NCBI RefSeq assembly: GCF_017355405.1
Contig: NZ_CP061177.1
Span: forward strand, 248,001 to 312,000
DNA: 64,000 nt
Source of the DNA: Roseomonas haemaphysalidis
GTDB taxonomy: Bacteria; Pseudomonadota; Alphaproteobacteria; Acetobacterales; Acetobacteraceae
Direction: 5' to 3'
The translations under genes were made by a program, and so were the position numbers. Below, in pieces: positions 1 to 64,000 of this stretch (within the stretch, counting starts at the first letter, position 1; every line of letters starts with the position of its first letter). The notes beneath the pieces are model-generated. The model saw only the letters and a program-made list of their open reading frames with translations, searched no databases and was not told where the DNA came from.

Positions 1-618
1 GCAGGGCAAGGGGGGCAGGCCGCCGATGGCCTCGTAGAAGGGCGCGGCGATGGCCAGGCTGCCGGCGACGTGGTCGCCGTGCCGGGGCGCCGGGTCCCAG
101 GGCAGCGGATCGATGCGGTCGGCCAGGGCCCGCACCGCGGCCCAGTAGCGGGCGACGGTGTCGCGCACCGCCAACAGCCCGGGGGGCAGCGGCAGAGAAT
201 CATCCAGGTCGATGCGCCCACCGACGCAGTCGGCCCCCTCCGCCAGGGCCCGCAGCTGGGCGCCGATCCAGTCCGGCGGCGGCAGGGCATCGGCATCGGT
301 GCTGATCAGCGCGCCTTCCGGCTCGCCATCCCGCCGCAGCCAGTCCAGGCCGAGCGCCAGGGCCTGGCGGCGGGCAAAGCCGACATGCGCCTCGTCGCCG
401 AGCAGGCGGGCTTCCTGGACCCGCAGGTCCAGGGCGGGGTGGGCGCTGGCGCGGGCCACGGCGGCGGTCGCATCCGTGCAGTTGTTGGCCAGCAGCAGGA
501 CCCGCAGCGGCCGGTCCGGGCCGGCCGCGCGCTGCGCCGCCAGCGCGCGCAGCAGGCGTGGCACCGCCGCCGCCTCGTCCTTGGCGGGAACGCAGACGAC
601 GCAGGGCAGCGGGGTCAC
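1..618 (-). CDS. Family 2 glycosyltransferase (3' end cut by window edge)
   Basis: Predicted GT-A fold glycosyltransferase that would move a sugar from a nucleotide-sugar donor in the cytoplasm, probably to a glycolipid or polysaccharide. The first 206 codons are present and the frame runs off the left edge. Visible: an N-terminal CVVCVPAKDEAAAVPRLL strand-loop typical of GT2 enzymes, LLANNCTD near residues 42-49, and the donor/metal-binding STDADALPPPDW block with DAD at about 108-110. The start is a GTG whose GTGA overlaps the TGA of the upstream glycosyltransferase, so the two are translationally coupled. An ATG three bases upstream (ATG-CCG-TGA) is not usable because it is immediately stopped. 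Sugar and acceptor cannot be told from sequence. Confidence 0.85.
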   Translation of the reverse strand, partial: MTPLPCVVCVPAKDEAAAVPRLLRALAAQRAAGPDRPLRVLLLANNCTDATAAVARASAHPALDLRVQEARLLGDEAHVGFARRQALALGLDWLRRDGEPEGALISTDADALPPPDWIGAQLRALAEGADCVGGRIDLDDSLPLPPGLLAVRDTVARYWAAVRALADRIDPLPWDPAPRHGDHVAGSLAIAAPFYEAIGGLPPLPC

Positions 619-1820
619 GGCATCGCCACGGGCGGGCGCGGCGCCTTGGCCACCGGCAGCAGCGCCGGGTGCGGCGCGGCCACCGGGCGGTCCACATGCA
701 TCACCGCGCGCCCGGCCACCGGGGCGCTGGACAGCGCCGGGGCCAGCATGCCGCGATACACGGCCTCGTAGCCCGCCACCATCACCGTGGCATCGCAGGT
801 CTGCTCGGCACGGCGGCGGCAGGCGGCGCGGCTCAGGCGGCCGGCGCGCAGAATGGCGTCGGCCAGCGCCTCCACATCGTCGGCGGGTGCGAGGGCGCCG
901 GTGGCGGCATCGACGATCTCCGGCAGCGCGCCGCGCGCGAAGCCCGCGACCGGCGTGCCGCAGGCCAGCGCCTCGGCCACCACCAGGCCGTAGGGCTCCT
1001 CCCAGCGCGGCGTGCACAGCGCCACGCGGGCGCGGGCCACCTCGCGCGCCAGTTCGGCGTGGCCGAGGTGGCCGATATACTCGATGTCGCCGCCCAACCG
1101 CGGCTGGATCTCGCTTTGCCAGTAGCTGAGGTTGTTCAACGGCCCGGCCACGCGCAGCGGAATGCCGGCACGGCGGGCGGCGTCGATCGCCAGATGGGTG
1201 CCCTTTTCCGGCACCACGCGGCCGGACCAGATGGCATGCTCGCCCGCCACCGCGCCAAAGGCGAATTGCTGCAGGTCGATGCCGTTGCGCACCACGGCAT
1301 CCACCGGCACCACCGGCTGCCAGATGTCGCGCACGCAGCCGGACACGGCGGCAAAGCGCATGCCCTCGCCACTGCGGTCACGCACGCCGGTTTCCAGGGT
1401 CGGGAACGGGGGCGTGTGAAAGGCGGTGAGCATGGGTATGGGCAGGCAATGCGCCATGGTCAGCGGCAGGTCGTGCAACGCGGCGTTGTGCACGATGTCG
1501 AAGCGCCCCAGGGCCACCCGCTCCATGATCCGGCGGTAGGCGTCCAGCTCGGCCACCCCCACCTGCTCCTCCAGCAACAGGTCGCCATGGCCTTCGCCGG
1601 TCGGCGGGCCGCTGGGACACAGGCCCAGCGCCGGGTCCGAGCCTTCAGCCGCGAACAGCGTCACGCGATGGCCGCGGCGGATCAGAAAGCGCGCCAGAAG
1701 ATGGGTGTGCATCTCCAGGCCGCCGGCGAAGGGCTCCGCGATCGGGTATTTCAGGTGGGCGATCAGCGCGATGTTCAGCGGCACGGAGGGGGCGGCATCG
1801 ATCAGGGCGACATCAATCAT
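615..1820 (-). CDS. Group 1 (GT4/GT-B) glycosyltransferase
   Basis: 401-residue GT-B enzyme. Visible: N-terminal Rossmann start with the GGLEMH glycine-rich acceptor loop at about 33-38, WSGRVVPEKGTH at 199-209 (the usual GRxxPEKG turn before the donor-binding domain), IEYIGHL near 247-252, and the donor-site EEPYGLVVAEALACGTP at 274-290 containing the E-x7-E signature. I chose the ATG at 1820 because GGAG lies 6 bases upstream; the ATG at 1832 has no comparable site. It overlaps the downstream GT2 gene by 4 bp, so both probably act on one glycoconjugate. A retaining mechanism is the norm for this family; the substrate is unknown. A 209-bp gap separates it from the divergent lipid kinase gene. 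Confidence 0.9.
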   Translation of the reverse strand: MIDVALIDAAPSVPLNIALIAHLKYPIAEPFAGGLEMHTHLLARFLIRRGHRVTLFAAEGSDPALGLCPSGPPTGEGHGDLLLEEQVGVAELDAYRRIMERVALGRFDIVHNAALHDLPLTMAHCLPIPMLTAFHTPPFPTLETGVRDRSGEGMRFAAVSGCVRDIWQPVVPVDAVVRNGIDLQQFAFGAVAGEHAIWSGRVVPEKGTHLAIDAARRAGIPLRVAGPLNNLSYWQSEIQPRLGGDIEYIGHLGHAELAREVARARVALCTPRWEEPYGLVVAEALACGTPVAGFARGALPEIVDAATGALAPADDVEALADAILRAGRLSRAACRRRAEQTCDATVMVAGYEAVYRGMLAPALSSAPVAGRAVMHVDRPVAAPHPALLPVAKAPRPPVAMP

Positions 1821-2029
1821 GCAGGGCTCCATTCCGGCGAATCCGGAAACTGACTGGTCAGAAGCCGAGGCAGGTGGCCGATGGGCCGGGAAGGGACGCC
1901 GGAATGCCGGCGGAGCCGTGGCAGCTGAGCCAGGAAAACGGCTGGGGCGCCCCCCGGTTGCGCAACAGGTGCCCGGACGGGGACGCACGGGAGGATGGAA
2001 CGCCTATTGCACCCGGGCGTTACTCGCGC

Positions 2030-2959
2030 ATGAAGACCATCCTGTTCCACAACCCATCCGCCGGCGGCGACGGCGACGCCCCTTCCCAGGAGGACCTGCT
2101 GGCCATGCTGCGCCGGTCGGGACTGGAGGTCTCGCCCCAGGACAACCGGACGGAGGACCTGTCCCGCGTCCTGGCCGAGCCGGCGGAACTGGTGCTGGTG
2201 GCGGGCGGCGACGGCACTGTCGGCCGCATCGCCACCGCCATGGCCGCCGCCCCGGGCGCCGCGGACCGCCTTCTGGCCGTGCTGCCGCTCGGCACCGCCA
2301 ACAACCTGTCGCGCGCGCTCGGCTCATGGCCCGGCCCCGGGCACTTCGCCGAAGGCTGGCCGGAAGCCGCCCGGCGCAGCCTCAACGTGGCGGTGGCGGA
2401 AGCCGAGGGCTTTCCCGCCCGCCGCTTCGTGGAATCCGTGGGCTTCGGCGCCTTTGCGCGGGCGGTGGAACATGCCGATGAAACGGGCGAGCAGGGCGTC
2501 GATGCCGGGCGGGCGGTGTTCCGCCGCATTCTGTCCGGCGCCCTGCCCGGCCATGCCCGCATCATCGTGGACGGAGTGGCCGAGACGGTGGAAACCCTGC
2601 TGGTCGAGGTGATGAACGTCGCCTTGTTCGGCCCCAACCTGGTGCTGGCGCCGCAGGCCGACCCGGGCGACGGCATGCTGGACGTGGTGACGCTGCACCC
2701 CGACCAGCGGCACGCCATGCTGGACTGGCTGCGCGCCCCCGCCTGCGGCGAGCCGCCCGTGACCTTGCAGCGCGGCCGCAACGTGGTGGTGGAATGGGCC
2801 GGCGCGCCGTTGCGGCTGGACGACACGCCGCAGGAACAGGGCGCCCCGCCCGCCCTGGCCTTTCGCATGGCGGAGGAGGCGCTGACCGTCCTGGTCCCTC
2901 CCGAATGCCTGTCCGCCCCCCAGGGCGCCCGCGCCACCGCCGAGACGTGCAAGGCATGA
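2030..2959 (+). CDS. Diacylglycerol/lipid kinase family protein (YegS/DagK catalytic domain)
   Basis: 309-residue protein with the DAGK catalytic fold: N-terminal FHNPSAGG at 6-13, the nucleotide-binding GGDGTV at 59-64 and PLGTANN at 86-92, and a C-terminal beta-rich domain (VLAPQADPGDGMLDVVTLHP) that is characteristic of YegS-like kinases. The family phosphorylates diacylglycerol, sphingoid bases or phosphatidylglycerol with ATP at the inner membrane face; which lipid is used here is not decidable. The ATG at 2030 was chosen because the N-terminal beta strand begins there; the frame stays open upstream but that part does not look like protein. Its TGA overlaps the ATG of the next gene (ATGA), giving a three-gene operon with the phosphatase-like enzyme and the SDR. 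Confidence 0.85.
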   Translation: MKTILFHNPSAGGDGDAPSQEDLLAMLRRSGLEVSPQDNRTEDLSRVLAEPAELVLVAGGDGTVGRIATAMAAAPGAADRLLAVLPLGTANNLSRALGSWPGPGHFAEGWPEAARRSLNVAVAEAEGFPARRFVESVGFGAFARAVEHADETGEQGVDAGRAVFRRILSGALPGHARIIVDGVAETVETLLVEVMNVALFGPNLVLAPQADPGDGMLDVVTLHPDQRHAMLDWLRAPACGEPPVTLQRGRNVVVEWAGAPLRLDDTPQEQGAPPALAFRMAEEALTVLVPPECLSAPQGARATAETCKA

Positions 2960-3768
2960 CCATGACCCCCGATCTTGATGCCATCGGCGCCCTGGCGCTG
3001 CGGCTGGCCCGCTTGGCCGGGCAGCAGATGGCCGATTCCCTGGGCCGCCCGCTGGAGGTGTCCTACAAGCCGACCGGCGAGCGCGAGCACAGCCTCAAGG
3101 ACCCGGTGTCCGAAGTGGACCGCGCGGTGGAAGCCGCGCTGCGCCAGGAAATCGGCCGGCAGTTCCCGGACCACCACATCCTGGGCGAGGAGTTTCCCAA
3201 CCCGCCGACGCGGCCGGGCGACGTCGTCTGGGCCATCGACCCGGTGGACGGCACCGCCAACTTCATCAACGGCTTTCCGCTGTTCGCCGGCTCGATCGGC
3301 GTGGTGCATGACGGCAAGCCGGTGGCCGGCGCGCTGTGGTGCGCTTCCTCGCACGCGCTGCGCGCCGGCGTGTATCACTGCGTTGCCGGCGGTCCGCTGC
3401 TGTTCGACGGCGAGCCGGTGTTGCCGCGCCGCAACCCCGAGGTGCGGCGCCGGCTGGGTGGCTTCCGCGATGCCTCGCACCGCTCGCCGCAGCAATGGGA
3501 GCCGCGCCGCACCGGCTCGGCCGCCATCGAATGCGCCTTTGTCGCCGCCGGGCTGATGGAGGTGGCGGTGTTCGAGAACCCTTATGTCTGGGACATCGCC
3601 GGCGGCCTCGCGCTGGTCCAGGCCACCGGCGGCGAGGCCTTTGTGCGCAATGCCGGCGGCTGGCAACGCCTGGAGCGCTTCGAGGGCGAGGACCTGCGCG
3701 CCTGGCAGAAGCCGATGATCGTCGCCGCCCCCGGCGCGGGAGACGCGCTGTGCCAGGCGATGGGCTGA
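2956..3768 (+). CDS. Inositol monophosphatase family protein
   Basis: 270 residues, normal length for the IMPase/CysQ/FBPase superfamily of Mg2+ or Li+-sensitive sugar-phosphate phosphatases. Metal-site motifs are intact: D at VSEVDRAV (about 55), LGEEF at 76-80, DPVDGTANF at 95-103, and the C-terminal VWDIAGG at 211-217 (usually WDxAAG). It starts at the ATG overlapping the lipid kinase stop. The substrate could be inositol phosphate, fructose bisphosphate, histidinol phosphate or PAP. Paired with a lipid kinase and followed by an overlapping SDR, a role in phospholipid or inositol-type metabolism is possible, but that is inference from position only. Confidence 0.85.
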   Translation: MTMTPDLDAIGALALRLARLAGQQMADSLGRPLEVSYKPTGEREHSLKDPVSEVDRAVEAALRQEIGRQFPDHHILGEEFPNPPTRPGDVVWAIDPVDGTANFINGFPLFAGSIGVVHDGKPVAGALWCASSHALRAGVYHCVAGGPLLFDGEPVLPRRNPEVRRRLGGFRDASHRSPQQWEPRRTGSAAIECAFVAAGLMEVAVFENPYVWDIAGGLALVQATGGEAFVRNAGGWQRLERFEGEDLRAWQKPMIVAAPGAGDALCQAMG

Positions 3769-4469
3769 GCAGCTTTCCGCCCGGCGGCCGCGCCGTGGTG
3801 GTCGGCGCTTCCGGCGGCATCGGGCGGGCGCTGCTGGACGCGCTGCACCGGTCCGGCGCCTTCGCGGAGGTGGTGGGTTTGTCCCGCCGCGACGGGCAGA
3901 TCGATCTGGAAGACGAGGCCAGCATCGCCGCCGCCACCGCCCGGCTTCGGGACGGGCCGCCCTTGCGGCTGCTCATCGTCGCCACCGGCTTTCTGCACGA
4001 CGCCGCGCAGCAGCCCGAGAAGACCTGGCGCACGCTGGACGCCGGGGCCATGGCGCGCGCCTACAGCCTCAATGCCATCGGCCCCGCGCTGGTCGCGAAG
4101 CACTGCCTGGACCTGCTGCCGGCCACGGGCAAGAGCGCCTTCGCAGCCTTGTCCGCCCGTGTCGGCAGCATCGGCGACAACCGCGCCGGCGGCTGGCATG
4201 CCTACCGCGCCTCCAAGGCCGCGCTGAACATGCTGCTGCGCAACCTCGCCATCGAACTGGCCCGGCGGAAGCCCGAGGCACTTTGCGTCGGGCTGCACCC
4301 GGGCACCGTGGATACGTCGTTGAGCGCGCCGTTCCAGGGCGGCGTGGCGCCGGGCAAGCTGTTCAGCCCCGCGCAGTCGGCGGGCTACCTGCTAGGGGTG
4401 CTGGACGGGCTGACGGCGCGGGACAGCGGAAACGTGTTCGCCTGGGACGGCAAGGCAGTGCCGCCCTGA
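3750..4469 (+). CDS. SDR family NAD(P)-dependent oxidoreductase
   Basis: 239-residue short-chain dehydrogenase from a GTG at 3750, which overlaps the end of the phosphatase gene by 19 bp. No ATG is available before the Rossmann fold, so GTG is the only reasonable start. Visible: nucleotide-binding GASGGIG at 19-25, LNAIGPAL at 108-114 (the NAG-equivalent position), active-site S135 in ALSARVGS and Y152-x3-K156 in HAYRASKAAL. The tail LHPGTVDTSLSAPF is the substrate loop. It resembles the CsgA/C-factor subgroup of SDRs more than fatty-acid reductases. Substrate unknown; it is the last gene of the kinase-phosphatase-SDR operon. Confidence 0.82.
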   Translation: MPGDGLSSFPPGGRAVVVGASGGIGRALLDALHRSGAFAEVVGLSRRDGQIDLEDEASIAAATARLRDGPPLRLLIVATGFLHDAAQQPEKTWRTLDAGAMARAYSLNAIGPALVAKHCLDLLPATGKSAFAALSARVGSIGDNRAGGWHAYRASKAALNMLLRNLAIELARRKPEALCVGLHPGTVDTSLSAPFQGGVAPGKLFSPAQSAGYLLGVLDGLTARDSGNVFAWDGKAVPP

Positions 4470-4516
4470 CACGGCGGGAAAGGCCAGGAGGAAGGGTTCC
4501 CCGGAATGGAAACAGG

Positions 4517-4555
4517 CGAGAAAGGGGTGCGGGGGAGTTCTCTCCCCCGGCCTTG
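4517..4555. repeat. Palindromic intergenic repeat, family B (single copy)
   Basis: A short palindrome, GGGGGAGTTCTCTCCCCC, sits directly against the stop codon of the yehW-like gene, in the gap shared with the convergent SDR gene. The flanks (GTGC on one side, CGGCCTT on the other) match the arms found as inverted pairs at 5284-5422 and 25223-25383. It can form a strong hairpin and may end transcription from both sides. Confidence 0.6.
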
Positions 4556-5272
4556 CTAGCGTGCCGGCTCCAGCAACCGCACCGCCCGGTCCGCCAGCAG
4601 CGCCAGCCACGCGGTGAACAGCCCGCCTTGCAGCACATAGGCGCCGTTGTTGTTGGCCAGCCCGACGACGATGGGCGTGCCCAGGCATTCCGCCCCCGCC
4701 ATCGCCCCCACCGCCGCCGTGGCGATGGACAGCACCACCGCCAGCCGCAGGCCGGACAGCACCACCGGCAAGGCCAGCGGCAGCTCGATCTGCGCCAGCA
4801 TCCGCCACCGCCCCATGCCGATGCCGCGCGCGGCGTCCAGCACCGCGGGCGACACGCCGTCCAGACCCGCCACGGCGCCGCGCAGCACCGGCAGGCAGGC
4901 ATACAGCACCAGTGCCAGCAGCGTCGGCGCCGCGCCGAAGCCCAACGCCGGCAGGGCGAGCGCGATCACCGCAATAGGCGGCACCGCCTGCGCCAGCGAG
5001 AACACCGCGTCCACCAATGGCCGCAGCCGCCGCCCGCCCGGCCGCGTGGCCAGCACGCCGCCGGCCAGCCCCAGCGTCGCCGCCACGGCCACGGCGCCCA
5101 GCGACAGCAGCAAGTGGGAGCCCAGCAGCGCGAACCAACTGCGCTGCTCCCAGACCGGCCGCTGCACCTCGGGGAACAGCGCGCCCCACAGCCCGCCGAG
5201 ATGCGGCGCGGCGGCCAGCGCGGCGAGGAAGGCAAGCGCCTGGAGCAGGACGGAAAGGACGCGGCGGGGCAT
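4556..5272 (-). CDS. yehW: Osmoprotectant-type ABC importer permease (YehW/OpuCB-like)
   Basis: 238-residue inner-membrane permease with about six hydrophobic segments and the permease EAA loop (LDAARGIGMGRWRMLAQIELPLALP), which contacts the ATPase. The VDAVFSLAQAVPPIAVIALALPALGFG stretch is typical of OpuC/YehW permeases for glycine betaine, choline or carnitine. Gene order osmF(yehZ)-yehY-yehX-yehW matches the E. coli yeh operon. The start at 5272 (MPRRVLS) was preferred over an upstream start because the extra residues are encoded by a palindromic repeat. Unlike the other joints in this operon, it is separated from the ATPase gene by 160 bp holding paired family-B repeats, which may lower its expression relative to the genes upstream. 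Confidence 0.85.
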   Translation of the reverse strand: MPRRVLSVLLQALAFLAALAAAPHLGGLWGALFPEVQRPVWEQRSWFALLGSHLLLSLGAVAVAATLGLAGGVLATRPGGRRLRPLVDAVFSLAQAVPPIAVIALALPALGFGAAPTLLALVLYACLPVLRGAVAGLDGVSPAVLDAARGIGMGRWRMLAQIELPLALPVVLSGLRLAVVLSIATAAVGAMAGAECLGTPIVVGLANNNGAYVLQGGLFTAWLALLADRAVRLLEPAR

Positions 5273-5283
5273 CAGGCGGGGAG

Positions 5284-5422
5284 AAGGTCGGGGGAAAGAA
5301 TTGCCCCGAGCCTCCATCCTCTTTCTGATGTGTTTTCGGACGGCGCCCCGTCACCACGGCCGCCCCCGACAAACGGATAAAAAGAAGATAGGGGCTTGGG
5401 GGAATTCATTCCCCCGACCTTT
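5284..5422. repeat. Inverted pair of family-B palindromic repeats inside the yeh operon
   Basis: Two copies of a roughly 42-bp element face each other: 5284-5326 and 5379-5422. Each carries a hairpin core (GGGGGAATTCATTCCCCC in the right copy) flanked by AAGGTC on one side and a purine-rich CCCATCTTCTT-like arm on the other. The copies are inverted with about 50 bp between them, so the whole block can also fold into one long cruciform or RNA stem. The same arrangement recurs at 25223-25383, also between two minus-strand genes. Confidence 0.75.
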
Positions 5423-5432
5423 GCAGCCGCTA

Positions 5433-6338
5433 TCATGCCGCGCCCAGCACGTCGGAAAGGTACAGGCTCCCGCCCCCGGCCACCGCCACCCGGTCCGTGC
5501 CGTTTTCCAGCATCAGCATCAGCGCCTGCTTCATCGTGGCGCCGGCCGGCAGCGCCGGGCCGCCGGCCTCGCCGGGGGCGCCCACCGCCGGCAAGGTGCC
5601 GAGGCGGTGGAAGGCCAGGCTCTGCTCGCCGAACAGGTGGCGCACCACCGGGCCGGCGTCGTGCGCCAGCACGCGGGCGGGCGGGCCGTGGGCGATCAGC
5701 CGGCCGTCCTGCATCACCGCCAGCTCGTCGGCCAGCAGCAGCGCTTCCTCGACGTCGTGGGTGACAAAGAGGATGGTCTTGCCGGTTTCGGCGTGGATGG
5801 TGCGCAGCGCCGCCTGCAGCCCGCGGCGGATGCCGGGGTCCAGCGCCGAGAAAGGCTCGTCCATCAGCAGCACGGGCGGGTTGGCGGCCATCGCGCGGGC
5901 GAGGCCGACGCGCTGCGCCTGTCCGCCGGACAGCTCGTGCGGCATGCGGTCGCGGTATTGCGTGGGCGCAAGGCCGACGAGGTCCAGCAGCGCGTCGACG
6001 CGGGCAGCGGTGCGGGTGTCGTCCCAGCCCAGCAGGCGGGGGACGGTGGCGACGTTGCGCGCCACGCTCCAATGCGGAAACAGGCCGACCGACTGGATGA
6101 CGTAGCCGATGCCGTGGCGCAGCGCCTGCTCCGGCACCTGGGACACGTCCTGCCCGTCCAGCATGACGCGCCCGGCATCGGGCAGCACCAGGCGGTTGAC
6201 CATGCGCATCAGCGTGGATTTGCCGGAACCGGATTCGCCCAGCAGCACGCAGATGCGCCCGCGTGCCACCTCCAGGCTCACGGCATCGACCACGCGGCGC
6301 TCGCCATAGCGCTTGGTGGCGGTGTCAAAGCGGATCAT
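5433..6338 (-). CDS. yehX: Osmoprotectant-type ABC importer ATP-binding protein (YehX/OpuCA-like)
   Basis: 301-residue ATPase: Walker A GESGSGKST at 34-42, Q-loop YVIQSVGLFPHW near 79-90, signature LSGGQ at 136-140, Walker B LLMDEP at 157-162 and switch His in FVTHDVEEA. The QSVGLFPH form and the C-terminal tail (ATMKQALMLMLENGTDRVAVAGGG) are typical of the ProV/OpuCA/YehX group; the tail looks like a single shortened CBS-type repeat rather than a full pair, so ionic-strength sensing of the OpuA kind is uncertain. The ATG overlaps the upstream permease stop by 4 bp. Works with the two permeases and the binding protein of this operon. Confidence 0.9.
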   Translation of the reverse strand: MIRFDTATKRYGERRVVDAVSLEVARGRICVLLGESGSGKSTLMRMVNRLVLPDAGRVMLDGQDVSQVPEQALRHGIGYVIQSVGLFPHWSVARNVATVPRLLGWDDTRTAARVDALLDLVGLAPTQYRDRMPHELSGGQAQRVGLARAMAANPPVLLMDEPFSALDPGIRRGLQAALRTIHAETGKTILFVTHDVEEALLLADELAVMQDGRLIAHGPPARVLAHDAGPVVRHLFGEQSLAFHRLGTLPAVGAPGEAGGPALPAGATMKQALMLMLENGTDRVAVAGGGSLYLSDVLGAA

Positions 6339-7549
6339 GCGCGGCCGCCCGCCGGCATCAGCGCGGCCTGGACAGCGGCCAGCGCGGCATCGACGGCCAG
6401 GGACAGGCCGACCACCGGCAGCACGCCCAGCAGGATCAGGTCGGCCGCCAGCTGGCCGATGCCCTGGAACACGATGGCGCCCAGCCCGCCGGCGCCCACC
6501 AGCGCCGCCAGCGTCGCCAGCCCCACCGCCTGCACGGCGGCCACGCGCAACCCGCCCAGCATGGCGCCGAGGCCGAGCGGCAGGCGCAGCAGCCGCAGGA
6601 TCTCGCGCTCGCTCATGCCCTGGCCGCGGGCGGCGTCCAGCAGCGCGGGCGGCGCCTGGCGCAGGCCGGCCAAAAGCCCGGCGGCCAGTGGCAGCAGCAG
6701 GTAGCAGGCGATGCCGAGCACGGCCGGCGCCGGCCCGATGCCGCCGATGCCCGCCGCGCGCAAGGCCGGATAGGCCGTGGACAAGGCCGCCAGCGGGGCC
6801 ATCAGCAGGCCGAACAACGCGATGGAGGGCACCACCTGCAGGCCGTTGGCCACCGTCATCAGCGCCGCTTCCAGCCTGGGGCGGCGCAGGGCCAGCAGGG
6901 CCAGCGGCACCGCGACGGCAGCGGCCAGCACCAGCGCGCCCGCCGCCAGCAGCGCGTGCCGCCCCAGCGCCGCGCGCAGCTCCGGGCCGCGCGACGCCGC
7001 TTCCTGCAGGATGGACAGGCGGTCCAGCACGCCCAGCATCACCAGCAGCGCCACGCCGGGGATGGCCACGGCCAGAAAGCGCAACGGACTGGCGCCGCCG
7101 GCCTCGCGCCCTGCCGCGCAGCTGCCGCCCGCCAGCAGCAATGCCAGCGCGGCGGCCCAGACGCCGGCCGCGGGGGTGGCGCGGGCCAGCCGCGCGGCGC
7201 CTTCCAGCGCCGCGCCGGCGCCCAGCCCCACGGTCGCGACCAGGGCCACCAGTGCCAGCCCGGCGGCGGCCTCCGCCCAGGGCAGCAGCGCGCGGCGGCG
7301 GGCCAGCAATGCGACGCCCAGGCAGGACAGCAGGAACAGCCCGAGCGGCAGCGCCACCGCCGCCGTGGGCAACGCCGCGGCGCGGGGCGACACCAAGCGA
7401 TTGGGCGCCACCGACAGCCAGCCCAGCAGGAAAGGCAGCGCCGCCGCGAAAGCGGCGAGCAGGGCGGCGGCCGTCGCCTCGCGCGGCACGGTCAGGGACG
7501 GAGGAACCGTGGGGGCGCTGGCCAGCGCCGCCGGCCGGGCAATGGCCAC
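6335..7549 (-). CDS. yehY: Osmoprotectant-type ABC importer permease with N-terminal membrane extension (YehY-like)
   Basis: 404-residue permease, longer than a normal OpuCB subunit. The first ~200 residues hold several extra hydrophobic segments (LLAAFAAALPFLLGWL, VALPLGLFLLSCLGVALL, WAAALALLLAGG). The second half is a standard permease domain with the EAA loop LLDAARGQGMSEREILRLLRLPLGLG. Long N-terminally extended permeases are a hallmark of YehY, which supports assigning the operon to the YehZYXW group rather than OpuC. It ends 4 bp inside the ATPase gene and begins 4 bp after the binding-protein gene ends. E. coli YehZYXW is a low-affinity glycine-betaine system; the ligand here is inferred. 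Confidence 0.85.
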   Translation of the reverse strand: MAIARPAALASAPTVPPSLTVPREATAAALLAAFAAALPFLLGWLSVAPNRLVSPRAAALPTAAVALPLGLFLLSCLGVALLARRRALLPWAEAAAGLALVALVATVGLGAGAALEGAARLARATPAAGVWAAALALLLAGGSCAAGREAGGASPLRFLAVAIPGVALLVMLGVLDRLSILQEAASRGPELRAALGRHALLAAGALVLAAAVAVPLALLALRRPRLEAALMTVANGLQVVPSIALFGLLMAPLAALSTAYPALRAAGIGGIGPAPAVLGIACYLLLPLAAGLLAGLRQAPPALLDAARGQGMSEREILRLLRLPLGLGAMLGGLRVAAVQAVGLATLAALVGAGGLGAIVFQGIGQLAADLILLGVLPVVGLSLAVDAALAAVQAALMPAGGRA

Positions 7550-7553
7550 CGGG

Positions 7554-8495
7554 CTAGCCGATGCCCAGGGTCCGCAGGTGCGCCTTGGCCACGTCGCGGG
7601 CGTTCTGGCCTTCGACCACGATCCTGGCGTTGAGCCCTTGCAGGCCCGTCAGCGTCAGGGACTGGAACACCGGGTCCAGCCAGGTGGCGAGTTGCGGCTG
7701 CGCCTCGGCCACCGGGGCCCGCACGGTGGGGGCGGGCTGGTAGACCATCTGCGCGCCCTTGGGGTCGGCCAGCACCAGCAGGTCCAGGGCGGCGATGGCG
7801 CCGTCGGTGCCGTAGACCATGGCGGCGTTGACGCCGTTCAGCTTTTCGGCGGCGGCGCGCATGGTCACCGCCGTGTCGCCGCCGGACAGCACCAGCAGGT
7901 TGGCCGGCGCCAGCTTGAAGCCGTAGGTGGACTGGAAGGCCGGCAGCGCGGCAGGGCTTTCCACGAATTCGGCCGAGGCCGCCAGCTTGAAGCCGGTCCA
8001 GCCGCCGTTCACCAGCCGCGCCAAGTCTTCCAGGCTGGCCAGCGTTTGCCCGGCGGGCGCGGAATCCTTGCGGATGGCGATGGCCCAGGTGTTGTTCGCG
8101 CTGGCCGGCTTCAGCCAAACCACCTTGTTGCGCTCGGCATCCAGCGCACGGACCTTTTCGTAGGCCTGTGCCGGGTCACGCCAGGCGGGGTCGCTTTCCT
8201 GGTTGAAGAAGAAGGCGCCGTTGCCGGTGTATTCCGGGTAGATGTCCACCTCGCCGGCCAGCAGCGCGCCGCGCACGATGCGCGTAGGGCCCAGCTGCAG
8301 GCGGCGGGACACGGACACGCGGTTGGCTTCCAGCACCTGGGCGATCATCTCGCCCAGCAGCGCGCTTTCCGTATCCAGCTTGGAAGACACGGTGACGGCG
8401 CGCCCCTGCGCGACAGCGAAGCGCGGCAAAGTGGCGGCCAGCGCCAAGCCGGCAGTGGCCTGCAGCAGAACGCGACGGGAAAGAATGTTGGGCAT
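7554..8495 (-). CDS. osmF: Osmoprotectant ABC importer substrate-binding protein (OsmF/YehZ-like)
   Basis: 313-residue periplasmic binding protein. The start at 8495 (MPNILSRRVLLQ) puts a signal peptide at the N terminus with a twin-arginine-like SRRVLLQATAG and an AVAQ cleavage region. The mature part begins TVSSKLDTESALLGEMIAQVLEAN and includes IYPEYTGNGAFFF, both typical of the OpuAC/OsmF family that binds quaternary ammonium compounds, although the aromatic cage residues cannot be checked by eye. First gene of the yehZYXW-like operon. The 187 bp between it and glk hold no other gene and presumably the operon promoter. Confidence 0.88.
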   Translation of the reverse strand: MPNILSRRVLLQATAGLALAATLPRFAVAQGRAVTVSSKLDTESALLGEMIAQVLEANRVSVSRRLQLGPTRIVRGALLAGEVDIYPEYTGNGAFFFNQESDPAWRDPAQAYEKVRALDAERNKVVWLKPASANNTWAIAIRKDSAPAGQTLASLEDLARLVNGGWTGFKLAASAEFVESPAALPAFQSTYGFKLAPANLLVLSGGDTAVTMRAAAEKLNGVNAAMVYGTDGAIAALDLLVLADPKGAQMVYQPAPTVRAPVAEAQPQLATWLDPVFQSLTLTGLQGLNARIVVEGQNARDVAKAHLRTLGIG

Positions 8496-8682
8496 GGGCC
8501 GGCTCTCCGCGAAACAGTGCCGGCGGTTGCCCCCGCAAGCCGGGGCATGAACGCAGGCGCCGGCGAGTCGTTGCAAGGACGGCGGGCGAGGACGCGAATC
8601 GTGCTGGAGACGCGGGCGGCATGCTTCCGTGGCGGCACGCCGCGGGGCAGCAGGCAAAGCGGCCGCTCCCCGGCCGTTTCCG

Positions 8683-9648
8683 CTACTCCTCGGCCGCGAA
8701 GGCCGCCGCTGCGCCGAACAGCCCCGGCTGGGGGTGGCCCGCCAGCCGCACGGGGATGGATTGCATCATCGCCTCGAACCGCCCCTTGGCCGCGAAGCGC
8801 GCGGCAAAGCCGGACCGCGGCAGCACCGCATCGATGCGCGGGCTGATGCCGCCGGCCAGCACCACGGCGTTGGCGCCCTGGGCCAGTGCCAGGTCGCCCG
8901 CCACGGCGCCGAAGCAACGGCAGAAATGGTCCAGCGCCGCCATGGCCAGCGGTTCGGTGCCGGCCAGGGCCGCGTCCCACACCGCGCGGTCGCCGCGCGG
9001 CGCGGCCTGGATGCCCTGCTCGTCCAGCAGCGTCTCGTAGATCGCCAGCAGGCCGGGGCCGGACACCACGCGCTCGGCCGACACGCGGCCAAAGCGGGCG
9101 CGCAGCCGGTGCGCCAGGCGGTCCTCGAAGGCATCGGTCGGCACAAAGCCGGCATGGCCGCCTTCGGTGGGGATCACCCGTGCTGAGCCGCCCCGCTTCA
9201 CCACCATGGCGACGCCGAGGCCGGTGCCGGGGCCGATCACGGTGAACACGCCATCCTCCGGCATCGGCCCGGCGGGGCCGCACACGGGGGTCAGGTGGTC
9301 CGGCGCCGCCTGCGCCACGGCATGGCCCACGGCGGCGAAGTCGTTCAGCAGGATGCAGCGGTCCACGTCCAGCTCGGCGGCCAGCGTGTCGGTATGCAGC
9401 GTCCAGGGGTTGTTGGTCAGTTGCAGCGCCCCGGGGCTGACCGGGCAGGCCACGGCCAGCGCCGCCTGCCGCGGCAGGACGCGCCCTGCGGTCCTGGCGA
9501 ACGCGGCCCAGGCGGCGGCAAGGCCCGCATGGTCGGCGGTGCGCAGCACCACGGCCTCGCCCAGGCGCGCCACGCGGCGGCCGCTCAGCTCCGCCAGCGC
9601 GAAGCGGGCATGGGTGCCGCCGATATCCACCACCACGATCTCGCTCAT
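8683..9648 (-). CDS. glk: Glucokinase
   Basis: 321-residue ATP-dependent glucokinase of the bacterial Glk family (ASKHA fold), phosphorylating glucose to glucose 6-phosphate. Visible: phosphate-1 loop VVDIGGTHARFAL at 6-18, LTNNPWTL, catalytic LLNDFAAVGHA, phosphate-2 GPGTGLGVAMV, the glucose-contact PTEGGHAGFVP, and the adenosine motif VVLAGGISPRI. ATG at 9648. It is divergent from zwf, the next enzyme in glucose 6-phosphate oxidation, across a 117-bp control region, so the pair feeds glucose into the pentose-phosphate or Entner-Doudoroff route. No edd, eda or pgl is next to it. Confidence 0.93.
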   Translation of the reverse strand: MSEIVVVDIGGTHARFALAELSGRRVARLGEAVVLRTADHAGLAAAWAAFARTAGRVLPRQAALAVACPVSPGALQLTNNPWTLHTDTLAAELDVDRCILLNDFAAVGHAVAQAAPDHLTPVCGPAGPMPEDGVFTVIGPGTGLGVAMVVKRGGSARVIPTEGGHAGFVPTDAFEDRLAHRLRARFGRVSAERVVSGPGLLAIYETLLDEQGIQAAPRGDRAVWDAALAGTEPLAMAALDHFCRCFGAVAGDLALAQGANAVVLAGGISPRIDAVLPRSGFAARFAAKGRFEAMMQSIPVRLAGHPQPGLFGAAAAFAAEE

Positions 9649-9765
9649 CCGCCGCTCCCCACCTGCCGGGCCACGCGCCTAGCAGAGCCGGGCGGCGTCC
9701 GCCACTTTCCATCCACCCCGCCCGCCCGCATGCTGCGCCACCACCGCCAGCGAGTGCCTTTCCCC

Positions 9766-11250
9766 ATGGTTTCCCGCATTCTGCCCGTGCAGCCCTTCGA
9801 CTACGTGGTGTTCGGCGCCACCGGCGACCTGACCATGCGCAAGCTGCTGCCGGCGCTGTACAGCCGCTTTCGCGACGGGCAGTTCGGCACCGACAGCCGC
9901 GTGATCGCCGCCGCGCGCAGCGAGATGGACACGGCCGAATACCGTGAGCGCGCCGAGGCCGCGCTGCGCGCACATATCCCCGGCCACGACCGCACCGACC
10001 AGAGCGTGGCCGCCTTTCTGGCGCTGCTGAGCTACGCGGCGGTGGACGGCGCGGGCGAGGACGGCTGGGCCGCTCTGCTCGCCACCCTGGCGGAGCGCGA
10101 AGGGCAGGTGCGGGTGTTCTACCTGGCCACGGCGCCGGCGCTGTACGGCAGCATCTGCGAGCGGCTGGCGGCGCATGGCGCGATCGACGGGCGGTCCCGC
10201 GTGGTGCTGGAAAAGCCGCTGGGGCACGACCTCGCCTCGGCGCGTGCCATCAACACCGCGGTGGGCGCCGTGGTGCCGGAAGCGCAGATCTTCCGCATCG
10301 ACCACTACCTGGGCAAGGAAACGGTGCAGAACCTGCTGGCGCTGCGCTTCGCCAACCCGATCTTCGAGCGGCTGTGGAACGCCGACGTCATCGACCATGT
10401 GCAGATCACGGTGGCCGAGACGGTGGGGGTGGAGCAGAGGGCCGGCTACTACGATACCTCCGGCGCTTTGCGCGACATGGTGCAGAACCACATCCTGCAG
10501 CTGCTGTGCCTGCTGGCCATGGAGCCGCCCGCCTCGCTGGACGCGGACGCGGTGCGCGACGAGAAGCTCAAGGTGCTGCGCGCGCTGCGGCGCATCCGCC
10601 CGGGCGAGGTCGCGGCGCAGTCGGTGCGCGGGCAATACGTGGCGGGCGCCGTGGGCAGCCAGCCGGTGCCGGGCTACCTGACCGAGCTCGCCGCCCAGGG
10701 CGGCAGCGGCGGCAGCACCACGGAAACCTTTTTCGCCATGCGCGCGCAGGTGGACAGCTTCCGCTGGGCCGGCGTGCCCTTCTACCTCCGCACCGGCAAG
10801 CGGCTGCCGCGCAAGGTCAGCGAGATCGTGGTGCAGTTCCGCACGCCCCCCTTCTCGCTGTTCCCGGCCGGGGCGCATGGCCCGTCGGAGCCCAACCGCC
10901 TGCTGATCCGCCTGCAGCCGCAGGAAGGCATGCGGCTGGAGATGATGACCAAGGACCCCGGCCCCGGCGGGCTGCGGCTGCGCCCCACCGGGCTCGACAT
11001 CTCCTTCGAGGAAACCTTCGGCCAGCGCTTTCCCGATGCCTATGAGCGGCTGCTGATGGACGTGGTGCGCGGCAACCAGACCCTGTTCATGCGGCGCGAC
11101 GAGGTGGAGGCGGCCTGGGACTGGGTGCAGCCGCTGCTGGATTCCTGGGCCGACAGCGCCGAGCCCCCCCGCCCCTACGCCGCCGGCGCCTGGGGCCCCA
11201 CCGCCGCGATCGCGCTGATCGAGCGCGACGGGCGCACCTGGTACGAATAG
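9766..11250 (+). CDS. zwf: Glucose-6-phosphate 1-dehydrogenase
   Basis: 494-residue enzyme oxidising glucose 6-phosphate to 6-phosphogluconolactone with NAD(P)+. Visible: N-terminal coenzyme fold VVFGATGDLTMRKLLPALY, the EKPLGHDL block, the active-site signature RIDHYLGKETVQNLLALRF (catalytic His), and the C-terminal FETFGQRFPDAYERLLMDVVRGNQTLFMRRDEVEAAWDW that is typical of Zwf. I used the ATG at 9766 because conserved sequence begins soon after; an in-frame ATG at 9730 would add 12 residues. Neither has a strong Shine-Dalgarno. Divergent from glk. Confidence 0.95.
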   Translation: MVSRILPVQPFDYVVFGATGDLTMRKLLPALYSRFRDGQFGTDSRVIAAARSEMDTAEYRERAEAALRAHIPGHDRTDQSVAAFLALLSYAAVDGAGEDGWAALLATLAEREGQVRVFYLATAPALYGSICERLAAHGAIDGRSRVVLEKPLGHDLASARAINTAVGAVVPEAQIFRIDHYLGKETVQNLLALRFANPIFERLWNADVIDHVQITVAETVGVEQRAGYYDTSGALRDMVQNHILQLLCLLAMEPPASLDADAVRDEKLKVLRALRRIRPGEVAAQSVRGQYVAGAVGSQPVPGYLTELAAQGGSGGSTTETFFAMRAQVDSFRWAGVPFYLRTGKRLPRKVSEIVVQFRTPPFSLFPAGAHGPSEPNRLLIRLQPQEGMRLEMMTKDPGPGGLRLRPTGLDISFEETFGQRFPDAYERLLMDVVRGNQTLFMRRDEVEAAWDWVQPLLDSWADSAEPPRPYAAGAWGPTAAIALIERDGRTWYE

Positions 11251-11346
11251 CGCACCCCCGCCCCTGGCATTCCGCAGTGGTGGACGGCGCAAACGATCGC
11301 TAAAGGCGGGCGTTCACGTCTTATCACTGCCGCGAAAGCCCTGCAC

Positions 11347-11652
11347 ATGTACACGCTCGAGATCGGTGGCCAGCCCACCGCCATCATGAACGCCGACGAG
11401 GCCGATGCCCGCGCCATTCTGGAGGCCGACGGCTTTCTGGACGACCTCAAGACCCTGACCACCGAGGGCAAGCCCATCTGGGACGGCAAGGCTCCGCTCA
11501 ACCTGCGCGCCTCCACCGAGGACGAAGTGGCCGAGTTCGAGGCCAGCGAGGACGAGGACGAGGAGGAAGAAGAGGACGAGGACTCCGCCACCGTCCTGTT
11601 CCTGGTTCCGCTGGACGACGACGAGGAAGACGAGGACGACGAAGAGGCCTGA
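11347..11652 (+). CDS. Hypothetical acidic small protein
   Basis: 101 residues. The first ~65 look like a small folded domain (MYTLEIGGQPTAIMNADEADA, then DDLKTLTTEGKPIWDGK). The rest is strongly acidic, with two Asp/Glu runs (about residues 68-78 and 90-101) around a short hydrophobic strand TVLFLVPL. The acidic runs are encoded by gag/gac triplets, so the tail could vary in length by slippage. No family recognised. Predicted pI is very low, which suggests binding of a basic partner or metal; that is a guess. A perfect 10-bp hairpin follows the stop. It lies between zwf and the tiny gene at 11809, both on the same strand. Confidence 0.72.
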   Translation: MYTLEIGGQPTAIMNADEADARAILEADGFLDDLKTLTTEGKPIWDGKAPLNLRASTEDEVAEFEASEDEDEEEEEDEDSATVLFLVPLDDDEEDEDDEEA

Positions 11653-11662
11653 GGCCCCGTCC

Positions 11663-11686
11663 GGGGAAAGCCACCGGCTTTCCCCC
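11663..11686 (+). terminator. Hairpin after the acidic-protein gene
   Basis: GGGGAAAGCC (11663-11672) pairs perfectly with GGCTTTCCCC (11676-11685) over a 3-nt loop, 11 bases past the stop of the acidic-protein gene. The U-run is poor (CTCC follows), so it may slow rather than end transcription. Confidence 0.55.
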
Positions 11687-11710
11687 TCCACGCCTGCTGT
11701 CGTGGGGCAT

Positions 11711-11808
11711 CCGCTGAAATAGCGGTCCCCCGGCATTCCGCCCCTTGTGGCGGGGGCGGCGCGATCCCAGCTTTCTGTCAGCAGCAACAACAGAAAGGAG
11801 GTGATCTA
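11711..11808 (+). promoter_or_regulatory. Structured leader with SD-sequestering stem and perfect 16S-complementary ribosome binding site
   Basis: Three hairpins follow each other: CCGCT/AGCGG (11711-11725), CCGCC/GGCGG (11738-11753), and CTTTCTGT (11771-11778) with ACAGAAAG (11790-11797). The last stem covers the 5' half of the ribosome binding site AGAAAGGAGGTGATC (11792-11806). That 15-mer is the exact complement of the usual 16S rRNA 3' end, GATCACCTCCTTTCT, and is 7 bases (from GGAGG) ahead of the GTG at 11809. The layout looks like a switch between a closed and a very strong open initiation site. I see no clear -35/-10 pair upstream. Confidence 0.7.
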
Positions 11809-11886
11809 GTGTCTCATTGTTTGACGTCGGCCCCCGTGGCCCAGGCCTGGATCTCTCTGTCCCTCGCGCCGGCTTGCGCGCGCTGA
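11809..11886 (+). CDS. Tiny gene: 25-residue peptide with extreme Shine-Dalgarno
   Basis: GTG-started frame of 25 codons ending in TGA at 11884-11886. The peptide begins VSHCLTSAPV, has a Trp at residue 14 and ends SLAPACAR; it has two cysteines, one hydrophobic middle and no charged residue except the C-terminal Arg and His3. Evidence that it is translated is the 15-nt perfect match to the 16S 3' end at ideal spacing. It lies in a self-contained unit: structured leader upstream, an 8-bp GCCGGCGC/GCGCCGGC hairpin 10 bases past the stop, and a strong terminator at 11966-11998. I do not recognise a named family. It could be a leader peptide, a ribosome-directed peptide, or a coding part of a regulatory RNA. 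Confidence 0.6.
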   Translation: MSHCLTSAPVAQAWISLSLAPACAR

Positions 11887-11896
11887 GATAGGCCCC

Positions 11897-11915
11897 GCCG
11901 GCGCTTGGCGCCGGC
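11897..11915 (+). ncRNA. Strong hairpin downstream of the tiny gene
   Basis: GCCGGCGC (11897-11904) and GCGCCGGC (11908-11915) form a perfect 8-bp stem with a TTG loop, 10 bases after the tiny gene's stop codon. There is no U-run, so it is not itself a terminator. Together with the leader stems and the terminator at 11966 it gives a highly structured RNA of about 290 nt that may act as a regulatory RNA. Confidence 0.5.
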
Positions 11916-11965
11916 CGGTACCAGGCCGGGTCCCACAGGGCCCACAGACAATGCCTGAACGACGG

Positions 11966-11998
11966 AAGGCCCCGGGGATCGCTCCCCGGGGCCTTCTT
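11966..11998. terminator. Strong bidirectional terminator between the tiny gene and hup
   Basis: AAGGCCCCGGGG (11966-11977) pairs with CCCCGGGGCCTT (11984-11995), extended by one A-T pair, followed by CTT on the plus strand and preceded by the complementary TTCC on the other. Lying 80 bp past the tiny gene and about 38 bp past the end of convergent hup, it can serve both. Confidence 0.8.
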
Positions 11999-12035
11999 CA
12001 TGTCCGGCCATCCCGGCGGTGCCGGGACCGCGGGA

Positions 12036-12308
12036 TCAGCCCAGGCGGGACTTGAGGTCCTTGGCGGGCTTGAACTTCACGGACTTGCTGGCCGCGATGT
12101 CCACTTCCTCGCCCGTGGCGGGGTTGCGGCCCTTGCGGGCGGCGCGCTCGCTGATGGCGAAGCTGCCGAAGCCGGCCAGACGGACCTCGCGGCCCTCGCC
12201 CAGCGCGTCGCCCAGGCTGGTCAGCATCGCCTTCAGGGCGGCGTCGGCCTGGTTCTTGGGCAGGCTGGTGGCCGTCGCCACGGCGTCGATCAGGTCCTGG
12301 CGGCTCAT
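12036..12308 (-). CDS. hup: DNA-binding protein HU
   Basis: 90-residue histone-like protein that bends and compacts DNA as a dimer. Visible: helical N terminus MSRQDLIDAVATATSLPKNQADAALKAM, the hinge VRLAGFGSFAISERAARKGRNPATGEEVDI containing the GFGSF and the arm RNPATGE with the intercalating Pro, and the C-terminal SVKFKPAKDLKSRL. I chose the ATG at 12308 since family members begin at this point, although an upstream in-frame ATG at 12347 exists and no strong Shine-Dalgarno is visible. Single-gene unit, divergent from the Ugp-like operon, and convergent with the tiny gene. Confidence 0.95.
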   Translation of the reverse strand: MSRQDLIDAVATATSLPKNQADAALKAMLTSLGDALGEGREVRLAGFGSFAISERAARKGRNPATGEEVDIAASKSVKFKPAKDLKSRLG

Positions 12309-12446
12309 CGGGCGGTTTTGATCGCTCAAAGGAATTCTCCAACTCATAGAAGCGCGGCAGCAAGGACACGGCTCGGGGGGCGCGGTCAAGACGGCTGCCG
12401 CGCTTTCCCCGCCTGCACGCCCCGGTTGTGACCGGAAATCGTCATC

Positions 12447-12459
12447 TGCATGCCATGCA
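12447..12459. promoter_or_regulatory. 13-bp perfect palindrome upstream of the Ugp-like operon
   Basis: TGCATG-C-CATGCA in the 205-bp gap between divergent hup and the importer operon, 55 bp before the first start codon. Its symmetry and place fit an operator, but no regulator gene is adjacent. Confidence 0.35.
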
Positions 12460-12513
12460 AGCGTCACCGAACCCCAACAGGAAGGTCACGCAACCCGGTT
12501 AAGCAGCCGCCCC

Positions 12514-13683
12514 ATGACGGAATTCACTGGGCATCCACCGCCGGGCGGCATCCACATCCGCGCCGTGGAAAAGCGTTTCGGCCACACGCAGGTGCTGCGC
12601 GGCGTGTCGCTGGACATCGCGGCGGGCGAGTTCGTGGCCCTGGTCGGGCCGTCCGGCTGCGGCAAGACCACCCTGATGCGCATCGTTGCCGGCATCGAGC
12701 AGGCGGATGCCGGCTCTGTCGCGATCGGCGACCGGGACGTGACGCGGCTGCGCCCGGGCGACCGGGACGTGGCCATGGTGTTCCAGTCCTATGCCCTCTA
12801 CCCGCACCTGACGGTGGCCGAGAACATCCGAGTGCCGCTGGCGCTGCGCCGGCTGAACGCGTGGCAGCGGCTGCCGCTGCTGGGCGGCTGGATGCCAGGC
12901 GCCGCCGATGAGGGCCACCGCATGGACCAGGAGGTGCGCCGCGCGGCCGAGGCGCTGGGCCTGCGCGCCCTGCTGGACCGCCGCCCGGCGCAGCTTTCCG
13001 GCGGCCAGCGGCAGCGCGTGGCGCTGGCCCGCGCCATTGTGCGCCGCCCGGCGGCCTTTCTGATGGACGAGCCGCTGTCCAATCTCGACGCCAGCCTGCG
13101 GGTGCAGACGCGGCGCGAGATCGTGGACATCCACCGCCAAGCCGGCGCCGCCACCCTCTACGTCACGCACGACCAGTCCGAGGCCCTGACCATGGCCGAC
13201 CGCGTGGCGGTGATGCAGGGCGGCGAGCTGCTGCAGGTGGCGACGCCCGAGGCCATCTACGCCGACCCGGCCGACCTGCGGGTCGCCACCTTTATCGGCT
13301 CGCCCCGCATCAACACCCTGCCGGCCGAGGCGGGGACGGACGGCATGGTGCGCGTCGGCGGCCATCCGGTGGGGCTTTGGGGCGCCCGTCCCGGCCCGCT
13401 GACGCTGGCGATCCGCCCCGAGGACCTGCTGCCCGCCGCCACCGGCCTGCCGGCACGGGCCGAGGCACTGGAGTTCCTGGGCGAGAGCCTGCTGCTGCAT
13501 GCCCGCCACGAGGCCACCGGCACCCCCCTGGTGCTGCGCCTGCCGCCCGAGATGCGGCCGGACCTGCCGCCCGGCGGCAGCGCCTTCGCCCTGCAGTTCG
13601 ACACCAGCCGCGCGCTGCTGTTCGGGCCGGAAGGCCACCGCGTCGGCGCCAGCGTGTTATCGGGGATGCACGCCCTTGTCTGA
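12514..13683 (+). CDS. Ugp/Mal-type ABC importer ATP-binding protein
   Basis: 389-residue CUT1 ATPase. Visible: Walker A GPSGCGKTT at 45-53, Q-loop VFQSYALYPHLTVAENI, signature [15 protein letters not shown], Walker B AFLMDEPLSNLD, switch THDQSEA, and a C-terminal TOBE/OB region (LTLAIRPEDLLPAA). An insertion after the Q-loop (RRLNAWQRLPLLGGWMPGAADEGHR) is unusual in length. The family energises uptake of sugars, sugar phosphates or glycerophosphates. First gene of a five-gene operon (ATPase, two permeases, binding protein, phosphodiesterase); in E. coli ugp the binding protein comes first, so the order is reversed here. Confidence 0.9.
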   Translation: MTEFTGHPPPGGIHIRAVEKRFGHTQVLRGVSLDIAAGEFVALVGPSGCGKTTLMRIVAGIEQADAGSVAIGDRDVTRLRPGDRDVAMVFQSYALYPHLTVAENIRVPLALRRLNAWQRLPLLGGWMPGAADEGHRMDQEVRRAAEALGLRALLDRRPAQLSGGQRQRVALARAIVRRPAAFLMDEPLSNLDASLRVQTRREIVDIHRQAGAATLYVTHDQSEALTMADRVAVMQGGELLQVATPEAIYADPADLRVATFIGSPRINTLPAEAGTDGMVRVGGHPVGLWGARPGPLTLAIRPEDLLPAATGLPARAEALEFLGESLLLHARHEATGTPLVLRLPPEMRPDLPPGGSAFALQFDTSRALLFGPEGHRVGASVLSGMHALV

Positions 13684-13684
13684 C

Positions 13685-14584
13685 ATGGCCTTGACGCGCG
13701 CCGCCCGCGCGCCCTGGGGCGAGGCGGCGGCGGCCTGGATGCTGTCCGCCCCCGCCGTGCTGGCCTATGTCCTGATGCTGGCGCTGCCGACCCTGGCCAC
13801 CGTGCTGCTGGCCTTCACCGACTTCGAGCTCGGGGCCACGGGCTTCCGCTGGATCGGCCTCGACAACTTCGCCGAGATGCTGAGCGACCGCGGCTTCGGC
13901 ATCTCGCTGCGCAACACGCTGATCTATGTGGGGCTGGTGACGCCGGGCTCCATCGCCGGCGCGCTGGCACTGGCGCTGCTGATCGAGGCGGGGCTGCGCG
14001 GGCGCACGCTGTTCCGCGCCGTGTTCTTTCTGCCCGTCGTCTCGCTCACCGTCGCGATGGCCGCCGCCTGGCAATACCTGCTGCACCCGACCATCGGCCC
14101 GTTGAACGCCATGCTGCGGCTGGCGGGGCTGGGCGCGCCGGAATGGCTTTCTTCCAGCTCCACCGTGCTGGTTTCCCTGGCGGCGATCGGCATCTGGGAG
14201 AACCTGGGGTTCAACCTGGTGCTGTTCCTGGCGGGGCTGACCGCCATCCCGCGCGAGTTGTACGCGGCGGCCGAGGTGGACGGCGCGCGCAGCGCCTGGG
14301 ACCGCTTCCGGCTGGTCACCTGGCCGATGCTGGGGCCGACCACGCTGTTCGTGCTGACCATCACCATGATCCGCGCGGTGCGGGTGTTCGACACGGTGGC
14401 GGTGCTGACCCAGGGCGGGCCGAACAAGGCGTCGCAGGTGCTGCTCTACACCATGTACGAGGAAGGCTTCACCTACTTCCGCCTTGGCTATTCGGCGGCC
14501 GTGACGCTGGTGTTCCTTGCCATCGTGCTGGCCATCATGTGGCTGCAAACCCAGCTTCTCGACAAGCGGGTCCATTATGTCTGA
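13685..14584 (+). CDS. CUT1 ABC importer permease, UgpA/MalF type
   Basis: 299-residue inner-membrane protein, one base after the ATPase stop. Six membrane segments are visible, starting with MLSAPAVLAYVLMLALPTLATVLLAFTDF. The permease EAA loop is ELYAAAEVDGARSAWDRFRLVTWPMLGP, and TQGGPNKASQVLLYTMYEEGF is a strong MalF/UgpA signature. Forms a heterodimer with the next gene's product. The first ATG, at 13685, fits the expected short cytoplasmic N terminus. Confidence 0.9.
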   Translation: MALTRAARAPWGEAAAAWMLSAPAVLAYVLMLALPTLATVLLAFTDFELGATGFRWIGLDNFAEMLSDRGFGISLRNTLIYVGLVTPGSIAGALALALLIEAGLRGRTLFRAVFFLPVVSLTVAMAAAWQYLLHPTIGPLNAMLRLAGLGAPEWLSSSSTVLVSLAAIGIWENLGFNLVLFLAGLTAIPRELYAAAEVDGARSAWDRFRLVTWPMLGPTTLFVLTITMIRAVRVFDTVAVLTQGGPNKASQVLLYTMYEEGFTYFRLGYSAAVTLVFLAIVLAIMWLQTQLLDKRVHYV

Positions 14585-15416
14585 ACCCCGCCCCCCCCTG
14601 CTGCGCGATGCGCCGCGGCTGGCGCTGCTGGCGCTGGCCGGCGTCATCATGCTGATGCCCTACATCTGGATGGTCGCCGCCAGCATGAAGCCGCTGGACG
14701 AGATCTTCCGGGCCTCGCTCTCGCTTTGGCCGGAACGGTTCTTCGCCATCGAGAATTACGGCAAGGTCTTCGCCACGATCCCCGTCGGCCGCTACCTGTG
14801 GAACGGCCTCGTCGTCTGCGGCGGCATCCTGTTCTTCCAGCTGCTGTTCGCCGTGCCCGCCGGCTACGCGCTCGCGAAGCTGCGGTTCCCCGGCAAGGAC
14901 CTTGTGTTCGGCGCGGTGATGCTGGGGCTGTTGGTGCCGCCGCATGTGCAGGCGCTGCCGCTCTACGTCGCCTTCAGCCAGGTGGGGCTGCTCAACAGCT
15001 ACACCGCGCTGATCGCACCCTTCACCATCTCCGTCTTCGCCATCTTCCTGTTCCGCCAGTTCTTCCGCTCGCTGCCGGACGACCTGATCCACGCGGCGCG
15101 GCTGGACGGCTTCTCGGAACTCGCCATCGTCTGGCGCGTGGTGCTGCCCAATGCCTGGCCCGCCGCCACCGCCTTCGCCATCTTCTCCGTCGTCGCCCAT
15201 TGGAACGACCTGTTCTGGCCGCTGATCGTCGTCAACGGCACGGACTACGCGACCCCCGCCCTCGGCGTGCTGTTTTTCCGCTCGGCCGAGGCGGGCGACG
15301 ACTTCGGCGCGTTGATGGCGGCCGCCGTCATCATGACCGCCCCCCTCGTGATCGCCTTCCTGCTGGCGCAGCGCCGCTTTGTCGAAGGCATCGCCACCAC
15401 CGGCCTCAAAGGTTGA
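14577..15416 (+). CDS. CUT1 ABC importer permease, UgpE/MalG type
   Basis: 279-residue inner-membrane permease overlapping the previous gene by 8 bp. It has six hydrophobic segments, the conserved post-TM1 region MVAASMKPLDEIF, and the EAA loop DLIHAARLDGFSELAIVWRVVLPNAWPA. The C-terminal AQRRFVEGIATTGLKG is a textbook MalG/UgpE ending. Partner of the UgpA/MalF-type subunit. Confidence 0.9.
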   Translation: MSEPRPPLLRDAPRLALLALAGVIMLMPYIWMVAASMKPLDEIFRASLSLWPERFFAIENYGKVFATIPVGRYLWNGLVVCGGILFFQLLFAVPAGYALAKLRFPGKDLVFGAVMLGLLVPPHVQALPLYVAFSQVGLLNSYTALIAPFTISVFAIFLFRQFFRSLPDDLIHAARLDGFSELAIVWRVVLPNAWPAATAFAIFSVVAHWNDLFWPLIVVNGTDYATPALGVLFFRSAEAGDDFGALMAAAVIMTAPLVIAFLLAQRRFVEGIATTGLKG

Positions 15417-15424
15417 ACCTCTCC

Positions 15425-16705
15425 ATGACCCAGCTGTCCCGCCGCGCGGCGCTCGCGCTGCCCGCCGCCCTCGCGCTCCCGGCGCTGGCGCGCGCCCAGT
15501 CCGCCGCCACCGAGATCACGGTCCACTACGCGCAGCCCAACATCTACAAGGAAAGCTACGACGCCATCCTCGCCGGCTTCAACAAGCGCGAGCCCGGCAT
15601 CCGCGTGAACTTCGTCACCACGCCGAACTACGAGGAAGGCGCGCAGCTTCTGTTGCGCCAGGCCGCCACCAACCAGCTGCCGGACCTGTCCTACCAGGGC
15701 TTCAACCGGCTGCGCATGTTCGCTGAGCGCGGCGTCGCGCAGGACCTCCTGCCGCTGCTGAAGCAGGAGGCGGCCGACCCGGCGACGCTGGGTTATTCCG
15801 AGAACCTCCTGAAGCTAGCTTACTTCGGCAACATGCAGGCCGGCCTCGCCTACGCCGCCTCCAACCCCATCTGCTACTACAACGCCGACCTCGTGAAGCG
15901 TGCCGGCGGCGACCCGGACAACTTCCCGAAGGACTGGGACGGCGTGCTGGCGCTGGCCGCGAAGATCGACGCGCTGGGCGATGGCGTCGACGGCCTGTGG
16001 TACACCTGGAACGGCGACGACTGGATGTTCTCCGCGCTGCTGTTCGGCCATGGCGGCCGCATGCTCAACGAGAACGAGACGGACGTGGCCTTTGCCGGCC
16101 CCGAGGGCATGGCGTCGCTGAAGCTGCTGGAGCGCATGGTCAAGCAGGCCGGCATGCCGAACCTGACCGCCGTGGCCGCGCGCCAGGCCTTTGCCGCGGG
16201 CAAGATCGGCATGTTGTTCCAGACCACGGCGCTGGTGCGCGGCACCGCCGCCGCGGTGGGCAACAATTTCGTTCTCCGCACCACCGGCATGCCGGTGATC
16301 GACGCCGAGCGCGGCCGCCTGCCCACCGGCGGCGCCGCCGGCATGCTGACCGCCAAGGACCCCGCGAAGCGCGCGGCGGCCATGAAGTTCCTGCGTTATT
16401 CCACCGGCCCCGAAGGGCAGGCGATGATGGTCAAGGCCAGCGGCTACCTGCCCTGCAACCAGATCGCCATCGACGACCCGCAGTACCTGGGCGAATTCTA
16501 CCGGGAAAACCCGCTGTTCGTGGCCTCCGTCAAGCAGCTCCCGATCAGCATCCCCTGGTATGCCTTTCCCGGCACCAACAGCGTGCGCGTGACGCAGACC
16601 ATGGTCGACAACATGGCGCGCATCGTGGAAAGCCGTGCGACGCCGGAGCAGGTACTGCCCGAGATGGCCGCCGAGATCCGCCGCCTCCTGCCGCGCCGGA
16701 GCTGA
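15425..16705 (+). CDS. Extracellular solute-binding protein of the Ugp-like importer
   Basis: 426-residue family 1 binding protein, exported by an N-terminal signal with a twin-arginine-like LSRRAALALPAALALPALARAQ. Mature region: EITVHYAQPNIYKESYDAILAGFNKREPGIRVNF, the usual first lobe of UgpB/MalE proteins, and later ATNQLPDLSYQGFNRL and SSTGPEGQAMM-like (RYSTGPEGQAMMVKASGYLPCN) that caps the second lobe. Ligand cannot be read directly. The linked phosphodiesterase gene 5 bp downstream suggests a phosphodiester or glycerol-phosphate ligand. Confidence 0.88.
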   Translation: MTQLSRRAALALPAALALPALARAQSAATEITVHYAQPNIYKESYDAILAGFNKREPGIRVNFVTTPNYEEGAQLLLRQAATNQLPDLSYQGFNRLRMFAERGVAQDLLPLLKQEAADPATLGYSENLLKLAYFGNMQAGLAYAASNPICYYNADLVKRAGGDPDNFPKDWDGVLALAAKIDALGDGVDGLWYTWNGDDWMFSALLFGHGGRMLNENETDVAFAGPEGMASLKLLERMVKQAGMPNLTAVAARQAFAAGKIGMLFQTTALVRGTAAAVGNNFVLRTTGMPVIDAERGRLPTGGAAGMLTAKDPAKRAAAMKFLRYSTGPEGQAMMVKASGYLPCNQIAIDDPQYLGEFYRENPLFVASVKQLPISIPWYAFPGTNSVRVTQTMVDNMARIVESRATPEQVLPEMAAEIRRLLPRRS

Positions 16706-16710
16706 GCACC

Positions 16711-17565
16711 ATGGCCTTCCGCATTGCCCAGATCACCGACACCCACCTGTCGGAGCGCCACGCCGGCTTTTCCGCCAACTTCGACGCGCTGGCCGAGCAT
16801 CTCCGCGAATCCGCGCCCGACCTGGTGGTGCATACCGGCGACGTGTCGGCGCATGGCGAGCTGGCGATCGATGACCTGCTGTTCGCCCGCCGCAAGATGG
16901 ACGCGCTGGGCCTGCCGTGGCGCGCCATTCCCGGCAACCACGACGTCGGCAACGACCCCGGCCTCGGCAACACGCCGGCCGATGCCGAGCGGCTGTCGCG
17001 CTGGCGCGCGGCCTTCGGCGCCGATCGCTTCGTGCTGGACGTGCCGGGCTGGCGGCTGATCGGACTGGACACGCTGATCACCACCACCGACCTGCCGGAC
17101 GCGGACGAGCAGTTCGCCGACCTGGCCGACGCCCTGGCTTCCGCCGGCCCGCGCGCCATCGGCCTGTTTCTGCACAAGCCGCTGTGCGAGGAAACGGTGA
17201 CGGAAAGCGTCGTCACCTACTGGTCCGTGCAGCCCGGGCCGCGCCGGCGGATGCTGGACCTGCTGCACGCCTTTCGCCCCGCCTTTGTCGCGTCCGGCCA
17301 CGTGCACCAGTGGCGCGACCGGGGCGTGTCGGAAGGGCTGCGGCAGATCTGGGCGCCGGCGGCGGCCTTCGTCGTCGGCGACACCTGGCAGCACCGCGCC
17401 GCCGGCGGCGCCAAGCCGGTGGGCTATGTGGAGCACCTGCTGCACGAGGACGGCCGCCACGAATGCCGGCTGGTCGAGCCGGCGGGCATGCAGGCCCATG
17501 ACCTGGGCGAGATGCCGGGGATCTACGCGCCCATGCAGCCGGTGGTCGCCACCGCGGCGGAATGA
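16711..17565 (+). CDS. Class III cyclic/glycerophospho-diesterase-like metallophosphoesterase
   Basis: 284-residue calcineurin-fold enzyme with all five metal-site motifs: D10-T-H12 in ITDTHLS, HTGDVSAHG, GNHDVG, LFLHKPL, and GHVHQW. This pattern places it with GpdQ/Rv0805/CpdA-type phosphodiesterases with two metal ions. No signal peptide, so it acts in the cytoplasm on imported substrate. Being last in the Ugp-like importer operon, 5 bp after the binding-protein gene, a role in splitting imported glycerophosphodiesters is the simplest reading; cyclic-nucleotide hydrolysis is the alternative. A hairpin terminator follows. Confidence 0.85.
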   Translation: MAFRIAQITDTHLSERHAGFSANFDALAEHLRESAPDLVVHTGDVSAHGELAIDDLLFARRKMDALGLPWRAIPGNHDVGNDPGLGNTPADAERLSRWRAAFGADRFVLDVPGWRLIGLDTLITTTDLPDADEQFADLADALASAGPRAIGLFLHKPLCEETVTESVVTYWSVQPGPRRRMLDLLHAFRPAFVASGHVHQWRDRGVSEGLRQIWAPAAAFVVGDTWQHRAAGGAKPVGYVEHLLHEDGRHECRLVEPAGMQAHDLGEMPGIYAPMQPVVATAAE

Positions 17566-17570
17566 GGCTC

Positions 17571-17594
17571 GGCGGGCCTCAGGGCCCGCCTCCC
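17571..17594. terminator. Hairpin between the phosphodiesterase gene and a convergent gene
   Basis: GGCGGGCC (17571-17578), loop TCAG, GGCCCGCC (17583-17590), then TCCCCC. Perfect 8-bp stem in the 40-bp gap between convergent stops; likely used in both directions. Confidence 0.6.
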
Positions 17595-17605
17595 CCATCC
17601 GCCAC

Positions 17606-18211
17606 TCAACGCGCCGGCGTGGTGCCCGCGCCGCCCGGCATCGCCATCGGGCTGTAGCCCTGCGGCACGGTGAGGCGGGTGGCCTCCACCGGGGCATAGG
17701 TCACCTGCGTGGCTTCCATCACCGTCATGGGGGTGCCGTTCGGCGGCGTGGTGACGGCGCGCAGCAGCACGCCGTCCTCGGTGATGCAGGAAGTTCCCCG
17801 GCCCTGGCCGGCGGTCACGTCCCACTCCGTGCAGGCCAGCCCGGCGACCGTGGCGGTGCCCTTGCGCGTGAAGGTGGCGCCGGGCGGCACGCCCTGGGTC
17901 ATGGCGCCCACCGTCGCGGGGGGCATCGCCATGGTGGCGCGCTGCGCATCCATCACCATCACCGCCGTGTTGGCTTTCCGGTCGATCAGCATCCATCCCA
18001 TGTTGCCCGGCGGGTCGATGCGCTGCTTGCCTTCGCTGACGGAAAAGGCCATCCGCATTTCCTGCGGGGCGGCCGGCGCACCACCCGCCGCCGGAGCGTT
18101 CATGCGGTAGGTGACGCTGACATCGCGGGTGGGCTGCAGGTGGGCCGGCTGGGCCAGCGCGGGCAGCGCGGCGAGCAGCAGCACCGCCGTGGGGGTCATG
18201 ACGCGCAGCAT
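17606..18211 (-). CDS. Secreted hypothetical protein
   Basis: 201 residues. AGGAGG lies 7 bases before the ATG at 18211, which decides the start. The N terminus MLRVMTPTAVLLLAALPALAQ is a signal peptide. The mature part reads as a beta-rich protein: VSVTYRMNAP, QEMRMAFSVSEGKQRIDPP, NTAVMVMDAQRATMAM, TVAGLACTEWDV with two cysteines (also GTSCITEDG) that could form a disulfide. This pattern resembles DUF4412-type periplasmic proteins, but I cannot confirm the family. 74 bp downstream of the TonB-like gene on the same strand; no functional link is visible. Confidence 0.75.
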   Translation of the reverse strand: MLRVMTPTAVLLLAALPALAQPAHLQPTRDVSVTYRMNAPAAGGAPAAPQEMRMAFSVSEGKQRIDPPGNMGWMLIDRKANTAVMVMDAQRATMAMPPATVGAMTQGVPPGATFTRKGTATVAGLACTEWDVTAGQGRGTSCITEDGVLLRAVTTPPNGTPMTVMEATQVTYAPVEATRLTVPQGYSPMAMPGGAGTTPAR

Positions 18212-18285
18212 GCGGTTCCTCCTGTTTTCTTGGAAGCCGAACCTGGACCGGACGCCGGGGGCTGTCCATGCCCGCCGCGCGCCCT

Positions 18286-19296
18286 TTATCCGGCGATCAG
18301 GATGTAGCGCATGCGGATGCGAAGGGTCATCGTGTCGCCCTGCATCTCCGGGGTGAAGCGCGGCACCATCTGGCCCCGGAACACCGACAATGCACCGATG
18401 TCCAGCAGGCGCGAGCCGGAGGTGGTGCGCAGCACCGCGGACCGCACCTCGCCGCTGCGCGCCACCACGATCTCCAGCACCGCCATGCCGCTTTCGCCGT
18501 TCCGCCCTGCCTCGGGCGGATAATAGATGTGGTTCTGTCCCCATTCGTGAAACGCGCCCAGCCAGCCGCCGGTCGGCGCCGTGCCGGCCACGTGCTCCAC
18601 GCTGCTGCTGATGCCGGGGGCGGCCGGGCGCGCACGGCTTTCCGGCACCCGGCCCATGCTGAGGTCGATGCTGCCCGGCGGCATGCGCTGGCGCGGCGTG
18701 CCCCCACCTGGCGGCGCGAAGGCGATGGACGGCTGGCGGCTGAGGTCCAGCGTGCCGGGAAAGGGCGGGCGCGGCGCGGCGCGGGGGGCCTCGGCGGGTG
18801 GCTGTGGCGGCGGGCGCGGGCGCAGCGGCAAGGCCAGCTCGGTGCGGTCGGCCGGCGGCAGCCCCGGCAAAGGTTCCAGCGGCGGTGGTTCGGCCTGGGC
18901 TGGCTCGGGCGGCGCCGGCTCGGGCAAGGGCGGCGGGGCCTCGGCGACCGGCGGGGGCAGCGGCGGCGGCGGCACAGGGGGTGACACGGGGGGCGACACG
19001 GGCAGCGGCGGGGCGGCGGCCAGCGGGCCGGGCGTGGGTGACGGCGGGCCGGGCAAGGGCGGCGCATCGGGCGGCACCGGCAAGGGGGGCGCCGGGTCGG
19101 GGTCGCCCGGCGGCGGGGCCGGCGCGGTGTCCGGCGCGTCCGGCAGGGGCGGCGCGTCGCTGCCGGCGGTTTCGAACACCACCGGCACGCCCTCGGCCGC
19201 GCCGGGCGAGCCCAGCTCGCGCTGCGGCGGCGCCAGCAGAAACAAGAGGCCGGCCATCAGGTGCAGCAGCGCCGAGCCCGCGATCCAGGCCCACAA
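18286..19296 (-). CDS. TonB-family energy-transducing protein, very proline-rich
   Basis: 336 residues from a TTG at 19296. One N-terminal membrane anchor (WAWIAGSALLHLMAGLLFLLA) is followed by about 150 residues dominated by proline with Asp/Glu, the periplasm-spanning linker, and a C-terminal domain WGQNHIYYPPEAGRNGESGMAVLEIVVARSGEV typical of TonB. TonB couples the proton motive force to outer-membrane receptors. The start is odd: upstream in-frame sequence reads HIPPPPPKPVPLPRPARAP then four Arg before the anchor, which looks like a real TonB cytoplasmic N terminus, yet no ATG or GTG precedes it; only a CTG at 19368 after a GGGAGG site. No exbB or exbD adjacent. Confidence 0.82.
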   Translation of the reverse strand: MWAWIAGSALLHLMAGLLFLLAPPQRELGSPGAAEGVPVVFETAGSDAPPLPDAPDTAPAPPPGDPDPAPPLPVPPDAPPLPGPPSPTPGPLAAAPPLPVSPPVSPPVPPPPLPPPVAEAPPPLPEPAPPEPAQAEPPPLEPLPGLPPADRTELALPLRPRPPPQPPAEAPRAAPRPPFPGTLDLSRQPSIAFAPPGGGTPRQRMPPGSIDLSMGRVPESRARPAAPGISSSVEHVAGTAPTGGWLGAFHEWGQNHIYYPPEAGRNGESGMAVLEIVVARSGEVRSAVLRTTSGSRLLDIGALSVFRGQMVPRFTPEMQGDTMTLRIRMRYILIAG

Positions 19297-19530
19297 CCGC
19301 CGGCGGCGCGGCGCGCGCGCGGGGCGCGGCAGCGGAACGGGCTTGGGCGGGGGCGGCGGGATGTGCAGGACGGCACCTCGGGGCGATGGAAAGCCTCCCT
19401 AGCACGGGGCCGCACGGGCCGCGCGTATCGTCCTGTTTTGGAATCGGCCGGGCTGCCCTACCCCCGCGCACCCCACCGTTGCGCAACCGCCTGTTCCTTC
19501 GGGCGGGCGAAATGTTCTACACGGTCGCCC

Positions 19531-21411
19531 ATGACCGTCCTCGCCATCCGTGACCTGACCATCCGCATCGCCGGCCGCCCGCTGCTGGAGAACGCCGACC
19601 TGATGGTCGATCCCGGCCGCAAGATCGGCCTCGTCGGCCGCAACGGCGCCGGCAAGTCCACCCTGCTGCGCGCCATCACCGGCCAGCTGCAGGCGGACGG
19701 CGGCGAGATCCGCCTGGCCGCCCGCGCCCGCATGACCCATGTGGCGCAGGAAGCCCCCGGCGGCCCCACCAGCCTGATCGACACCGTGCTGGCCGCCGAC
19801 ACCGAGCGCGCCAGCCTGATGGCAGAGCTCGACACCGCCACCGACGGCACCCGCCTGGCCGAGATCCACGAGCGGCTGATCGCCATCCAGGCGGACAGCG
19901 CTCCCGCCCGCGCCGCCATCGTGCTGTCGGGCCTGGGCTTCGACGCGGCGGCGCAGCAGCGGCCGGTCAGCGAGTTTTCCGGCGGCTGGCGCATGCGCGT
20001 GGCGCTAGCCTCCGCGCTGTTCCTGGAACCCGACATCCTCTTGCTGGACGAGCCGACCAACCACCTGGACCTGGAAGCCACCATCTGGCTGGAAGGCTGG
20101 CTCACGCGCTTTTCCGGCGCCGTGCTGGTGGTCAGCCACGACCGCGGGCTGCTGGAGCGCTGCGTCGATGCCATCGCGCATCTCGACCAGAACAAGATCA
20201 CCCTCTACCCCGGCGCCTACGACAACTTCGTGCGGGTGCGGACCGAGCGCGCGGCGCAGCAGCAGGCGGCCAACGTCAAGGTGGCGGCGCAGCGCGCCCA
20301 CATGCAGGCCTTCGTGGACCGCTTCAAGGCGCAGGCTAGCAAGGCCCGCCAGGCGCAGAGCCGCATCAAGGCGCTGGAGAAGCTGCCGCAGATCGAGTCC
20401 GTGATCGAGGACCACGTCACCCGCTTCGCCTTTCCCGAACCCGCCGAGCTGCCGCCGCCGATCCTGGCGCTCGCCCGCGCCGATGTCGGCTACGACGGCC
20501 GCACCATCCTGGGCAACCTGGACCTGCGCCTGGACCAGGAGGACCGCATCGCCCTGCTCGGCGCCAACGGCAACGGCAAGTCCACGCTCGCCAAGCTGCT
20601 GGCCGGCCGCCTGGAAGCGAGCCGGGGCGAGGTGAAGCGCACGCCGCGCCTGAAGGTCGGCTACTTCGCGCAGCACCAGACCGACGAGCTGGACCTGAAC
20701 GGCACGCCGCTGTCCCACATGCAGGCCGCACTCGGCAATAAGGCGACCGAAACGCAGTGCCGCGCGCAGCTCGCGCGCTTCGGCCTGGATGTCGAGCGCG
20801 CGGTGACCAAGATCTCCTCGCTCTCGGGTGGCGAGAAGGGCCGCCTGCTGCTGGCGCTTTGCACGCGCGAAGCCCCACAGCTCCTGATCCTCGACGAGCC
20901 GACCAACCACCTGGACATCGACGCGCGCGAGGCGCTGGTGCGCGCGCTGGCCGACTACCGCGGCGCCGTGATCCTGATCACCCACGACCCGCACCTGGTG
21001 GAGCTGGCGGCCGATCGGCTGTGGCTGGTGGGCGAAGGCAAGGTGACGCCCTTCGACGGTGACCTCGACGACTACCGCGCCTACCTCTCCGACCGCACCC
21101 GCGCCGCGCGCGCCGCCAACGCCAAGGAAAAGCCGCGCGACGAACGCAAGGAACGTGCCGAGGCCCGCGCCGCCAGCAAGGCCGCCCTTGCGCCCTTGCG
21201 TGACCGCGTGGCGCAGATCGAGGCGGACATGGCGCGCATGGGCAAGGAAGCCGAGATCATCGCCAAGAAACTCGCGGACCCGGCGACCCACGCGCGCTTC
21301 AAGCCCTCCGACATCGCCAAGGTGTCGCAGCGCCACGGCTTCCTGACCAAACAGGTCAAGGTGCTGGAGGAGGAGTGGCTGTCACTGCAGGAACAGCTCG
21401 AAGCGGCGTGA
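19531..21411 (+). CDS. ABC-F family ATPase (Uup/YheS-like)
   Basis: 626-residue soluble protein with two ABC domains and no membrane segment. Domain 1: Walker A GRNGAGKST, signature FSGGWRMRVALA, Walker B LLLDEPTNHLDLE. Linker (P-site tRNA interaction motif region) about residues 230-300, rich in Ala, Gln, Lys and Arg. Domain 2: GANGNGKST, SSLSGGEKGRLLLAL, LLILDEPTNHLDID. A C-terminal charged coiled coil (KEKPRDERKERAEARAAS, then MARMGKEAEIIAKKL) is typical of Uup and YheS. ABC-F proteins act on the ribosomal E site, and Uup also in DNA repair; choosing between them needs phylogeny. ATG at 19531. Followed by a long inverted-repeat element. Confidence 0.9.
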   Translation: MTVLAIRDLTIRIAGRPLLENADLMVDPGRKIGLVGRNGAGKSTLLRAITGQLQADGGEIRLAARARMTHVAQEAPGGPTSLIDTVLAADTERASLMAELDTATDGTRLAEIHERLIAIQADSAPARAAIVLSGLGFDAAAQQRPVSEFSGGWRMRVALASALFLEPDILLLDEPTNHLDLEATIWLEGWLTRFSGAVLVVSHDRGLLERCVDAIAHLDQNKITLYPGAYDNFVRVRTERAAQQQAANVKVAAQRAHMQAFVDRFKAQASKARQAQSRIKALEKLPQIESVIEDHVTRFAFPEPAELPPPILALARADVGYDGRTILGNLDLRLDQEDRIALLGANGNGKSTLAKLLAGRLEASRGEVKRTPRLKVGYFAQHQTDELDLNGTPLSHMQAALGNKATETQCRAQLARFGLDVERAVTKISSLSGGEKGRLLLALCTREAPQLLILDEPTNHLDIDAREALVRALADYRGAVILITHDPHLVELAADRLWLVGEGKVTPFDGDLDDYRAYLSDRTRAARAANAKEKPRDERKERAEARAASKAALAPLRDRVAQIEADMARMGKEAEIIAKKLADPATHARFKPSDIAKVSQRHGFLTKQVKVLEEEWLSLQEQLEAA

Positions 21412-21417
21412 AGCAGG

Positions 21418-21665
21418 CCAGGGGCGCTGCCCCTGGACCCCGCCGGGGTGGCTGAGCCACCCCGGACCCCGGCATTCCCGGCCGTTGCGGGACCTGCGCG
21501 CCGAGGGTCGATGACCCCCGGCGATTGAGGGTGCAGCCCGCGTGGCTTTTTAAATCAAACCCCGCCAGCGGCCTGCTGCGGCCTTCAGGCCCAGATGCTT
21601 TCTGACGGCGGGGTCTGGGGTGGCACTGCCACCCCAGCGGGGGTCCAGGGGGCAGCGCCCCCTGG
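21418..21665. repeat. Dispersed long inverted-repeat element, family R copy 1
   Basis: A ~248-bp element filling the gap between convergent ABC-F and helicase genes. Its ends are imperfect inverted repeats of about 55 bp: left CCAGGGGCGCTGCCCCTGG, right the complement of CAGGGGGCGCTGCCCCCTG, each followed by nested palindromes such as GGGGTGGCTGAGCCACCCC. The centre is less GC-rich (GGCTTTTTAAATC). No ORF. Copies recur at 29061-29288 and, inverted, at 41037-41286. Likely a non-autonomous MITE-like repeat that also acts as a bidirectional terminator. Confidence 0.8.
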
Positions 21666-21677
21666 CGGCGCCACGCC

Positions 21678-24017
21678 TCAGCCAGCCAGCGCCGTCCGCC
21701 CCCGCCGCTGCTGCCGCAGCACGTCCTCGATCCAGTGGTCCAGCCGCATCGTCTCGGCCTCGGCGCGTTCCATGTCCGGGTAGGCGGCGGGGAAGCGCAG
21801 CGAGAGCCAGCGCCAGGCCACCAAGCGCTTGTGCACCTTCTCGCCGCGCTGCAGCTCCTCGCCGCTGGCCTGCATCGGGTCGGGCAGGCGGCCGGCGGCG
21901 GGGGGCACGACGGGGCGGCCGGCGGCGTGGTCCACTGCCCAGCGGGCCAAGCGCTGGATGCCGTTATCGCGCTCGTCCACCGGGCAGAGGGCGTAAGTCC
22001 AGCGGTCCATCAGCGCGAGGCCGACGCCATCGATGGCCGAGGCGATGGCGGCGGCCTGGGTCATGTCGGCCAGGCGGTAGTTGGGGTCGTCGAGCCGCAG
22101 CACGGCGCGCTTGATGCGCGCCAGCACGCCGAACAGGCTGTCGGAGCCAATTTCGGCGGCCACCGCCTGCACGATATCGGCGTCCGGCTGCACCTGGGGG
22201 CGGAGTTCGGCGGGGGGCGCGGGCGGGGCATTCAGCAGGTGGCGCACGAAGTCGGGGCTGCCGGCGCCGGCCAGCACCGCGACGATGCCTTCCTCGAAGC
22301 GGCCGAAGCGCCCGGCGCGGCCGCCGATCTGCTTGACCTCCTGGGCGTTGAGGTCGCGCCGTCCCTCGCCGTCGAACTTCTTGAGGGCGGAGAAGACGAT
22401 GCGGCGGATGGGCAGGTTCAGGCCCATGCCGATGGCGTCGGTGGCCACGACGATGTCGGCCTCGCCGTTGCGGAAGCGCGCGGCCTCGGCGCGGCGCACC
22501 TCGGGGGAGAGGGCGCCGTAGATGACGGCCACGCGGCGGCCACGGCGGACCAGCTCGGCGCGGAAGTCCAGCACGTCGCGGCGGGAAAAGGCGATCAGCG
22601 CGTCGCCGGCCTTGAGGTCGCCGATGCCCACCGGAGCAGCGGCGGCGCGCAGCGGGCCCTTGCGCTCCAGCGATACCTTCTCGACGCTGTCGCCGCAGAG
22701 CTGGGCGATGCGCTCCACCATCGGGATGCATTCGGGCGCGCCGAGCACGAAGACCTCGCGCGCCGGGACGCCCATGATGGCGGCGGTCCAGGCGGCGCCG
22801 CGGTCGCGGTCGTGCAGCAATTGCGCCTCGTCGACGATCGCCACGTCCACCGGGTTGCGCAGCGGGCACATCTCGACGGTCGCCGCCAGGTGGCGGCTGC
22901 CGGGAACGTGGATGCGCTCCTCGCCGGTCGACAGCGAGGCCTCGACGCCGCGCGATTCCAGCGCGTCGCGGAACTCGTGCGCCAGCAGGCGCAGCGGCGC
23001 CAGGGCGTAGCCGCTTTCGGAGGTGGACAGGCGGTCCAGCGCGGTGTGGCTCTTGCCGCTGTTGGTCGGGCCGGTGACCAGCACGATGCGCCGCTGCATG
23101 GCGCGGGCGGTGGCGAAGTGCGCGGCGTAGCGGTCCAGCGCCGCGACGCGGGCGATGGCGGCATTGCCGACGCGGGTGAGCGAGACCTTCTGCGGCGCCT
23201 CGCCCTTGCGCGTGGGCGCGGCTTCCTGCTCGGCGCGGCGCCATTCGGCGGAATCGCGCTTGAGGGGGATGATCTCGGCGGGATCGAATTCCCAGCGCTC
23301 GCGGCCGCCGCGGTCGCGCTGGCGGCGGGCCACCGGCAAGAGCCCGGCGCCGGCCCAGCGCAGCGCCTCCTTGGGCGTGCAGCCCAAGAGGCCCGGGATG
23401 CCCTCGATGCCCACCAGGCTCTTTTCCCAAGCGCGCAGCCGGGCCACCTCGTCCCGCCGCTTGGCGCGGGCGGCCTGCTCGGCGCCGCGCAGCTCGGCGC
23501 GGCGGCGGTCCTCGGCCCGGATGGCGGCGGCGACAAAGGAAGCCGTTTCCGTCCGGTCCAGCCCGAAGGCCCAGGCAACCTGCTGCGCCAGCGTGGCGTG
23601 GCGGTCGGCGGGCAGCAGGTGGCCGGTGGCGTCCAGCAATTCGGCCGAGATGGAATCCAGCGCCGCCTGGGCGTCCGGTCCCGCGGCGCGCAGCCGGGCG
23701 GCGATGACGGTGCGCAGCGCGTGGCGCAACTGGTCCTCGTCCGGTTCCGGCGTGGCGATGGAGGCCGCCGCCGCCTCGGCATCCGCGCGGCGCACCCAGC
23801 TTTCGCCGAAGCGGTTGGCCAGGTCCATCAGCTTGCCGGTCCAGGCCTTGCGGCGCACGTCGCACAGCGCGGCCGCCACGGCTTCGCGGTCCGCCGGCAT
23901 GCGGCGCGCGACCAGGCGGATCAGCTGCGGCATTTCGCGCGATTCAACCGTCAGGCCCGAAGCCAGGATGGCGGCCTCGGCCGGGCTGGCCACGGGCTCG
24001 TGCGGAATGTCGTTCAA
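21678..24017 (-). CDS. Suv3-like superfamily 2 ATP-dependent helicase
   Basis: 779-residue helicase from a TTG at 24017 with GAGGA 7 bases upstream; the open frame continues further but overlaps the divergent peroxiredoxin gene. N-terminal ~300 residues are helical and family-specific. Helicase core: Walker A GPTNSGKSH at 316-324, DEAQ box at 396-399, motif VI QIGGRAGRFG, and VVATDAIGMGLNLPIRRIVF. The GPTNSGK and DEAQ forms match SUV3, the mitochondrial RNA helicase of the degradosome; bacterial homologues are common in alphaproteobacteria, with a role in RNA or R-loop unwinding presumed. The C-terminal region (VQAVAAEIGSDSLFGVL...) corresponds to the Suv3 C domain. Confidence 0.85.
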   Translation of the reverse strand: MNDIPHEPVASPAEAAILASGLTVESREMPQLIRLVARRMPADREAVAAALCDVRRKAWTGKLMDLANRFGESWVRRADAEAAAASIATPEPDEDQLRHALRTVIAARLRAAGPDAQAALDSISAELLDATGHLLPADRHATLAQQVAWAFGLDRTETASFVAAAIRAEDRRRAELRGAEQAARAKRRDEVARLRAWEKSLVGIEGIPGLLGCTPKEALRWAGAGLLPVARRQRDRGGRERWEFDPAEIIPLKRDSAEWRRAEQEAAPTRKGEAPQKVSLTRVGNAAIARVAALDRYAAHFATARAMQRRIVLVTGPTNSGKSHTALDRLSTSESGYALAPLRLLAHEFRDALESRGVEASLSTGEERIHVPGSRHLAATVEMCPLRNPVDVAIVDEAQLLHDRDRGAAWTAAIMGVPAREVFVLGAPECIPMVERIAQLCGDSVEKVSLERKGPLRAAAAPVGIGDLKAGDALIAFSRRDVLDFRAELVRRGRRVAVIYGALSPEVRRAEAARFRNGEADIVVATDAIGMGLNLPIRRIVFSALKKFDGEGRRDLNAQEVKQIGGRAGRFGRFEEGIVAVLAGAGSPDFVRHLLNAPPAPPAELRPQVQPDADIVQAVAAEIGSDSLFGVLARIKRAVLRLDDPNYRLADMTQAAAIASAIDGVGLALMDRWTYALCPVDERDNGIQRLARWAVDHAAGRPVVPPAAGRLPDPMQASGEELQRGEKVHKRLVAWRWLSLRFPAAYPDMERAEAETMRLDHWIEDVLRQQRRGRTALAG

Positions 24018-24192
24018 CCGTTGGTCCTCGGCGGGCAGTGCATCAGGGGGAGATGGGCCAGGGCGGCCGGGTTTACCACAGCAATTCCATGCCGGGGGCA
24101 CATGGGTGGCAGCGGACCAGGGAGGCTGGTTCAGGGATGATGCCGCGCCGCCCTTGAGTTTAACCTCTTGCCGACGTCCAAGGAGGATGCCC

Positions 24193-24720
24193 ATGGAAAC
24201 CGAACAGGCCACCCGAAGCCGGCTGACCAGCCAGATGCTGCCCGCGCTGTCGTTGCCTTCCACGGCGGGCGGCGCCGTGGACCTGGCCGCCCTGCCCGCC
24301 GGGCGCAGCGTGATCTACGCCTATCCCCGCACCAGCGAGCCCGGGCAACCAGCGCCGCAAGGCTGGGACATGATCCCCGGCGCGCGCGGCTGCACCCCGC
24401 AGGCCTGCACCTTCCGCGACCACCATGCGGAGCTGGCGGCGCTGGGGGCCGGCGTGTTCGGCCTCAGCACCCAGCCCACCGCCTACCAGCAGGAAATGGC
24501 GGAACGCCTGCACCTGCCCTTTCCCGTGCTGAGCGACGCCGAATTCCACCTGACCGACGCGCTGGACCTGCCGAGCTTCACGGCCGACGGCATGCGCCTG
24601 CTGAAGCGCCTGACGCTGATCCTGCGCGACAAACGGATCGAGGCTGTGCTCTATCCCGTGACCGCCCCGGAACGGAGCGCGGAGGAGGTCGTCGCCTGGC
24701 TGAAGGCCCACCCGCTTTAG
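24193..24720 (+). CDS. Peroxiredoxin, BCP/PrxQ type
   Basis: 175-residue thiol peroxidase of the thioredoxin fold. The catalytic region GARGCTPQACTFRDH gives peroxidatic Cys67 and resolving Cys72 in the CxxxxC spacing of the BCP/PrxQ class. The usual preceding YPxxxTPGCT is altered: YPRTSEPGQPAPQGWDMIPGARGCTPQACT, with an insertion. Reduces H2O2 and organic hydroperoxides at the expense of thioredoxin. AGGAGG abuts an ATG at 24187 and stands 6 bases before the ATG at 24193, so the second is the start. Its TAG overlaps the TAA of the convergent YdcF-like gene by 3 bp. Confidence 0.85.
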   Translation: METEQATRSRLTSQMLPALSLPSTAGGAVDLAALPAGRSVIYAYPRTSEPGQPAPQGWDMIPGARGCTPQACTFRDHHAELAALGAGVFGLSTQPTAYQQEMAERLHLPFPVLSDAEFHLTDALDLPSFTADGMRLLKRLTLILRDKRIEAVLYPVTAPERSAEEVVAWLKAHPL

Positions 24721-25211
24721 CGGCGGCGCCAGCGCGCCCGCAGCCCGAGCACCGCGTCCACCGGCAGCGCGGCCCCTTCCCGCGCCCGCCACCACCAGCG
24801 GTCCCGCCAGCCCATCGCGGCCTCGGGCGGGGGTGCGGCACGGGCGGGCAGGCCCATCAGCCGCAGCAGCATCACGCAGCGCGGCAGGTGGTAGCCGCTG
24901 CTGACCGCCCAGACGGGGCCGTCATGCCCCCGCAACATCGTGGCGCAGGCGACGGCCGAGTCCAGCGTGTCCTTCGCCGTCGCCTCCTGGCGGATGGCAT
25001 CGGCTGACACGCCGAGGTCCTGCAGCAGCCGGGCCATGATCACCGCTTCCGGCTCGCCGTAGCGGCCCTGGCCGCCGGTGGGGATGTAGAGCGGGCCGTC
25101 CAGCGTCGCGCCGAAGCGCGCGGCGGCCTGCACACGGCGGCGCAACGTCAGGCTGGGGCCGCCATCGGGGCGCACGGCGGCGCCGAAGATGATCAGGGCG
25201 GGGCGCGGCAT
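24717..25211 (-). CDS. YdcF/SanA-like DUF218 protein
   Basis: 164 residues. PRPALIIFGAAVRPDGGPSLTLRRRVQAAARFG, then LYIPTGGQGRYGEPEAVIMARLLQDLGV and AVSSGYHLPRCVMLLRLMG make up the DUF218 Rossmann-like domain (E. coli YdcF, SanA, ElyC). Members are tied to envelope barrier functions; the reaction is not established. This is a short form without an N-terminal membrane anchor. ATG at 25211; the longer open frame upstream is repeat sequence. The gene overlaps the peroxiredoxin stop by 4 bp and is preceded by the paired family-B repeat. Confidence 0.8.
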   Translation of the reverse strand: MPRPALIIFGAAVRPDGGPSLTLRRRVQAAARFGATLDGPLYIPTGGQGRYGEPEAVIMARLLQDLGVSADAIRQEATAKDTLDSAVACATMLRGHDGPVWAVSSGYHLPRCVMLLRLMGLPARAAPPPEAAMGWRDRWWWRAREGAALPVDAVLGLRARWRRR

Positions 25212-25222
25212 GGTCAGCCGGA

Positions 25223-25383
25223 GAGAAGGCTGGGGGAAGGGATTTCCCCAGGCCCCCATCTTTTTTCTGCCTGTCTGCCGCAGGCCACAACGTCACCCTG
25301 CATGGCACGCCCTGTGCCATCGGCGAGCTCTGGACAGACAAGAAGAAGATGGGGGCTCGGGGGAATTCCTTCCCCCGACCTTT
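25223..25383. repeat. Second inverted pair of family-B palindromic repeats
   Basis: Copies at 25223-25268 and 25341-25383 face each other around a ~72-bp spacer. The right copy core is GGGGGAATTCCTTCCCCC, with the AAGGTC arm outside and the CCCATCTTCTT arm inside, exactly as in the pair at 5284-5422. Spacers differ between the two pairs. As there, it lies between the end of one minus-strand gene (25393) and the start of the next (25211), so both are copies of one element rather than chance hairpins. Confidence 0.75.
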
Positions 25384-25392
25384 CCGCGCCCG

Positions 25393-26637
25393 TCACGCGG
25401 GTGCCGCCAGCAGCAGCCGGTTGAAGGGTTCCAGCCCCGCCCGCAGCGCCGCGAAGTCGCGCAAAAAGGCTTCCGGCGCGACGCCATTGGCGGCCAGCGC
25501 CGCACCGATCTCGCCGATGCTGCGGCGGCCATCCACGCGGGACAGGATGGCGGCCGCCAGGCGCGGCAGCGGCACGCCGACGCGGATGTCGTCAAAGGCG
25601 ATGCGCAGCACGCCGTCGGGCGGGATGCCCTTGGCCAGGGTCGGGCCGTCGATCTCGCGCAGGACGGGGACGGAGGCGGGGTCGTCCCAGGCGGGCTGGG
25701 GCGGCGTGTCCGCCGCGCGGGTGCAGTAGGCGACGTGGATGCCCATGTTGCCGGCCATCGCCTCGGCCAGCGCGGCGCGGCCCACGGCATCCAGCGTGGC
25801 GGTGCGGGCGCGCAGGCGGGGGTCAGGCAACAGGCGGTCCGGGTCGTAGCGGCCGGGTTCCAGGAAGCAGCGCAGTTGCAGCCCGGCGCCCTCGATCAGG
25901 GCGGCGAGCTGCGGCACGGTGAAGGCGACGTCGCGCGGGTTGAGCAGCAGGTCGTAGAGCCCGGCATCGCCGCCGCGGATGTGGTCGTCGATCCAGGCGT
26001 TGCGGCGCAGCCAGGCGGTCTCGGGCAGCTGCTTCCACAGGCGCTTGGCGATCTCCACGCGTTCGGCGGGTGGCATGCTGTCCGGCGCCAGCAGGCGCAA
26101 GGCGTCCTGCAGCATGTAGACGCCGGTGCGGCCGTGCGGCGCGTAGACCATCAGGCCGATGCCGCCGCCGGGGGCCAACGCGCCCGCCAGGGAAGCAAGG
26201 CCGGCCGCAGGGTCCGGCAGGTGGTGCAGCACGCCGCAACAGTCGATGTAATCGAACTCGCCCAGGCCCAGCGTCGCGAGGTCCAGCAGCGAGCCATTCC
26301 GGAACGACACGTTGGACAGGCCGCGCACCCGGGCGCGCTGTTCCGCCACCGCGCGCGCGGCGGCGGAGCGGTCCAGCCAGGTGACGTGGCCGGGGCGGCC
26401 GGCGCTGGCCAGCTGCTGTGCCAGCATCATGGTGCCGTCGCCGCTGCCGCCGCCGGCCATCAGGGCTTGCAACGGCTGACTGGCGGGGCGGCGGGCGCCG
26501 AACACCCAGTGGTCGATTTCCCGGAGGTGGCTGGGGCTGCCGACGATCAGGCGCTTCGCCTCGTCCCGCGGGTCGCGGGCGGGGTAGGGATAGGCCTCGT
26601 ACTGTTCGGCGAGGCGGGAGTCGGTCGCGTCCTGCAT
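25393..26637 (-). CDS. Class I SAM-dependent methyltransferase with C-terminal extension
   Basis: 414 residues. N terminus SRLAEQYEAYPYPARDPRDE is typical of a bacterial methyltransferase group with the EAYPYP start. SAM fold: ALMAGGGSGDGTMMLAQQL (motif I) at about 58-76, WLDRSAAARAVAEQRAR (motif II acidic position), NGSLLDLATLGLGEFDYIDCCGVLHHLPDP (motifs for adenine and methyl transfer). The last ~160 residues (VLREIDGPTLAKGIPP ... RVDGRRSIGEIGAAL) look like a separate helical module. Substrate unknown. ATG at 26637. Confidence 0.82.
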   Translation of the reverse strand: MQDATDSRLAEQYEAYPYPARDPRDEAKRLIVGSPSHLREIDHWVFGARRPASQPLQALMAGGGSGDGTMMLAQQLASAGRPGHVTWLDRSAAARAVAEQRARVRGLSNVSFRNGSLLDLATLGLGEFDYIDCCGVLHHLPDPAAGLASLAGALAPGGGIGLMVYAPHGRTGVYMLQDALRLLAPDSMPPAERVEIAKRLWKQLPETAWLRRNAWIDDHIRGGDAGLYDLLLNPRDVAFTVPQLAALIEGAGLQLRCFLEPGRYDPDRLLPDPRLRARTATLDAVGRAALAEAMAGNMGIHVAYCTRAADTPPQPAWDDPASVPVLREIDGPTLAKGIPPDGVLRIAFDDIRVGVPLPRLAAAILSRVDGRRSIGEIGAALAANGVAPEAFLRDFAALRAGLEPFNRLLLAAPA

Positions 26638-26685
26638 GGCCGTGGTGGATAAAGCAGATCACCCCGCCCCGGAAGGAGCCTCGCC

Positions 26686-26775
26686 ATGCCCCCGATCTCC
26701 ACCCTGTCGCGCATCCTGCTGGTGGTGATGGTGATCAGCGCCCTGGTCCGGATCGCGATGTTCGCGGCGGGATAG
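26686..26775 (+). CDS. Small membrane peptide, 29 residues
   Basis: ATG with GGAAGGAG nine bases upstream, 30 codons, ending in TAG. The product MPPISTLSRILLVV... is one hydrophobic segment (LLVVMVISALVRIAMFAA) with a basic residue before it, so a single-pass inner-membrane peptide. It is divergent from the methyltransferase gene. Too short for homology judgement; the ribosome binding site and hydrophobic pattern are the only evidence. Confidence 0.5.
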   Translation: MPPISTLSRILLVVMVISALVRIAMFAAG

Positions 26776-27095
26776 CGGTCCCATCCAAACGGTCGCCATG
26801 CCCATCAGCAGGATGTGGTGCACCACGCCGGTGTATTGCCGCCATGCGTCCCGCGCGGCGGCCGATAGATGGTAGAGCTCGGCATCGCTGCGTCGGCATC
26901 GCTGAGAATGAAGGGGCAGCGGCGCGGCTGTCACCTGTCTTACGTAGTCCGCCAGTCCCCACGGCGGCGATGCCGTAGGGGCCACCAGGGGCTCCACGCC
27001 GATCCCGTGCTGGCCTGCGGGCCGTCGGGAAGACAAGCGATATTCACGCGGCCGCTGGCCCCTTTCGCCGGGCGGCGGAATGCCGCCCGCCGATG
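26776..27095. other. Gene-free gap, lower coding signal
   Basis: About 320 bp between the small peptide and the end of radC. A minus-strand frame (TTG near 27036) reads through it with a suggestive segment SDAELYHLSAAARDAWRQY, but codon third positions are far less GC-rich than in neighbouring genes and no ribosome binding site is seen. Local sequence is less GC-rich than the rest. It may be a decayed gene; I cannot name it. Confidence 0.4.
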
Positions 27096-28004
27096 CTACA
27101 GCAAACCTTCCCGCCGGAACGACAGGTGCCGCCCGTTGCCGACGATCAGGTGGTCATGCACCACGATGGACAGCACCGCGCCGGCGGCCTTGATCTCGGC
27201 CGTCATCTCGATGTCGGCGCGCGACGGCGTGGGGTCGCCGCTGGGGTGGTTGTGCACCAGGATCAGCGCCGTCGCGTGCAGTTCCAGCGCGCGCTTGACC
27301 ACCTCGCGCGGATAGACCGGCGTGTGGTTGACGGTGCCGCGCGCCTGCGCCTCGTCGGCGATCAGACGGTTCTTGCTGTCCAGGAACAGAATGCGGAACT
27401 GCTCGATCTTCTCACGCGCGATGGCGGCGTTCAGGTAGTCGATCAGCCGGTCCCAGTTGTTGAGGACAGGCTTTTCCATGACCTCGGCCCGGGACAGGCG
27501 CAACGCCGCGTCCTGCACCAGCTTGATGGCGCTGACGCTGTGCTCACCCAGCCCCGGCGTGTCCATCAGCTCCTGCTGCGGCGCCGTCAGGACGTTGGCG
27601 AAGGAGCCGTAGCGGTTGATCAGCGCCTTGGCCAAGGGCTTGGTGTCGCCCTTCTTGAAGGCCAGAAACAGCAGCATCTCCAGCAGCTCGTAATCCGCCA
27701 GCGCGCCGGGGCCGCGTTCCAGCAGTTTTTCCCGCATGCGGCCGCGGTGCCCCTGCGGGCCCGTGCTGGCGAAGGGCAGGCCGGCGGAGGGCTCGGCGGC
27801 GGGGCGGTCCTCGCCATCCCAGTCGTCCGGCGCGCGACGGCGGGCGGCGGCGGGCGGGCGGGCGACCCGGCTGCTGCTGGACCGCGCCTCGCCGTAGTCG
27901 ATGCCGGCCGACTGCTCGGCAAAGCCCGGTGGTGCCGCGCCCACCGGCTTGGGGCGGTACACCGGCACGGCGGCGCCACGCCGCAGGATCTTGCCCAGCC
28001 ACAT
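27096..28004 (-). CDS. radC: RadC/JAMM-domain protein with long N-terminal extension
   Basis: 302 residues. The C-terminal MPN/JAMM domain carries the metal-binding HNHPSGDPTPSRAD at 251-264; upstream is the UPF0758 helical domain with YELLEMLLFLAFKKGDTKPLAKAL and the helix-hairpin-helix LMDTPGLGEHS. The first ~85 residues (VYRPKPVGAAPPGFAE, then Arg/Ala/Pro-rich) are low-complexity and longer than in usual ~225-residue RadC. Despite the name, a role in DNA repair is doubtful in E. coli; the function is unknown. ATG at 28004. Divergent from the dehydrogenase gene across 157 bp. Confidence 0.88.
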   Translation of the reverse strand: MWLGKILRRGAAVPVYRPKPVGAAPPGFAEQSAGIDYGEARSSSSRVARPPAAARRRAPDDWDGEDRPAAEPSAGLPFASTGPQGHRGRMREKLLERGPGALADYELLEMLLFLAFKKGDTKPLAKALINRYGSFANVLTAPQQELMDTPGLGEHSVSAIKLVQDAALRLSRAEVMEKPVLNNWDRLIDYLNAAIAREKIEQFRILFLDSKNRLIADEAQARGTVNHTPVYPREVVKRALELHATALILVHNHPSGDPTPSRADIEMTAEIKAAGAVLSIVVHDHLIVGNGRHLSFRREGLL

Positions 28005-28161
28005 CGATGCATCCCCCTTTTGGCGTGCCGCGCGGCATCATCGGCAGGCTCGGGCCGTTCATCAATGGTTAAACTCACGATTTCGTGACAAATACCGGAG
28101 GTCGCCTTCCCCGCCCGGGTCTTCGGCCCCAGGCTATGGCGGTCAGGGAAGGAATCGCGCC

Positions 28162-29052
28162 ATGCGAACGGGCGTCATCGGGCTGGGCAGCATGGGCATG
28201 GGGGCAGCCCTGTCGGCGCTGCGGGCCGGGCTGGAGGTGACGGGGGTGGACCCCCGCGCCGCGGCGCGCGACAGCTTCGCGGAGGCGGGCGGCGGCGCCG
28301 TGGCCCGCGCGGCGGAATTGCCGGAAGGCACCCAGGCGCTGGTGGTGCTGGTGGTCAATGCGGCGCAGACGGAGGCCGCGCTGTTCGGCCCGGACGGCGC
28401 CCTACCCCGCTTGGCGCCCGGCGCGGTCGTCATCTCGTCGGCCACCATGGCGCCGGAGGATGCCCGGCGCATCGCGGAGCGGCTGGGGGCGGCTGGGATG
28501 CTGGCGCTGGACGCGCCCGTGTCCGGCGGCGCCGCCAAGGCCGCGACCGGCGAGATGACCGTGATGGCCAGCGGCAGCGCGGCCGCCTTCGACGCCGCCG
28601 CCCCCGTGCTGGCCGCCATCGCCACCAAGGTGTGGCGCCTGGGCGAGGCGCCAGGCATCGGCGCCACCGTCAAGGTGGTGCACCAGCTGCTGGCCGGCGT
28701 GCACATTGCCGTGGCGGCCGAGGCCATGGCGCTGGGCATCCGCGCCGGCGCCGACCCGCAGCAGCTTTACGACGTGGTGACCAGCGCCGCCGGCAATTCC
28801 TGGATGTTCGAGAACCGCATGGCCCGCGTGCTGGCGGCGGACGACGCGCCACGCTCGGCGGTGGATATCTTCGTGAAGGATCTCGGCCTGGTCACGCAGA
28901 TGGCGAAGTCACTGGACTTCCCGGTGCCGCTGGCCGCCCAGGCGCAACAGCTCTTCACGGCGGCCCACGCGCAGGGGCACGGGCAAAAGGACGATGGCTT
29001 CGTGATCCGGGTGTGGCAGGCGCTGACCGGGATCAAGCTGCCGGGGGACTGA
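28162..29052 (+). CDS. Beta-hydroxyacid dehydrogenase, NAD(P)-dependent (HIBADH/LtnD family)
   Basis: 296 residues. N-terminal Rossmann fold VIGLGSMGMGAALSALRAGLEVTGVDPR at 5-32, substrate-binding DAPVSGGAAKAATGEMTVMASG, and catalytic Lys region GATVKVVHQLLAGVHIAVAAEAMALG. The Asp at the end of strand 2 (VDPR) with Arg next leaves NAD versus NADP open. The family oxidises 3-hydroxyisobutyrate, tartronate semialdehyde or L-threonate; the GNSWMFENR stretch recalls the L-threonate dehydrogenase group, which is a tentative match. AAGGA stands 8 bases before the ATG. Followed by repeat R copy 2. Confidence 0.85.
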   Translation: MRTGVIGLGSMGMGAALSALRAGLEVTGVDPRAAARDSFAEAGGGAVARAAELPEGTQALVVLVVNAAQTEAALFGPDGALPRLAPGAVVISSATMAPEDARRIAERLGAAGMLALDAPVSGGAAKAATGEMTVMASGSAAAFDAAAPVLAAIATKVWRLGEAPGIGATVKVVHQLLAGVHIAVAAEAMALGIRAGADPQQLYDVVTSAAGNSWMFENRMARVLAADDAPRSAVDIFVKDLGLVTQMAKSLDFPVPLAAQAQQLFTAAHAQGHGQKDDGFVIRVWQALTGIKLPGD

Positions 29053-29060
29053 GGGCATGG

Positions 29061-29288
29061 CCAGGGGGTGCCGCCCCCTGGACCCCCGCCGGGATGGTTG
29101 AACCACCCCGGACCCCGACATCGACTTGGCATCTCTCGGCGACTGAGAGGTCGGCGCCAGTGGCTTTCATCCAAAATCGCTGCCGGCAGCGGGGCACCGT
29201 GACCCTGAAGCCACCCACCGCTTTCTTTCGGCGGGGTCTGGGGGGACACTGTCCCCCCAGCGGGGGTCCAGGGGGCAGCGCCCCCTGG
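29061..29288. repeat. Dispersed long inverted-repeat element, family R copy 2
   Basis: ~228 bp between convergent dehydrogenase and hydrolase genes, same orientation as copy 1. Ends: left CCAGGGGGTGCCGCCCCCTGG, here written only in part as GGGGGTGCCGCCCCC, right the complement of CAGGGGGCGCTGCCCCCTG. The inner palindrome GGACACTGTCC and the TTTCTTTCGGCGGGGTCTGG segment are shared with copies 1 and 3, while the centre has diverged. Confidence 0.8.
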
Positions 29289-29296
29289 CCACGCCC

Positions 29297-29920
29297 TCAG
29301 CCTGCGGCGTTCGCCCCCCGCAGTTCCTCCACCGTCATCAGGTCCGCGTATTTCTGCCCCATGTCGAAGAGGTTCGCCTCGTGCGGCCCCAGGGCGCGGT
29401 CGCCCACGCAATCCGTCACCACCACGGTGCGGAAGCTATGGCTGCAGGAATCGACCACCGTGGCGCGCACGCAGCCGGAGGTGGTGCACCCGGCCACCAG
29501 CAGCGTGTCCACCCGGCGAAAGGCCAGCCAGCCGGCCAGCTCGGTGCCGAAGAAGGCGCTGGGCTGGCGCTTGCGGAACACCATCTCGCCCGGTGCCGGC
29601 TCGAGTTCGGGCACGATCTGCGACAGCGGGCTGTGTTCCGTCAGCGTCAGCAGGGGTGGCACCTTGAGCGCGAAGGCCCCGCCATCCGCCCCGTCATCGG
29701 CGTAGACCACGCGGGTATGCGCCACCGGCCAGCCCCGGGCGCGGGCCAGCGCCAGCAGCTCCACCGTGCGGCTGATGGCCTCGCCGATATTGCCGCCGCC
29801 GAAATGCGCGGGGTCGGTGAAGCCCTTGACGAAATCGACCACCACCACCGCCGGGGCGGCGCCGATTCCCACCGTCTGCGCGAAGCCCTGGCTCTTGTAG
29901 ATATCCAGCTCGTCGGTCAT
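29297..29920 (-). CDS. Isochorismatase-like cysteine hydrolase
   Basis: 207 residues of the isochorismatase/N-carbamoylsarcosine amidase fold. Catalytic triad visible: Asp in VVVDFVKGFTDP, Lys in MVFRKRQPSAFFGTELAGWL, and Cys in VAGCTTSGCVRATVVDS, with a cis-peptide-like GCTTSGCVR. This GCTTSGCVRATVVD form is typical of N-carbamoylsarcosine amidase-type enzymes, so amide hydrolysis is more likely than isochorismate cleavage. GAGGA sits ahead of the ATG at 29920. Together with a nearby beta-hydroxyacid dehydrogenase this may be a small catabolic pair, but they are on opposite strands. Confidence 0.82.
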   Translation of the reverse strand: MTDELDIYKSQGFAQTVGIGAAPAVVVVDFVKGFTDPAHFGGGNIGEAISRTVELLALARARGWPVAHTRVVYADDGADGGAFALKVPPLLTLTEHSPLSQIVPELEPAPGEMVFRKRQPSAFFGTELAGWLAFRRVDTLLVAGCTTSGCVRATVVDSCSHSFRTVVVTDCVGDRALGPHEANLFDMGQKYADLMTVEELRGANAAG

Positions 29921-29972
29921 GCGATCCTCGTGCCTGCGCCCGGCCACCTTGGCCGGGGGTGGAGATGGACTG

Positions 29973-30797
29973 TCAGCGCGCGGCGAGCAGCCTCGCCAGC
30001 CCCTCGAACTCCGCCACGGACAGGGTTTCGGCCCGGCGGGTGGCGACAATGCCGCCCTGTTCCAGCAGCGCGTCCGAGTCGCCCAGGGCCTTGAGGCTGG
30101 AGCGCAGCATCTTGCGGCGCTGGCCGAAGGCGGCGGCGGTGAGCTTTTCCATGGCCGCCAGCAGCGCCGGCGCCGGCGCTTCTGGCCGCGGCACCAGCTG
30201 CACCACGGCGGACCAGACCTTGGGCGGCGGCGTGAAGGCGCCCGGCGGCAGGCGCATCGCCATGCGGCATTCGCAGCGCCACTGCGCCAGCACGGACAGC
30301 CGGCCATAGGCGTCGGTGTCCGGCGCGGCGCAGATGCGCTCGGCCACCTCCTGCTGGAACATCAGCGTCAGGCTCTCGAACAGCGCCGCCTGCTTGATCC
30401 AGCCGACCAGCAGCGGCGTGCCGACGTTGTAGGGCAGGTTGGCCACCACGCGGCGCGGCCCCTCGGGCAGCAGCTCCTCCGTGCGGGCCTTCATGGCGTC
30501 GCCTTCCACCACCTGCAGGCGGCCGGGATAGCTGTCCGACAGCTCGGCCAGGGCGGCGATGGCGCGGCGGTCCAGTTCCACCGCCACCACGCGGGCGGCG
30601 GGGCTGTCCAGCAGCGCGCGGGTCAGGCCGCCGGGGCCGGGGCCGACCTCCAGCACCTGCCGTCCGTCCAACGGCCCGGCGATGGCGGCGATGCGCGCGC
30701 AAACCCCCGGGTCCAGCAGGAAGTGCTGGCCCAGCGACTTGCGCGCCGCCAGCCCGTGCCGCGCGATGACATCGCGCAGCTCCGGCAGGGCCGGCAC
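29973..30797 (-). CDS. rsmA: 16S rRNA (adenine1518/1519-N6) dimethyltransferase
   Basis: 274-residue KsgA/RsmA enzyme that adds four methyl groups to two adjacent adenines in 16S helix 45 during small-subunit maturation. Visible: [19 protein letters not shown] motif [24 protein letters not shown], the catalytic [11 protein letters not shown], and [19 protein letters not shown] at 30797, two bases past the surA stop, so co-expressed with surA and lptD. In many proteobacteria pdxA lies between surA and rsmA; it is absent here. Confidence 0.94.
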
Positions 30798-30799
30798 GC

Positions 30800-32122
30800 T
30801 CAGCTCCGCTGCTCGATCACGGCGCGGCGGCGCAGGTCGCGCTGCAGCTGGCGGGAGGTCAGCTCGGCGCGGTCTCGCAGGATCTGGGAGCGCGCCTGGT
30901 CCGGCGTCAGCTCCGCCAGGTTGCGCTGTTCCTTGGTGCAGACGGCGATGATCATGACGCCATCCGGCGTGATGATGGGCTGGCTGGCGCGGCCGACCGG
31001 CAGGCCGGCGATCAGGTTGCGCAGCGGCGGCGGCTGCAGCGTGTCCAGCCGCACCTGCCCCGGGTCGGCCGGGCGGTTGCCGTTCTGGCCACGCGCCGCG
31101 GCTTCCACCACCGGGCAGGCCTTGCCTTCCAGGGTGCGGGAGCGTTCCACGGCGCTGCGCTGCTGGTCCGTCGGGTTCTGCGGGTCCAGCGGCGAGGTGA
31201 AGGGGAAGAAGGCCTGGCGCAGGCTGACCAGCGTCGCGATCTCGCGCCCCGTTTCGCGCTTCTGGCGCAGCGCCACGATCTGGAAGCCGCCCGGCACCTT
31301 GGTGGGGTTGGCGATGGCGCCCACCGGCATGCGGCTGACGATGGAGGCGACGGCGGGGTCGAACTCGTCGGCCCGCACCCAGCCCATGTCGCCGCCCTGC
31401 AGCGCGGTCTGGCTTTGGCTGAACTGGGTGGCGGCGGCGGGGAACGGCACGCCGCGGCGCAGCTGCGCCACCACGTCGTCCACAAAGCGCCGCACCTCGG
31501 CCTCGGAGGACACGTCCTCCACCGGCACGAAGATCTCGCTCACCAGGTATTCCGGCTCACCGATGCGGGCCTGGTGGGCGGCGACGAACTCTTCCACCTC
31601 GCGCGGCGACACCTCGCCCTGCGCGCCCAGCATGGCGCGCACCAGCCGGGCCCAGCCGATCTGCACGCGGATCTGGTCATACAGCGCGCGGGGCTCGACG
31701 CCCGATCCGCGCAGCTGGGCGGCCAGCCCGCCGGGGGGCAGGCCGTTGCGCTGCTCGATGTCGGCCACCGCCTCGCCCACTTCCTGGTCGGCCACCAGGA
31801 TGCGGCGGCGCTGGATCTCCTGCAGCCGCAGCCGCTCATCCACCAGCAGGCGGGTGACCTGCGGGGTCAGGCGCGCCAGCACCTCCGCATTGGCGCCCAT
31901 GCCGCTGTTCAGCGCGAACAGCCGGGCGCGGTTGGCGATCTCGTTGGCGGTGACGACGTCGCCGTTGACCACCGACACGATGCGGTTGGTTTGCGCCGCC
32001 GCGACCCCGGCGCCCGGCACGGCGGCCGGCAGCAGCGCGGGGGCCAGCAGCAGCGGCGCCGCCAGCGCGAGCGCCCGCAGGGCAGGAAGGGACGGGAGGC
32101 GGGGGGAGGAAGTGGCACGCAT
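30800..32122 (-). CDS. surA: Periplasmic chaperone / peptidyl-prolyl isomerase SurA
   Basis: 440 residues. N-terminal signal ([30 protein letters not shown]), then the SurA N-terminal helical domain [26 protein letters not shown] and one clear parvulin PPIase domain around [34 protein letters not shown] ... [27 protein letters not shown] second parvulin domain is weak. It escorts unfolded outer-membrane proteins such as LptD, whose gene lies directly upstream in the same direction with an 86-bp gap. Confidence 0.9.
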
Positions 32123-32208
32123 ATGCGGTTCCTAGAGCAGAACGGGCGCCGGCGGAAATCGCCCGGCGCTAGCAGGCCGCCCCCGCCGCGGGGAGGCCGC
32201 CGGGGCGA

Positions 32209-34644
32209 TCAGATCGCCCGGAAGCCGAAGTCGCCGATGGTCTTGAAGCCGACGCTGAACAGCAGCGTCTCGCCCGAGGGGTAGTAGGTGCTGTTGCTGA
32301 CGTTCTCCGCCCAGGAGCGGCTGTAGGAGGTGTTGAAGATCAGGCACTCGTCCTCGTAGACGAGGTTGACGCCGGCCGAGACAGGCTTGCTGGTCTCGAT
32401 GTCGTAGCGGCCGGTGGCGCCCGCGCGCCAGTACTGGCCGAGCCGCGCGCTGACGCCGCCCGACACCTCGCGCCGGCGGGCGTTGGGCGTGGTGGTCAGC
32501 GCCGGGTTGGGCGTGGTGAACAGGTAGCCACCCGACACGGCCACCGGGCCGAGGCTGACGCGGGCGCTGGTTTCGGTCAGGCGATTGGCGAAGGTTTCGC
32601 CGTCCTGCCGCGCGCGGGCGATCAGGTCCAGCCAGGACACGGGCGACACGCGCACCCGGCCCACGTAGTCGGAAGCCTTCTTTTCCAGGCCGGAGCCGGC
32701 GTAGAACACGTCCTCCTCGCTGGCGCGGAAGGAGCGGCCGACGAGGCCCTCCACCTGCCCGCCATTGGGGAACAGCCAGGCGCCGCGCATGGCGGCATCG
32801 ACGCGGGTGCCGCCTTCCTGGCGGTCGCGCCCGGTGAAGCGGTTCAGCGCAAACAGGTTGGCGTCGGTGAACTCGAAGTCGAGGCTGTCCTCGTTGGGGA
32901 TATCGTATTGCCGGCCGGTGGAGGGGCCGGACACGAACTGCACCCGCGGCTCCAGGATCTGGCTGCCGTATTCACCGGCGCTGCGCACAAAGGGCATGCG
33001 CCAGTCCAGGCCGACGCGCACGTTGCCGGTGGCCGTGGTGTTGCTGCTTTCGGTGGTGGAGGACACCGGCGCGAGGTTCAGGTTGTCCGCCGACAGCCCG
33101 ATCAGGTCGGCCTGCCCGCGCACCGTCCAGACGCTGCCGAAGCGGTCCTGCTTGGGCAGGTCGTAGCTGACGCGGGTGGCCAGCCGGCGGGTGTCCGTGC
33201 CGCTGCTGCGCAGCAGGATGTGGTTGCTGGTGTCGGCCGTCAGGTAGCCGCCCCAGCCATCGCGCGGGTAGGCGTAGTCGGCGTACAGGTTGGGCAGCAC
33301 GATGGGGATGACGGAAGTGTCGTCCCGCTCGTTCAGGCTCTGGTAGATGCGGCTGTCGAGGCGCACGTAGCCCTCGGTTCCCCAGAAGCCTTCCAGATAC
33401 ACGTCCGAGGTCAACTGCCGCGGCGCCGGGTAGCGCCAGGCGCGCAGGTAGGTCTGGTTGCTGGCGCGGTTGATGTTGATGCCGGCGCGCCAGTGCTCGT
33501 CCAGCGAGAACTGGGCCGAGCTGTAGATGTGCCCGCCCCAGCCGCGCTCGTCATCGGCGATGTTGCCGCCCGACAGGTCGCCCAGCGAGGCGCTCAGGTT
33601 CACCGTGCCGCTGTTGAAGCGGCGGCGGTAGTCGAGCCCGAGGCCCGGCGACTGCTTGGACGAGAAGGTCGGCCGCAGCGTCAGGTCCGAGCTGCCGTCG
33701 ATCGCGTAGTAATACGGCGTCTGCAGGAACGGCCCGAGGTAGCGGCTGGAGCCGAACACCGGCGTCAGAAAGCCAGAGGCGCGCGGGATGGTCGGGTCGG
33801 GATGCGACAGGTAGGGGGTGTAGAGCACCGGCCAGCCGTCGATATCCAGCGTCGCGTCGCGGTAGCGCAGGCGGCGCTCCTCGCGGTCGTGGGTGGCGAC
33901 GCGGGCGCGCAGCTGCCACAGCGGCGCGGCTTCCGGGTCGTCGGCGCACAGGTCGCAGGTGGAATACACCACGCGGGACATGTCGACGACGTTGCCATCC
34001 GTGCGGCGGGCGCCGTTGGCCACCATGCGGCCGTTCTGCGCCAGCCGGGCCTTCAGCCCCTCGATCACGCCGTTGCGCATGTCGCCGGTCAGCTCGGCGC
34101 GGTCGGCGAAGGTCACCTGGCCGTCCGGCTCCAGCAGCTGGACATTGCCTTCGGCGGTCGCGATGCCGGTTTCCCGGTTGTAGGTGAAGGTGTCGGTGCG
34201 CAGGATGCGCTCGTTCTGCCACGCTTCCACCGAGCCGCGGGCGGTGACCAGGTTGCGGTCCTGGTCATATTCCACCTCGTCGGCCGTGAAGGTCACGGGC
34301 GCGTTGCGGTCACGCGCCCCGGCCGCCGCGGCGGGGCGGGCGGGGGCCGTGGCTGCGGCCGGCGCGGGCATGGGTGCCGCCGGGATGGACGGCGTGGCCA
34401 GCGCGCCGCCGGACTGGCCGCTGCCCATCATGCCGGTGGCCGGGTCGATCGCCCCCATCAGGTCGGCGCCGGAGCCCGAGCCCATCAGGCTCTGCGCGGG
34501 CGCGCTGGCGCCGGGCAGCAGCAGGGCGGGCCAGAGCGCCGCGCTGCCGAGCAGCGCCAGGCGCCAGGACCGGCGCAGCCGCACGCCGCGCCGCGGAAGG
34601 GTCGGGGCCGGGCCGGGGCCGGCGTGGTGCTGGGCTCGCTGCAT
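32209..34644 (-). CDS. lptD: LPS-assembly outer membrane protein LptD
   Basis: 811 residues. After a signal region (SWRLALLGSAALWPALLLPGASAPAQ) comes a linker rich in Ala/Pro, then the N-terminal beta-jellyroll (VTFTADEVEYDQDRNLVTARGSVEAWQNERILRTDTFTYNRETGIATAEGNVQL) that receives LPS from the bridge, and a long C-terminal beta barrel ending FSVGFKTIGDFGFRAI. Two cysteines (YSTCDLCADDPEA) could form a disulfide near the domain border. With LptE it inserts LPS in the outer leaflet. surA follows; the upstream neighbour is a sensor kinase, not lptG. Confidence 0.92.
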   Translation of the reverse strand: MQRAQHHAGPGPAPTLPRRGVRLRRSWRLALLGSAALWPALLLPGASAPAQSLMGSGSGADLMGAIDPATGMMGSGQSGGALATPSIPAAPMPAPAAATAPARPAAAAGARDRNAPVTFTADEVEYDQDRNLVTARGSVEAWQNERILRTDTFTYNRETGIATAEGNVQLLEPDGQVTFADRAELTGDMRNGVIEGLKARLAQNGRMVANGARRTDGNVVDMSRVVYSTCDLCADDPEAAPLWQLRARVATHDREERRLRYRDATLDIDGWPVLYTPYLSHPDPTIPRASGFLTPVFGSSRYLGPFLQTPYYYAIDGSSDLTLRPTFSSKQSPGLGLDYRRRFNSGTVNLSASLGDLSGGNIADDERGWGGHIYSSAQFSLDEHWRAGININRASNQTYLRAWRYPAPRQLTSDVYLEGFWGTEGYVRLDSRIYQSLNERDDTSVIPIVLPNLYADYAYPRDGWGGYLTADTSNHILLRSSGTDTRRLATRVSYDLPKQDRFGSVWTVRGQADLIGLSADNLNLAPVSSTTESSNTTATGNVRVGLDWRMPFVRSAGEYGSQILEPRVQFVSGPSTGRQYDIPNEDSLDFEFTDANLFALNRFTGRDRQEGGTRVDAAMRGAWLFPNGGQVEGLVGRSFRASEEDVFYAGSGLEKKASDYVGRVRVSPVSWLDLIARARQDGETFANRLTETSARVSLGPVAVSGGYLFTTPNPALTTTPNARRREVSGGVSARLGQYWRAGATGRYDIETSKPVSAGVNLVYEDECLIFNTSYSRSWAENVSNSTYYPSGETLLFSVGFKTIGDFGFRAI

Positions 34645-34704
34645 GCTGCCTGCATAGCCTGTCCCGCGCCGGCCGACGAGAGGGCGCGCGAGGGGCCGAA
34701 TGTT

Positions 34705-36096
34705 TCAGCCGCCCAGCGTGGCTTTCGGCCCCGCCGCGTCCCCTGGCAGCACCAGCCGGAACAGCGCGCCGCCGCCGGGCGCCGCTTCCACCGCCACCGT
34801 GCCGCCATGGATCGCGGCCGCGCGCCGCACGATGGACAGGCCGAGTCCCACCCCCTGGCGCCGCCCTTCCAGCCGCCGCCGCGCCCGCCAGAAGCGCCGG
34901 AAGATCAGCTTGCGCTCGTGTTCCGGCACGCCCGGGCCTGAATCGGCGACCTCCAGCACCGCCCCTTCCCCGTCCGGGCGCAGCGCCAGGGTGACGGTGC
35001 TGCCGTCCGGCGCGTGGCCGATGGCGTTCTCCAGGAGGTTGGCGATGGCCTGGGACAGCGCTTCCTCCCAGCCGCGCAGCGGCAGGGGGGCGGGGGGCAG
35101 CGCCAGTGCCAGCGCCACCGCCCGCCGGTCCGCCAGGGGCCGCAGCAGCGCGGCGATGTCGGCGGCGAGCTGCCGCAGGTCCAGGGTGCCGGGCGTGCCC
35201 AGCGCGGCGTCCTCCAGCTCCGCCACCGCCAGCAACTGGGCCACCATCCGCTCCAGCACCCAGACGTCGCGCCCCAGCGCCGTGGCGGCGTCGCGGTCGC
35301 GCAGCAGGTCCAGATGCGCCTGCAGCACCGCCAGCGGGGTGCGCAGCTCATGCGCCGCATCGGCGATAAAGCGCTGCTGCTCGGTGCGCGCCGCTTCCGC
35401 CCGTTCCAGCAGGCCGTTCAGGCGGCGGACCAGCGGCAGCAGCTCGGACGGCACCTCCTCCTCCGGCAGCCGCTCGGCCGGGCGGGCGGGGGACAGCGCC
35501 TCGGCGCGCGCCGCCAGCATCCGCAAAGGTCGCCGCAGCCGGGCCAGGGCCATCAGCAGGATGGCGGATAGCACCAGGAACACCGGCAGCACCAGCCAAG
35601 CGATATCGGCGGCCAGCCCCTCGGCGGCATCGTCCAACAGCACGTCGGGGTGGCGCAGGTCCTCGGCCACCTGGATGGACAACGTTTCCCCATCCACCAC
35701 CACCGGCACCGCCAGCCCCTGCAGCTCCCGCCCGTTGCGCCGCAGCGAGAAGCCCTGCGCCACCGGCCCCGGGATCGCCAGCGGCGTGTCGGTGCCGGAG
35801 CCCAGGAGAAAGGCGCCATCGCCGCTGACCACCGCGTAGCGGGCGCGCCCATAGGCGGTGGAAAAGGCGGCCGCCATCTCCTGCGGCAGGGTCAGGGTCC
35901 AGCCGCCTTCCGGCGTGCGGCCGAGGTGCTCGGCGATGCTTTCGGCCCGCCCGGCCAGGGACCGCAGCTCCAGCCGCTCGATCACCGCCGCGTTGCGCAA
36001 CGGCAGCAGCACCAGCAGCAGCAGCGCCGCCACCGCCAGCGCCGACAGAAAGGCCAGCGCCGCCCCGGCGGTGAGGGAAACGGGGTGGCGGCTCAC
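34705..36096 (-). CDS. Two-component sensor histidine kinase (TctE/QseC-like)
   Basis: 463 residues from a GTG that overlaps the response-regulator stop (GTGA). TM1 about 8-33, periplasmic domain about 34-165, TM2 about 166-186, HAMP, then DHp with phospho-accepting His249 in ADAAHELRTPLAVLQAHL, N box NLLENAIGHAP, G1 DSGPGVPEHE, and G2 GVGLGLSIVRRAA. The short periplasmic sensor and overall layout fit the TctE/QseC class. Signal unknown. Paired with the regulator and adjacent to a divergent porin gene, which is the likely target. Confidence 0.9.
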   Translation of the reverse strand: MSRHPVSLTAGAALAFLSALAVAALLLLVLLPLRNAAVIERLELRSLAGRAESIAEHLGRTPEGGWTLTLPQEMAAAFSTAYGRARYAVVSGDGAFLLGSGTDTPLAIPGPVAQGFSLRRNGRELQGLAVPVVVDGETLSIQVAEDLRHPDVLLDDAAEGLAADIAWLVLPVFLVLSAILLMALARLRRPLRMLAARAEALSPARPAERLPEEEVPSELLPLVRRLNGLLERAEAARTEQQRFIADAAHELRTPLAVLQAHLDLLRDRDAATALGRDVWVLERMVAQLLAVAELEDAALGTPGTLDLRQLAADIAALLRPLADRRAVALALALPPAPLPLRGWEEALSQAIANLLENAIGHAPDGSTVTLALRPDGEGAVLEVADSGPGVPEHERKLIFRRFWRARRRLEGRRQGVGLGLSIVRRAAAIHGGTVAVEAAPGGGALFRLVLPGDAAGPKATLGG

Positions 36097-36761
36097 GGGC
36101 CTTCCACCAGCCGGTAGCCCAGGCCGCGCTCGGCCCGGATGGCCAGCCCCGCCGCCGCCAGCCGCCGCCGCAGGCGGGACACGTAGACCTCCACCGCGTT
36201 GCTGCCCACCTCGTTGTCGAAGCTGCCCAGCGCCTCCTCCAGCACCTCTTTGGGCACCAGCCGGTGCCGGCCGCGCAGCAGCAGTTCCAGCACCATCATC
36301 TCGCGCCGCGGCAGCGGCTGCACCGTGCCGTCCACGGAAAAGGTGCGCGCCGCCGGCTCCAGCGCCACGCGGCCGAGGCGCAGCGCCTGCGGCGCCGGCG
36401 TGTCGCCCCGCCGGCAGGCGGCGGCCAGCCGGGCCACCAGCTCCTCCAGCGCGAAGGGCTTGACCAGGTAATCGTCGGCGCCGCCGTTCAGCCCCTGCAC
36501 CCGCTCGGACAGCCGGCCGCGCGCGGTCAGGATGATGACGGGCAGAAAGGTGTCGTTGCGCCGCAGCTCGCGAAGCACCTCCATGCCATCGCCATCCGGC
36601 AGGCCGAGGTCCAGCACCAGGGCGCGGTAGCGCACGGCGCGCAGCGCGGCCAGCGCTTCCTCCACCCCGCCCACCAGGTCGACCGCCCAGCCGGCGCGCT
36701 CCAGCCCCTGCACCAGCAGCGGGCCCAGCCTGGGGTCGTCCTCGGTCAGCAGAATCCGCAT
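36093..36761 (-). CDS. OmpR-family response regulator (TctD/QseB-like)
   Basis: 222 residues. Receiver domain: acidic pocket TEDD at 6-9, phospho-acceptor D51 in LVLDLGLPDGDG, T in LTARG, K in DDYLVKPF. Winged-helix C terminus: PLPRREMMVLELLLRGRHRLVPKEVLEEAL, recognition helix NAVEVYVSRLRRRL. The absence of an intervening gene and the 4-bp overlap show an operon with the kinase. Divergent from the porin across 325 bp. TctD-type regulators commonly activate an adjacent uptake system or porin. Confidence 0.92.
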   Translation of the reverse strand: MRILLTEDDPRLGPLLVQGLERAGWAVDLVGGVEEALAALRAVRYRALVLDLGLPDGDGMEVLRELRRNDTFLPVIILTARGRLSERVQGLNGGADDYLVKPFALEELVARLAAACRRGDTPAPQALRLGRVALEPAARTFSVDGTVQPLPRREMMVLELLLRGRHRLVPKEVLEEALGSFDNEVGSNAVEVYVSRLRRRLAAAGLAIRAERGLGYRLVEGP

Positions 36762-37086
36762 CCGTCGCGTCCCTCCCGCAGCAAACTCCGCGCGGTGTCA
36801 GCTTGGTGCAAGCTTCACGCCGAAGGCTCCGCTTCGGGGCACGACGCCGTGCCCCGGCCCGTCAGCGGGCCGGACCAACGGAGTTCTCCTCCCGATGCCG
36901 CACCCCGTTGCTCCGGCCGGCCCGCACCGCCCCCCGGACTGCAGGCCGCACGCCGCCTGACACCGCCGCACGCCCGGCCCGGAACCGGGTCCGGTTCAAC
37001 CGCATCCACCGGCCCCGCGCCAGGGGCCGGGCGGCGGCCGCTTCCCTTTCGCGGGTTTTTCCACCCGCCCGACTGGAGTTCACCCG
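36762..37086. promoter_or_regulatory. Divergent control region of the response regulator and the porin
   Basis: 325 bp without a gene. GAGT/GGAG stands 8 bases before the porin GTG. Near 36799-36818 the partly symmetric CTTGGTGCAAGCTTCACG with AAGCTT at its centre is a candidate regulator site, about 45 bp before the regulator's own start. No clear -10/-35 boxes by eye. Confidence 0.4.
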
Positions 37087-38541
37087 GTGACAAAGCTGTC
37101 CTTCCTCCGGCGCCAGGCCCTGCTGTGCGGCACGGCGCTCGCCGCCACCCTGGCCGCCGGCACGGCCCCCGCCCGCGCGCAAAGCAGCACGCAGAACCTG
37201 CGGCTGGAGATCCAGAACCTGCAGGAGCGGCTGAACCAGCTGGAAGCCCAGCAGGCCGAGAACACGCGCGCCCAGCAGGCCGCCGCCGCCCAGGCGGCCG
37301 AGGCCAACCGGGCCGCGCAGGCCGCCAAGCAGGCCAGCATGACGGCGGGCAGCTTTCCCGGCTCCTTCCGCGTGCCGGGCACCAACACCTCGGTCCGGCT
37401 GTACGGCTTCATCCGCGCCACCGGCACCTACGACCTCAACGGCCGCAACCGCACGCCGTACCAGAATTCCAATGCCGTACCGCTGACCACCGGGCCGGCC
37501 GAGCGCCAGGGCGGCGACACGCAGTTCAGCGCCCGCTATTCCCGCCTGGGCTTCGAGACGCGCACGGACAGCGACTGGGGCCCGATCCGCAGCGTGGTGG
37601 AAATGGACTTCGGCGGCGTGCAAAGCACCGGCAGCCTGACCACGCAGAACAGCTGGATCCCGCGGCTGCGCCAGGCCTTTGTGGAAGCCGGGCCGCTGCT
37701 GGCCGGCCAGACCACCACCCTGTTCGGCGACACGCTGGCCTGGGACATGATTGACTTCGGCACCATGGTGGGCCTGGGCGGGCCGCGCCAGGCGCAGATC
37801 CGCTACACCGCCACGCTGTCGCCCGGCGTCACCTGGGCCTTCGCGCTGGAAAACCCCTACAGCGACTACACCTATAACGGCGGCGCCGTGCTGCCCGATT
37901 CCGACACCACGCCCGCGCTGGCGGTCAACCGCCTGCCCGACTTCACCACCAGCGCCCGCGTCAAGGGCAACTGGGGCGACGTGGCGCTGCAGGGCGTGCT
38001 GCGGCGGATCGACTTCACCAACGACGGCGCGGCCGTGGCCAGCCAGCGCTTCAGCGACGAAACGCTGGGCTACGGCGTGGCGGTGAACGGCGTGCTCAAC
38101 GTCTTGCAGCGCGACCGCATCATGGCGCGCGCGGCCTATGGCGACGGCGTCGGCCGCTACATCGACAACTTCGGCTCCGGCGCCGTCAGCAATGTCGGGC
38201 TGGCGGGCGTGCTGCATCCGGAGCTGGACACGGTGAAGGCCAGCAGCATCATGGTGGGCTACCAGCACTTCTGGTCGGATTCGGTGCGCAGCAGCGTCGG
38301 CGCCGGCTTCGCCCACTTCAACTACCCGAGCTACGCCCGCAGCTTCTCGCCCGCCACGCAGAACATCCAGAACACCAACTTGGTGCAGGGGCTGGCCAAC
38401 ATTATCTGGACGCCGGTGCCGGCGCTGGACCTCGGCCTGGAATACAACTACGGCACCCGCGACCTGCTGTCGGCCAGCACGGAAGGCGCGACCCACGGCC
38501 TCGGCCAGCGGATCACCGCGCTGGTGCGCTACACCTTCTGA
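37087..38541 (+). CDS. DcaP-like outer membrane porin
   Basis: 484 residues from a GTG at 37087. Signal peptide MTKLSFLRRQALLCGTALAATLAAGTAPARAQ (read in parts: RRQALLCGTALAATLA, cleaved after ARAQ), then a coiled-coil segment LRLEIQNLQERLNQLEAQ and Ala/Gln-rich stretch, then a 16-strand-like barrel opening VRLYGFIRATGTYDLNG and closing with ALVRYTF, the C-terminal Phe signal for BAM. The coiled coil plus this barrel start match DcaP-family porins, trimers that take up dicarboxylates and related anions in Acinetobacter. The neighbouring TctDE-like system is consistent with a carboxylate substrate. Terminator follows. Confidence 0.85.
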   Translation: MTKLSFLRRQALLCGTALAATLAAGTAPARAQSSTQNLRLEIQNLQERLNQLEAQQAENTRAQQAAAAQAAEANRAAQAAKQASMTAGSFPGSFRVPGTNTSVRLYGFIRATGTYDLNGRNRTPYQNSNAVPLTTGPAERQGGDTQFSARYSRLGFETRTDSDWGPIRSVVEMDFGGVQSTGSLTTQNSWIPRLRQAFVEAGPLLAGQTTTLFGDTLAWDMIDFGTMVGLGGPRQAQIRYTATLSPGVTWAFALENPYSDYTYNGGAVLPDSDTTPALAVNRLPDFTTSARVKGNWGDVALQGVLRRIDFTNDGAAVASQRFSDETLGYGVAVNGVLNVLQRDRIMARAAYGDGVGRYIDNFGSGAVSNVGLAGVLHPELDTVKASSIMVGYQHFWSDSVRSSVGAGFAHFNYPSYARSFSPATQNIQNTNLVQGLANIIWTPVPALDLGLEYNYGTRDLLSASTEGATHGLGQRITALVRYTF

Positions 38542-38554
38542 CACCCGCCGCCGC

Positions 38555-38580
38555 CCCCCGGCCGGAAACGGCCGGGGGTT
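38555..38580. terminator. Rho-independent terminator between porin and lptG
   Basis: CCCCCGGCCG (38555-38564), tetraloop GAAA, CGGCCGGGGG (38569-38578), then TT. Sits between convergent stops and probably serves both genes. Confidence 0.75.
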
Positions 38581-38583
38581 CGC

Positions 38584-39693
38584 TCAGCCGTCTTCCAGGT
38601 GCAGCAGCAGGGCAAGCGCCAGCATCAGCCCCGCGACGGAGGGCGCCCAGGCGGCGAGCTCCACCGGCAGGGTGCCGGCCTGGCCGAACTCCTCCGCCAC
38701 CTTGTCCAGCAGAAACAGCGCGAAGCCGGCGCCGACGCCGAAGCCCAGCGTGCGCGCCACGTCGCCGCGCCGCGACTGGCGCATGGAAAAGCCCGCCGCC
38801 AGCAGCGACATGGCAACCGCGAGCAGCGGCGTGGACAGGAGCGAATGGAAATGCAGCCGGTGCTTGGTGGCCGAAAAGCCCGAGGCCTCCAGGATCTCGA
38901 TGAATTCCGGCAGCGCCCAGAAGGATAGGGTGTCAGGGCTGGCGAAGCTGTCCTCGATGCGGTCGGGCGTCAGGGTGGTGGGCACCACCAGCGGCGCCGG
39001 CAGGCCCGGCTGGCGGTTGGCACCGAAGCTCACCGCATCGCGCAGCGCCCAGGTGCCGTCCACCAGCCGCGCTTCGGGCGATTCCACCCGCACCAGGGGG
39101 CGGTCGGCGGCCGACATGCGCCACAGCGAGACGTCGCGCAGCCGGAAGCCGCCCTGCCCCAGCTCCGGCCGGCCGGCCATGATGATGGTGCCGCCGGGGT
39201 CGAGGTCGGTGTCCGCCTGCCGCAGCCACAGCCGGCCGCCGGCCAGGGTGGCGGGGCCGGACGCGTTGCGCAGATAGGTGGCGTCCAGCCGCTCGGCGCG
39301 GGAGAACATGGCGGCCGACAGGGGCGACACCACGGTGATGGCCAGCGTGCCGAGGCACAGCGCCACCAGCGCCGGGCCCAGCAGGAAGCCCCAGGCGGAA
39401 ACGCCGGCCGCGCGCGCCACCACCAGCTCGGACGAGCGGGCCAGGCGCCAAAAGGCGATGATGCCGCCGAGCAGGATGCCGAAGGGCAGGATCTGCAGCA
39501 TCACGTAGGGCAGCCGCAGCCCGGCGATGGTGATGACCAGCGCGAAGCCGGCATCGGCGCGCGTCGCGGCGCGGCGCAGCAGCTCGATGAAATCGAACAG
39601 CGCCACCAGCCCGGTCAGCGCCAGGATCAGCAGGATGGCCATGGCCGCGAAGCGCCGCGCCACATAGGCCGAAAGGGTAAAAGCGATGGGCAT
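38584..39693 (-). CDS. lptG: LPS export permease LptG
   Basis: 369-residue YjgP/YjgQ family permease. N-terminal TM YVARRFAAMAILLILALTGLVALFDFIELLRR, cytoplasmic coupling region LPFGILLGGIIAFWRLARSSELVVARAAGVSAWGFLLGPA, a central periplasmic beta-jellyroll, and three C-terminal membrane helices (LLSTPLLAVAMSLLAAGFSM ... AWAPSVAGLMLALALLL). With LptF and the ATPase LptB it extracts LPS from the inner membrane. ATG at 39693, ten bases past the lptF stop. Next gene in the same direction is not lptD but, after a convergent porin, a two-component system. Confidence 0.92.
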   Translation of the reverse strand: MPIAFTLSAYVARRFAAMAILLILALTGLVALFDFIELLRRAATRADAGFALVITIAGLRLPYVMLQILPFGILLGGIIAFWRLARSSELVVARAAGVSAWGFLLGPALVALCLGTLAITVVSPLSAAMFSRAERLDATYLRNASGPATLAGGRLWLRQADTDLDPGGTIIMAGRPELGQGGFRLRDVSLWRMSAADRPLVRVESPEARLVDGTWALRDAVSFGANRQPGLPAPLVVPTTLTPDRIEDSFASPDTLSFWALPEFIEILEASGFSATKHRLHFHSLLSTPLLAVAMSLLAAGFSMRQSRRGDVARTLGFGVGAGFALFLLDKVAEEFGQAGTLPVELAAWAPSVAGLMLALALLLHLEDG

Positions 39694-39703
39694 GGGCGCG
39701 CGC

Positions 39704-40912
39704 TCAGCTCAGGCGGGGTTCAGGCAGGGCGGCGTCGTCGTCATCGTCATCATCGGCCAGATCATGCGCGCCCGTCGGCAGGCGGGGCTTGCGGCGCGGC
39801 AAGCCGGGCGAGCCCAGCAGCACCCACAGCCCGCCCACCGCCGGCAGTGCCACCTGCAGCCAGATCAATGGGATATAGGCATTGTTGCGGGCCGCGGCAT
39901 TGCCGCCGGCCAGCCCCAGCGCCAGCAGCCCGACCACCAGGGCGACACCCGTGGCCGCCGGGCGCGAATCGCCATGGCGGCGGAAAGCGGTGCCCAGCGC
40001 CGTGGCCAGTGCCACCAGCGCGAAGGCCAGCGCCGTGAAGGGCGAGGCCAGCCGCTGGTGGCCCTCGGCGCGGAACTTGCGGATGTCGCGATCCGGCAGG
40101 TTCTCGGCCGGATCCGGGTTCAGCAGCTCGTCCACGAAGCGCTCGCGCGAGTCGCGGTTGCGGCCGCCATCCTGCTGGCTGCGGGACGAGGTGGCGAGGT
40201 CCAGGCTGTTTTCGGTGAAGGTCAGCACCGACAGGCGCGGCGCCGGGTTGGCGGCACCGGGCGGCGCCTGCTCCAGGGTTTGCCGCACGCCGTTCAGCAG
40301 TGTCACGCGCGGGCCGCGCGGCGTGCTGACCAGCCGCCCCTCCTCCGCCATGATGGTGACCGGCGCGCCGGGCTGGCGGCTGTCATGCACCATGATGCCG
40401 CGCAGGTTGCCGTCCGGGTCGCGCCGGCGGGCATAAACCGTCAGGTCATCGCCCAGGGCGCTGAACACGCCCTCCTGCACCAGGATGGCGGCCATCTCGT
40501 TGCGGATCTCGTACTGCCATTCGCGAAAGGCGGAATGGCTGACCGGCACCAGCCAGAGCTGCAGAAACAGGCACAGGCCGGTGCAAAGGGTGGCCAGCAC
40601 CAGTGCCGGCCGCGACAGCCGCCAGTCCGACAGCCCCGCCGCGCGCATCACCACCAGCTCGCGGTCGCCCGCGAGCCGCACATAAGTGAACAAGGTGACC
40701 ACGAAGGTGGTGATCGGCAGGATCACCGCCACGAAGGAGGGCAGCAGCAGCCCGGTCAGCTCCACGAACACCGCCGCCGACAGGCCGCGGTCCAGCACCA
40801 GCTCGATGAAGCGGAGGCTTTGGGTCAGCCATACCAGCGCGGCCAGGCCAACCGTGACGGCGACCAGCGTGACGGACAACTGGCGGAACAGATAACGGTC
40901 GAGGCGGTTCAT
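39704..40912 (-). CDS. lptF: LPS export permease LptF
   Basis: 402 residues, paralogue of LptG: MNRLDRYLFRQLSVTLVAVTVG, then SFVAVILPITTFVVTLFTYVRLAGDRELVVMRAAGLSDW as the coupling region, periplasmic jellyroll, and C-terminal helices AARNNAYIPLIWLQVALPAVGGLWVLLG. An insertion with ATSSRSQQDGGRNRDSRERFVDELL is typical of alphaproteobacterial LptF. The C terminus ends in a run of seven Asp (DDDDDDD), encoded by gac/gat triplets, which is odd for an LptF tail. The start at 40912 was chosen over an upstream frame that lies in repeat DNA. Confidence 0.92.
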   Translation of the reverse strand: MNRLDRYLFRQLSVTLVAVTVGLAALVWLTQSLRFIELVLDRGLSAAVFVELTGLLLPSFVAVILPITTFVVTLFTYVRLAGDRELVVMRAAGLSDWRLSRPALVLATLCTGLCLFLQLWLVPVSHSAFREWQYEIRNEMAAILVQEGVFSALGDDLTVYARRRDPDGNLRGIMVHDSRQPGAPVTIMAEEGRLVSTPRGPRVTLLNGVRQTLEQAPPGAANPAPRLSVLTFTENSLDLATSSRSQQDGGRNRDSRERFVDELLNPDPAENLPDRDIRKFRAEGHQRLASPFTALAFALVALATALGTAFRRHGDSRPAATGVALVVGLLALGLAGGNAAARNNAYIPLIWLQVALPAVGGLWVLLGSPGLPRRKPRLPTGAHDLADDDDDDDAALPEPRLS

Positions 40913-41036
40913 GCGCGGCCTGAATAACCTTTCCGGGCGGCCAAGGGAAACCGTCCGGTGGGCGATGTGGACCGGGGGACGCGCCATGTGAAGGGAGCGA
41001 CGTGTTACGGAGGTTGTCCGGCGGCGGGAGGGCGTG

Positions 41037-41286
41037 GCCGGGGGTCGCCGCCCCCTGGCCCCCCGCTGGGGTGGCAGTACCACCCCAGACCCCGCCGAAA
41101 GAAAGCGTCTAGAGCATTCAAGCCCGAACGCGGCACCGGAAAACTTCATGTGAAGCAGCGCGGGCTGGCACCCCAGTCGCCGGGGGTCATTGACCCCTGG
41201 CGCGCAGGTCCCGCAATGGCCGGGAATGCCGGGGTCCGGGGTGGCTCAGCCACCCCGGCGGGGGCCAGGGGGCAGCGCCCCCTGCC
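41037..41286. repeat. Dispersed long inverted-repeat element, family R copy 3 (inverted)
   Basis: ~250 bp, reverse orientation to copies 1 and 2. Its right half is nearly identical to the left half of copy 1 over more than 90 bp (through GGCCGGGAATGCCGGGGTCC and GGTCCCGCAATGGCC). The centre contains CTCTAGACGCTTTCTTTC in the reverse sense and lower-GC DNA. It lies at the 3' end of the importer ATPase gene and 125 bp before lptF, so it separates the two minus-strand units. The gap 40913-41036 next to it carries no gene and probably the lptF promoter. Confidence 0.8.
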
Positions 41287-41292
41287 TTTCGG

Positions 41293-42357
41293 TCAGGCCG
41301 GCAACACCGCCACGCCCTTGCCGCCCAGGCTGATCCCCACCGGCTCGCCGACGCCGCGCATGCGGTTGGTGTGCGGGTCGATCACGAACATGTCGCCCGC
41401 CTCGGTGGCCAGGGTGTATTCCATCAGCCCGCCCAGATAGGCGGCCTTGCTGACCGTGCCGCGCAGCATGGCCGCCGGGTCGGCGGCGTCGTGCAGGGCG
41501 ATGGCCTCGGGCCGGACGGCCAGCTGGATCGCGCCTTCCCGGGCACCGCGGTGCGGCAGGGTCAGGGTGGCGGGGCCGAGCGTCACCTTGGCCAGCTCGC
41601 CCTCCCGGTGGGAAAGCGTGGCGTCCAGCCGGTTGGCCTCGCCCACGAAGCCGGCGACAAAGGCGTTGGCAGGCTGCTCGTAGAGATCGCGCGGCGTGCC
41701 TTCCTGGGCGATCACCGCCTGGTTCATGACGATGATCTTGTCGGAGATCGCCAGTGCCTCGGCCTGGTCGTGGGTGACATAGGCCACCGTGACGCCGAGC
41801 CGCTGCTGCAGGTCACGAATCTCCTCGCGCATGCGGCGGCGCAGCCGGGCATCGAGGTTGGACAGCGGCTCGTCGAACAGCAGCACGGCGGGCTCCAGCA
41901 CCAGGGCGCGGGCCACGGCCACGCGCTGCTGCTGGCCGCCGGACAGCTCCGACGGCAGCCGCTCGCCGAAGCCGGACAGGCCCACCGATTCCAGCGCCGC
42001 CAGCGCCGCCTCCCGCACCCGGGCCTTGGGCTGGCGGGACACGGCAAGGCCGTAGCCGACGTTTTCCAGCACGTTCATGTGCGGGAACAGGGCGTAGGAC
42101 TGGAACACCATGGACACGTCGCGCTCGGCCGGCGGCAGGGCGGACACGTCCCGCCCGCCGATCAGCACGCGGCCGGAGGTGGGGTATTCCAGCCCCGCGA
42201 TCATGCGCAGCGTGGTGGTCTTGCCGCAACCGGACGGGCCCAGCAGCGTGCACAGCGTGCCGGCCGGGATGGTGAAGGACACGTCCCGCACCGCCGTGGC
42301 GCTGCCACCATAGGACTTGGTGACGTTCTCGAAGCGGACTTCTGCGGCGCGGGTCAT
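41293..42357 (-). CDS. Fbp/Afu-type ABC importer ATP-binding protein
   Basis: 354 residues. Walker A LLGPSGCGKTTTLRMIAG, Q-loop VFQSYALFPHMNVLENVGYGL, signature ELSGGQQQRVAVARAL, Walker B VLLFDEPLSNLDARLR, switch THDQAEALAIS. C-terminal TOBE: FVGEANRLDATLSHREG ... AVRPEAIALHD. Its ATG overlaps the permease stop by 4 bp. The family includes iron(III) (FbpC), sugar-phosphate (AfuC), 2-aminoethylphosphonate and thiamine systems, so the substrate is open. Confidence 0.88.
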   Translation of the reverse strand: MTRAAEVRFENVTKSYGGSATAVRDVSFTIPAGTLCTLLGPSGCGKTTTLRMIAGLEYPTSGRVLIGGRDVSALPPAERDVSMVFQSYALFPHMNVLENVGYGLAVSRQPKARVREAALAALESVGLSGFGERLPSELSGGQQQRVAVARALVLEPAVLLFDEPLSNLDARLRRRMREEIRDLQQRLGVTVAYVTHDQAEALAISDKIIVMNQAVIAQEGTPRDLYEQPANAFVAGFVGEANRLDATLSHREGELAKVTLGPATLTLPHRGAREGAIQLAVRPEAIALHDAADPAAMLRGTVSKAAYLGGLMEYTLATEAGDMFVIDPHTNRMRGVGEPVGISLGGKGVAVLPA

Positions 42358-44558
42358 GCGATGGCTCCGGGAACAGGCGCGGCGGCGGCGGGCGTGGCGG
42401 CGGCGCGGCGGCCGATGCGGCGGCGGCCGACGGCCAGGTTCATCAGCCCCAGCACCGCCAGCATCAGCACGATCAGCACCAGCGAGGTGGAGATGGCCAG
42501 GCCGTAGTCGCCGTTGATGATGCGGTTGACGATGAAGACGGTGGCCAGCTCCGTCTCGGCCGTGACCAGGAAGATGACGGCGGAGACGGTGGTCATGGCG
42601 CGCACAAAGGAATAGGTGAGCCCCGCCACGATGGCCGGCCGCAACAGCGGCAGCACCACGCGGCGGAAGGCGTCCAGCCCGCCGCCGCCCAGCGTGTGGG
42701 AGGCCTCGTCCAGCGAGCGGTCGATCTGCGCCATGGCGGCCATGCCGGAGCGCAGGCCCACCGGCAGATTGCGGAACACGAAGCAGGCGACGATGATCGC
42801 CCCCGTGCCCGCCAGCTCCAGCGGCGGCAGGTTGAAGGCCGCCAGGTAGGCGACGCCGATCACGGTGCCCGGCACCGCGAAGGACAGCAGCGTGGCGAAT
42901 TCCAGCGCGCCCTTGCCGGCGAAGCGGGTGCGGGAAAACAGCCAGGCCGCCAGGATGCCGAGTGCCGCCGTGATGGGTGCCGAGATGGCGGCGAGTTCCA
43001 GCGTCGTCAGCACGCTGTTCCAGGCGAGGCCGGTGAACTGCCCGCCCTCGATGGAAAAGGCCTTGGCGAAGTGGCGCAGCGTCGGCGTGTAGTCGCGGCC
43101 CCAGACCTCCACGAAGCCGCCCATGAAGGCCAGCACGTAAAGCCCGACGGTCAGCGCGCCCCAGGTGCCGGCGACGGCCACGCACAGCCGGCGCACGCCG
43201 CGCGGCAGCGGCGGCGGCAGGCCGGAATCGCCCTTGCCGGAGATGGACACGTAGGACTTCCGCCCCGTCAGCCGCTGCTGCAGGAAGAAGACGACGAGCG
43301 TGAGGACCAAGAGGATCAACGACAGGGAGGCGGCGCGCCCGGCATCCGCCTGGGCGCCGACGACGGCGAAGAAGATCTCGGTGGCCAGCACGTTGAAGGA
43401 GCCGCCCAGCACCACGGCGTTGCCGAAGTCCGCGATGCTTTCCACGAAGCCCAGCAGGAAGGCATTGGCCAGACCCGGCAGCAGCAGCGGCAGGGTGACG
43501 GTGCGGAAGGTGACGCGCTCATCGGCCCGCAGCGTGGAGGAGGCTTCCTCCAGCGTCGGCGACAGCCCCTCCACCACGCCGATCAGCACCAGAAAGGCGA
43601 TGGGGGTGAAGGCGAAGAGCTGCGCCAGCAGCAGGCCCGGCAGGCCATAAATCCAGCGCCCCAGCTCCCAGCCGAACCAGGAGGAGGCGGCCTGGGACAA
43701 GAGGCCGGAGCGCCCGAAGATCAGGATCAGCCCGAGGCCCAGGATAAAGGGCGGCGTGACGATGGGCAGCACCGTCAGCCAGCGCAGCGGCCCGGGAAAC
43801 CGCAGCCGCCCGCGCGTGACCAGCAACGCGAAGGCGAGGCCGAGCGCGGTGGTGCCGGCCGCCGTCAGCAGCGCCAGCAGAAGCGTGTTCCACACCACGC
43901 CGCAGCGTGGCGCGCCGGCCAAACAGCCCAGGCCCCAAAGGCGGTCATCCGCCAGCCGCGTGACGGCCGAGGCGGGGGCGAAGCCGCCGGCGGCGTCGCG
44001 AAAGGCGCCGGCCATCATCTGGCCGATCGGCAGGATGGTGAAGACCACGATGGCGACCGTCAGCACCGCCGCCACGGTGGCCGTGAAGGCATCGCCCCGA
44101 AAGGCGCCACGCCCGGCGAGGCCCGCCGCCAGCAGCACGATCAGCGCACCGGAAACGACGGTACCGCCCCAGCCGATGCCGTATTGCCGTGCCTCCGTGT
44201 CACCCCAGGCGGCCTGCAGCCAGGGGGCCATCCAGCCGCGCGGGCCGATGCTCCAGCCCTGGGCCGCCAGCAGCATCAGGCCGAGGCCGCCCGCCAGCAG
44301 GAACAGCCAGGAGCGGGCCGGGCGCGACATCGGCAGCACGGCACCCGCCAGTCCGGCCAGCGGCGCCACCACCGCCGGCCACAGCCACCAGCGGCCTTCC
44401 GCCAGGATCATGCCGAGCGCCGGCGCACCGTCCGGATCGGTCAGCCAGGCGCCGCCGGCATAGGAAAGGGAGCCGATGCCGTCCTGCAACAGGTACCAGG
44501 GCAGCAGCAGGCTGGCGGCCAGCGCGATGGCGCTGGACCAGAAACCGGCGGAACGCAT
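42354..44558 (-). CDS. Double-domain ABC importer permease with N-terminal extension (AfuB/FbpB type)
   Basis: 734 residues holding two complete permease domains in one chain. The first ~190 residues add four or so extra membrane helices (WSSAIALAASLLLPWYLL, WWLWPAVVAPLAGLAGAVL, WLFLLAGGLGLMLLA), a feature of AfuB rather than the ~500-residue FbpB. EAA loops: LSPTLEEASSTLRADERVTFRTVTLPLLLPG and IDRSLDEASHTLGGGGLDAFRRVVLPLLRPA. AfuABC in Actinobacillus was first called an iron system and later shown to import sugar phosphates, which makes a non-iron ligand plausible here. Overlaps the ATPase gene; 12 bp after the binding-protein gene. Confidence 0.85.
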   Translation of the reverse strand: MRSAGFWSSAIALAASLLLPWYLLQDGIGSLSYAGGAWLTDPDGAPALGMILAEGRWWLWPAVVAPLAGLAGAVLPMSRPARSWLFLLAGGLGLMLLAAQGWSIGPRGWMAPWLQAAWGDTEARQYGIGWGGTVVSGALIVLLAAGLAGRGAFRGDAFTATVAAVLTVAIVVFTILPIGQMMAGAFRDAAGGFAPASAVTRLADDRLWGLGCLAGAPRCGVVWNTLLLALLTAAGTTALGLAFALLVTRGRLRFPGPLRWLTVLPIVTPPFILGLGLILIFGRSGLLSQAASSWFGWELGRWIYGLPGLLLAQLFAFTPIAFLVLIGVVEGLSPTLEEASSTLRADERVTFRTVTLPLLLPGLANAFLLGFVESIADFGNAVVLGGSFNVLATEIFFAVVGAQADAGRAASLSLILLVLTLVVFFLQQRLTGRKSYVSISGKGDSGLPPPLPRGVRRLCVAVAGTWGALTVGLYVLAFMGGFVEVWGRDYTPTLRHFAKAFSIEGGQFTGLAWNSVLTTLELAAISAPITAALGILAAWLFSRTRFAGKGALEFATLLSFAVPGTVIGVAYLAAFNLPPLELAGTGAIIVACFVFRNLPVGLRSGMAAMAQIDRSLDEASHTLGGGGLDAFRRVVLPLLRPAIVAGLTYSFVRAMTTVSAVIFLVTAETELATVFIVNRIINGDYGLAISTSLVLIVLMLAVLGLMNLAVGRRRIGRRAAATPAAAAPVPGAIA

Positions 44559-44570
44559 CTGCGCGCGGCC

Positions 44571-45605
44571 TTAGCGCGGCAGGCTGTTGACCTCGCGGTC
44601 CCAGCGCTCGATCAGCCGGCGGCGCTCGGCCGAGGCACCGTACTTGGCGAAGTCGTAGTCGATCAGGCGGATCTGATCCATCTTGGGGGCTTCGGCCGGC
44701 ACCGGCGTGTTGCGGTTGGACGGCGTCTGGAACTGCTTGGTTTCCGCGCCCAGCTGCTGCGCCGCCGGCGTCAGCGCCCAGTCGTAGAAGCGGCGCGCGT
44801 TGCGCTCGTTGCGGGCTCCCGCGATGATCGACATGGAGCCGATCTCATAGCCCGTGCCCTCGCACGGGACCACGTACTGCACGGGAAAGCCGCCGAGGCG
44901 CTCCGTCACCGCGTCATGCACGAAGGAGATGGACACGCCCGTCTCGCCGCGCGCCACCGCCTTGATCGGGCCGGTGCCGGAACGCGGATAGGCGTTGACG
45001 TTGCGGTGCAGGGCCTTGAGGTATTCGAAGGCCGGCTCCTCGCCCATCAGCTGCACGATGGTGGCGATCATCACGTAGGCGGTGCCGGAGGACTGCGGGT
45101 TGGCCATCTGGATCTCGCCGCGGAAGCGGGCGTCCAGCAGGTCCTTCCAGCAGGCGGGCGGCGCGGCGTTGCGGCGGGCCAGCAGCTCCGGGTTGTAGCC
45201 GAAGCCCATGGCGCCGGCGTAGATGCCCACCGTGCGGTAATGGCTCTGCTCGGCCTGCTTGCGCGCCCAGTCGTGCAGCTGGTCCAGCATGGGGGAGCGG
45301 TATTCGGCGCTCAGCTTGTCCTCGGCCGCCTGCAGGTGCGGGTCGCCGGTGCCGCCGAACCAGATGTCGCCGCGCGGGTTCTGCGCCTCGGCGCGGATCT
45401 GCGCCAGCACCTCGCCGCTGCCCTTCTGGGACACGTTGACGCGGATGTTGGTTTCTTTCTGGAAGGCGTTCGCCGCCGCCTGGCACCATTCCACCTGCGC
45501 TGAGCAGTAGACGTTCAGCGAACCCTGCGCGGCGGCGGGCAGCGCGCCCAGCGTGAGGGTCGCGGCAAAAGCCACGGCCAGGGTGGCGAGATGGCGCGGT
45601 CGCAT
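44571..45605 (-). CDS. Fbp/Afu-type periplasmic binding protein
   Basis: 344 residues. Signal peptide ATLAVAFAATLTLGALPAAAQ, mature LNVYCSAQVEWCQAAANAFQKETNIRVN, RGDIWFGGTGDPHLQAAEDKL, YIGAMGFGYN-like (YAGAMGFGYNPELLAR), and SSGTAYVMIATIVQLMGE. The iron-coordinating tyrosine pair of FbpA (YY near the C terminus) is not seen; that place reads VPCEGTGYEIGSMS, so iron may not be the ligand. GGAGGAG stands 6 bases before the ATG at 45605. First gene of the three-gene importer operon. Confidence 0.86.
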   Translation of the reverse strand: MRPRHLATLAVAFAATLTLGALPAAAQGSLNVYCSAQVEWCQAAANAFQKETNIRVNVSQKGSGEVLAQIRAEAQNPRGDIWFGGTGDPHLQAAEDKLSAEYRSPMLDQLHDWARKQAEQSHYRTVGIYAGAMGFGYNPELLARRNAAPPACWKDLLDARFRGEIQMANPQSSGTAYVMIATIVQLMGEEPAFEYLKALHRNVNAYPRSGTGPIKAVARGETGVSISFVHDAVTERLGGFPVQYVVPCEGTGYEIGSMSIIAGARNERNARRFYDWALTPAAQQLGAETKQFQTPSNRNTPVPAEAPKMDQIRLIDYDFAKYGASAERRRLIERWDREVNSLPR

Positions 45606-45655
45606 GGGCGGCTCCTCCGGCTCGCCCTTGGTGGGCGGCGCTTCGGGCGGCTGAA

Positions 45656-45681
45656 TGCAACAAAACTGTCACATTTGCAAC
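45656..45681. promoter_or_regulatory. Direct TGCAAC repeats upstream of the Fbp/Afu-type operon
   Basis: TGCAAC at 45656-45661 and 45676-45681, 20 bp apart, in the only AT-richer patch of the gap before the binding-protein gene. Reading the minus strand, TTGCAA and TGCATT could serve as promoter elements. Candidate operator or promoter, unproven. Confidence 0.35.
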
Positions 45682-45704
45682 GGTGCCGGTTGCCCCCCGG
45701 CCGG

Positions 45705-46325
45705 TCACCACATGGTGTCCCGCGCGCGCTCGCCCCAGCTCCGGTCATAGGTGTCGCCGCCCACACGCCCCTGGCTCATCTCCGCCAGGATCTGCCCGGG
45801 CGTCGGCAGGCTGCGCGGGTCCACGTGGCTGTCGGCGCGCCACAGGCCGGAACGGATCAGCGCCCGGGCGCACTGGAAATACACCTCCCGCACCGTGACG
45901 ACCATGACGCTGCGCGGGGCCTTGCCTTGCACCGCAAAGGAACCGAGCAGCGCCGGGTCGTCCTCGATCACGGCATGGCCGTTGACCCGCAGGGCATTGC
46001 CGATGCCGGGGATCAGGAACATCAGCCCGACGCGCGGGTCGCGCACCACGTTGAGCAGGCTGTCGATGCGGTTGTTGCCCCGCCGGTCCGGCAGCAGCAG
46101 CGTTTCGCTGTCCGCCACGCGCACGAAGCCCGGCAGGTCGCCGCGCGGCGAGCAGTCCAGCCCTTCGGGACCGGAGGTGGCCAGCGCCAGAAAGGGCGAG
46201 GCCTCGATGAAGCGCCGGTAATGCGGCGTGACGTGGTGCGCGACCTTGGCCGTCGAGGCCTCGCCCACCGCATCGGCGCCACCGTAGATGCGCCGCAGAT
46301 CCGCTGCCGTCTCGATCACCGCCAT
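45705..46325 (-). CDS. Pyridoxamine 5'-phosphate oxidase-like FMN flavoprotein
   Basis: 206 residues of the PNPOx split-barrel fold, MSMEG_1061-type: HYRRFIEASPFLALATSGPEGLDCSPRGDLPGFVRVADSETLLLPDRRGNNRIDSLLNVVRDPRVGLMFLIPG is a classic FMN-binding start, with RGDLPGFV and DRRGNNRIDS as signature blocks. Members bind FMN or F420 and reduce small molecules; the substrate is not known. Divergent from a LysR-family regulator, which is probably its controller. Confidence 0.85.
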   Translation of the reverse strand: MAVIETAADLRRIYGGADAVGEASTAKVAHHVTPHYRRFIEASPFLALATSGPEGLDCSPRGDLPGFVRVADSETLLLPDRRGNNRIDSLLNVVRDPRVGLMFLIPGIGNALRVNGHAVIEDDPALLGSFAVQGKAPRSVMVVTVREVYFQCARALIRSGLWRADSHVDPRSLPTPGQILAEMSQGRVGGDTYDRSWGERARDTMW

Positions 46326-46431
46326 AGCTGTTCCCCCTGCTGCCGGACGAGGGATTGCTAGATCGGCGGGATGAACCGCGATATCGAGAAGTTCTGCCCG
46401 ATCCGTGAGTTTCGCTCACCAAGGAGCCGCC

Positions 46432-47301
46432 GTGCGCCGCCTGCCCCCCTTGTCCGCGCTGCGGTCCTTTGAAGCGACCGCGCGGCTCGGCTCCGTCACC
46501 CAGGCGGCGGCGGAGCTGGGGCGCACGCATGGCGCGGTCAGCCGGCAACTGCGCTCGCTGCAGGATGCGGCGGGCTTCGCGCTGTTCGACAAGGCGGGCA
46601 CGGGGCTGCGGCTGAACGCGCACGGCACGGCCATGCTGCGCTTTGTCGCGCGGGCCCTGGACACCCTGGAAGAGGGCTGGGACCGGCTGCGCGACGATGC
46701 CGGCGGCCCGGTGCTGCACGTGGCCTGCAGCGCCACCTTCGCCATGCGCTGGCTGGTGCCGCGGCTGCCGGGCTTCTACCAGACCTGCGCGGATGCGCGG
46801 CTGCGGCTGTCCATGACCACCGCGCGCGAGCTGCGCTTCGAAGGCGCCGACCTGGTGGTGGCCTGGGACCGGTCCACCTATCCGGCGGCGGACCGGGCAC
46901 GGGCCATCCCGCTGGGCGAGGTCGCCTTCGGCCCGGTGTGCGCCCCCGGATACCCGGCCGGGCCCGACGGGTCCTGCTTCCGCATGCCGGCGCGGATCGG
47001 CCATGACCACACCGCGCGGGCCTGGGACAACTGGCAGGCGCGCGCGGGCCTGGTGCCGGCCTTCGGCACGGAGCTGCGCTTTCCACACACGCATCTCTGC
47101 ATCGAGGCGGCGATCGCGGGGCTCGGCGTCGCCATGGTGGAACGGCGGCTGGTGCTGGACGAGCTGGCCACCGGCCGCCTCGTGGCCCCCTGCGGCTTCA
47201 CGGGCTTCGCCGAGGGCTGGGCGGCGGTGCCGTTTTCCGGCCGGGCGGATACGCCGGCGGCCCACGCCTTTCTGCGGTGGCTGCGCGAAACCCTGGCGTG
47301 A
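46432..47301 (+). CDS. LysR-family transcriptional regulator, GcvA-like
   Basis: 289 residues. The start is the GTG at 46432 with AAGGAG five bases upstream; an earlier GTG at 46405 has no ribosome binding site. N-terminal winged helix RRLPPLSALRSFEATARLGSVTQAAAELGRTHGAVSRQLRSLQ matches the GcvA subgroup, where PPLxALRxFEA is typical. Effector domain: VLHVACSATFAMRWLVPRLPGFY and GLGVAMVERRLVLDELATGRLV. The 106-bp gap to the divergent flavoprotein gene holds a spaced GATCGG...CCGATC pair (near 46363 and 46399), a candidate binding site. Confidence 0.9.
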   Translation: MRRLPPLSALRSFEATARLGSVTQAAAELGRTHGAVSRQLRSLQDAAGFALFDKAGTGLRLNAHGTAMLRFVARALDTLEEGWDRLRDDAGGPVLHVACSATFAMRWLVPRLPGFYQTCADARLRLSMTTARELRFEGADLVVAWDRSTYPAADRARAIPLGEVAFGPVCAPGYPAGPDGSCFRMPARIGHDHTARAWDNWQARAGLVPAFGTELRFPHTHLCIEAAIAGLGVAMVERRLVLDELATGRLVAPCGFTGFAEGWAAVPFSGRADTPAAHAFLRWLRETLA

Positions 47302-47319
47302 GTCCTCGCGCCGCCCCTC

Positions 47320-47649
47320 TCAGCCGGCGAGCAGCGACGCGGCGCCGCCCAGCATCGCCGCTGCCGCCGCCGGCATCACCCAGCGCGGCCGGAAGGTGAG
47401 CAGCAACACCACCGGCAGGGCCGCCGCCGTTAGCAGCCCGGTCCAGTTCACCACCCCGAGGCCCCAGCCATCGGCCCGCACCAGCGGCAGCGGCGACAAC
47501 AGCAGCAGCAGCCAGCCGGCGCCGGCCAGCAGGCGGCGGCGCAGCGGCGCGATGCGCCGCCGGCCCAGCACCTGTTCATGATGCCGCTCCATGCTCAGGC
47601 ACAGCAGCACGAACCCGGCATGCGCGCAGGCGAAGCCCAGCCCGTTCAC
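47320..47649 (-). CDS. DUF3325 membrane protein
   Basis: 109 residues from a GTG at 47649 that overlaps the PepSY gene stop (GTGA). Three hydrophobic segments, with GFACAHAGFVLLCLSMERHHEQVLGRR at the N terminus, a motif typical of DUF3325 proteins. Such proteins follow PepSY-domain genes in iron-uptake operons of proteobacteria; molecular function unknown. Last gene of the trio. Confidence 0.78.
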   Translation of the reverse strand: MNGLGFACAHAGFVLLCLSMERHHEQVLGRRRIAPLRRRLLAGAGWLLLLLSPLPLVRADGWGLGVVNWTGLLTAAALPVVLLLTFRPRWVMPAAAAAMLGGAASLLAG

Positions 47650-49220
47650 GGCGTGGACGCCAGCGGAGCCGCCGGGGCCGCGGCGCGGCGCGCCGGCGGC
47701 GCCGCCGCCGCCTTGTGCCGGTGCACGAACCAAGCCGCCGTGGCCAACAGCGCCGCGACCGCCAGCAGCCCCAGCGCGAAGCCCGCCCGCACCCAGTCGC
47801 CCTGCAGGACGGATGCCAGCAGGTGGCGCTCCGTCACCACCGCGTCCAGCAGCGGCAGCAGGGCGAACAGCAGCGCGCCGGCGGCGAACTGCTCCATCCA
47901 GGCGCGGCGGCCGCGCCGCAGCAGCGGGTGCACGAGGCAGGCGGCCCAGGCGATGAAGAAGACGTGGATTTCCCAGTCCGCGCGGCTGGGCAGGTCCAGC
48001 GGCAGCAGCCGGTTGGCCATCAAGAATGCGGCCATGGCCAGCGGCATGCCGGCGATGGTGGCGACGTTCAGCAGCTCCACCAGCCGGGTGCCGAAGCCGG
48101 GGCCGCCGCGGCGTTCCGCCTGCTGCCGCTGCTTGACGGCCCACAGCACGCAGCCGGTGGCCACCATGGCGGTGCCGGCCAGCCCCGCCAGCACGAACAG
48201 CCCGCGCAGCAGCGGCCCGGCGAAGCGGCCGATATGCAGCCCATACATCACGCCCCGGGTTTCCGCCGCCGCGCCGCCGGCGCCGCTGCTGGCGACCAGC
48301 ACACCGGTCGCGCCGCTGAAGGTGACGGACTGCGCGCTGTAGGACAGCCGCTCGGAATCGCGGCGCACCAGCTGCACCGTGGCATTGCTGTCGCCGGCAT
48401 GGGACACGACGATGCGCCCCACCGTGCCGCCGCCCCAGTGGTCGGACGCCTGCCGCACCAGCGGCGCCACGGGCACCAGCGGCGCGGCCACGCCGGCCGG
48501 GCGGCGCGGCGGCGGATTGCCGGACAGCTCGGCATTGAAGGCGGCGCGGTCGTTGGGATAGGCCTGCTGCACGCCCCAGGGCATCGCCATCATCATGAAG
48601 ATGACCAGCCCGGTATAGGTGATCATCAGGTGATAAGGCAGCGCCAGCACGGCGCTGACGTTGTGCGCGTCCAGCCAGGAGCGCTGCCCCTTGCGCGGGC
48701 GGAAGGTGAAGAAGTCCGCGAAGATGCGGCGGTGGGTGATCACGCCGCTGACGATCGCCACCAGCATGACCATGGTGCAGGCCGTGACGATCCAGCGGCC
48801 CCAGAAGACGCTGACGTAGTGCAGCTGGAAGTGGAAGCGGTAGAAGAACTCGCCGCCCATGGTGTCGCGCGCCGCGACGGTTTGTCCGGTCGCGGGGTCC
48901 AGCGCGGCCTCGCGAAAGCGGCGCCCGCCGCCCTGCGCGTCGCGCCAATACACCCGCGTCACGTTGTCGCGCCCGTCGGGCAGGGTGATGAACCAGGATG
49001 GCGAGCCCGGCGCCATCTGCTGCATGGCGGCCACCGCGACCTCGGCGTCGCGTGGGCCGGGGGGCGCGGCCATGGCGATCTCGGGCCGCATCCACACGGA
49101 GATTTCCGGCCGCAGATAAGCGGCCGTGCCGGTCAGAAACACCGCGAACAGGATCCAGCCCACCAGCAGGCCGGACCAGCTGTGCAGCCAGGCCATGGAT
49201 TGACGGAAGCCGTCCTTCAC
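47646..49220 (-). CDS. PepSY-associated TM protein (iron-regulated, possible ferric reductase-like)
   Basis: 524 residues. Visible: MAWLHSWSGLLVGWILFAVFLTGTAAYL (family start WLHxWxGL), GEFFYRFHFQLHYVSVFWGRWIVTACTMVMLVAIVSGVITHRRIFADFFTFRPRKGQRSWLDAHNVSAVLALPYHLMITYTGL, with His residues positioned in helices as in haem-binding PepSY-TM proteins, and later GRFAGPLLRGLFVLAGLAGTAM. Family members are linked with siderophore reduction. It overlaps DUF3649 upstream and DUF3325 downstream, each by 4 bp. Confidence 0.85.
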   Translation of the reverse strand: MKDGFRQSMAWLHSWSGLLVGWILFAVFLTGTAAYLRPEISVWMRPEIAMAAPPGPRDAEVAVAAMQQMAPGSPSWFITLPDGRDNVTRVYWRDAQGGGRRFREAALDPATGQTVAARDTMGGEFFYRFHFQLHYVSVFWGRWIVTACTMVMLVAIVSGVITHRRIFADFFTFRPRKGQRSWLDAHNVSAVLALPYHLMITYTGLVIFMMMAMPWGVQQAYPNDRAAFNAELSGNPPPRRPAGVAAPLVPVAPLVRQASDHWGGGTVGRIVVSHAGDSNATVQLVRRDSERLSYSAQSVTFSGATGVLVASSGAGGAAAETRGVMYGLHIGRFAGPLLRGLFVLAGLAGTAMVATGCVLWAVKQRQQAERRGGPGFGTRLVELLNVATIAGMPLAMAAFLMANRLLPLDLPSRADWEIHVFFIAWAACLVHPLLRRGRRAWMEQFAAGALLFALLPLLDAVVTERHLLASVLQGDWVRAGFALGLLAVAALLATAAWFVHRHKAAAAPPARRAAAPAAPLASTP

Positions 49221-49543
49221 GCGCCGGCCCCCCGCAGCAGCAGCACCCCGCCCAGCAGCGCCGCCGGAACGGCGATGCCGGCGCAGGCCCGCAATGGGCC
49301 GCGGGCCGCGAAGGCCCAGACCACGGCGGCGGCGTAGACCGCGAAGCTGGCCATGCTGGCGGTCAGCACCGCCTCCACCCGCGCCAGCGGCAGCGTCGCG
49401 GACAGCAGCATGGTGAACAGGGCGGCCAGGGCGTAGCCGCCCCCCACCGCCACCACCACCCGCACCGCGACATCGAGCCGCCGCCTTGTTGCCGCCCCCG
49501 GCGCGAACCGGGCACGGAGGGGATGGGCCCCGCGCGGCGTCAT
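49217..49543 (-). CDS. DUF3649 small membrane protein
   Basis: 108 residues with start MTPRGAHPLRARFA at 49543. Two to three hydrophobic segments: VAVRVVVAVGGGYALAALFTMLLSATL, ASMASFAVYAAAVVWAFAAR, AALLGGVLLL. The GGYALAALFTMLL motif is typical of DUF3649, found next to PepSY-TM and DUF3325 genes beside siderophore receptors. No TonB-dependent receptor is adjacent here, unlike the usual setting. Confidence 0.75.
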   Translation of the reverse strand: MTPRGAHPLRARFAPGAATRRRLDVAVRVVVAVGGGYALAALFTMLLSATLPLARVEAVLTASMASFAVYAAAVVWAFAARGPLRACAGIAVPAALLGGVLLLRGAGA

Positions 49544-49643
49544 GGCCGGCCCGCCGCCAGCAGGGCCGCGATGGGCGCGGGCAGCTGGGGCCGGAACGGC
49601 GGTAAGGCCCGGCACAGGGTCATGCGCGGTTCCAATGCGTGCT

Positions 49644-49667
49644 ATTGCGATGCATTCTCATATTGCA
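49644..49667. promoter_or_regulatory. Candidate Fur/Irr-type site in the shared iron control region
   Basis: The AT-richer ATTGCGATGCATTCTCATATTGCA segment lies in the 270-bp gap between the DUF3649 operon and divergent efeU. It contains palindromic ATGCAT and, on the minus strand, TGAGAATGCATCGCA, which agrees with the Fur 7-1-7 box at about 9 of 14 symmetric positions. Weak as a motif but in the right place. Confidence 0.4.
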
Positions 49668-49813
49668 GGGCCGCTGCAAGCTCAACCGCCATCTGCCGCC
49701 GCTACGCATGCGTCAGGCTTCCGGGAGCCATGGCGTGAACGCGCCCTGACATGCGACTGAGTATCAACTAGGCTCCGGGCACAGGCCCGACGCCGGGCCG
49801 CGGGAGCGGGCAC

Positions 49814-50638
49814 GTGCTGGTATCGTTTCTGATCATGCTGCGCGAAGGGCTGGAAGCCGCGCTGGTTGTCGGCGTCGTCGCGGGCTGCCTGCGGCGGCAG
49901 GAGCAGGGCGGCTGGATGCCGCTGGTCTGGATTGGCGTGCTATGCGCCGTGCTGGCGTGCCTGGGCGCCGGGCTGCTGCTGGACCTGCTGGGCAGCGAAT
50001 TCCCGCAGCGGCAGCAGGAGATGTTCGAGGCGGCTGTGAGCCTGCTGGCCGCCACCATGCTCACCGCCATGGCCTTCTGGATGCGCCGCGCCGGCCGCGC
50101 CATGGCGGGCGAGATGCGCGCGCGGGTGGCACGGGCGGTGGGCAGCGGCTCGGCCTGGGCGCTGGTGGCCATGGTGTTCCTGGCCGTGGCGCGCGAAGGG
50201 CTAGAGGCGGTGATCTTCCTGCTGGCGCTGCTGCGGCAAAGCGAGGGCTGGTCGGTGCCGCTGGGCGCCGTGCTGGGGCTGGCCGCCGCCGCGCTGGCCG
50301 GCACCGCCATCGCCTGGGGCGGCGTGCGGCTGCCGCTGGCGCGCTTCTTCCGCTGGACCGGCGTGGTGCTGCTGCTGGCCGCCGCCGGGTTGGCCGCCGG
50401 CGCGCTGCGGGCGCTGCACGAGGCCGGGCTGTGGAACGCCCTGCAGCAGGTGCCCTTCGACCTCAGCCACACGCTGCCGGCCGATGGCGCGGCCGGCGCC
50501 GTGCTGGCCGGGCTGTTCGGCTATGCCGACCGCCCCAGCCTAGGCGAGCTGGCGCTCTACCTCCTGTTCCTGCTGGTGACGCTGCCGCTGTTCCTGGCGC
50601 CGCAGCCGCCGGCCGCGGCCCCGGCGGCACGCGCGTGA
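49814..50638 (+). CDS. efeU: FTR1-family iron permease EfeU
   Basis: 274-residue seven-helix inner-membrane permease. Both REGLE iron-binding motifs are present: LREGLEAALV at about 9-18 and AREGLEAVIFLLALL near 131-145. GTG at 49814. It imports ferric iron delivered by the EfeO/EfeB periplasmic proteins. The TGA overlaps the GTG of efeO. Divergent from the DUF3649-PepSY operon, so both may be iron-controlled. Confidence 0.92.
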   Translation: MLVSFLIMLREGLEAALVVGVVAGCLRRQEQGGWMPLVWIGVLCAVLACLGAGLLLDLLGSEFPQRQQEMFEAAVSLLAATMLTAMAFWMRRAGRAMAGEMRARVARAVGSGSAWALVAMVFLAVAREGLEAVIFLLALLRQSEGWSVPLGAVLGLAAAALAGTAIAWGGVRLPLARFFRWTGVVLLLAAAGLAAGALRALHEAGLWNALQQVPFDLSHTLPADGAAGAVLAGLFGYADRPSLGELALYLLFLLVTLPLFLAPQPPAAAPAARA

Positions 50639-51717
50639 GCGCCGGGCCGCCGCGCGGCGCCGTCCGCCTGGGCTACGGCTTGGTGGCGCTGCTGGCCGTG
50701 GGGGTGGGCGCGCTGGGGGTGCTGGACTGGCGGGCACACCGCGCGGGCCGCGGGACGCCGGAGGAAGCGGCCGTGACCGTGACGGTCACCGCCCATGCCT
50801 GCGAGCCGGACAGCCTTTCCGTGCCGGCCGGGCGCAGCGTGTTCCGCATCGTCAATCGGAGCGAGCGCCTGCTAGAATGGGAGATCCTGGACGGCGTGAT
50901 GGTGCTGGAAGAGCGCGAGAACATCGCCCCCGGCCTCAGCCAGCGGCTGGTGGCCCGGCTGGCGCCGGGCGACTACAGCATCACCTGTGGCCTGTTGGGC
51001 AACCCGCGCGGACGGCTGCGGGTGCTGCCGGCGGCGGGTGGCGCCGGCCGCGCGGCACCGGATCTGCGCGCCCTGGTCGGTCCCATGGCCGAGTATCAGG
51101 TGTACCTGACGCTGGAAGGCGTCGCCCTGTCGGACGCCATGGAGGATCTGGCGCGCAGCGTGGCACAGGGCGGCGACGCCGCGCCCGCCCTGGCCGCCGC
51201 GCATGCCGCCTACCAGCACCTGCGTCCGGTCAGCCGGCTGGCGCAGGCGCCGCTGGACCTGAAGCTGGACGCGCGGGCGGACGAGCTGGCGGGCGGCGAG
51301 GCCGACCCCGCCTTCACCGGCTTTCAGCGCCTGGACCTGGCGCTGCGCCGGGGCGATGGCACCGCCCCCGCCATGGCCGCCGGATTGCAGGCCGATGTCG
51401 CGACGCTGCTGGACAGCATGGCCCGGAGCATGCCGCCGCCCGACCGCATGCTGGCCGGCGCCGCGCTGATGGCGCGCCAGGCGGCGGAAACGCCCGACCC
51501 CGCGCTGGCGGGGGCGATGCTGGAAGGCGCCGCCGAGGTGGTGCGCCTGCTTGCCCGCCCCGTCCAGGCCTGGGACGCGCCGGGGGTGGCACGCATGCGG
51601 GGCGGCCTCGCCGCCGCACGCGCCGCCCTGGCCGCCGGCCCGACGGAACGCCGCGCGGCCTTGCTGGACCTGGCCGAAGGGATCGACGCTTTGCGCGACA
51701 GCCTGGGCCAGGGGTGA
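50635..51717 (+). CDS. efeO: EfeO-like protein: cupredoxin domain plus degenerate imelysin (M75) domain
   Basis: 360 residues from GTG at 50635. N-terminal anchor or signal [21 protein letters not shown], cupredoxin domain about 48-130 (C56 in HACEPDSL, C118 in YSITCGL, as in EfeO), then a helical imelysin domain about 147-355. The imelysin metal motif HxxE is replaced by QRLD at 231-234 in [11 protein letters not shown], and the matching HYERIEP of the neighbour EfeM reads AYQHLRP here. So the iron site of this domain looks lost while the copper-type domain is kept. Overlaps efeU, 19 bp before efeB. Confidence 0.85.
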
Positions 51718-51736
51718 CGGAAGGGGAACGCACCGC

Positions 51737-53038
51737 ATGACCGACCACGATGCGCGGCCCGGCCGCTGCCCGCTCCGCCCCCCTGCCCCGCCCGCCGCCG
51801 CCGGCCGGCGCGGCCTGCTGCTGGGCCTGGCCGGCGGCGGTGCCGCGCTGACGGCGGGCACGGCGCGGGCGGCTGGCGCGGCGTTGATGCAAAGCCCGCC
51901 GGGGCGCGATGCCGCGGCATCCAGCCAGGCGATCCCGTTTCACGGCCCGCATCAGGCCGGCATCCTCAACCCGCCGCCGGCGGCGGGCATGGTCGCCGCC
52001 TTTGACGTGCTGGCCGGGTCGCGCGAGGAACTGGCGCAGTTGTTCCAGCTGCTGACCACGCGCATCCGCTTTCTGATGCAGGGCGGCACGCCGCCGGCCG
52101 AGGACCCGCGCTTTCCGCCGGCCGATTCCGGCATCCTCGGCCCCGTCATCCTGCCGGACGGGCTGACGGTCACGGTGGCTGTCGGCGCCTCGCTGTTCGA
52201 CGAACGCTTCGGGCTGGCGGCGGCCCGGCCGCGCCACCTGGTGGCCATGCCGCGCTTTCCCAACGACGCGCCGGACCGCGACTGGTGTCATGGCGACCTG
52301 CTGCTGCAGATCTGTGCCCACACCCCGGCCGCCACGCTGCACGCGCTGCGCGACATCCTGAAAAACACGCCCGCGCTGCTACGGCTGCGCTGGAAGCAGG
52401 ACGGCTTCCTGCCCGAGGCGCGCGGCGGCACGGCGCCCGAAACGCCGCGCAACCTGTTGGGCTTCAAGGACGGCACCGCCAACCTCGACCCCGGCGATGC
52501 GCCACTAATGCGCGACCTGGTCTGGGTCGGTCCGGGGCGGGAGGAGCCCGCCTGGGCCACCGGCGGCAGCTATCAGGTGGTGCGCATCATCCGCAACTTC
52601 GTGGAGCGCTGGGACCGCACGCCGCTGCGCGAGCAGGAAGCGATCTTCGGCCGCGCCAAGGATTCCGGCGCGCCGCTGGGCGGGCGGGACGAGCACGACC
52701 CGATCCACTACGCCGACGATCCGGACGGCGCGCGCATCGCGCTGGAATCGCACATCCGCCTGGCCAATCCGCGCACCGCCGATACCGACGGCAGCCGCAT
52801 CCTGCGCCGCCCCTTCAACTACAGCCGCGGCGTCACCCGCGCCGGGCAGCTGGACATGGGGCTGCTGTTCATCTGCTTTCAGGCCGACCTCGCCGCCGGC
52901 TTCGCGGCCGTGCAGGGGCGGCTGAACGGCGAGCGGCTGGAGGAATACGTCAAGCCCACCGGCGGCGGATATTTCTTCGCTCTGCCCGGCGTGCCCGATG
53001 CCGGCGGCCACCTCGGCCAGACGCTGCTGCAGTCCTGA
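51737..53038 (+). CDS. efeB: EfeB: Tat-exported DyP-type haem peroxidase
   Basis: 433 residues. N terminus carries [17 protein letters not shown], a Tat signal, so it is exported folded with haem. DyP features: [14 protein letters not shown] (the GxxDG distal Asp), the proximal-His block [12 protein letters not shown], and [29 protein letters not shown]. EfeB proposed roles are ferrous oxidation and iron release from haem. The N-terminal segment [13 protein letters not shown] is the family start. Ends overlapping the first ATG of the following reading frame. Confidence 0.92.
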
Positions 53039-53064
53039 TGCCCATGCCCGAAAAGGAACTCCCG

Positions 53065-53901
53065 ATGCGACCGATGCTCCTGCTGGCCGCCGGCCTCGCC
53101 CTGTGCGGCCCGGCCTTCCCCGGCACCGTGCTGGCCGCGACCCCCGCCGCCGTGTCGCCGCTGGAGCTGGCGGCGCCCATCGCGCGCTACAAGCTCTACG
53201 TGATCGGCGAGGCGCGGCAGCTGGTGGAGCAGACGCAACGTTTCGCCGCCGCCATCAAGGCCGGCGACATGGCCGCCGCGCGGGCGCTCTACGCGCCGGC
53301 CCGGGTGCATTACGAGCGGATCGAGCCGCTGGCCGAGTTGTTCAGCGACCTCGACACCGCCATCGATTCCCGCGCCGACGACCACGCGGAAGGCGAGAAG
53401 GATGCCGGCTTCACCGGGTTCCACCGGTTGGAATATGGGTTGTTCGCGCAGAACAGCACGGCGGGACTGGCGCCCGTGGCCGACAAGCTGGTGGCCGACG
53501 TGCGCGAGCTGCAGCAGCGCATCCGCGACCTCACCACGCCGCCGGACAAGGTGGTGGGCGGTGCCGCCGCGCTGATCGAGGAGATTGCCGCCACCAAGAT
53601 CTCGGGCGAGGAGAACCGCTACAGCGGCGCCGACCTGTCCGACTTCCAGGCGAACCTGGACGGCGCCAAGATCATCGTGGGCGTGCTGCGGCCGCTGCTG
53701 GAGCGCGCGGACACCGCGCTGCTGACCGGCGTGGACGGCAACTTCGCCAAGGTGGACGCCATCCTCGCCCGCTATCGCACGCCGGACGGCTTTCAAAACT
53801 ACGAGACGCTGACACCCTCCGACCGCAACGCCCTGCAGGCGCCGGTCACCGCGCTGGCCGAGGACCTGTCCCGGCTGCGCGGCACGCTGGGGCTGGATTG
53901 A
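53065..53901 (+). CDS. EfeM/EfeO imelysin-domain protein without cupredoxin
   Basis: 278 residues. The ATG at 53065 has AAGGA 7 bases upstream; earlier in-frame ATGs at 53038 and 53044 lack this. Signal peptide MLLLAAGLALCGPAFPGTVLA, then an imelysin (M75) domain with intact motifs HYERIEP (82-88) and GFHRLEYGLF with HRLE at 120-123. This is the EfeM form, lacking the cupredoxin. Its intact metal residues complement the degenerate copy two genes upstream. Ends 4 bp from the convergent GH15 gene. Confidence 0.88.
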   Translation: MRPMLLLAAGLALCGPAFPGTVLAATPAAVSPLELAAPIARYKLYVIGEARQLVEQTQRFAAAIKAGDMAAARALYAPARVHYERIEPLAELFSDLDTAIDSRADDHAEGEKDAGFTGFHRLEYGLFAQNSTAGLAPVADKLVADVRELQQRIRDLTTPPDKVVGGAAALIEEIAATKISGEENRYSGADLSDFQANLDGAKIIVGVLRPLLERADTALLTGVDGNFAKVDAILARYRTPDGFQNYETLTPSDRNALQAPVTALAEDLSRLRGTLGLD

Positions 53902-53905
53902 CGGC

Positions 53906-55720
53906 TCAGGCCGGCGCCTCGTCCTGCAATGCATCCAGCGCCATGATATGCGCCAGGTGCGACAGCCCCTGCGGCAGGTTGCCGAGGTAGGTGCCGCTGC
54001 CGGGGTCGGCCATCTCGCTGTAGATGCCCACCCCGCGGTCCAGCGCCGCCGTCAGCCGGCCCAGCGCCGCCTGCGCGCGGCTGCGCTGGCCGAGCAGCGC
54101 GCGCGCTTCCACCATCCAGAACGAGCAGGCCAGAAAGCAGCCTTCCTCCACTTCGGACCCGCTGTAGCGGTAGTGGTATGGCCCGGCGCCCAGGCGGCGG
54201 TCGATCGCGTCCAGGGTCTTTTCCAGCCGCTCCCGCCCGTCGAAGCCAAAGCGCACCGCCAGCGCCAGCGATGCGTCCAGCTTGTCCGAGCCGGGATGCA
54301 GCACGAAGGACTGCTGCACCTCCGACCAGCAGTTGGCTTCGATCCAGTGCGCGATGCGGTCGCGCTCGCGCTCCCAGCGCTCGCGGCAGGTGGTGGGCAG
54401 CTGGCCCTGGTCGGCCAGCTCCACGGCGCGCGCCAGGGCCTGCCAGCAGCTGATCTTGGACATGGTGTAATGCTCGGCATCCGGCAGTTCCCAGATGCCG
54501 GCATCCTTTTGCCGCCAGCGGTCGGCGCACTGGTCGGCGATGTGCGACAGCAGCTCGGCGCTGGAGGGGTCCAGGATATTGCCGTAGCCCACGAAGCGCG
54601 CCGCGGTTTCGAAGATGTCGCCGTAGATGCCGTGCTGGTGCTGGTCGGTCGCCAGGTTGCCTGTCACCACCGGCCGGGAATCGCGATAGCCCGGCACGTC
54701 GATCTCGCGCACCTGCGGCACCGGCGCGCCAGACAGCGTGTAGCACACCCGGCAGCCTTCCTGCCGCAGCCGGTCGAGCAGCCAGGCGAAGGCGGCCTTG
54801 GCTTCCGCCTGGGCGCCGGCGGCCAGAAAGGCCTTGATGGTGTAGCCGGCGTCGCGCACCCAGGCGTAGCGGTAGTCGTAATTCTTTTTGCCGCCGATGC
54901 CCTCCGGCAGCGAGGTGGTGGCGGCGGCCGCGATGGCGCCGGACGGCGAGAACAGCAGCAGCTTCAGCGCCAGCGCGCTGCGCACAAAGGCCGGCCGCTC
55001 CGAGCTGCGGTGCGCCACGCTGTCCGCCCAGGCCCGCCATTCGTCGTCCGAAATGTCGATGCGCCGGTCGATCTCCTCCACCGGCGGCACCACCAGCGGC
55101 TCGTCCATGCCGGCGATGATGGCCAGCACCTCGCGGCTGCCGGCGGATACGGAGAAGCTGCCCGTGACGCTTTCGTCCGTGCGCTCGCAGCGGATGCCGT
55201 CGCTGTGCAGCAGCAGCCCCAGCACGCGCTCCACATGGAATACGAAGTGGCGACCGATTTTGGACTGGTAGGGGCTGGCGGCCTGGGCGCGGCGGCCCGG
55301 CCGCATGTCCAGCCGGAAGCGCACCTCGCCGGACAGGCCCTCGATGCGCCGCGCCAGCTCCGCCCAGGGCAGGCGCCCGGCACGGCCGCTGTTCAGCGAT
55401 TCGGTCAGCCGCGCCTCGCCGGTGTCCGTGGTGAACACCGTTTCCAGGACGTTGCTGCGCGGGCGGTAGGATTGCCGCACCGTGAAGGGCAGTTCGGGCG
55501 CGATCACGAAGCGCCCACCTTCCTCGGGGTCCAGCAACCGGTCGAACAGCGGCGGCGAGTCGAGGTTGGGCACGCACCACCAGTCGATCGAGCCATCGGC
55601 GCCGGACAGCGCGACGGAGCGGCCATCGCCCAGCGCGCCGTAGTCTTCCAGTGGCAGGCAGCCGGCATTCCGCCGCCCCGCCTGGCGTGTCGGAACGCCC
55701 TGGGGCGGCAGCCGGTCCAT
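53906..55720 (-). CDS. Glycoside hydrolase family 15 protein (glucoamylase/trehalase-like)
   Basis: 604 residues. N-terminal super-beta-sandwich (LEDYGALGDGRSVALSGADGSIDWWCVPNLDSPPLFDRLL) and C-terminal (alpha/alpha)6 barrel with NYDYRYAWVRDAGYTIKAF and the catalytic base region SEVEEGCFLACSFWMVEARAL. No signal peptide, so cytoplasmic. The IDWWCxPxxDSPxxF start is typical of a proteobacterial GH15 group often paired with an SDR or trehalose genes; glucose from alpha-glucosides or trehalose is a likely product. Overlaps the SDR stop by 1 bp. Confidence 0.9.
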   Translation of the reverse strand: MDRLPPQGVPTRQAGRRNAGCLPLEDYGALGDGRSVALSGADGSIDWWCVPNLDSPPLFDRLLDPEEGGRFVIAPELPFTVRQSYRPRSNVLETVFTTDTGEARLTESLNSGRAGRLPWAELARRIEGLSGEVRFRLDMRPGRRAQAASPYQSKIGRHFVFHVERVLGLLLHSDGIRCERTDESVTGSFSVSAGSREVLAIIAGMDEPLVVPPVEEIDRRIDISDDEWRAWADSVAHRSSERPAFVRSALALKLLLFSPSGAIAAAATTSLPEGIGGKKNYDYRYAWVRDAGYTIKAFLAAGAQAEAKAAFAWLLDRLRQEGCRVCYTLSGAPVPQVREIDVPGYRDSRPVVTGNLATDQHQHGIYGDIFETAARFVGYGNILDPSSAELLSHIADQCADRWRQKDAGIWELPDAEHYTMSKISCWQALARAVELADQGQLPTTCRERWERERDRIAHWIEANCWSEVQQSFVLHPGSDKLDASLALAVRFGFDGRERLEKTLDAIDRRLGAGPYHYRYSGSEVEEGCFLACSFWMVEARALLGQRSRAQAALGRLTAALDRGVGIYSEMADPGSGTYLGNLPQGLSHLAHIMALDALQDEAPA

Positions 55721-56769
55721 CAGTGCCGCCAGCGATCGGGGCGGTGCAGCGGACGGGCAGCGACGGGGCGGGGGACGGGGCGCGGCTTGTCGCGGCCCAG
55801 GCCCAGCCCGATCAGCGTGCCGAGCCCGAGCAGCCCGCCGGCGACGGCGACCTTCAGCATGTCACGCTGGCGGGACGTGAAGATGTCCCAGGTGCCGGTC
55901 ACCGCGCGGTCGGTCGAGGCGCCGTCGATGCGCGCGGGGCCGGGCACCGGCTCCTCCAGGTTGCCGGCCTTGTCCGGGGCCGGCGCGCCCATCTGCTGTT
56001 GCTTGAAGGAGCTGGCCTGCCGGTCGGCGAAGCCCGGCGCCAGCGCCTGGCCCACCGCCATCATGGCCGTGGAACGGCCCACCCAGTATTCGCGCTGCGG
56101 GTCGTGGATGGCGCGGGCAATGGCCGTAGCGCAGACGCGCGGGTCGAACAGCGGGTCGGGCAGCACCTGCTGGTGGCCGGTGTGGTTGCGCGCCCAGCTG
56201 GGCTGCGGCGTGTTGACCGCCGGCAGGTAGACCACGGACAGCGCCACATCCACATGGTCGGCGATCAACTCGGCCCGCAGCGAATCCGTGAAGCCGGATA
56301 CCGCGAACTTGGCCGCGCAATAGGCCGCCTGCATGGGCACCGCGCGGAAGCCGAGGCCGGAGGAGACCTGCACGATCACCCCGCGGTTGCGCGGCTTCAT
56401 GTGCCGCAGCGCCGCCAGCGTGCCGTGCACCTGGCTGAGATAGGTGGTGGCCGTGACGCGCGCGTATTCGGCGGCGGTGATCTGGTCCGCCGGCGCCACC
56501 ACGGTGGACATGGCGTTGTTGACCCAGGCGTCGATCGGGCCAAGCTCGGCTTCCACCTGTTCGGCAGCGGCATCCACCGCCTCGGCATCCGCCACGTCGG
56601 CGCTGATGGCGATCACCCGGGCATAGCGGGACAGCCGCGCGCGAGCTTCCTCCAGCCGGGCCTCGTCGCGGGCGATGATGGCGACCTGCCACCCGTCGCG
56701 GGCCAGATGTTCGGCCGTGGCAAGGCCGATGCCGGCGCTGCCGCCGGTAACCACTGCTGTTCTGGGCAC
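55720..56769 (-). CDS. SDR oxidoreductase with C-terminal membrane anchor
   Basis: 349 residues from GTG at 56769 with GGAGA six bases upstream. Rossmann motif VVTGGSAGIGLATAEHLA at about 6-23, NNAMS, active-site Ser in VQVSSGLGF and Tyr-x3-Lys in AAYCAAKFAV. The usual SDR ends near 250; here about 100 residues follow, ending in LKVAVAGGLLGLGTLIGLGLG, a membrane helix, then a Pro/Arg-rich tail. A cytoplasmic-facing anchored reductase is implied. Co-transcribed with the GH15 gene, divergent from the DeoR gene; substrate unknown. Confidence 0.85.
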   Translation of the reverse strand: MPRTAVVTGGSAGIGLATAEHLARDGWQVAIIARDEARLEEARARLSRYARVIAISADVADAEAVDAAAEQVEAELGPIDAWVNNAMSTVVAPADQITAAEYARVTATTYLSQVHGTLAALRHMKPRNRGVIVQVSSGLGFRAVPMQAAYCAAKFAVSGFTDSLRAELIADHVDVALSVVYLPAVNTPQPSWARNHTGHQQVLPDPLFDPRVCATAIARAIHDPQREYWVGRSTAMMAVGQALAPGFADRQASSFKQQQMGAPAPDKAGNLEEPVPGPARIDGASTDRAVTGTWDIFTSRQRDMLKVAVAGGLLGLGTLIGLGLGRDKPRPVPRPVAARPLHRPDRWRH

Positions 56770-56885
56770 ATCATTCTCCGGTCTGGTCGCCGTGAAAGCG
56801 CGCGGGCGCCGAGTGGGGTTGCGCGAACACGCCAATTCAGCACACGCCGCTTGCGCCGGCCCGCCAATGTGGCACCTTGCAACCT

Positions 56886-57674
56886 ATGGCCCCTCGCAAT
56901 GTGACCTCTCTCGGCAAGGCCGCCCGCCACGCCGCCATCCTGGACGCGCTGTCCACCGACCCCACGGTGCGCATCAGCACGCTGGCGGAGCAGTTCGCCG
57001 TGTCCACGGAAACGGTGCGGCGCGACATCGAGGCGCTGTCGGCGTCCGGCATGGTGCGGCGGACCTATGGCGGCGCTTCCGCCTCCCAGCCGGCCAGCCA
57101 GCCGCGGCTGTCGGAGCGGGAAACGCTGCTGGTGGCCGAGCGCGCGCGCATCGGCCAGGCCGCCGCCGCGCTGGTGGAGGACGGCACGGTGGTGATGCTG
57201 GACGCGGGCAGCACCACCACGCATTTCGCCCGCGCCCTGGCGGCGCGCGGCGTGCGCGCCACGCTGCTGACCAACAGCCTGGACGCGGCGCTGGCCGCCG
57301 GCGCCAGCGAGGCGCTGCGGGTGCTGGTGGCGCCGGGCGAGCTGAGCGTGGTGGAGCGCGGGCTGTACGGCCCCGAGACGGCGGCCTTTCTGCGCCGCTT
57401 CCATGTGGACATGGCGGTGATCGGCGCGTCCGGCCTGACCGAGGAAGGCCCGAGCGAGGCGGAAAGCCGCGCCGCCTGGGTCAAGCGCGCCATGCTGGAG
57501 CGCGCCCCGCGCCGGCTGCTGCTGGTCGACAGCTCGAAGTTCGGCCGCGCCTTTCTGGAACAGGTGTGCCCGCCCGAGCAGATCACCGACCTGGTGACGG
57601 AAGCACATCCGCCGGTGCCGCTGGCTGCCGCGCTGGGGCGGCACGGGCTGCGGCTCACTGTCGCGGAACTGTAA
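56886..57674 (+). CDS. DeoR-family repressor, GlpR-like
   Basis: 262 residues, ATG at 56886. N-terminal HTH: ARHAAILDALSTDPTVRISTLAEQFAVSTETVRRDIEALSASGMVRRTYGGA, the DeoR signature. C-terminal sugar-phosphate sensor domain: VMLDAGSTTTHFARAL, the DAGSTT phosphate-binding loop, and LLVDSSKFG. It probably responds to a phosphorylated sugar or glycerol phosphate and controls the genes directly downstream (HAD, PhnDCEE, GlpD). A large palindrome follows its stop codon. The leader before its start contains a GTGGCACCTTGCAAC half-site like that of the operator. Confidence 0.9.
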   Translation: MAPRNVTSLGKAARHAAILDALSTDPTVRISTLAEQFAVSTETVRRDIEALSASGMVRRTYGGASASQPASQPRLSERETLLVAERARIGQAAAALVEDGTVVMLDAGSTTTHFARALAARGVRATLLTNSLDAALAAGASEALRVLVAPGELSVVERGLYGPETAAFLRRFHVDMAVIGASGLTEEGPSEAESRAAWVKRAMLERAPRRLLLVDSSKFGRAFLEQVCPPEQITDLVTEAHPPVPLAAALGRHGLRLTVAEL

Positions 57675-57677
57675 AAA

Positions 57678-57721
57678 ACATGTTTGACCTGCCACAGGGA
57701 TAGGTGGCAAGTGCAACATGT
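57678..57721. promoter_or_regulatory. Large palindromic operator between the DeoR gene and the HAD gene
   Basis: ACATGTTTGACCTGCCAC (57678-57695) and GTGGCAAGTGCAACATGT (57704-57721) are inverted repeats matching at 15 of 18 positions, 8 bp apart. The right arm runs into the HAD start codon at 57718. A matching half-site GTGGCACCTTGCAAC lies just before the DeoR start. This fits autoregulation and repression of the importer operon by the DeoR protein. Confidence 0.7.
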
Positions 57722-58557
57722 ATATGACACAAGACCTGCCCCGCCCCCTGTCCGCCGCCCCCGCCGCCCAACTCGCCGCGCTGCGCTGGGTGCTGACCGA
57801 CATCGACGACACCCTGACCCTGGACGGCCGCCTGCCCGCCCGCGCCTATGCGGCGCTGGAAGCGCTGGACGCCGCCGGCATCGCCGTGGTGCCGGTGACC
57901 GGCCGCCCGGCCGGCTGGTGCGACGCCATCGCCCGCCATTGGCCGGTGGCCGCCGTGGTCGGCGAGAACGGCGCGCTCTGGTACGCGCAGGACCGGCAGG
58001 CGCGGCGCATGCTGCGCTGGCAGGCCCAGCCCGAGGCCGAGCGGCTGGCCAACCAGGCCCGCCTGCATGCGCTGGCGGCCGAGGCGCTGCGTGCCGTGCC
58101 CGGCAGCGCCATCGCCGCCGACCAGCCGTTCCGGCTGTTCGACGTGGCGGTGGACTTCTGCGAGGACGCCGGGCCGCTGGGCCTGGAGGCGGCCGAGCGC
58201 ATCGCCGCCGTATTCCGCGCAGGTGGTGCGGAGGCCAAGGTCTCCTCCATCCACGTCAATGCCTGGATTGGCGGCTGGGACAAGCTGGCCGGCATCGAGG
58301 CGCTGTTCGCCGCCCGCTTCCACCCCTTCGATGCGGTGCGCCAGCAGGTCGCCTTCGCGGGCGACAGCGCCAACGACGCGCCGTTGTTCGCCGCCGTCGC
58401 CTGCTCGGTCGGTGTCGCCAACGTGGCGCCGTTCCTGGCCGGCATGAGCACGCCGCCCGCCTTTATCACCCGTGCCGAAGGCGGCGCGGGCTTCGCCGAA
58501 TTCGCCGACGCGCTGCTCAAGGCGCGCGGTTCCATCCCGGAGGAAAACGCAGCATGA
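57718..58557 (+). CDS. HAD-superfamily phosphatase (Cof/MPGP-like, type IIB)
   Basis: 279 residues. Motif I LTDIDDTLTLDGRL (DxDxT variant DIDDT), motif II TGRP, Lys region, motif IV AFAGDSANDAPLFAAV. A mobile cap between motifs II and IV places it in HAD-IIB, with Cof and mannosyl-3-phosphoglycerate phosphatases. It likely dephosphorylates a small phosphosugar or glycerol phosphate imported by the next genes. The ATG at 57718 lies in the operator; a second at 57724 is possible. The TGA overlaps the PhnD-like ATG. Confidence 0.85.
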   Translation: MYMTQDLPRPLSAAPAAQLAALRWVLTDIDDTLTLDGRLPARAYAALEALDAAGIAVVPVTGRPAGWCDAIARHWPVAAVVGENGALWYAQDRQARRMLRWQAQPEAERLANQARLHALAAEALRAVPGSAIAADQPFRLFDVAVDFCEDAGPLGLEAAERIAAVFRAGGAEAKVSSIHVNAWIGGWDKLAGIEALFAARFHPFDAVRQQVAFAGDSANDAPLFAAVACSVGVANVAPFLAGMSTPPAFITRAEGGAGFAEFADALLKARGSIPEENAA

Positions 58558-59651
58558 AAACCCTGTTCCTGGCCGGCACCGCGCTGTGCCTCAGCCTCGG
58601 CGCCCTGTCCCTGTCCGCCACGCCCGCCGCCGCCCAGCAGGCCGCCTGCGCCTTCCGTGGCGCGCTGGACGAGGCCTATTGCGACGCCAACCGCGACATG
58701 GTGGCCGACGCGCCGACCGACCCGTCCAAGCTGCGCGATCCGTCGACCATCGTCTTCACCTACACGCCGGTGGAAGACCCCGCGCTCTACGCCAGCCAGT
58801 TCAAGCCGTTCCTGGATTACCTGACGCAGTGCACCGGCAAGCGCGCCGTGTATTTCCAGGTGACGTCGAACGCCGCGCAGGTCGAGGCCATGCGCTCCGG
58901 TCGCCTGCACGTGGCGGGCTTTTCCACCGGCCCCACCGCCTTCGCGGTGAACCTTGCCGGTGCCGTGCCCTTCGCGGTCAAGGGCGATGCCCAGGGCTAC
59001 GAGAGCTACAAGGTCGTGATGATCGTGCGGGCGGACAGCCCCTACCAGTCGCTGGCGGACCTGCGCGGCAAGCGCGTGGCGCACACCTCGGCTACCTCCA
59101 ACTCCGGCAACCTGGCGCCGCGCGCCTTCTTTCCCGCGCTCGGCCTGACGCCGGACACGGACTACAACGTGGTGTATTCCGGCGGCCATGACCGCAGCGT
59201 GATGGGCGTCAATGCCGGCGACTACGATGCCGCGCCCGTGGCGTCGGACGTCTGGACCCGCATGATCGCGCGCGGCCAGGTGAAGCGCGAGAACTTCCGC
59301 GTGCTGTGGGAAAGCGATCCCTTCCCCACCAGCGGCTTCGCCGTCGCCAGCGACCTGAAGCCGGAGCTGTCCGCCAAGATCCGCCAGTGCTTCCTGGATT
59401 ACCGCTTCCCCGAGCAGATGGCGCGCGACCTGGGCGGCAACGACCGCTTCTGGCCCGCGACCTATGCCGAGCAGTGGGCGCCGGTCCGCGCCGTGGCCGA
59501 TGCCGTGGGCGCCCCCTACAACCGCGCCGCCTTTGATGCCGAAAGCCGCCGCGAGCTGGAAGCCGAGGCGCGCAAGCGGGCCCAGGCGCAGCAGCCCGCC
59601 GCCCCCACCCATGTCGCGCCCACGGGTGCCACGCCCGCGCCCGCGCGCTGA
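58554..59651 (+). CDS. PhnD-type binding protein of a phosphonate/phosphate-ester ABC importer
   Basis: 365 residues. Signal peptide AGTALCLSLGALSLSATPAAAQ, then CAFRGALDEAYCDANRDMVADAP with two cysteines and an Asp-rich DANRDMVAD that resembles a calcium-binding loop, followed by FTYTPVEDPALYASQFKPFLDYLTQCTGKRAVYFQVTSNAAQVEAMRSGRLHVAGFSTGPTAFAVN and HTSATSNSGNLAPRAFF, the phosphate/phosphite/phosphonate-binding signature (STS-N-G). Related to PhnD and PtxB. Linked to GlpD and a HAD phosphatase, so a glycerol-phosphate type ligand is more likely than aminoethylphosphonate. Confidence 0.88.
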   Translation: MKTLFLAGTALCLSLGALSLSATPAAAQQAACAFRGALDEAYCDANRDMVADAPTDPSKLRDPSTIVFTYTPVEDPALYASQFKPFLDYLTQCTGKRAVYFQVTSNAAQVEAMRSGRLHVAGFSTGPTAFAVNLAGAVPFAVKGDAQGYESYKVVMIVRADSPYQSLADLRGKRVAHTSATSNSGNLAPRAFFPALGLTPDTDYNVVYSGGHDRSVMGVNAGDYDAAPVASDVWTRMIARGQVKRENFRVLWESDPFPTSGFAVASDLKPELSAKIRQCFLDYRFPEQMARDLGGNDRFWPATYAEQWAPVRAVADAVGAPYNRAAFDAESRRELEAEARKRAQAQQPAAPTHVAPTGATPAPAR

Positions 59652-59669
59652 CCGCCTGAAGAGCACAGC

Positions 59670-60482
59670 ATGTCCGCCACCATGACCGCCGCACCCCAGG
59701 GAACCCCTGGGGGCGCGGCGCCCGCCGTCGCCAGCGTCCTGCAGATCCGCAAGCTGGTGAAGGAATACGCCGCCGGCAAGCCGGTGCTGAAGGGCATCGA
59801 CGTGTCGGTGCCGGCCGAGGGCATCACCGCCATCATCGGCCCTTCCGGCACCGGCAAGTCCACGCTGATCCGCTGCATCAACCGGCTGGTGGAGCCGACC
59901 AGCGGCTCCATCACGCTGCACGGCGCGGAGCTGACCGGGCTGCGCGGCAAGCAGCTGCGGCTGGCGCGGCGGCGCATCGGCATGGTGTTCCAGGAATACA
60001 ACCTGGTCGAGCGCCTGACGGTCATGGAGAACGTGCTCAGCGGCCGGCTCGGCTACGTGCCGCTGTGGCGCGCCTGGCTGCGCAAGTACCCGGAGGAGGA
60101 TATCCAGCGCGCCTTCATGCTGCTGGATGCTGTCGGCCTGCCGGAACACGCGACGCGCCGCGCCGACGCGCTGTCCGGCGGCCAGCGGCAGCGCGTCGGC
60201 ATCGCCCGCGCGCTGATGCAGCGGCCGGAGATCCTGCTGGCCGACGAACCGACCTCCTCGCTCGACCCGCGCACCGCGGTCGAGGTGCTGGAACTGCTGA
60301 CAAAGCTGACGGCGGCCGAGGGCGTGCCGGTCATCATCAACATCCACAACGTCGAGCTCGCCAAGCGCTACGCGCGCCGCATCATCGGCATGTCCGGCGG
60401 CTCCGTGGTGTTCGACGGCCCGCCGGAGGAGCTGGAGCAGCACCACCTGCGCGCCATCTACGGCGGCGAGGACTGGCTGTGA
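59670..60482 (+). CDS. phnC: PhnC-type ABC importer ATP-binding protein
   Basis: 270 residues. Walker [27 protein letters not shown]-loop [19 protein letters not shown], signature [18 protein letters not shown], Walker [14 protein letters not shown], switch His in [12 protein letters not shown] (H in place of the usual TH in INIHNVEL). [23 protein letters not shown] is a strong PhnC signature. The TGA overlaps the GTG of phnE-1. Symbol used for family, not proven substrate. Confidence 0.9.
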
Positions 60483-61264
60483 GCGCCACCACCGCACGGC
60501 GCGTCGCCTTCGCGCCCAACTGGGCGCTGCGCGCGGCGCTGCTGGTGCTGCTCGCCTATACGGTCTGGGCGTCCTCGCGCCTCGGCCTGAGCTGGGACCG
60601 CGTGGCGCATGGCATGGGCGAGGGCGGCCGGCTGCTGGCCCGCATGGTGCCGCCGAACTTCGAGCGCTGGCAGCTGCTGCTGGAAGGCATGCTGGAAAGC
60701 TTGCAGATCGCTGTGCTGGCTTCCGCGCTCGGTATCCTGATCTCGCTGCCGCTGTCCGTGCTGGCGGCGCGCAACCTGTCGCCGCTCTGGATCGCCGGGC
60801 CGGTGCGCGGCGTGATCGCGGTCTGCCGCTCGCTGCACTACGTGATCGTCGCCATCCTGTTCGTGAAGGCCATCGGCTTCGGCGCGCTGGCCGGCACGGC
60901 GGCGCTGGTGGTGGCTTCCGTCGGCTTCATCGCCAAGCTCTTCGCCGAAGCCATCGAGGAGATCTCGATGAAGCAGGTGGAGGCGATCCGCGCCACCGGC
61001 GCCGGCGTGATGAAGGTGCTGTTCTACGCGGTGCTGCCGCAGGTCTCCTCGCGCTTCATCGGCTTCTGCCTGTACCAGCTCGACAGCAACCTGCGGAACT
61101 CCACGCTGGTCGGCATCGTCGGCGCGGGCGGCATCGGCGGCACGCTGTTCGCGGCCTTCAAGCGCTTCGACTACGACTTCGTGGCCGCCATCCTGCTTTC
61201 CATCATCGCCCTCATCTTCCTGGCCGAGATCATCTCCGGCCGCATCCGGGCCGCCCTGCGATGA
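60479..61264 (+). CDS. phnE: PhnE-type ABC importer permease 1
   Basis: 261 residues from GTG at 60479. Membrane segments include [50 protein letters not shown], and [74 protein letters not shown], which carries the EAA-like loop. The [13 protein letters not shown] ending is PhnE-typical. Pairs with the second permease. Confidence 0.88.
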
Positions 61265-62082
61265 ACAGCATCACGCATGATCCCGTCGCGCCGCTCCGGC
61301 GCGAATGGCAGCGCCACACGCCCGCGCAGCGCATCTCCCGCTGGCTGGTCTGGCTCGCCTGCGTCGCCGCCGTCGTCTGGGCGGTGCGCAGCATCGACAT
61401 CATCCCCGAGTTCCTGGCGGACGCGCCGGAGCAGATGGGCGACATGCTGGTGCGGATGTGGCCGCCCGAGCTGTCGCATTACTACCCGGAAGTGCACAAC
61501 GCGCTGATCGAGACGCTGCACATCGCGACGCTCGGCACCGTGTTCTGCTTTATCCTGGCCGTGCCGCTGGCGCTGCTGGCGGCGCGCAACATCTGCACGA
61601 TCCGCCCGATCAACGCGCTGGCGCAGCTCGGCCTCGTCGCGTCCCGCTCGGTCAACTCGCTGGTCTGGGCGTTGCTGTTCGTCGCCATCTTCGGCCCCGG
61701 CCCGGCGGCGGGCGTCTTCGCCATCGCGTTCCGCTCGGTGGGCTTCGTCGGCAAGCTGCTGGCGGAAGCCCTGGAGGAAACCGCGCCTGGCCCGCGCGAG
61801 GCACTGCGCGCCGCTGGTGCCCCCTGGGGCTCGGAGCTGCTGAAGGGCGTCTGGCCGCAGGTGCAGCCGGCCTTCTGGGGCATCGCGCTGTTCCGCTGGG
61901 ACATCAACGTGCGCGAAAGCGCCGTGCTCGGCCTGGTCGGCGCCGGCGGCATCGGGCTGGTGCTGGACGATGCCATCAACTTCTTCCAGTGGCCGCGCGT
62001 CGCCACCGTGCTGCTGGCGGTGCTGGTGGTGGTGCTGTTGGCCGAGATCATCGTCACCCGCATCCGCGCGAGGCTGATCTGA
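61261..62082 (+). CDS. phnE: PhnE-type ABC importer permease 2
   Basis: 273 residues, overlapping permease 1 by 4 bp. First TM WLVWLACVAAVVWAVRSIDI, a long periplasmic loop, then ALIETLHIATLGTVFCFILAVPLALLAARNI, SRSVNSLVWALLFVAIFG, GPREALRAAGAPWGSELLKGVWPQVQPAFWG (EAA loop) and GLVGAGGIGLVLDDAINFFQW. Two separate PhnE subunits rather than one homodimer is a common variant of this importer. TGA overlaps the GlpD ATG. Confidence 0.88.
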   Translation: MNSITHDPVAPLRREWQRHTPAQRISRWLVWLACVAAVVWAVRSIDIIPEFLADAPEQMGDMLVRMWPPELSHYYPEVHNALIETLHIATLGTVFCFILAVPLALLAARNICTIRPINALAQLGLVASRSVNSLVWALLFVAIFGPGPAAGVFAIAFRSVGFVGKLLAEALEETAPGPREALRAAGAPWGSELLKGVWPQVQPAFWGIALFRWDINVRESAVLGLVGAGGIGLVLDDAINFFQWPRVATVLLAVLVVVLLAEIIVTRIRARLI

Positions 62083-63575
62083 TGCCCGGCACCATCGACC
62101 TCCTGGTCATCGGCGGCGGGGCTAACGGCGCCGGCATCGCGCGCGACGCGGCGGGGCGCGGGCTGTCCGTGCTGCTGGTGGAGCGCGGCGACCTCGGCGG
62201 CGCCACCTCCTCCAACTCCTCCAAGCTGGTGCATGGCGGGCTGCGCTACCTGGAGCACCGCGAGTTCCGGCTGGTGCGCGAGGCGCTGGCGGAGCGCGAG
62301 GTGCTGCTGCGCACCGCCCCGCACATCGTCTGGCCCATGCGCTTCGTGCTGCCGCACGTGCCGGACATGCGGCCGCGCTGGATGCTGCGCACCGGACTGT
62401 TCCTGTACGACAACCTGGCCAAGCGCGTGACCCTGCCCGGCAGCCAGGCGCTGGACTTCCGCACCCATCCCTGGGGCGCGCCGCTGAACGGCGCCGCCAC
62501 GCACGGCTTCGCTTATTCCGATGCCTGGGTGGAGGATTCCCGCCTCGTCATCCTGAACGCCCGCGATGCCGCGGCGCGCGGCGCCGAGGTCCGCGTCCGC
62601 ACGCGCTTTATCGGCGCGGCCCGCGATGCCGAGGGCTGGACCGTGACGCTGGAGGCCGAGGGCGGCCAGCGCGAAACGATCCGCGCCCGTGCCATCGCCA
62701 ATGCTGCCGGCCCCTGGGTGATGCAGGCGCTGCAGGATACCGGCGTGAAGGCACCGGACCGCATCCGCCTGGTGCGCGGCAGCCACATCGTGGTGCCCGC
62801 GCTGTACGAGGGCGACCAGGCCTACATCCTGCAGAACGACGACCGGCGCGTGGTCTTCGTGATCCCCTACGAGGGGCGCTTCACGCTGATCGGCACCACG
62901 GACGTGCCGCACGACCCGGACAGCGGCCCGCCCCGCTGCACGCCGGAGGAAGCGGCCTATCTGTGCCGCGCCGTGTCCCGCCAGTTCCGCAAGCCGGTGA
63001 CGCCCGAGGACATCGTCTGGACCTATTCCGGCGTGCGCCCGCTGCACGACGACGGGGCCGAGAACCCTTCCGCCGTGACGCGGGACTATGTGTTGAAGAT
63101 GGACCGGTCGGCCGCGCCGCTGCTGTCCGTGTTCGGCGGCAAGATCACCACCTACCGCCGGCTGGCCGAGGACGCGGCGACGCAGCTTTGCGACGCGCTG
63201 GGCCGCCCCCGCCCCGCCTGGACCGCCGGCAGCACCCTGCCCGGCGGCGACCTGGGCGGGCTGTCGGCGCAAGCCTTCCTTGCCGCCGCCGCCGCGCGCT
63301 ACCCCTTTCTGCCGGCCGACCGGCTGGCCCGGCTGTTCCATTGCTATGGCGGCGAGCTGGACCAGGTGCTGGGCGGTGCCGCCTCCGCTGGCGAACTAGG
63401 CGAGGACCTGGGCGGCGGCATCACGGAGCGCGAGCTGGACTGGATGGTGCGCAACGAGTGGGTGCGGGCGCCGGACGACGCGCTGTGGCGCCGCACCAAG
63501 CGGGGGCTGCACATGACCCCGGCGGAGCGTGATCGTTTCGCCGTGGCGTTCCAGGGGCTGGCGCAAGTCGCCTGA
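62082..63575 (+). CDS. glpD: FAD-dependent glycerol-3-phosphate dehydrogenase (aerobic type)
   Basis: 497 residues. FAD-binding GGGANGAGIARDAAGRGLSVLLVE at 10-33, SSNSSKLVHGGLRYLEHREFRLVREALAEREVLLRTAPHIVWPMRF (classic GlpD block), DFRTHPWGAPLNGAA, and GTTDVPHDPDSGPP. The C-terminal domain FHCYGGELDQVLGG is also typical. It oxidises glycerol 3-phosphate to dihydroxyacetone phosphate at the membrane with quinone as acceptor. Last gene of the operon under the DeoR repressor, which ties the PhnDCEE importer to glycerol-phosphate metabolism. Confidence 0.92.
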   Translation: MPGTIDLLVIGGGANGAGIARDAAGRGLSVLLVERGDLGGATSSNSSKLVHGGLRYLEHREFRLVREALAEREVLLRTAPHIVWPMRFVLPHVPDMRPRWMLRTGLFLYDNLAKRVTLPGSQALDFRTHPWGAPLNGAATHGFAYSDAWVEDSRLVILNARDAAARGAEVRVRTRFIGAARDAEGWTVTLEAEGGQRETIRARAIANAAGPWVMQALQDTGVKAPDRIRLVRGSHIVVPALYEGDQAYILQNDDRRVVFVIPYEGRFTLIGTTDVPHDPDSGPPRCTPEEAAYLCRAVSRQFRKPVTPEDIVWTYSGVRPLHDDGAENPSAVTRDYVLKMDRSAAPLLSVFGGKITTYRRLAEDAATQLCDALGRPRPAWTAGSTLPGGDLGGLSAQAFLAAAAARYPFLPADRLARLFHCYGGELDQVLGGAASAGELGEDLGGGITERELDWMVRNEWVRAPDDALWRRTKRGLHMTPAERDRFAVAFQGLAQVA

Positions 63576-63580
63576 ACGGT

Positions 63581-63609
63581 GGGGGCGGACACATTCGTTT
63601 CCCGCCCCC
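63581..63609. terminator. Hairpin after glpD
   Basis: GGGGGCGG (63581-63588) pairs with CCGCCCCC (63602-63609) across a 13-nt loop in the gap between convergent glpD and the pseudoazurin gene. No T-run, so a tentative terminator. Confidence 0.4.
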
Positions 63610-63678
63610 CCCCGCGGCCACATCCGCCTTTTCCCCGCTCGGTTGGGTGGCAAGGGCTCTGGTGCCTGGGGCGGCGCG

Positions 63679-64000
63679 TCATTCCGCCCGTTGCAGGATC
63701 CGCTCGAAGCGCCGCCGTGCCGGGGGCGGCAGGTTGTCCGGCAAGGCCGCCGCGTCGGCCCGGGCATCGCCCACCTGCACCAGCATCACCATGCCCATCG
63801 CGAAGTGCGGGATGCACTGGATGCCGTAGGTGCCGGGCACGGCGAAGGGCACCACGATCTCCTCGTTGATGCGCCCCTTGAAGGAGGTGGCGCCAGGTGG
63901 CAGCATGGCGGGGATGGAGGCGGCGTTGTGCGTCACGTGGGTGGCGACAAAGCGGATGCTGTCGCCTGGCCGCAGGCGCAGGAACTCTGGCTCGTAGACC
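63679..64000 (-). CDS. Pseudoazurin-like blue copper protein (5' end beyond window)
   Basis: About 106 C-terminal residues are in the window; the start lies past 64000. Type-1 copper ligands are all visible: His in THVTHNAASIPAM, Cys in YGIQCIPHFAMGM with His three residues later and Met after that (C-x2-H-x4-M). The preceding VYEPEFLRLRPGDSIRFVATH and INEEIVVPFAVPGTYG match pseudoazurin. It is a periplasmic electron carrier, in denitrifiers to nitrite and nitrous-oxide reductases, and may serve other oxidases. No partner is visible in the window. Confidence 0.88.
   Translation of the reverse strand, partial: VYEPEFLRLRPGDSIRFVATHVTHNAASIPAMLPPGATSFKGRINEEIVVPFAVPGTYGIQCIPHFAMGMVMLVQVGDARADAAALPDNLPPPARRRFERILQRAE

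What the first reader, a model, noticed from the sequence alone, without database searches (positions are those of the whole stretch)
11711..12000. Tiny gene with a 15-nt perfect match to the 16S rRNA 3' end inside a highly structured transcript
Seen: AGAAAGGAGGTGATC precedes a GTG at 11809 by an ideal distance and is exactly complementary to the usual 16S 3' tail. An 8-bp perfect stem (CTTTCTGT/ACAGAAAG) hides its 5' half, two more stems lie upstream, an 8-bp stem lies just past the stop, and a strong terminator closes the unit at 11966-11998. Known: ordinary Shine-Dalgarno matches are 4-6 nt; longer ones can trap ribosomes. Inference: the RNA may titrate 30S subunits, sense ribosome availability, or be a leader or dual-function small RNA with a 25-residue peptide.
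Basis: partly seen in the sequence, partly recalled or inferred. Interest (0 to 1): 0.8.

Follow-up and report, generated by a model that had tools for sequence, protein, structure and literature searches.

The report
Ribosome-tail-matching small RNA with mini-gene
This is a small free-standing RNA, found in many alphaproteobacteria, whose ribosome-binding site matches the tail of the ribosome's own RNA almost perfectly, may be masked by a built-in copy of that tail, and starts a roughly 24-codon reading frame whose length is conserved much better than its protein sequence.

Summary
The core observation is real and conserved; details need correcting. Window 11785-11994 is a full-length but sub-threshold match to Rfam RF01867, the orphan Caulobacter sRNA CC2171 (58.7 bits, cut-off 75). 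94 of 387 genomes of the class match at E<=0.001, 14 over the cut-off; 0 of 186 genomes of other classes carry the core. The family core GAAAGGAGGTGATCCAG complements 17 nt of the 16S tail; the window has 17 pairs with one G.U, and its leading A does not pair. The in-frame stop falls at codon 20-26 in 146 of 153 sequences, against 6 and 14 in the other frames, while amino acids are only weakly constrained. Helix CAUUGUC/GACAAUG is well supported. A mask of the ribosome site by an internal 16S-like CUGGAUC pairs in 86.5% of cells but has no more two-sided changes than slid controls, and the window's predicted fold leaves the site open. Best reading: a dual-function small RNA whose translation responds to 30S subunits; homology and frame are shown, function is inferred.

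The parts
11744..11772 (+). promoter-like element: CTTGTG (11744-11749), 17-nt spacer, CCAGCT (11767-11772); RNA start predicted near 11779
   Evidence: CTTG at -54 to -49 from AAGG in 71 of 150 relatives; the -10 and start position are inferred by eye; the simple sigma-70 scan listed none
11793..11809 (+). extended Shine-Dalgarno block GAAAGGAGGTGATCTAG, complementary to the 16S 3' tail CUGGAUCACCUCCUUUC (17 pairs, one G.U)
11803..11809 (+). proposed helix a, 5' strand GATCTAG (includes the G of the GTG start)
   Evidence: not in the predicted fold of the window
11809..11886 (+). small ORF, GTG start, 25 codons, TGA stop (MSHCLTSAPVAQAWISLSLAPACAR)
11815..11823 (+). helix b, 5' strand CATTGTTTG (codons 3-5); the conserved part is 11815-11821
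11847..11853 (+). proposed helix a, 3' strand CTGGATC: internal copy of part of the 16S tail, inside the ORF
   Evidence: partly paired elsewhere in the predicted fold
11898..11915 (+). hairpin after the stop codon; variable region in relatives
11945..11953 (+). helix b, 3' strand CAGACAATG; the conserved part is 11947-11953
11966..11999 (+). terminator-like GC hairpin followed by CTTC
   Evidence: not listed by the simple scan
11785..11994 (+). full-length sub-threshold match to Rfam RF01867 (CC2171)

Best explanation
A free-standing small RNA of about 220 nt, homologous to the orphan Caulobacter sRNA CC2171, that is also a tiny mRNA. Its ribosome-binding site is the complement of the 16S tail, so a 30S subunit can pair with up to 17 nt. 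The first codons pair with GACAAUG just before the terminator. In the free RNA the lower half of the ribosome site can also pair with a copy of the 16S tail (CUGGAUC) inside the reading frame; both helices together would be a pseudoknot. The upper half (GAAAGGAGG) remains a foothold, so a 30S subunit can displace the internal copy and translate about 24 codons, which melts both helices. What selection keeps is the act and extent of translation more than the peptide. SHOWN by sequence: homology, complementarity, the start-to-3'-end helix, the conserved frame and stop. SUPPORTED BUT NOT SETTLED: the mask by CUGGAUC. INFERRED: that the RNA is made in this strain, that 30S displaces the mask, and that the RNA reports or buffers free ribosomes.
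For: Homology and spread. 17-nt complement; the 16S duplex is computed to be stronger than the internal one in 150 of 150 sequences (mean -30.9 against -18.0 kcal/mol; window -29.5 against -15.2). The base 5' of GAAAGG varies (C 72, T 54, A 15, G 9 of 150) while that G is invariant, as expected if pairing ends at the 16S end. Helix b: 96.6% of cells paired, 18 cells changed on both sides, among them U-A to C-G in 10 and C-G to U-A in 7 sequences; L123 CATGGT/ACCATG; a 9-bp helix in the window's predicted fold. Helix a: 86.5% of cells paired, slid controls 8-54%; 8 two-sided cells against 2.1 in shuffles, 0 of 500 as high; L121 GATCCCG/CGGGATC. Frame: stop at codon 20-26 in 146 of 153; other frames 6 and 14; shuffled mean 16.9, maximum 28; stops 101 TGA, 29 TAA, 23 TAG; CTGG motif to stop in one phase in 109 of the 115 sequences that have the motif and a 20-26-codon frame. 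Codon 3 is CAT in 147 of 150, so the start region is kept as RNA. A Mesorhizobium RF01867 locus is tabulated with a 215-nt product (PMC5596092, passages; I read that column as the RNA-seq product, the header was not seen).
Against: No expression, probing or profiling data for this organism. Helix a is the weak step: its two-sided changes (8 cells) do not exceed slid versions (5-12 cells); 37 of 115 sequences break one of its pairs; own partners pair better than others' in only 99 of 154, and the window's own site type GATCTAG pairs worse with its own partners (-9.8 against -11.1, 4 sequences); nested folds from the predicted start leave the window's site mostly open and show SD-to-frame pairing in 33 of 150 sequences, helix b in 91 of 150 (nested folding cannot show both). 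Its 3' columns overlap codons that could be kept for Thr-Trp-Ile. The SD core partner is only 77% paired. The alignment set was chosen partly for carrying the helix-b 3' strand. A full 17-bp duplex includes the start codon's G and could hinder initiation. Amino-acid constraint is weak but not zero (z -4.4, or -3.1 with a regional null). No target or phenotype is known.
Confidence: 0.42

Rival explanations
1. The peptide itself is the product: an ordinary small protein of about 24 residues from a strongly translated small mRNA, with RNA structure only tuning expression.
For: Frame and stop conserved; weak excess of conservative changes in frame 0; a loose consensus, by eye MSHC..PRS....TWILAS.EVRAA, recurs.
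Against: Changes fall evenly over codon positions (158, 146, 139 in 45 independent pairs). Codons 2 and 3 show almost no synonymous change (TCT 150 of 150, of which TC is forced by the pattern; CAT 147 of 150), and TGC at codon 4 (18 of 150) is often, not always, matched in helix b. L121 starts MKDC and L019 MSIC. L133, L218, L222 and L233 keep CTGGAC and the stop but read the middle in another frame than Bosea L126. No Pfam or NCBIfam hit above cut-off for three peptides.
Confidence: 0.2
2. A 30S trap or 16S antisense RNA: the long duplex holds 30S subunits or covers the 16S 3' end, for example during maturation or dormancy, and translation is incidental.
For: 17-nt complementarity ends where the 16S tail should end and reaches the start codon; duplex energy beyond all other start sites in the window; the site is open in the window's predicted fold.
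Against: Incidental translation does not explain the conserved stop position and frame. A single small RNA would need very high abundance to titrate ribosomes (general knowledge).
Confidence: 0.18
3. A sponge for anti-Shine-Dalgarno small RNAs: alphaproteobacterial sRNAs with CCUCCUCCC loops could be caught by the exposed GGAGG.
For: Such sRNAs exist in Rhizobiales (SmelA075 and SmelA099, passage in PMC3927594).
Against: The conserved block extends to GAAAGGAGGUGAUCCAG, fitting the 16S tail and not CCUCCUCCC; the conserved frame is unexplained. No such sRNA was sought in this genome.
Confidence: 0.08
4. A leader peptide or attenuator controlling a downstream gene.
For: Small ORF followed by a terminator-like hairpin; the downstream ORF is on the same strand in some loci (L126, L153, L156).
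Against: In the window the next gene-like ORF is on the opposite strand (12036-12467 minus), and downstream ORFs differ among the 13 loci viewed.
Confidence: 0.04
5. A type I toxin mRNA like hok, with SD masking and 3' fold-back.
For: Similar layout: possible internal anti-SD and long-range pairing of the 3' end with the start region.
Against: Peptides are not strongly hydrophobic (mean GRAVY 0.18, sd 0.51) and are weakly conserved. No antisense RNA was sought.
Confidence: 0.02

Closest known systems
Rfam RF01867, CC2171 (Caulobacter sRNA)
   Same: Full-length alignment, same 5' block CAACAAnnGAAAGGAGGUGAUCCAGUGUCUCAUUGU, same closing helix CAUUGUC/GACAAUG, same terminator placement.
   Different: The window scores 58.7, below the 75-bit cut-off. 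The Rfam structure line shown has no SD-CUGGAUC helix (a pseudoknot would not appear there), and the family is typed as an sRNA gene, not as a small mRNA.
rnTrpL / peTrpL of Sinorhizobium meliloti (dual-function attenuator sRNA)
   Same: Short transcript with a tiny translated ORF in an alphaproteobacterium (passages of PMC10117765).
   Different: rnTrpL is leaderless and corresponds to the trp attenuator; here there is a very long SD and, in the window, no co-directional downstream gene.
hok-type mRNA fold-back (recalled, no call)
   Same: SD masked inside the transcript and the 3' end pairing back to the start region.
   Different: No membrane toxin peptide; the frame's amino acids are barely constrained; the proposed mask is a copy of the 16S tail.
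Extended SD sites of Staphylococcus aureus (PMC13009471, abstract and section list only)
   Same: Long SD-anti-SD pairing close to the start codon.
   Different: There it is a general initiation rule; here it is a single unit in a genome with one other exact AAGGAGGTGATC.

Membership tests
RF01867 CC2171 | score at or above Rfam's gathering cut-off (75 bits) | tested here: not met
   58.7 bits in the window; an intermediate found directly from the window, L016/G025, scores 81.7
RF01867 CC2171 | significant full-length match (model 1-159) | tested here: met
   E 8.6e-12 for a 361-base search, positions 1-159/159
RF01867 CC2171 | closing helix CAUUGUC/GACAAUG | tested here: met
   CATTGTT/GACAATG in the window; family covariation
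RF01867 CC2171 | expressed as a small RNA | not testable with these tools
   no RNA data for this organism; a 215-nt product is tabulated for Mesorhizobium
dual-function sRNA | translated ORF | tested here: inconclusive
   frame and stop conserved; no profiling data
dual-function sRNA | base-pairing regulation of other RNAs | not tested
   no target search was made
leader peptide / attenuator | conserved co-directional downstream gene | tested here: not met
   window neighbour on the opposite strand; neighbours differ among 13 loci printed of 15 asked (ORFs called by third-position GC only, no family search)
type I toxin mRNA (hok-like) | hydrophobic membrane peptide | tested here: not met
   mean GRAVY 0.18, sd 0.51
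anti-SD (cuckoo-type) sRNA | repeated CCUCCUCCC loops | tested here: not met
   none in the window unit or family consensus; the conserved block is the opposite polarity, GGAGG

The most novel reading that the evidence does not exclude
A conserved 30S-sensing RNA switch of Alphaproteobacteria: a pseudoknot in which a copy of the 16S tail masks an exact complement of that tail, so that free 30S subunits open it by strand displacement; translation of a frame kept for its length, not its peptide, holds it open and sets the RNA's stability or availability as a regulator. It would be a natural counterpart of designed toehold switches, with the ribosome itself as the trigger.
Probability: 0.18. Interest if true: 0.85.

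Novelty: new variant of a known kind. Interest (0 to 1): 0.6.

Why it matters
An orphan RNA family gains a testable anatomy: a conserved small reading frame, a 16S-tail complement and a possible internal 16S mimic. Rfam's cut-off misses most relatives seen here (14 of the 94 matching genomes pass it). If the 30S-competition idea holds, it gives a direct handle on how bacteria read free ribosome supply, and a conserved frame with a weakly constrained peptide is an unusual case of selection on translation itself.

Tried and rejected
Rfam at gathering threshold found nothing in the window; only the E-value scan showed CC2171. The simple promoter and terminator scan listed neither the promoter-like element nor the hairpin. 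No tRNA or tmRNA. Pfam and NCBIfam gave nothing above cut-off for three peptides. The codon-position test showed no third-position excess; permutation tests showed weak frame-0 constraint; both are reported. Nested folding does not show the proposed mask in the window. Literature: CC2171 or RF01867 is named relevantly in two held papers, Rfam 15 (one covarying pair added; passage) and a Mesorhizobium sRNA survey (passages); the other seven listed for CC2171 are unrelated by title. Landt 2008 is not held. Passages of a Caulobacter genome-architecture paper, PMC4117421, and of an iron paper, PMC6120978, gave nothing on this RNA. A search for the core DNA string found none; searches by peptide starts returned unrelated words; some searches were seen as listings, apart from the papers named here. 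Leader/attenuator and type I toxin ideas were rejected as above.

Selections: the loci fetched by then gave 161 distinct hits by a pattern that requires (A/G)TGTC after the SD, so start-codon counts from that set are partly forced; hits closer than 60 bases to a locus start or 260 to its end were dropped; 153 distinct frames (154 by another key); 150 with a helix-b partner found (3 dropped; a few partners there are wrong picks, for example L037 and L049); 117 in alignment A1 after redundancy and partner filters, which required a helix-b 3' strand ending in (A/G)TG and so favour helix b. The 30 loci that the covariance model fetched (L094-L123; four repeat earlier loci) all keep (A/G)TG at the same spacing. 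The 9 loci L097, L101, L102, L109-L111, L114, L118 and L121 and the divergent ones fetched after one search are not in A1.

Full report
WHAT IS IN THE WINDOW. The 15-mer AGAAAGGAGGTGATC lies at 11792-11806, GTG at 11809, a 25-codon frame to TGA at 11884-11886 and a strong GC hairpin at 11966-11999. Among 3735 ATG/GTG sites in the window this site pairs best with the 16S tail. The neighbouring ORF on the minus strand at 12036-12467 (HU-like by eye, no family search) converges on it, so the unit stands alone.

IDENTITY. A gathering-threshold Rfam scan is silent, but an E-value scan gives RF01867, CC2171, a Caulobacter sRNA, at 58.7 bits over the whole model (E 8.6e-12, cut-off 75). All 17 loci scanned, the window's own and 16 relatives, match the same family, one over the cut-off. 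That one, L016, from another family of the class, was reached directly from the window by DNA search. I therefore call the window unit a homologue below Rfam's formal cut-off. In 387 genomes of the class 94 match at E<=0.001 and 14 pass the cut-off; of 14 well-known control genomes only Caulobacter rings. The core pattern with up to three mismatches is in 45 of 387 class genomes. In a phylum sample it is in 32 of 299, all within the window's class (113 genomes of that class and 186 outside, my count from the listing); the reversed control pattern shows 0 in the rows listed. A same-genus hit, G008, matches the contig length and position of a Roseomonas sp. KE0001 contig, so the window is from a Roseomonas-like bacterium.

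16S COMPLEMENT. Two of three same-genus 16S genes end CTGGATCACCTCCTTTCAAGG. The family core GAAAGGAGGTGATCCAG is its exact 17-nt complement. The window reads GAAAGGAGGTGATCTAG, 17 pairs with one G.U. The base before GAAAGG varies in 150 relatives while the G is invariant, which fits pairing that stops at the mature 16S end. A second form, GGAGGTGGTC (L097, L101, L102, L109-L111, L114, L118), would keep the pairing through a G.U. The window's own assembly has no detectable 16S gene, so the host tail is inferred from the genus; the third genus 16S (L093) ends differently.

STRUCTURE. In an alignment of 117 relatives, CAUUGUC in codons 3-5 pairs with GACAAUG before the terminator in 96.6% of cells, with both-sided changes in 18 cells over three pairs, and CATGGT/ACCATG in L123. 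In the window it is a 9-bp helix of the predicted fold. The second helix is less certain. The lower SD GAUCCAG pairs with CUGGAUC inside the frame in 86.5% of cells, slid controls in 8-54%; 8 cells change on both sides against 2.1 in shuffles, but slid versions have 5-12 such cells, so this is no proof. Non-consensus sites pair on average better with their own partner (-12.0) than with consensus partners (-10.9 kcal/mol), own partners are better in 99 of 154 overall, and the window's own type is an exception. Clear paired changes occur in single loci such as L121, GATCCCG/CGGGATC. The order of the strands makes the two helices a pseudoknot or alternatives. Nested folding from the predicted start shows helix b in 91 of 150 and SD-to-frame pairing in 33 of 150, and leaves the window's site mostly open. 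If formed, the internal duplex is computed to be weaker than the 16S duplex in 150 of 150 sequences.

READING FRAME. The first in-frame stop lies at codon 20-26 in 146 of 153 sequences; the same sequences give 6 and 14 in the other two frames, and shuffles 16.9 on average, 28 at most. Lengths vary, but the CTGG motif is in one phase to the stop in 109 of the 115 sequences that have the motif and such a frame. Yet differences are spread evenly over codon positions (158, 146, 139; 45 independent pairs). A permutation test finds modest frame-specific constraint (nonsynonymous 242 against 276 expected, z -4.4; regional null z -3.1; other frames -1.1 to -2.7). In L133, L218, L222 and L233 (two labelled Bosea, one Methylobacterium, one Rhizobiales) the middle is read in a different frame than in Bosea L126, while CTGGAC and the stop stay. 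I read this as selection for translation of a set length with a loosely constrained peptide.

TRANSCRIPT ENDS. CTTG recurs 54-49 nt before AAGG in 71 of 150 relatives (CTTG anywhere in -70 to -35: 78 of 150, background 17 of 145). With a -10-like element 17 nt on, the RNA should start near 11779. A Mesorhizobium RF01867 locus is tabulated with a 215-nt product (PMC5596092, passages), close to the 220 nt predicted here. A fold of 11700-12004 is more stable than all 100 shuffles (z -4.96), but that stretch includes the promoter region.

MECHANISM. See best explanation. The 30S-competition step follows from the shared sequence and the computed energies; it is an inference. The output is unknown: ribosome buffering, RNA stability, or release of the 3' part for base pairing are all open.

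NOVELTY. Searches of the held library by name, family number and core sequence turned up no description of a frame, a 16S complement or an SD mask in this family in what I saw of them; the founding paper is not held, so this is not proof of absence in print.

Noticed in passing
L247 and L251 (about 1500-1700): Second-type units with the same SD block and a CATGGA start region but a 56-58 codon ORF with a hydrophobic, signal-like N-terminus (by eye); G422 has a site of each type by pattern.
   Followed up: partly
L249, L250, L252-L255, L261, L273: Further units with the SD block but different start regions and frames of 20-36 codons; several of these genomes appear with weak scores in the RF01867 search.
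   Followed up: partly
window 11965-11997: The terminator hairpin sequence recurs nearly identically at many places in the genus (hits to query positions around 264-311).
   Followed up: no
window 11347-11652: Small ORF with a long Asp/Glu-rich tail just upstream of the unit.
   Followed up: no
own genome G000: An 8-contig, 99.6% complete assembly in which no 16S rRNA gene is found; the control rang in 9 of 14 known genomes, so the search may miss some.
   Followed up: partly
L093 (G005:C101): A 16S end with CCTCCTTAATC on a 5.7-kb contig of a same-genus genome, unlike two relatives; perhaps contamination.
   Followed up: no
L200: A contig labelled Ramlibacter (a betaproteobacterium) carries a unit whose peptide is close to that of L095; perhaps misbinned.
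   Followed up: no
genomes G033, G415, G422, G292 and others: More than one RF01867-like place in one genome at E<=0.001.
   Followed up: no
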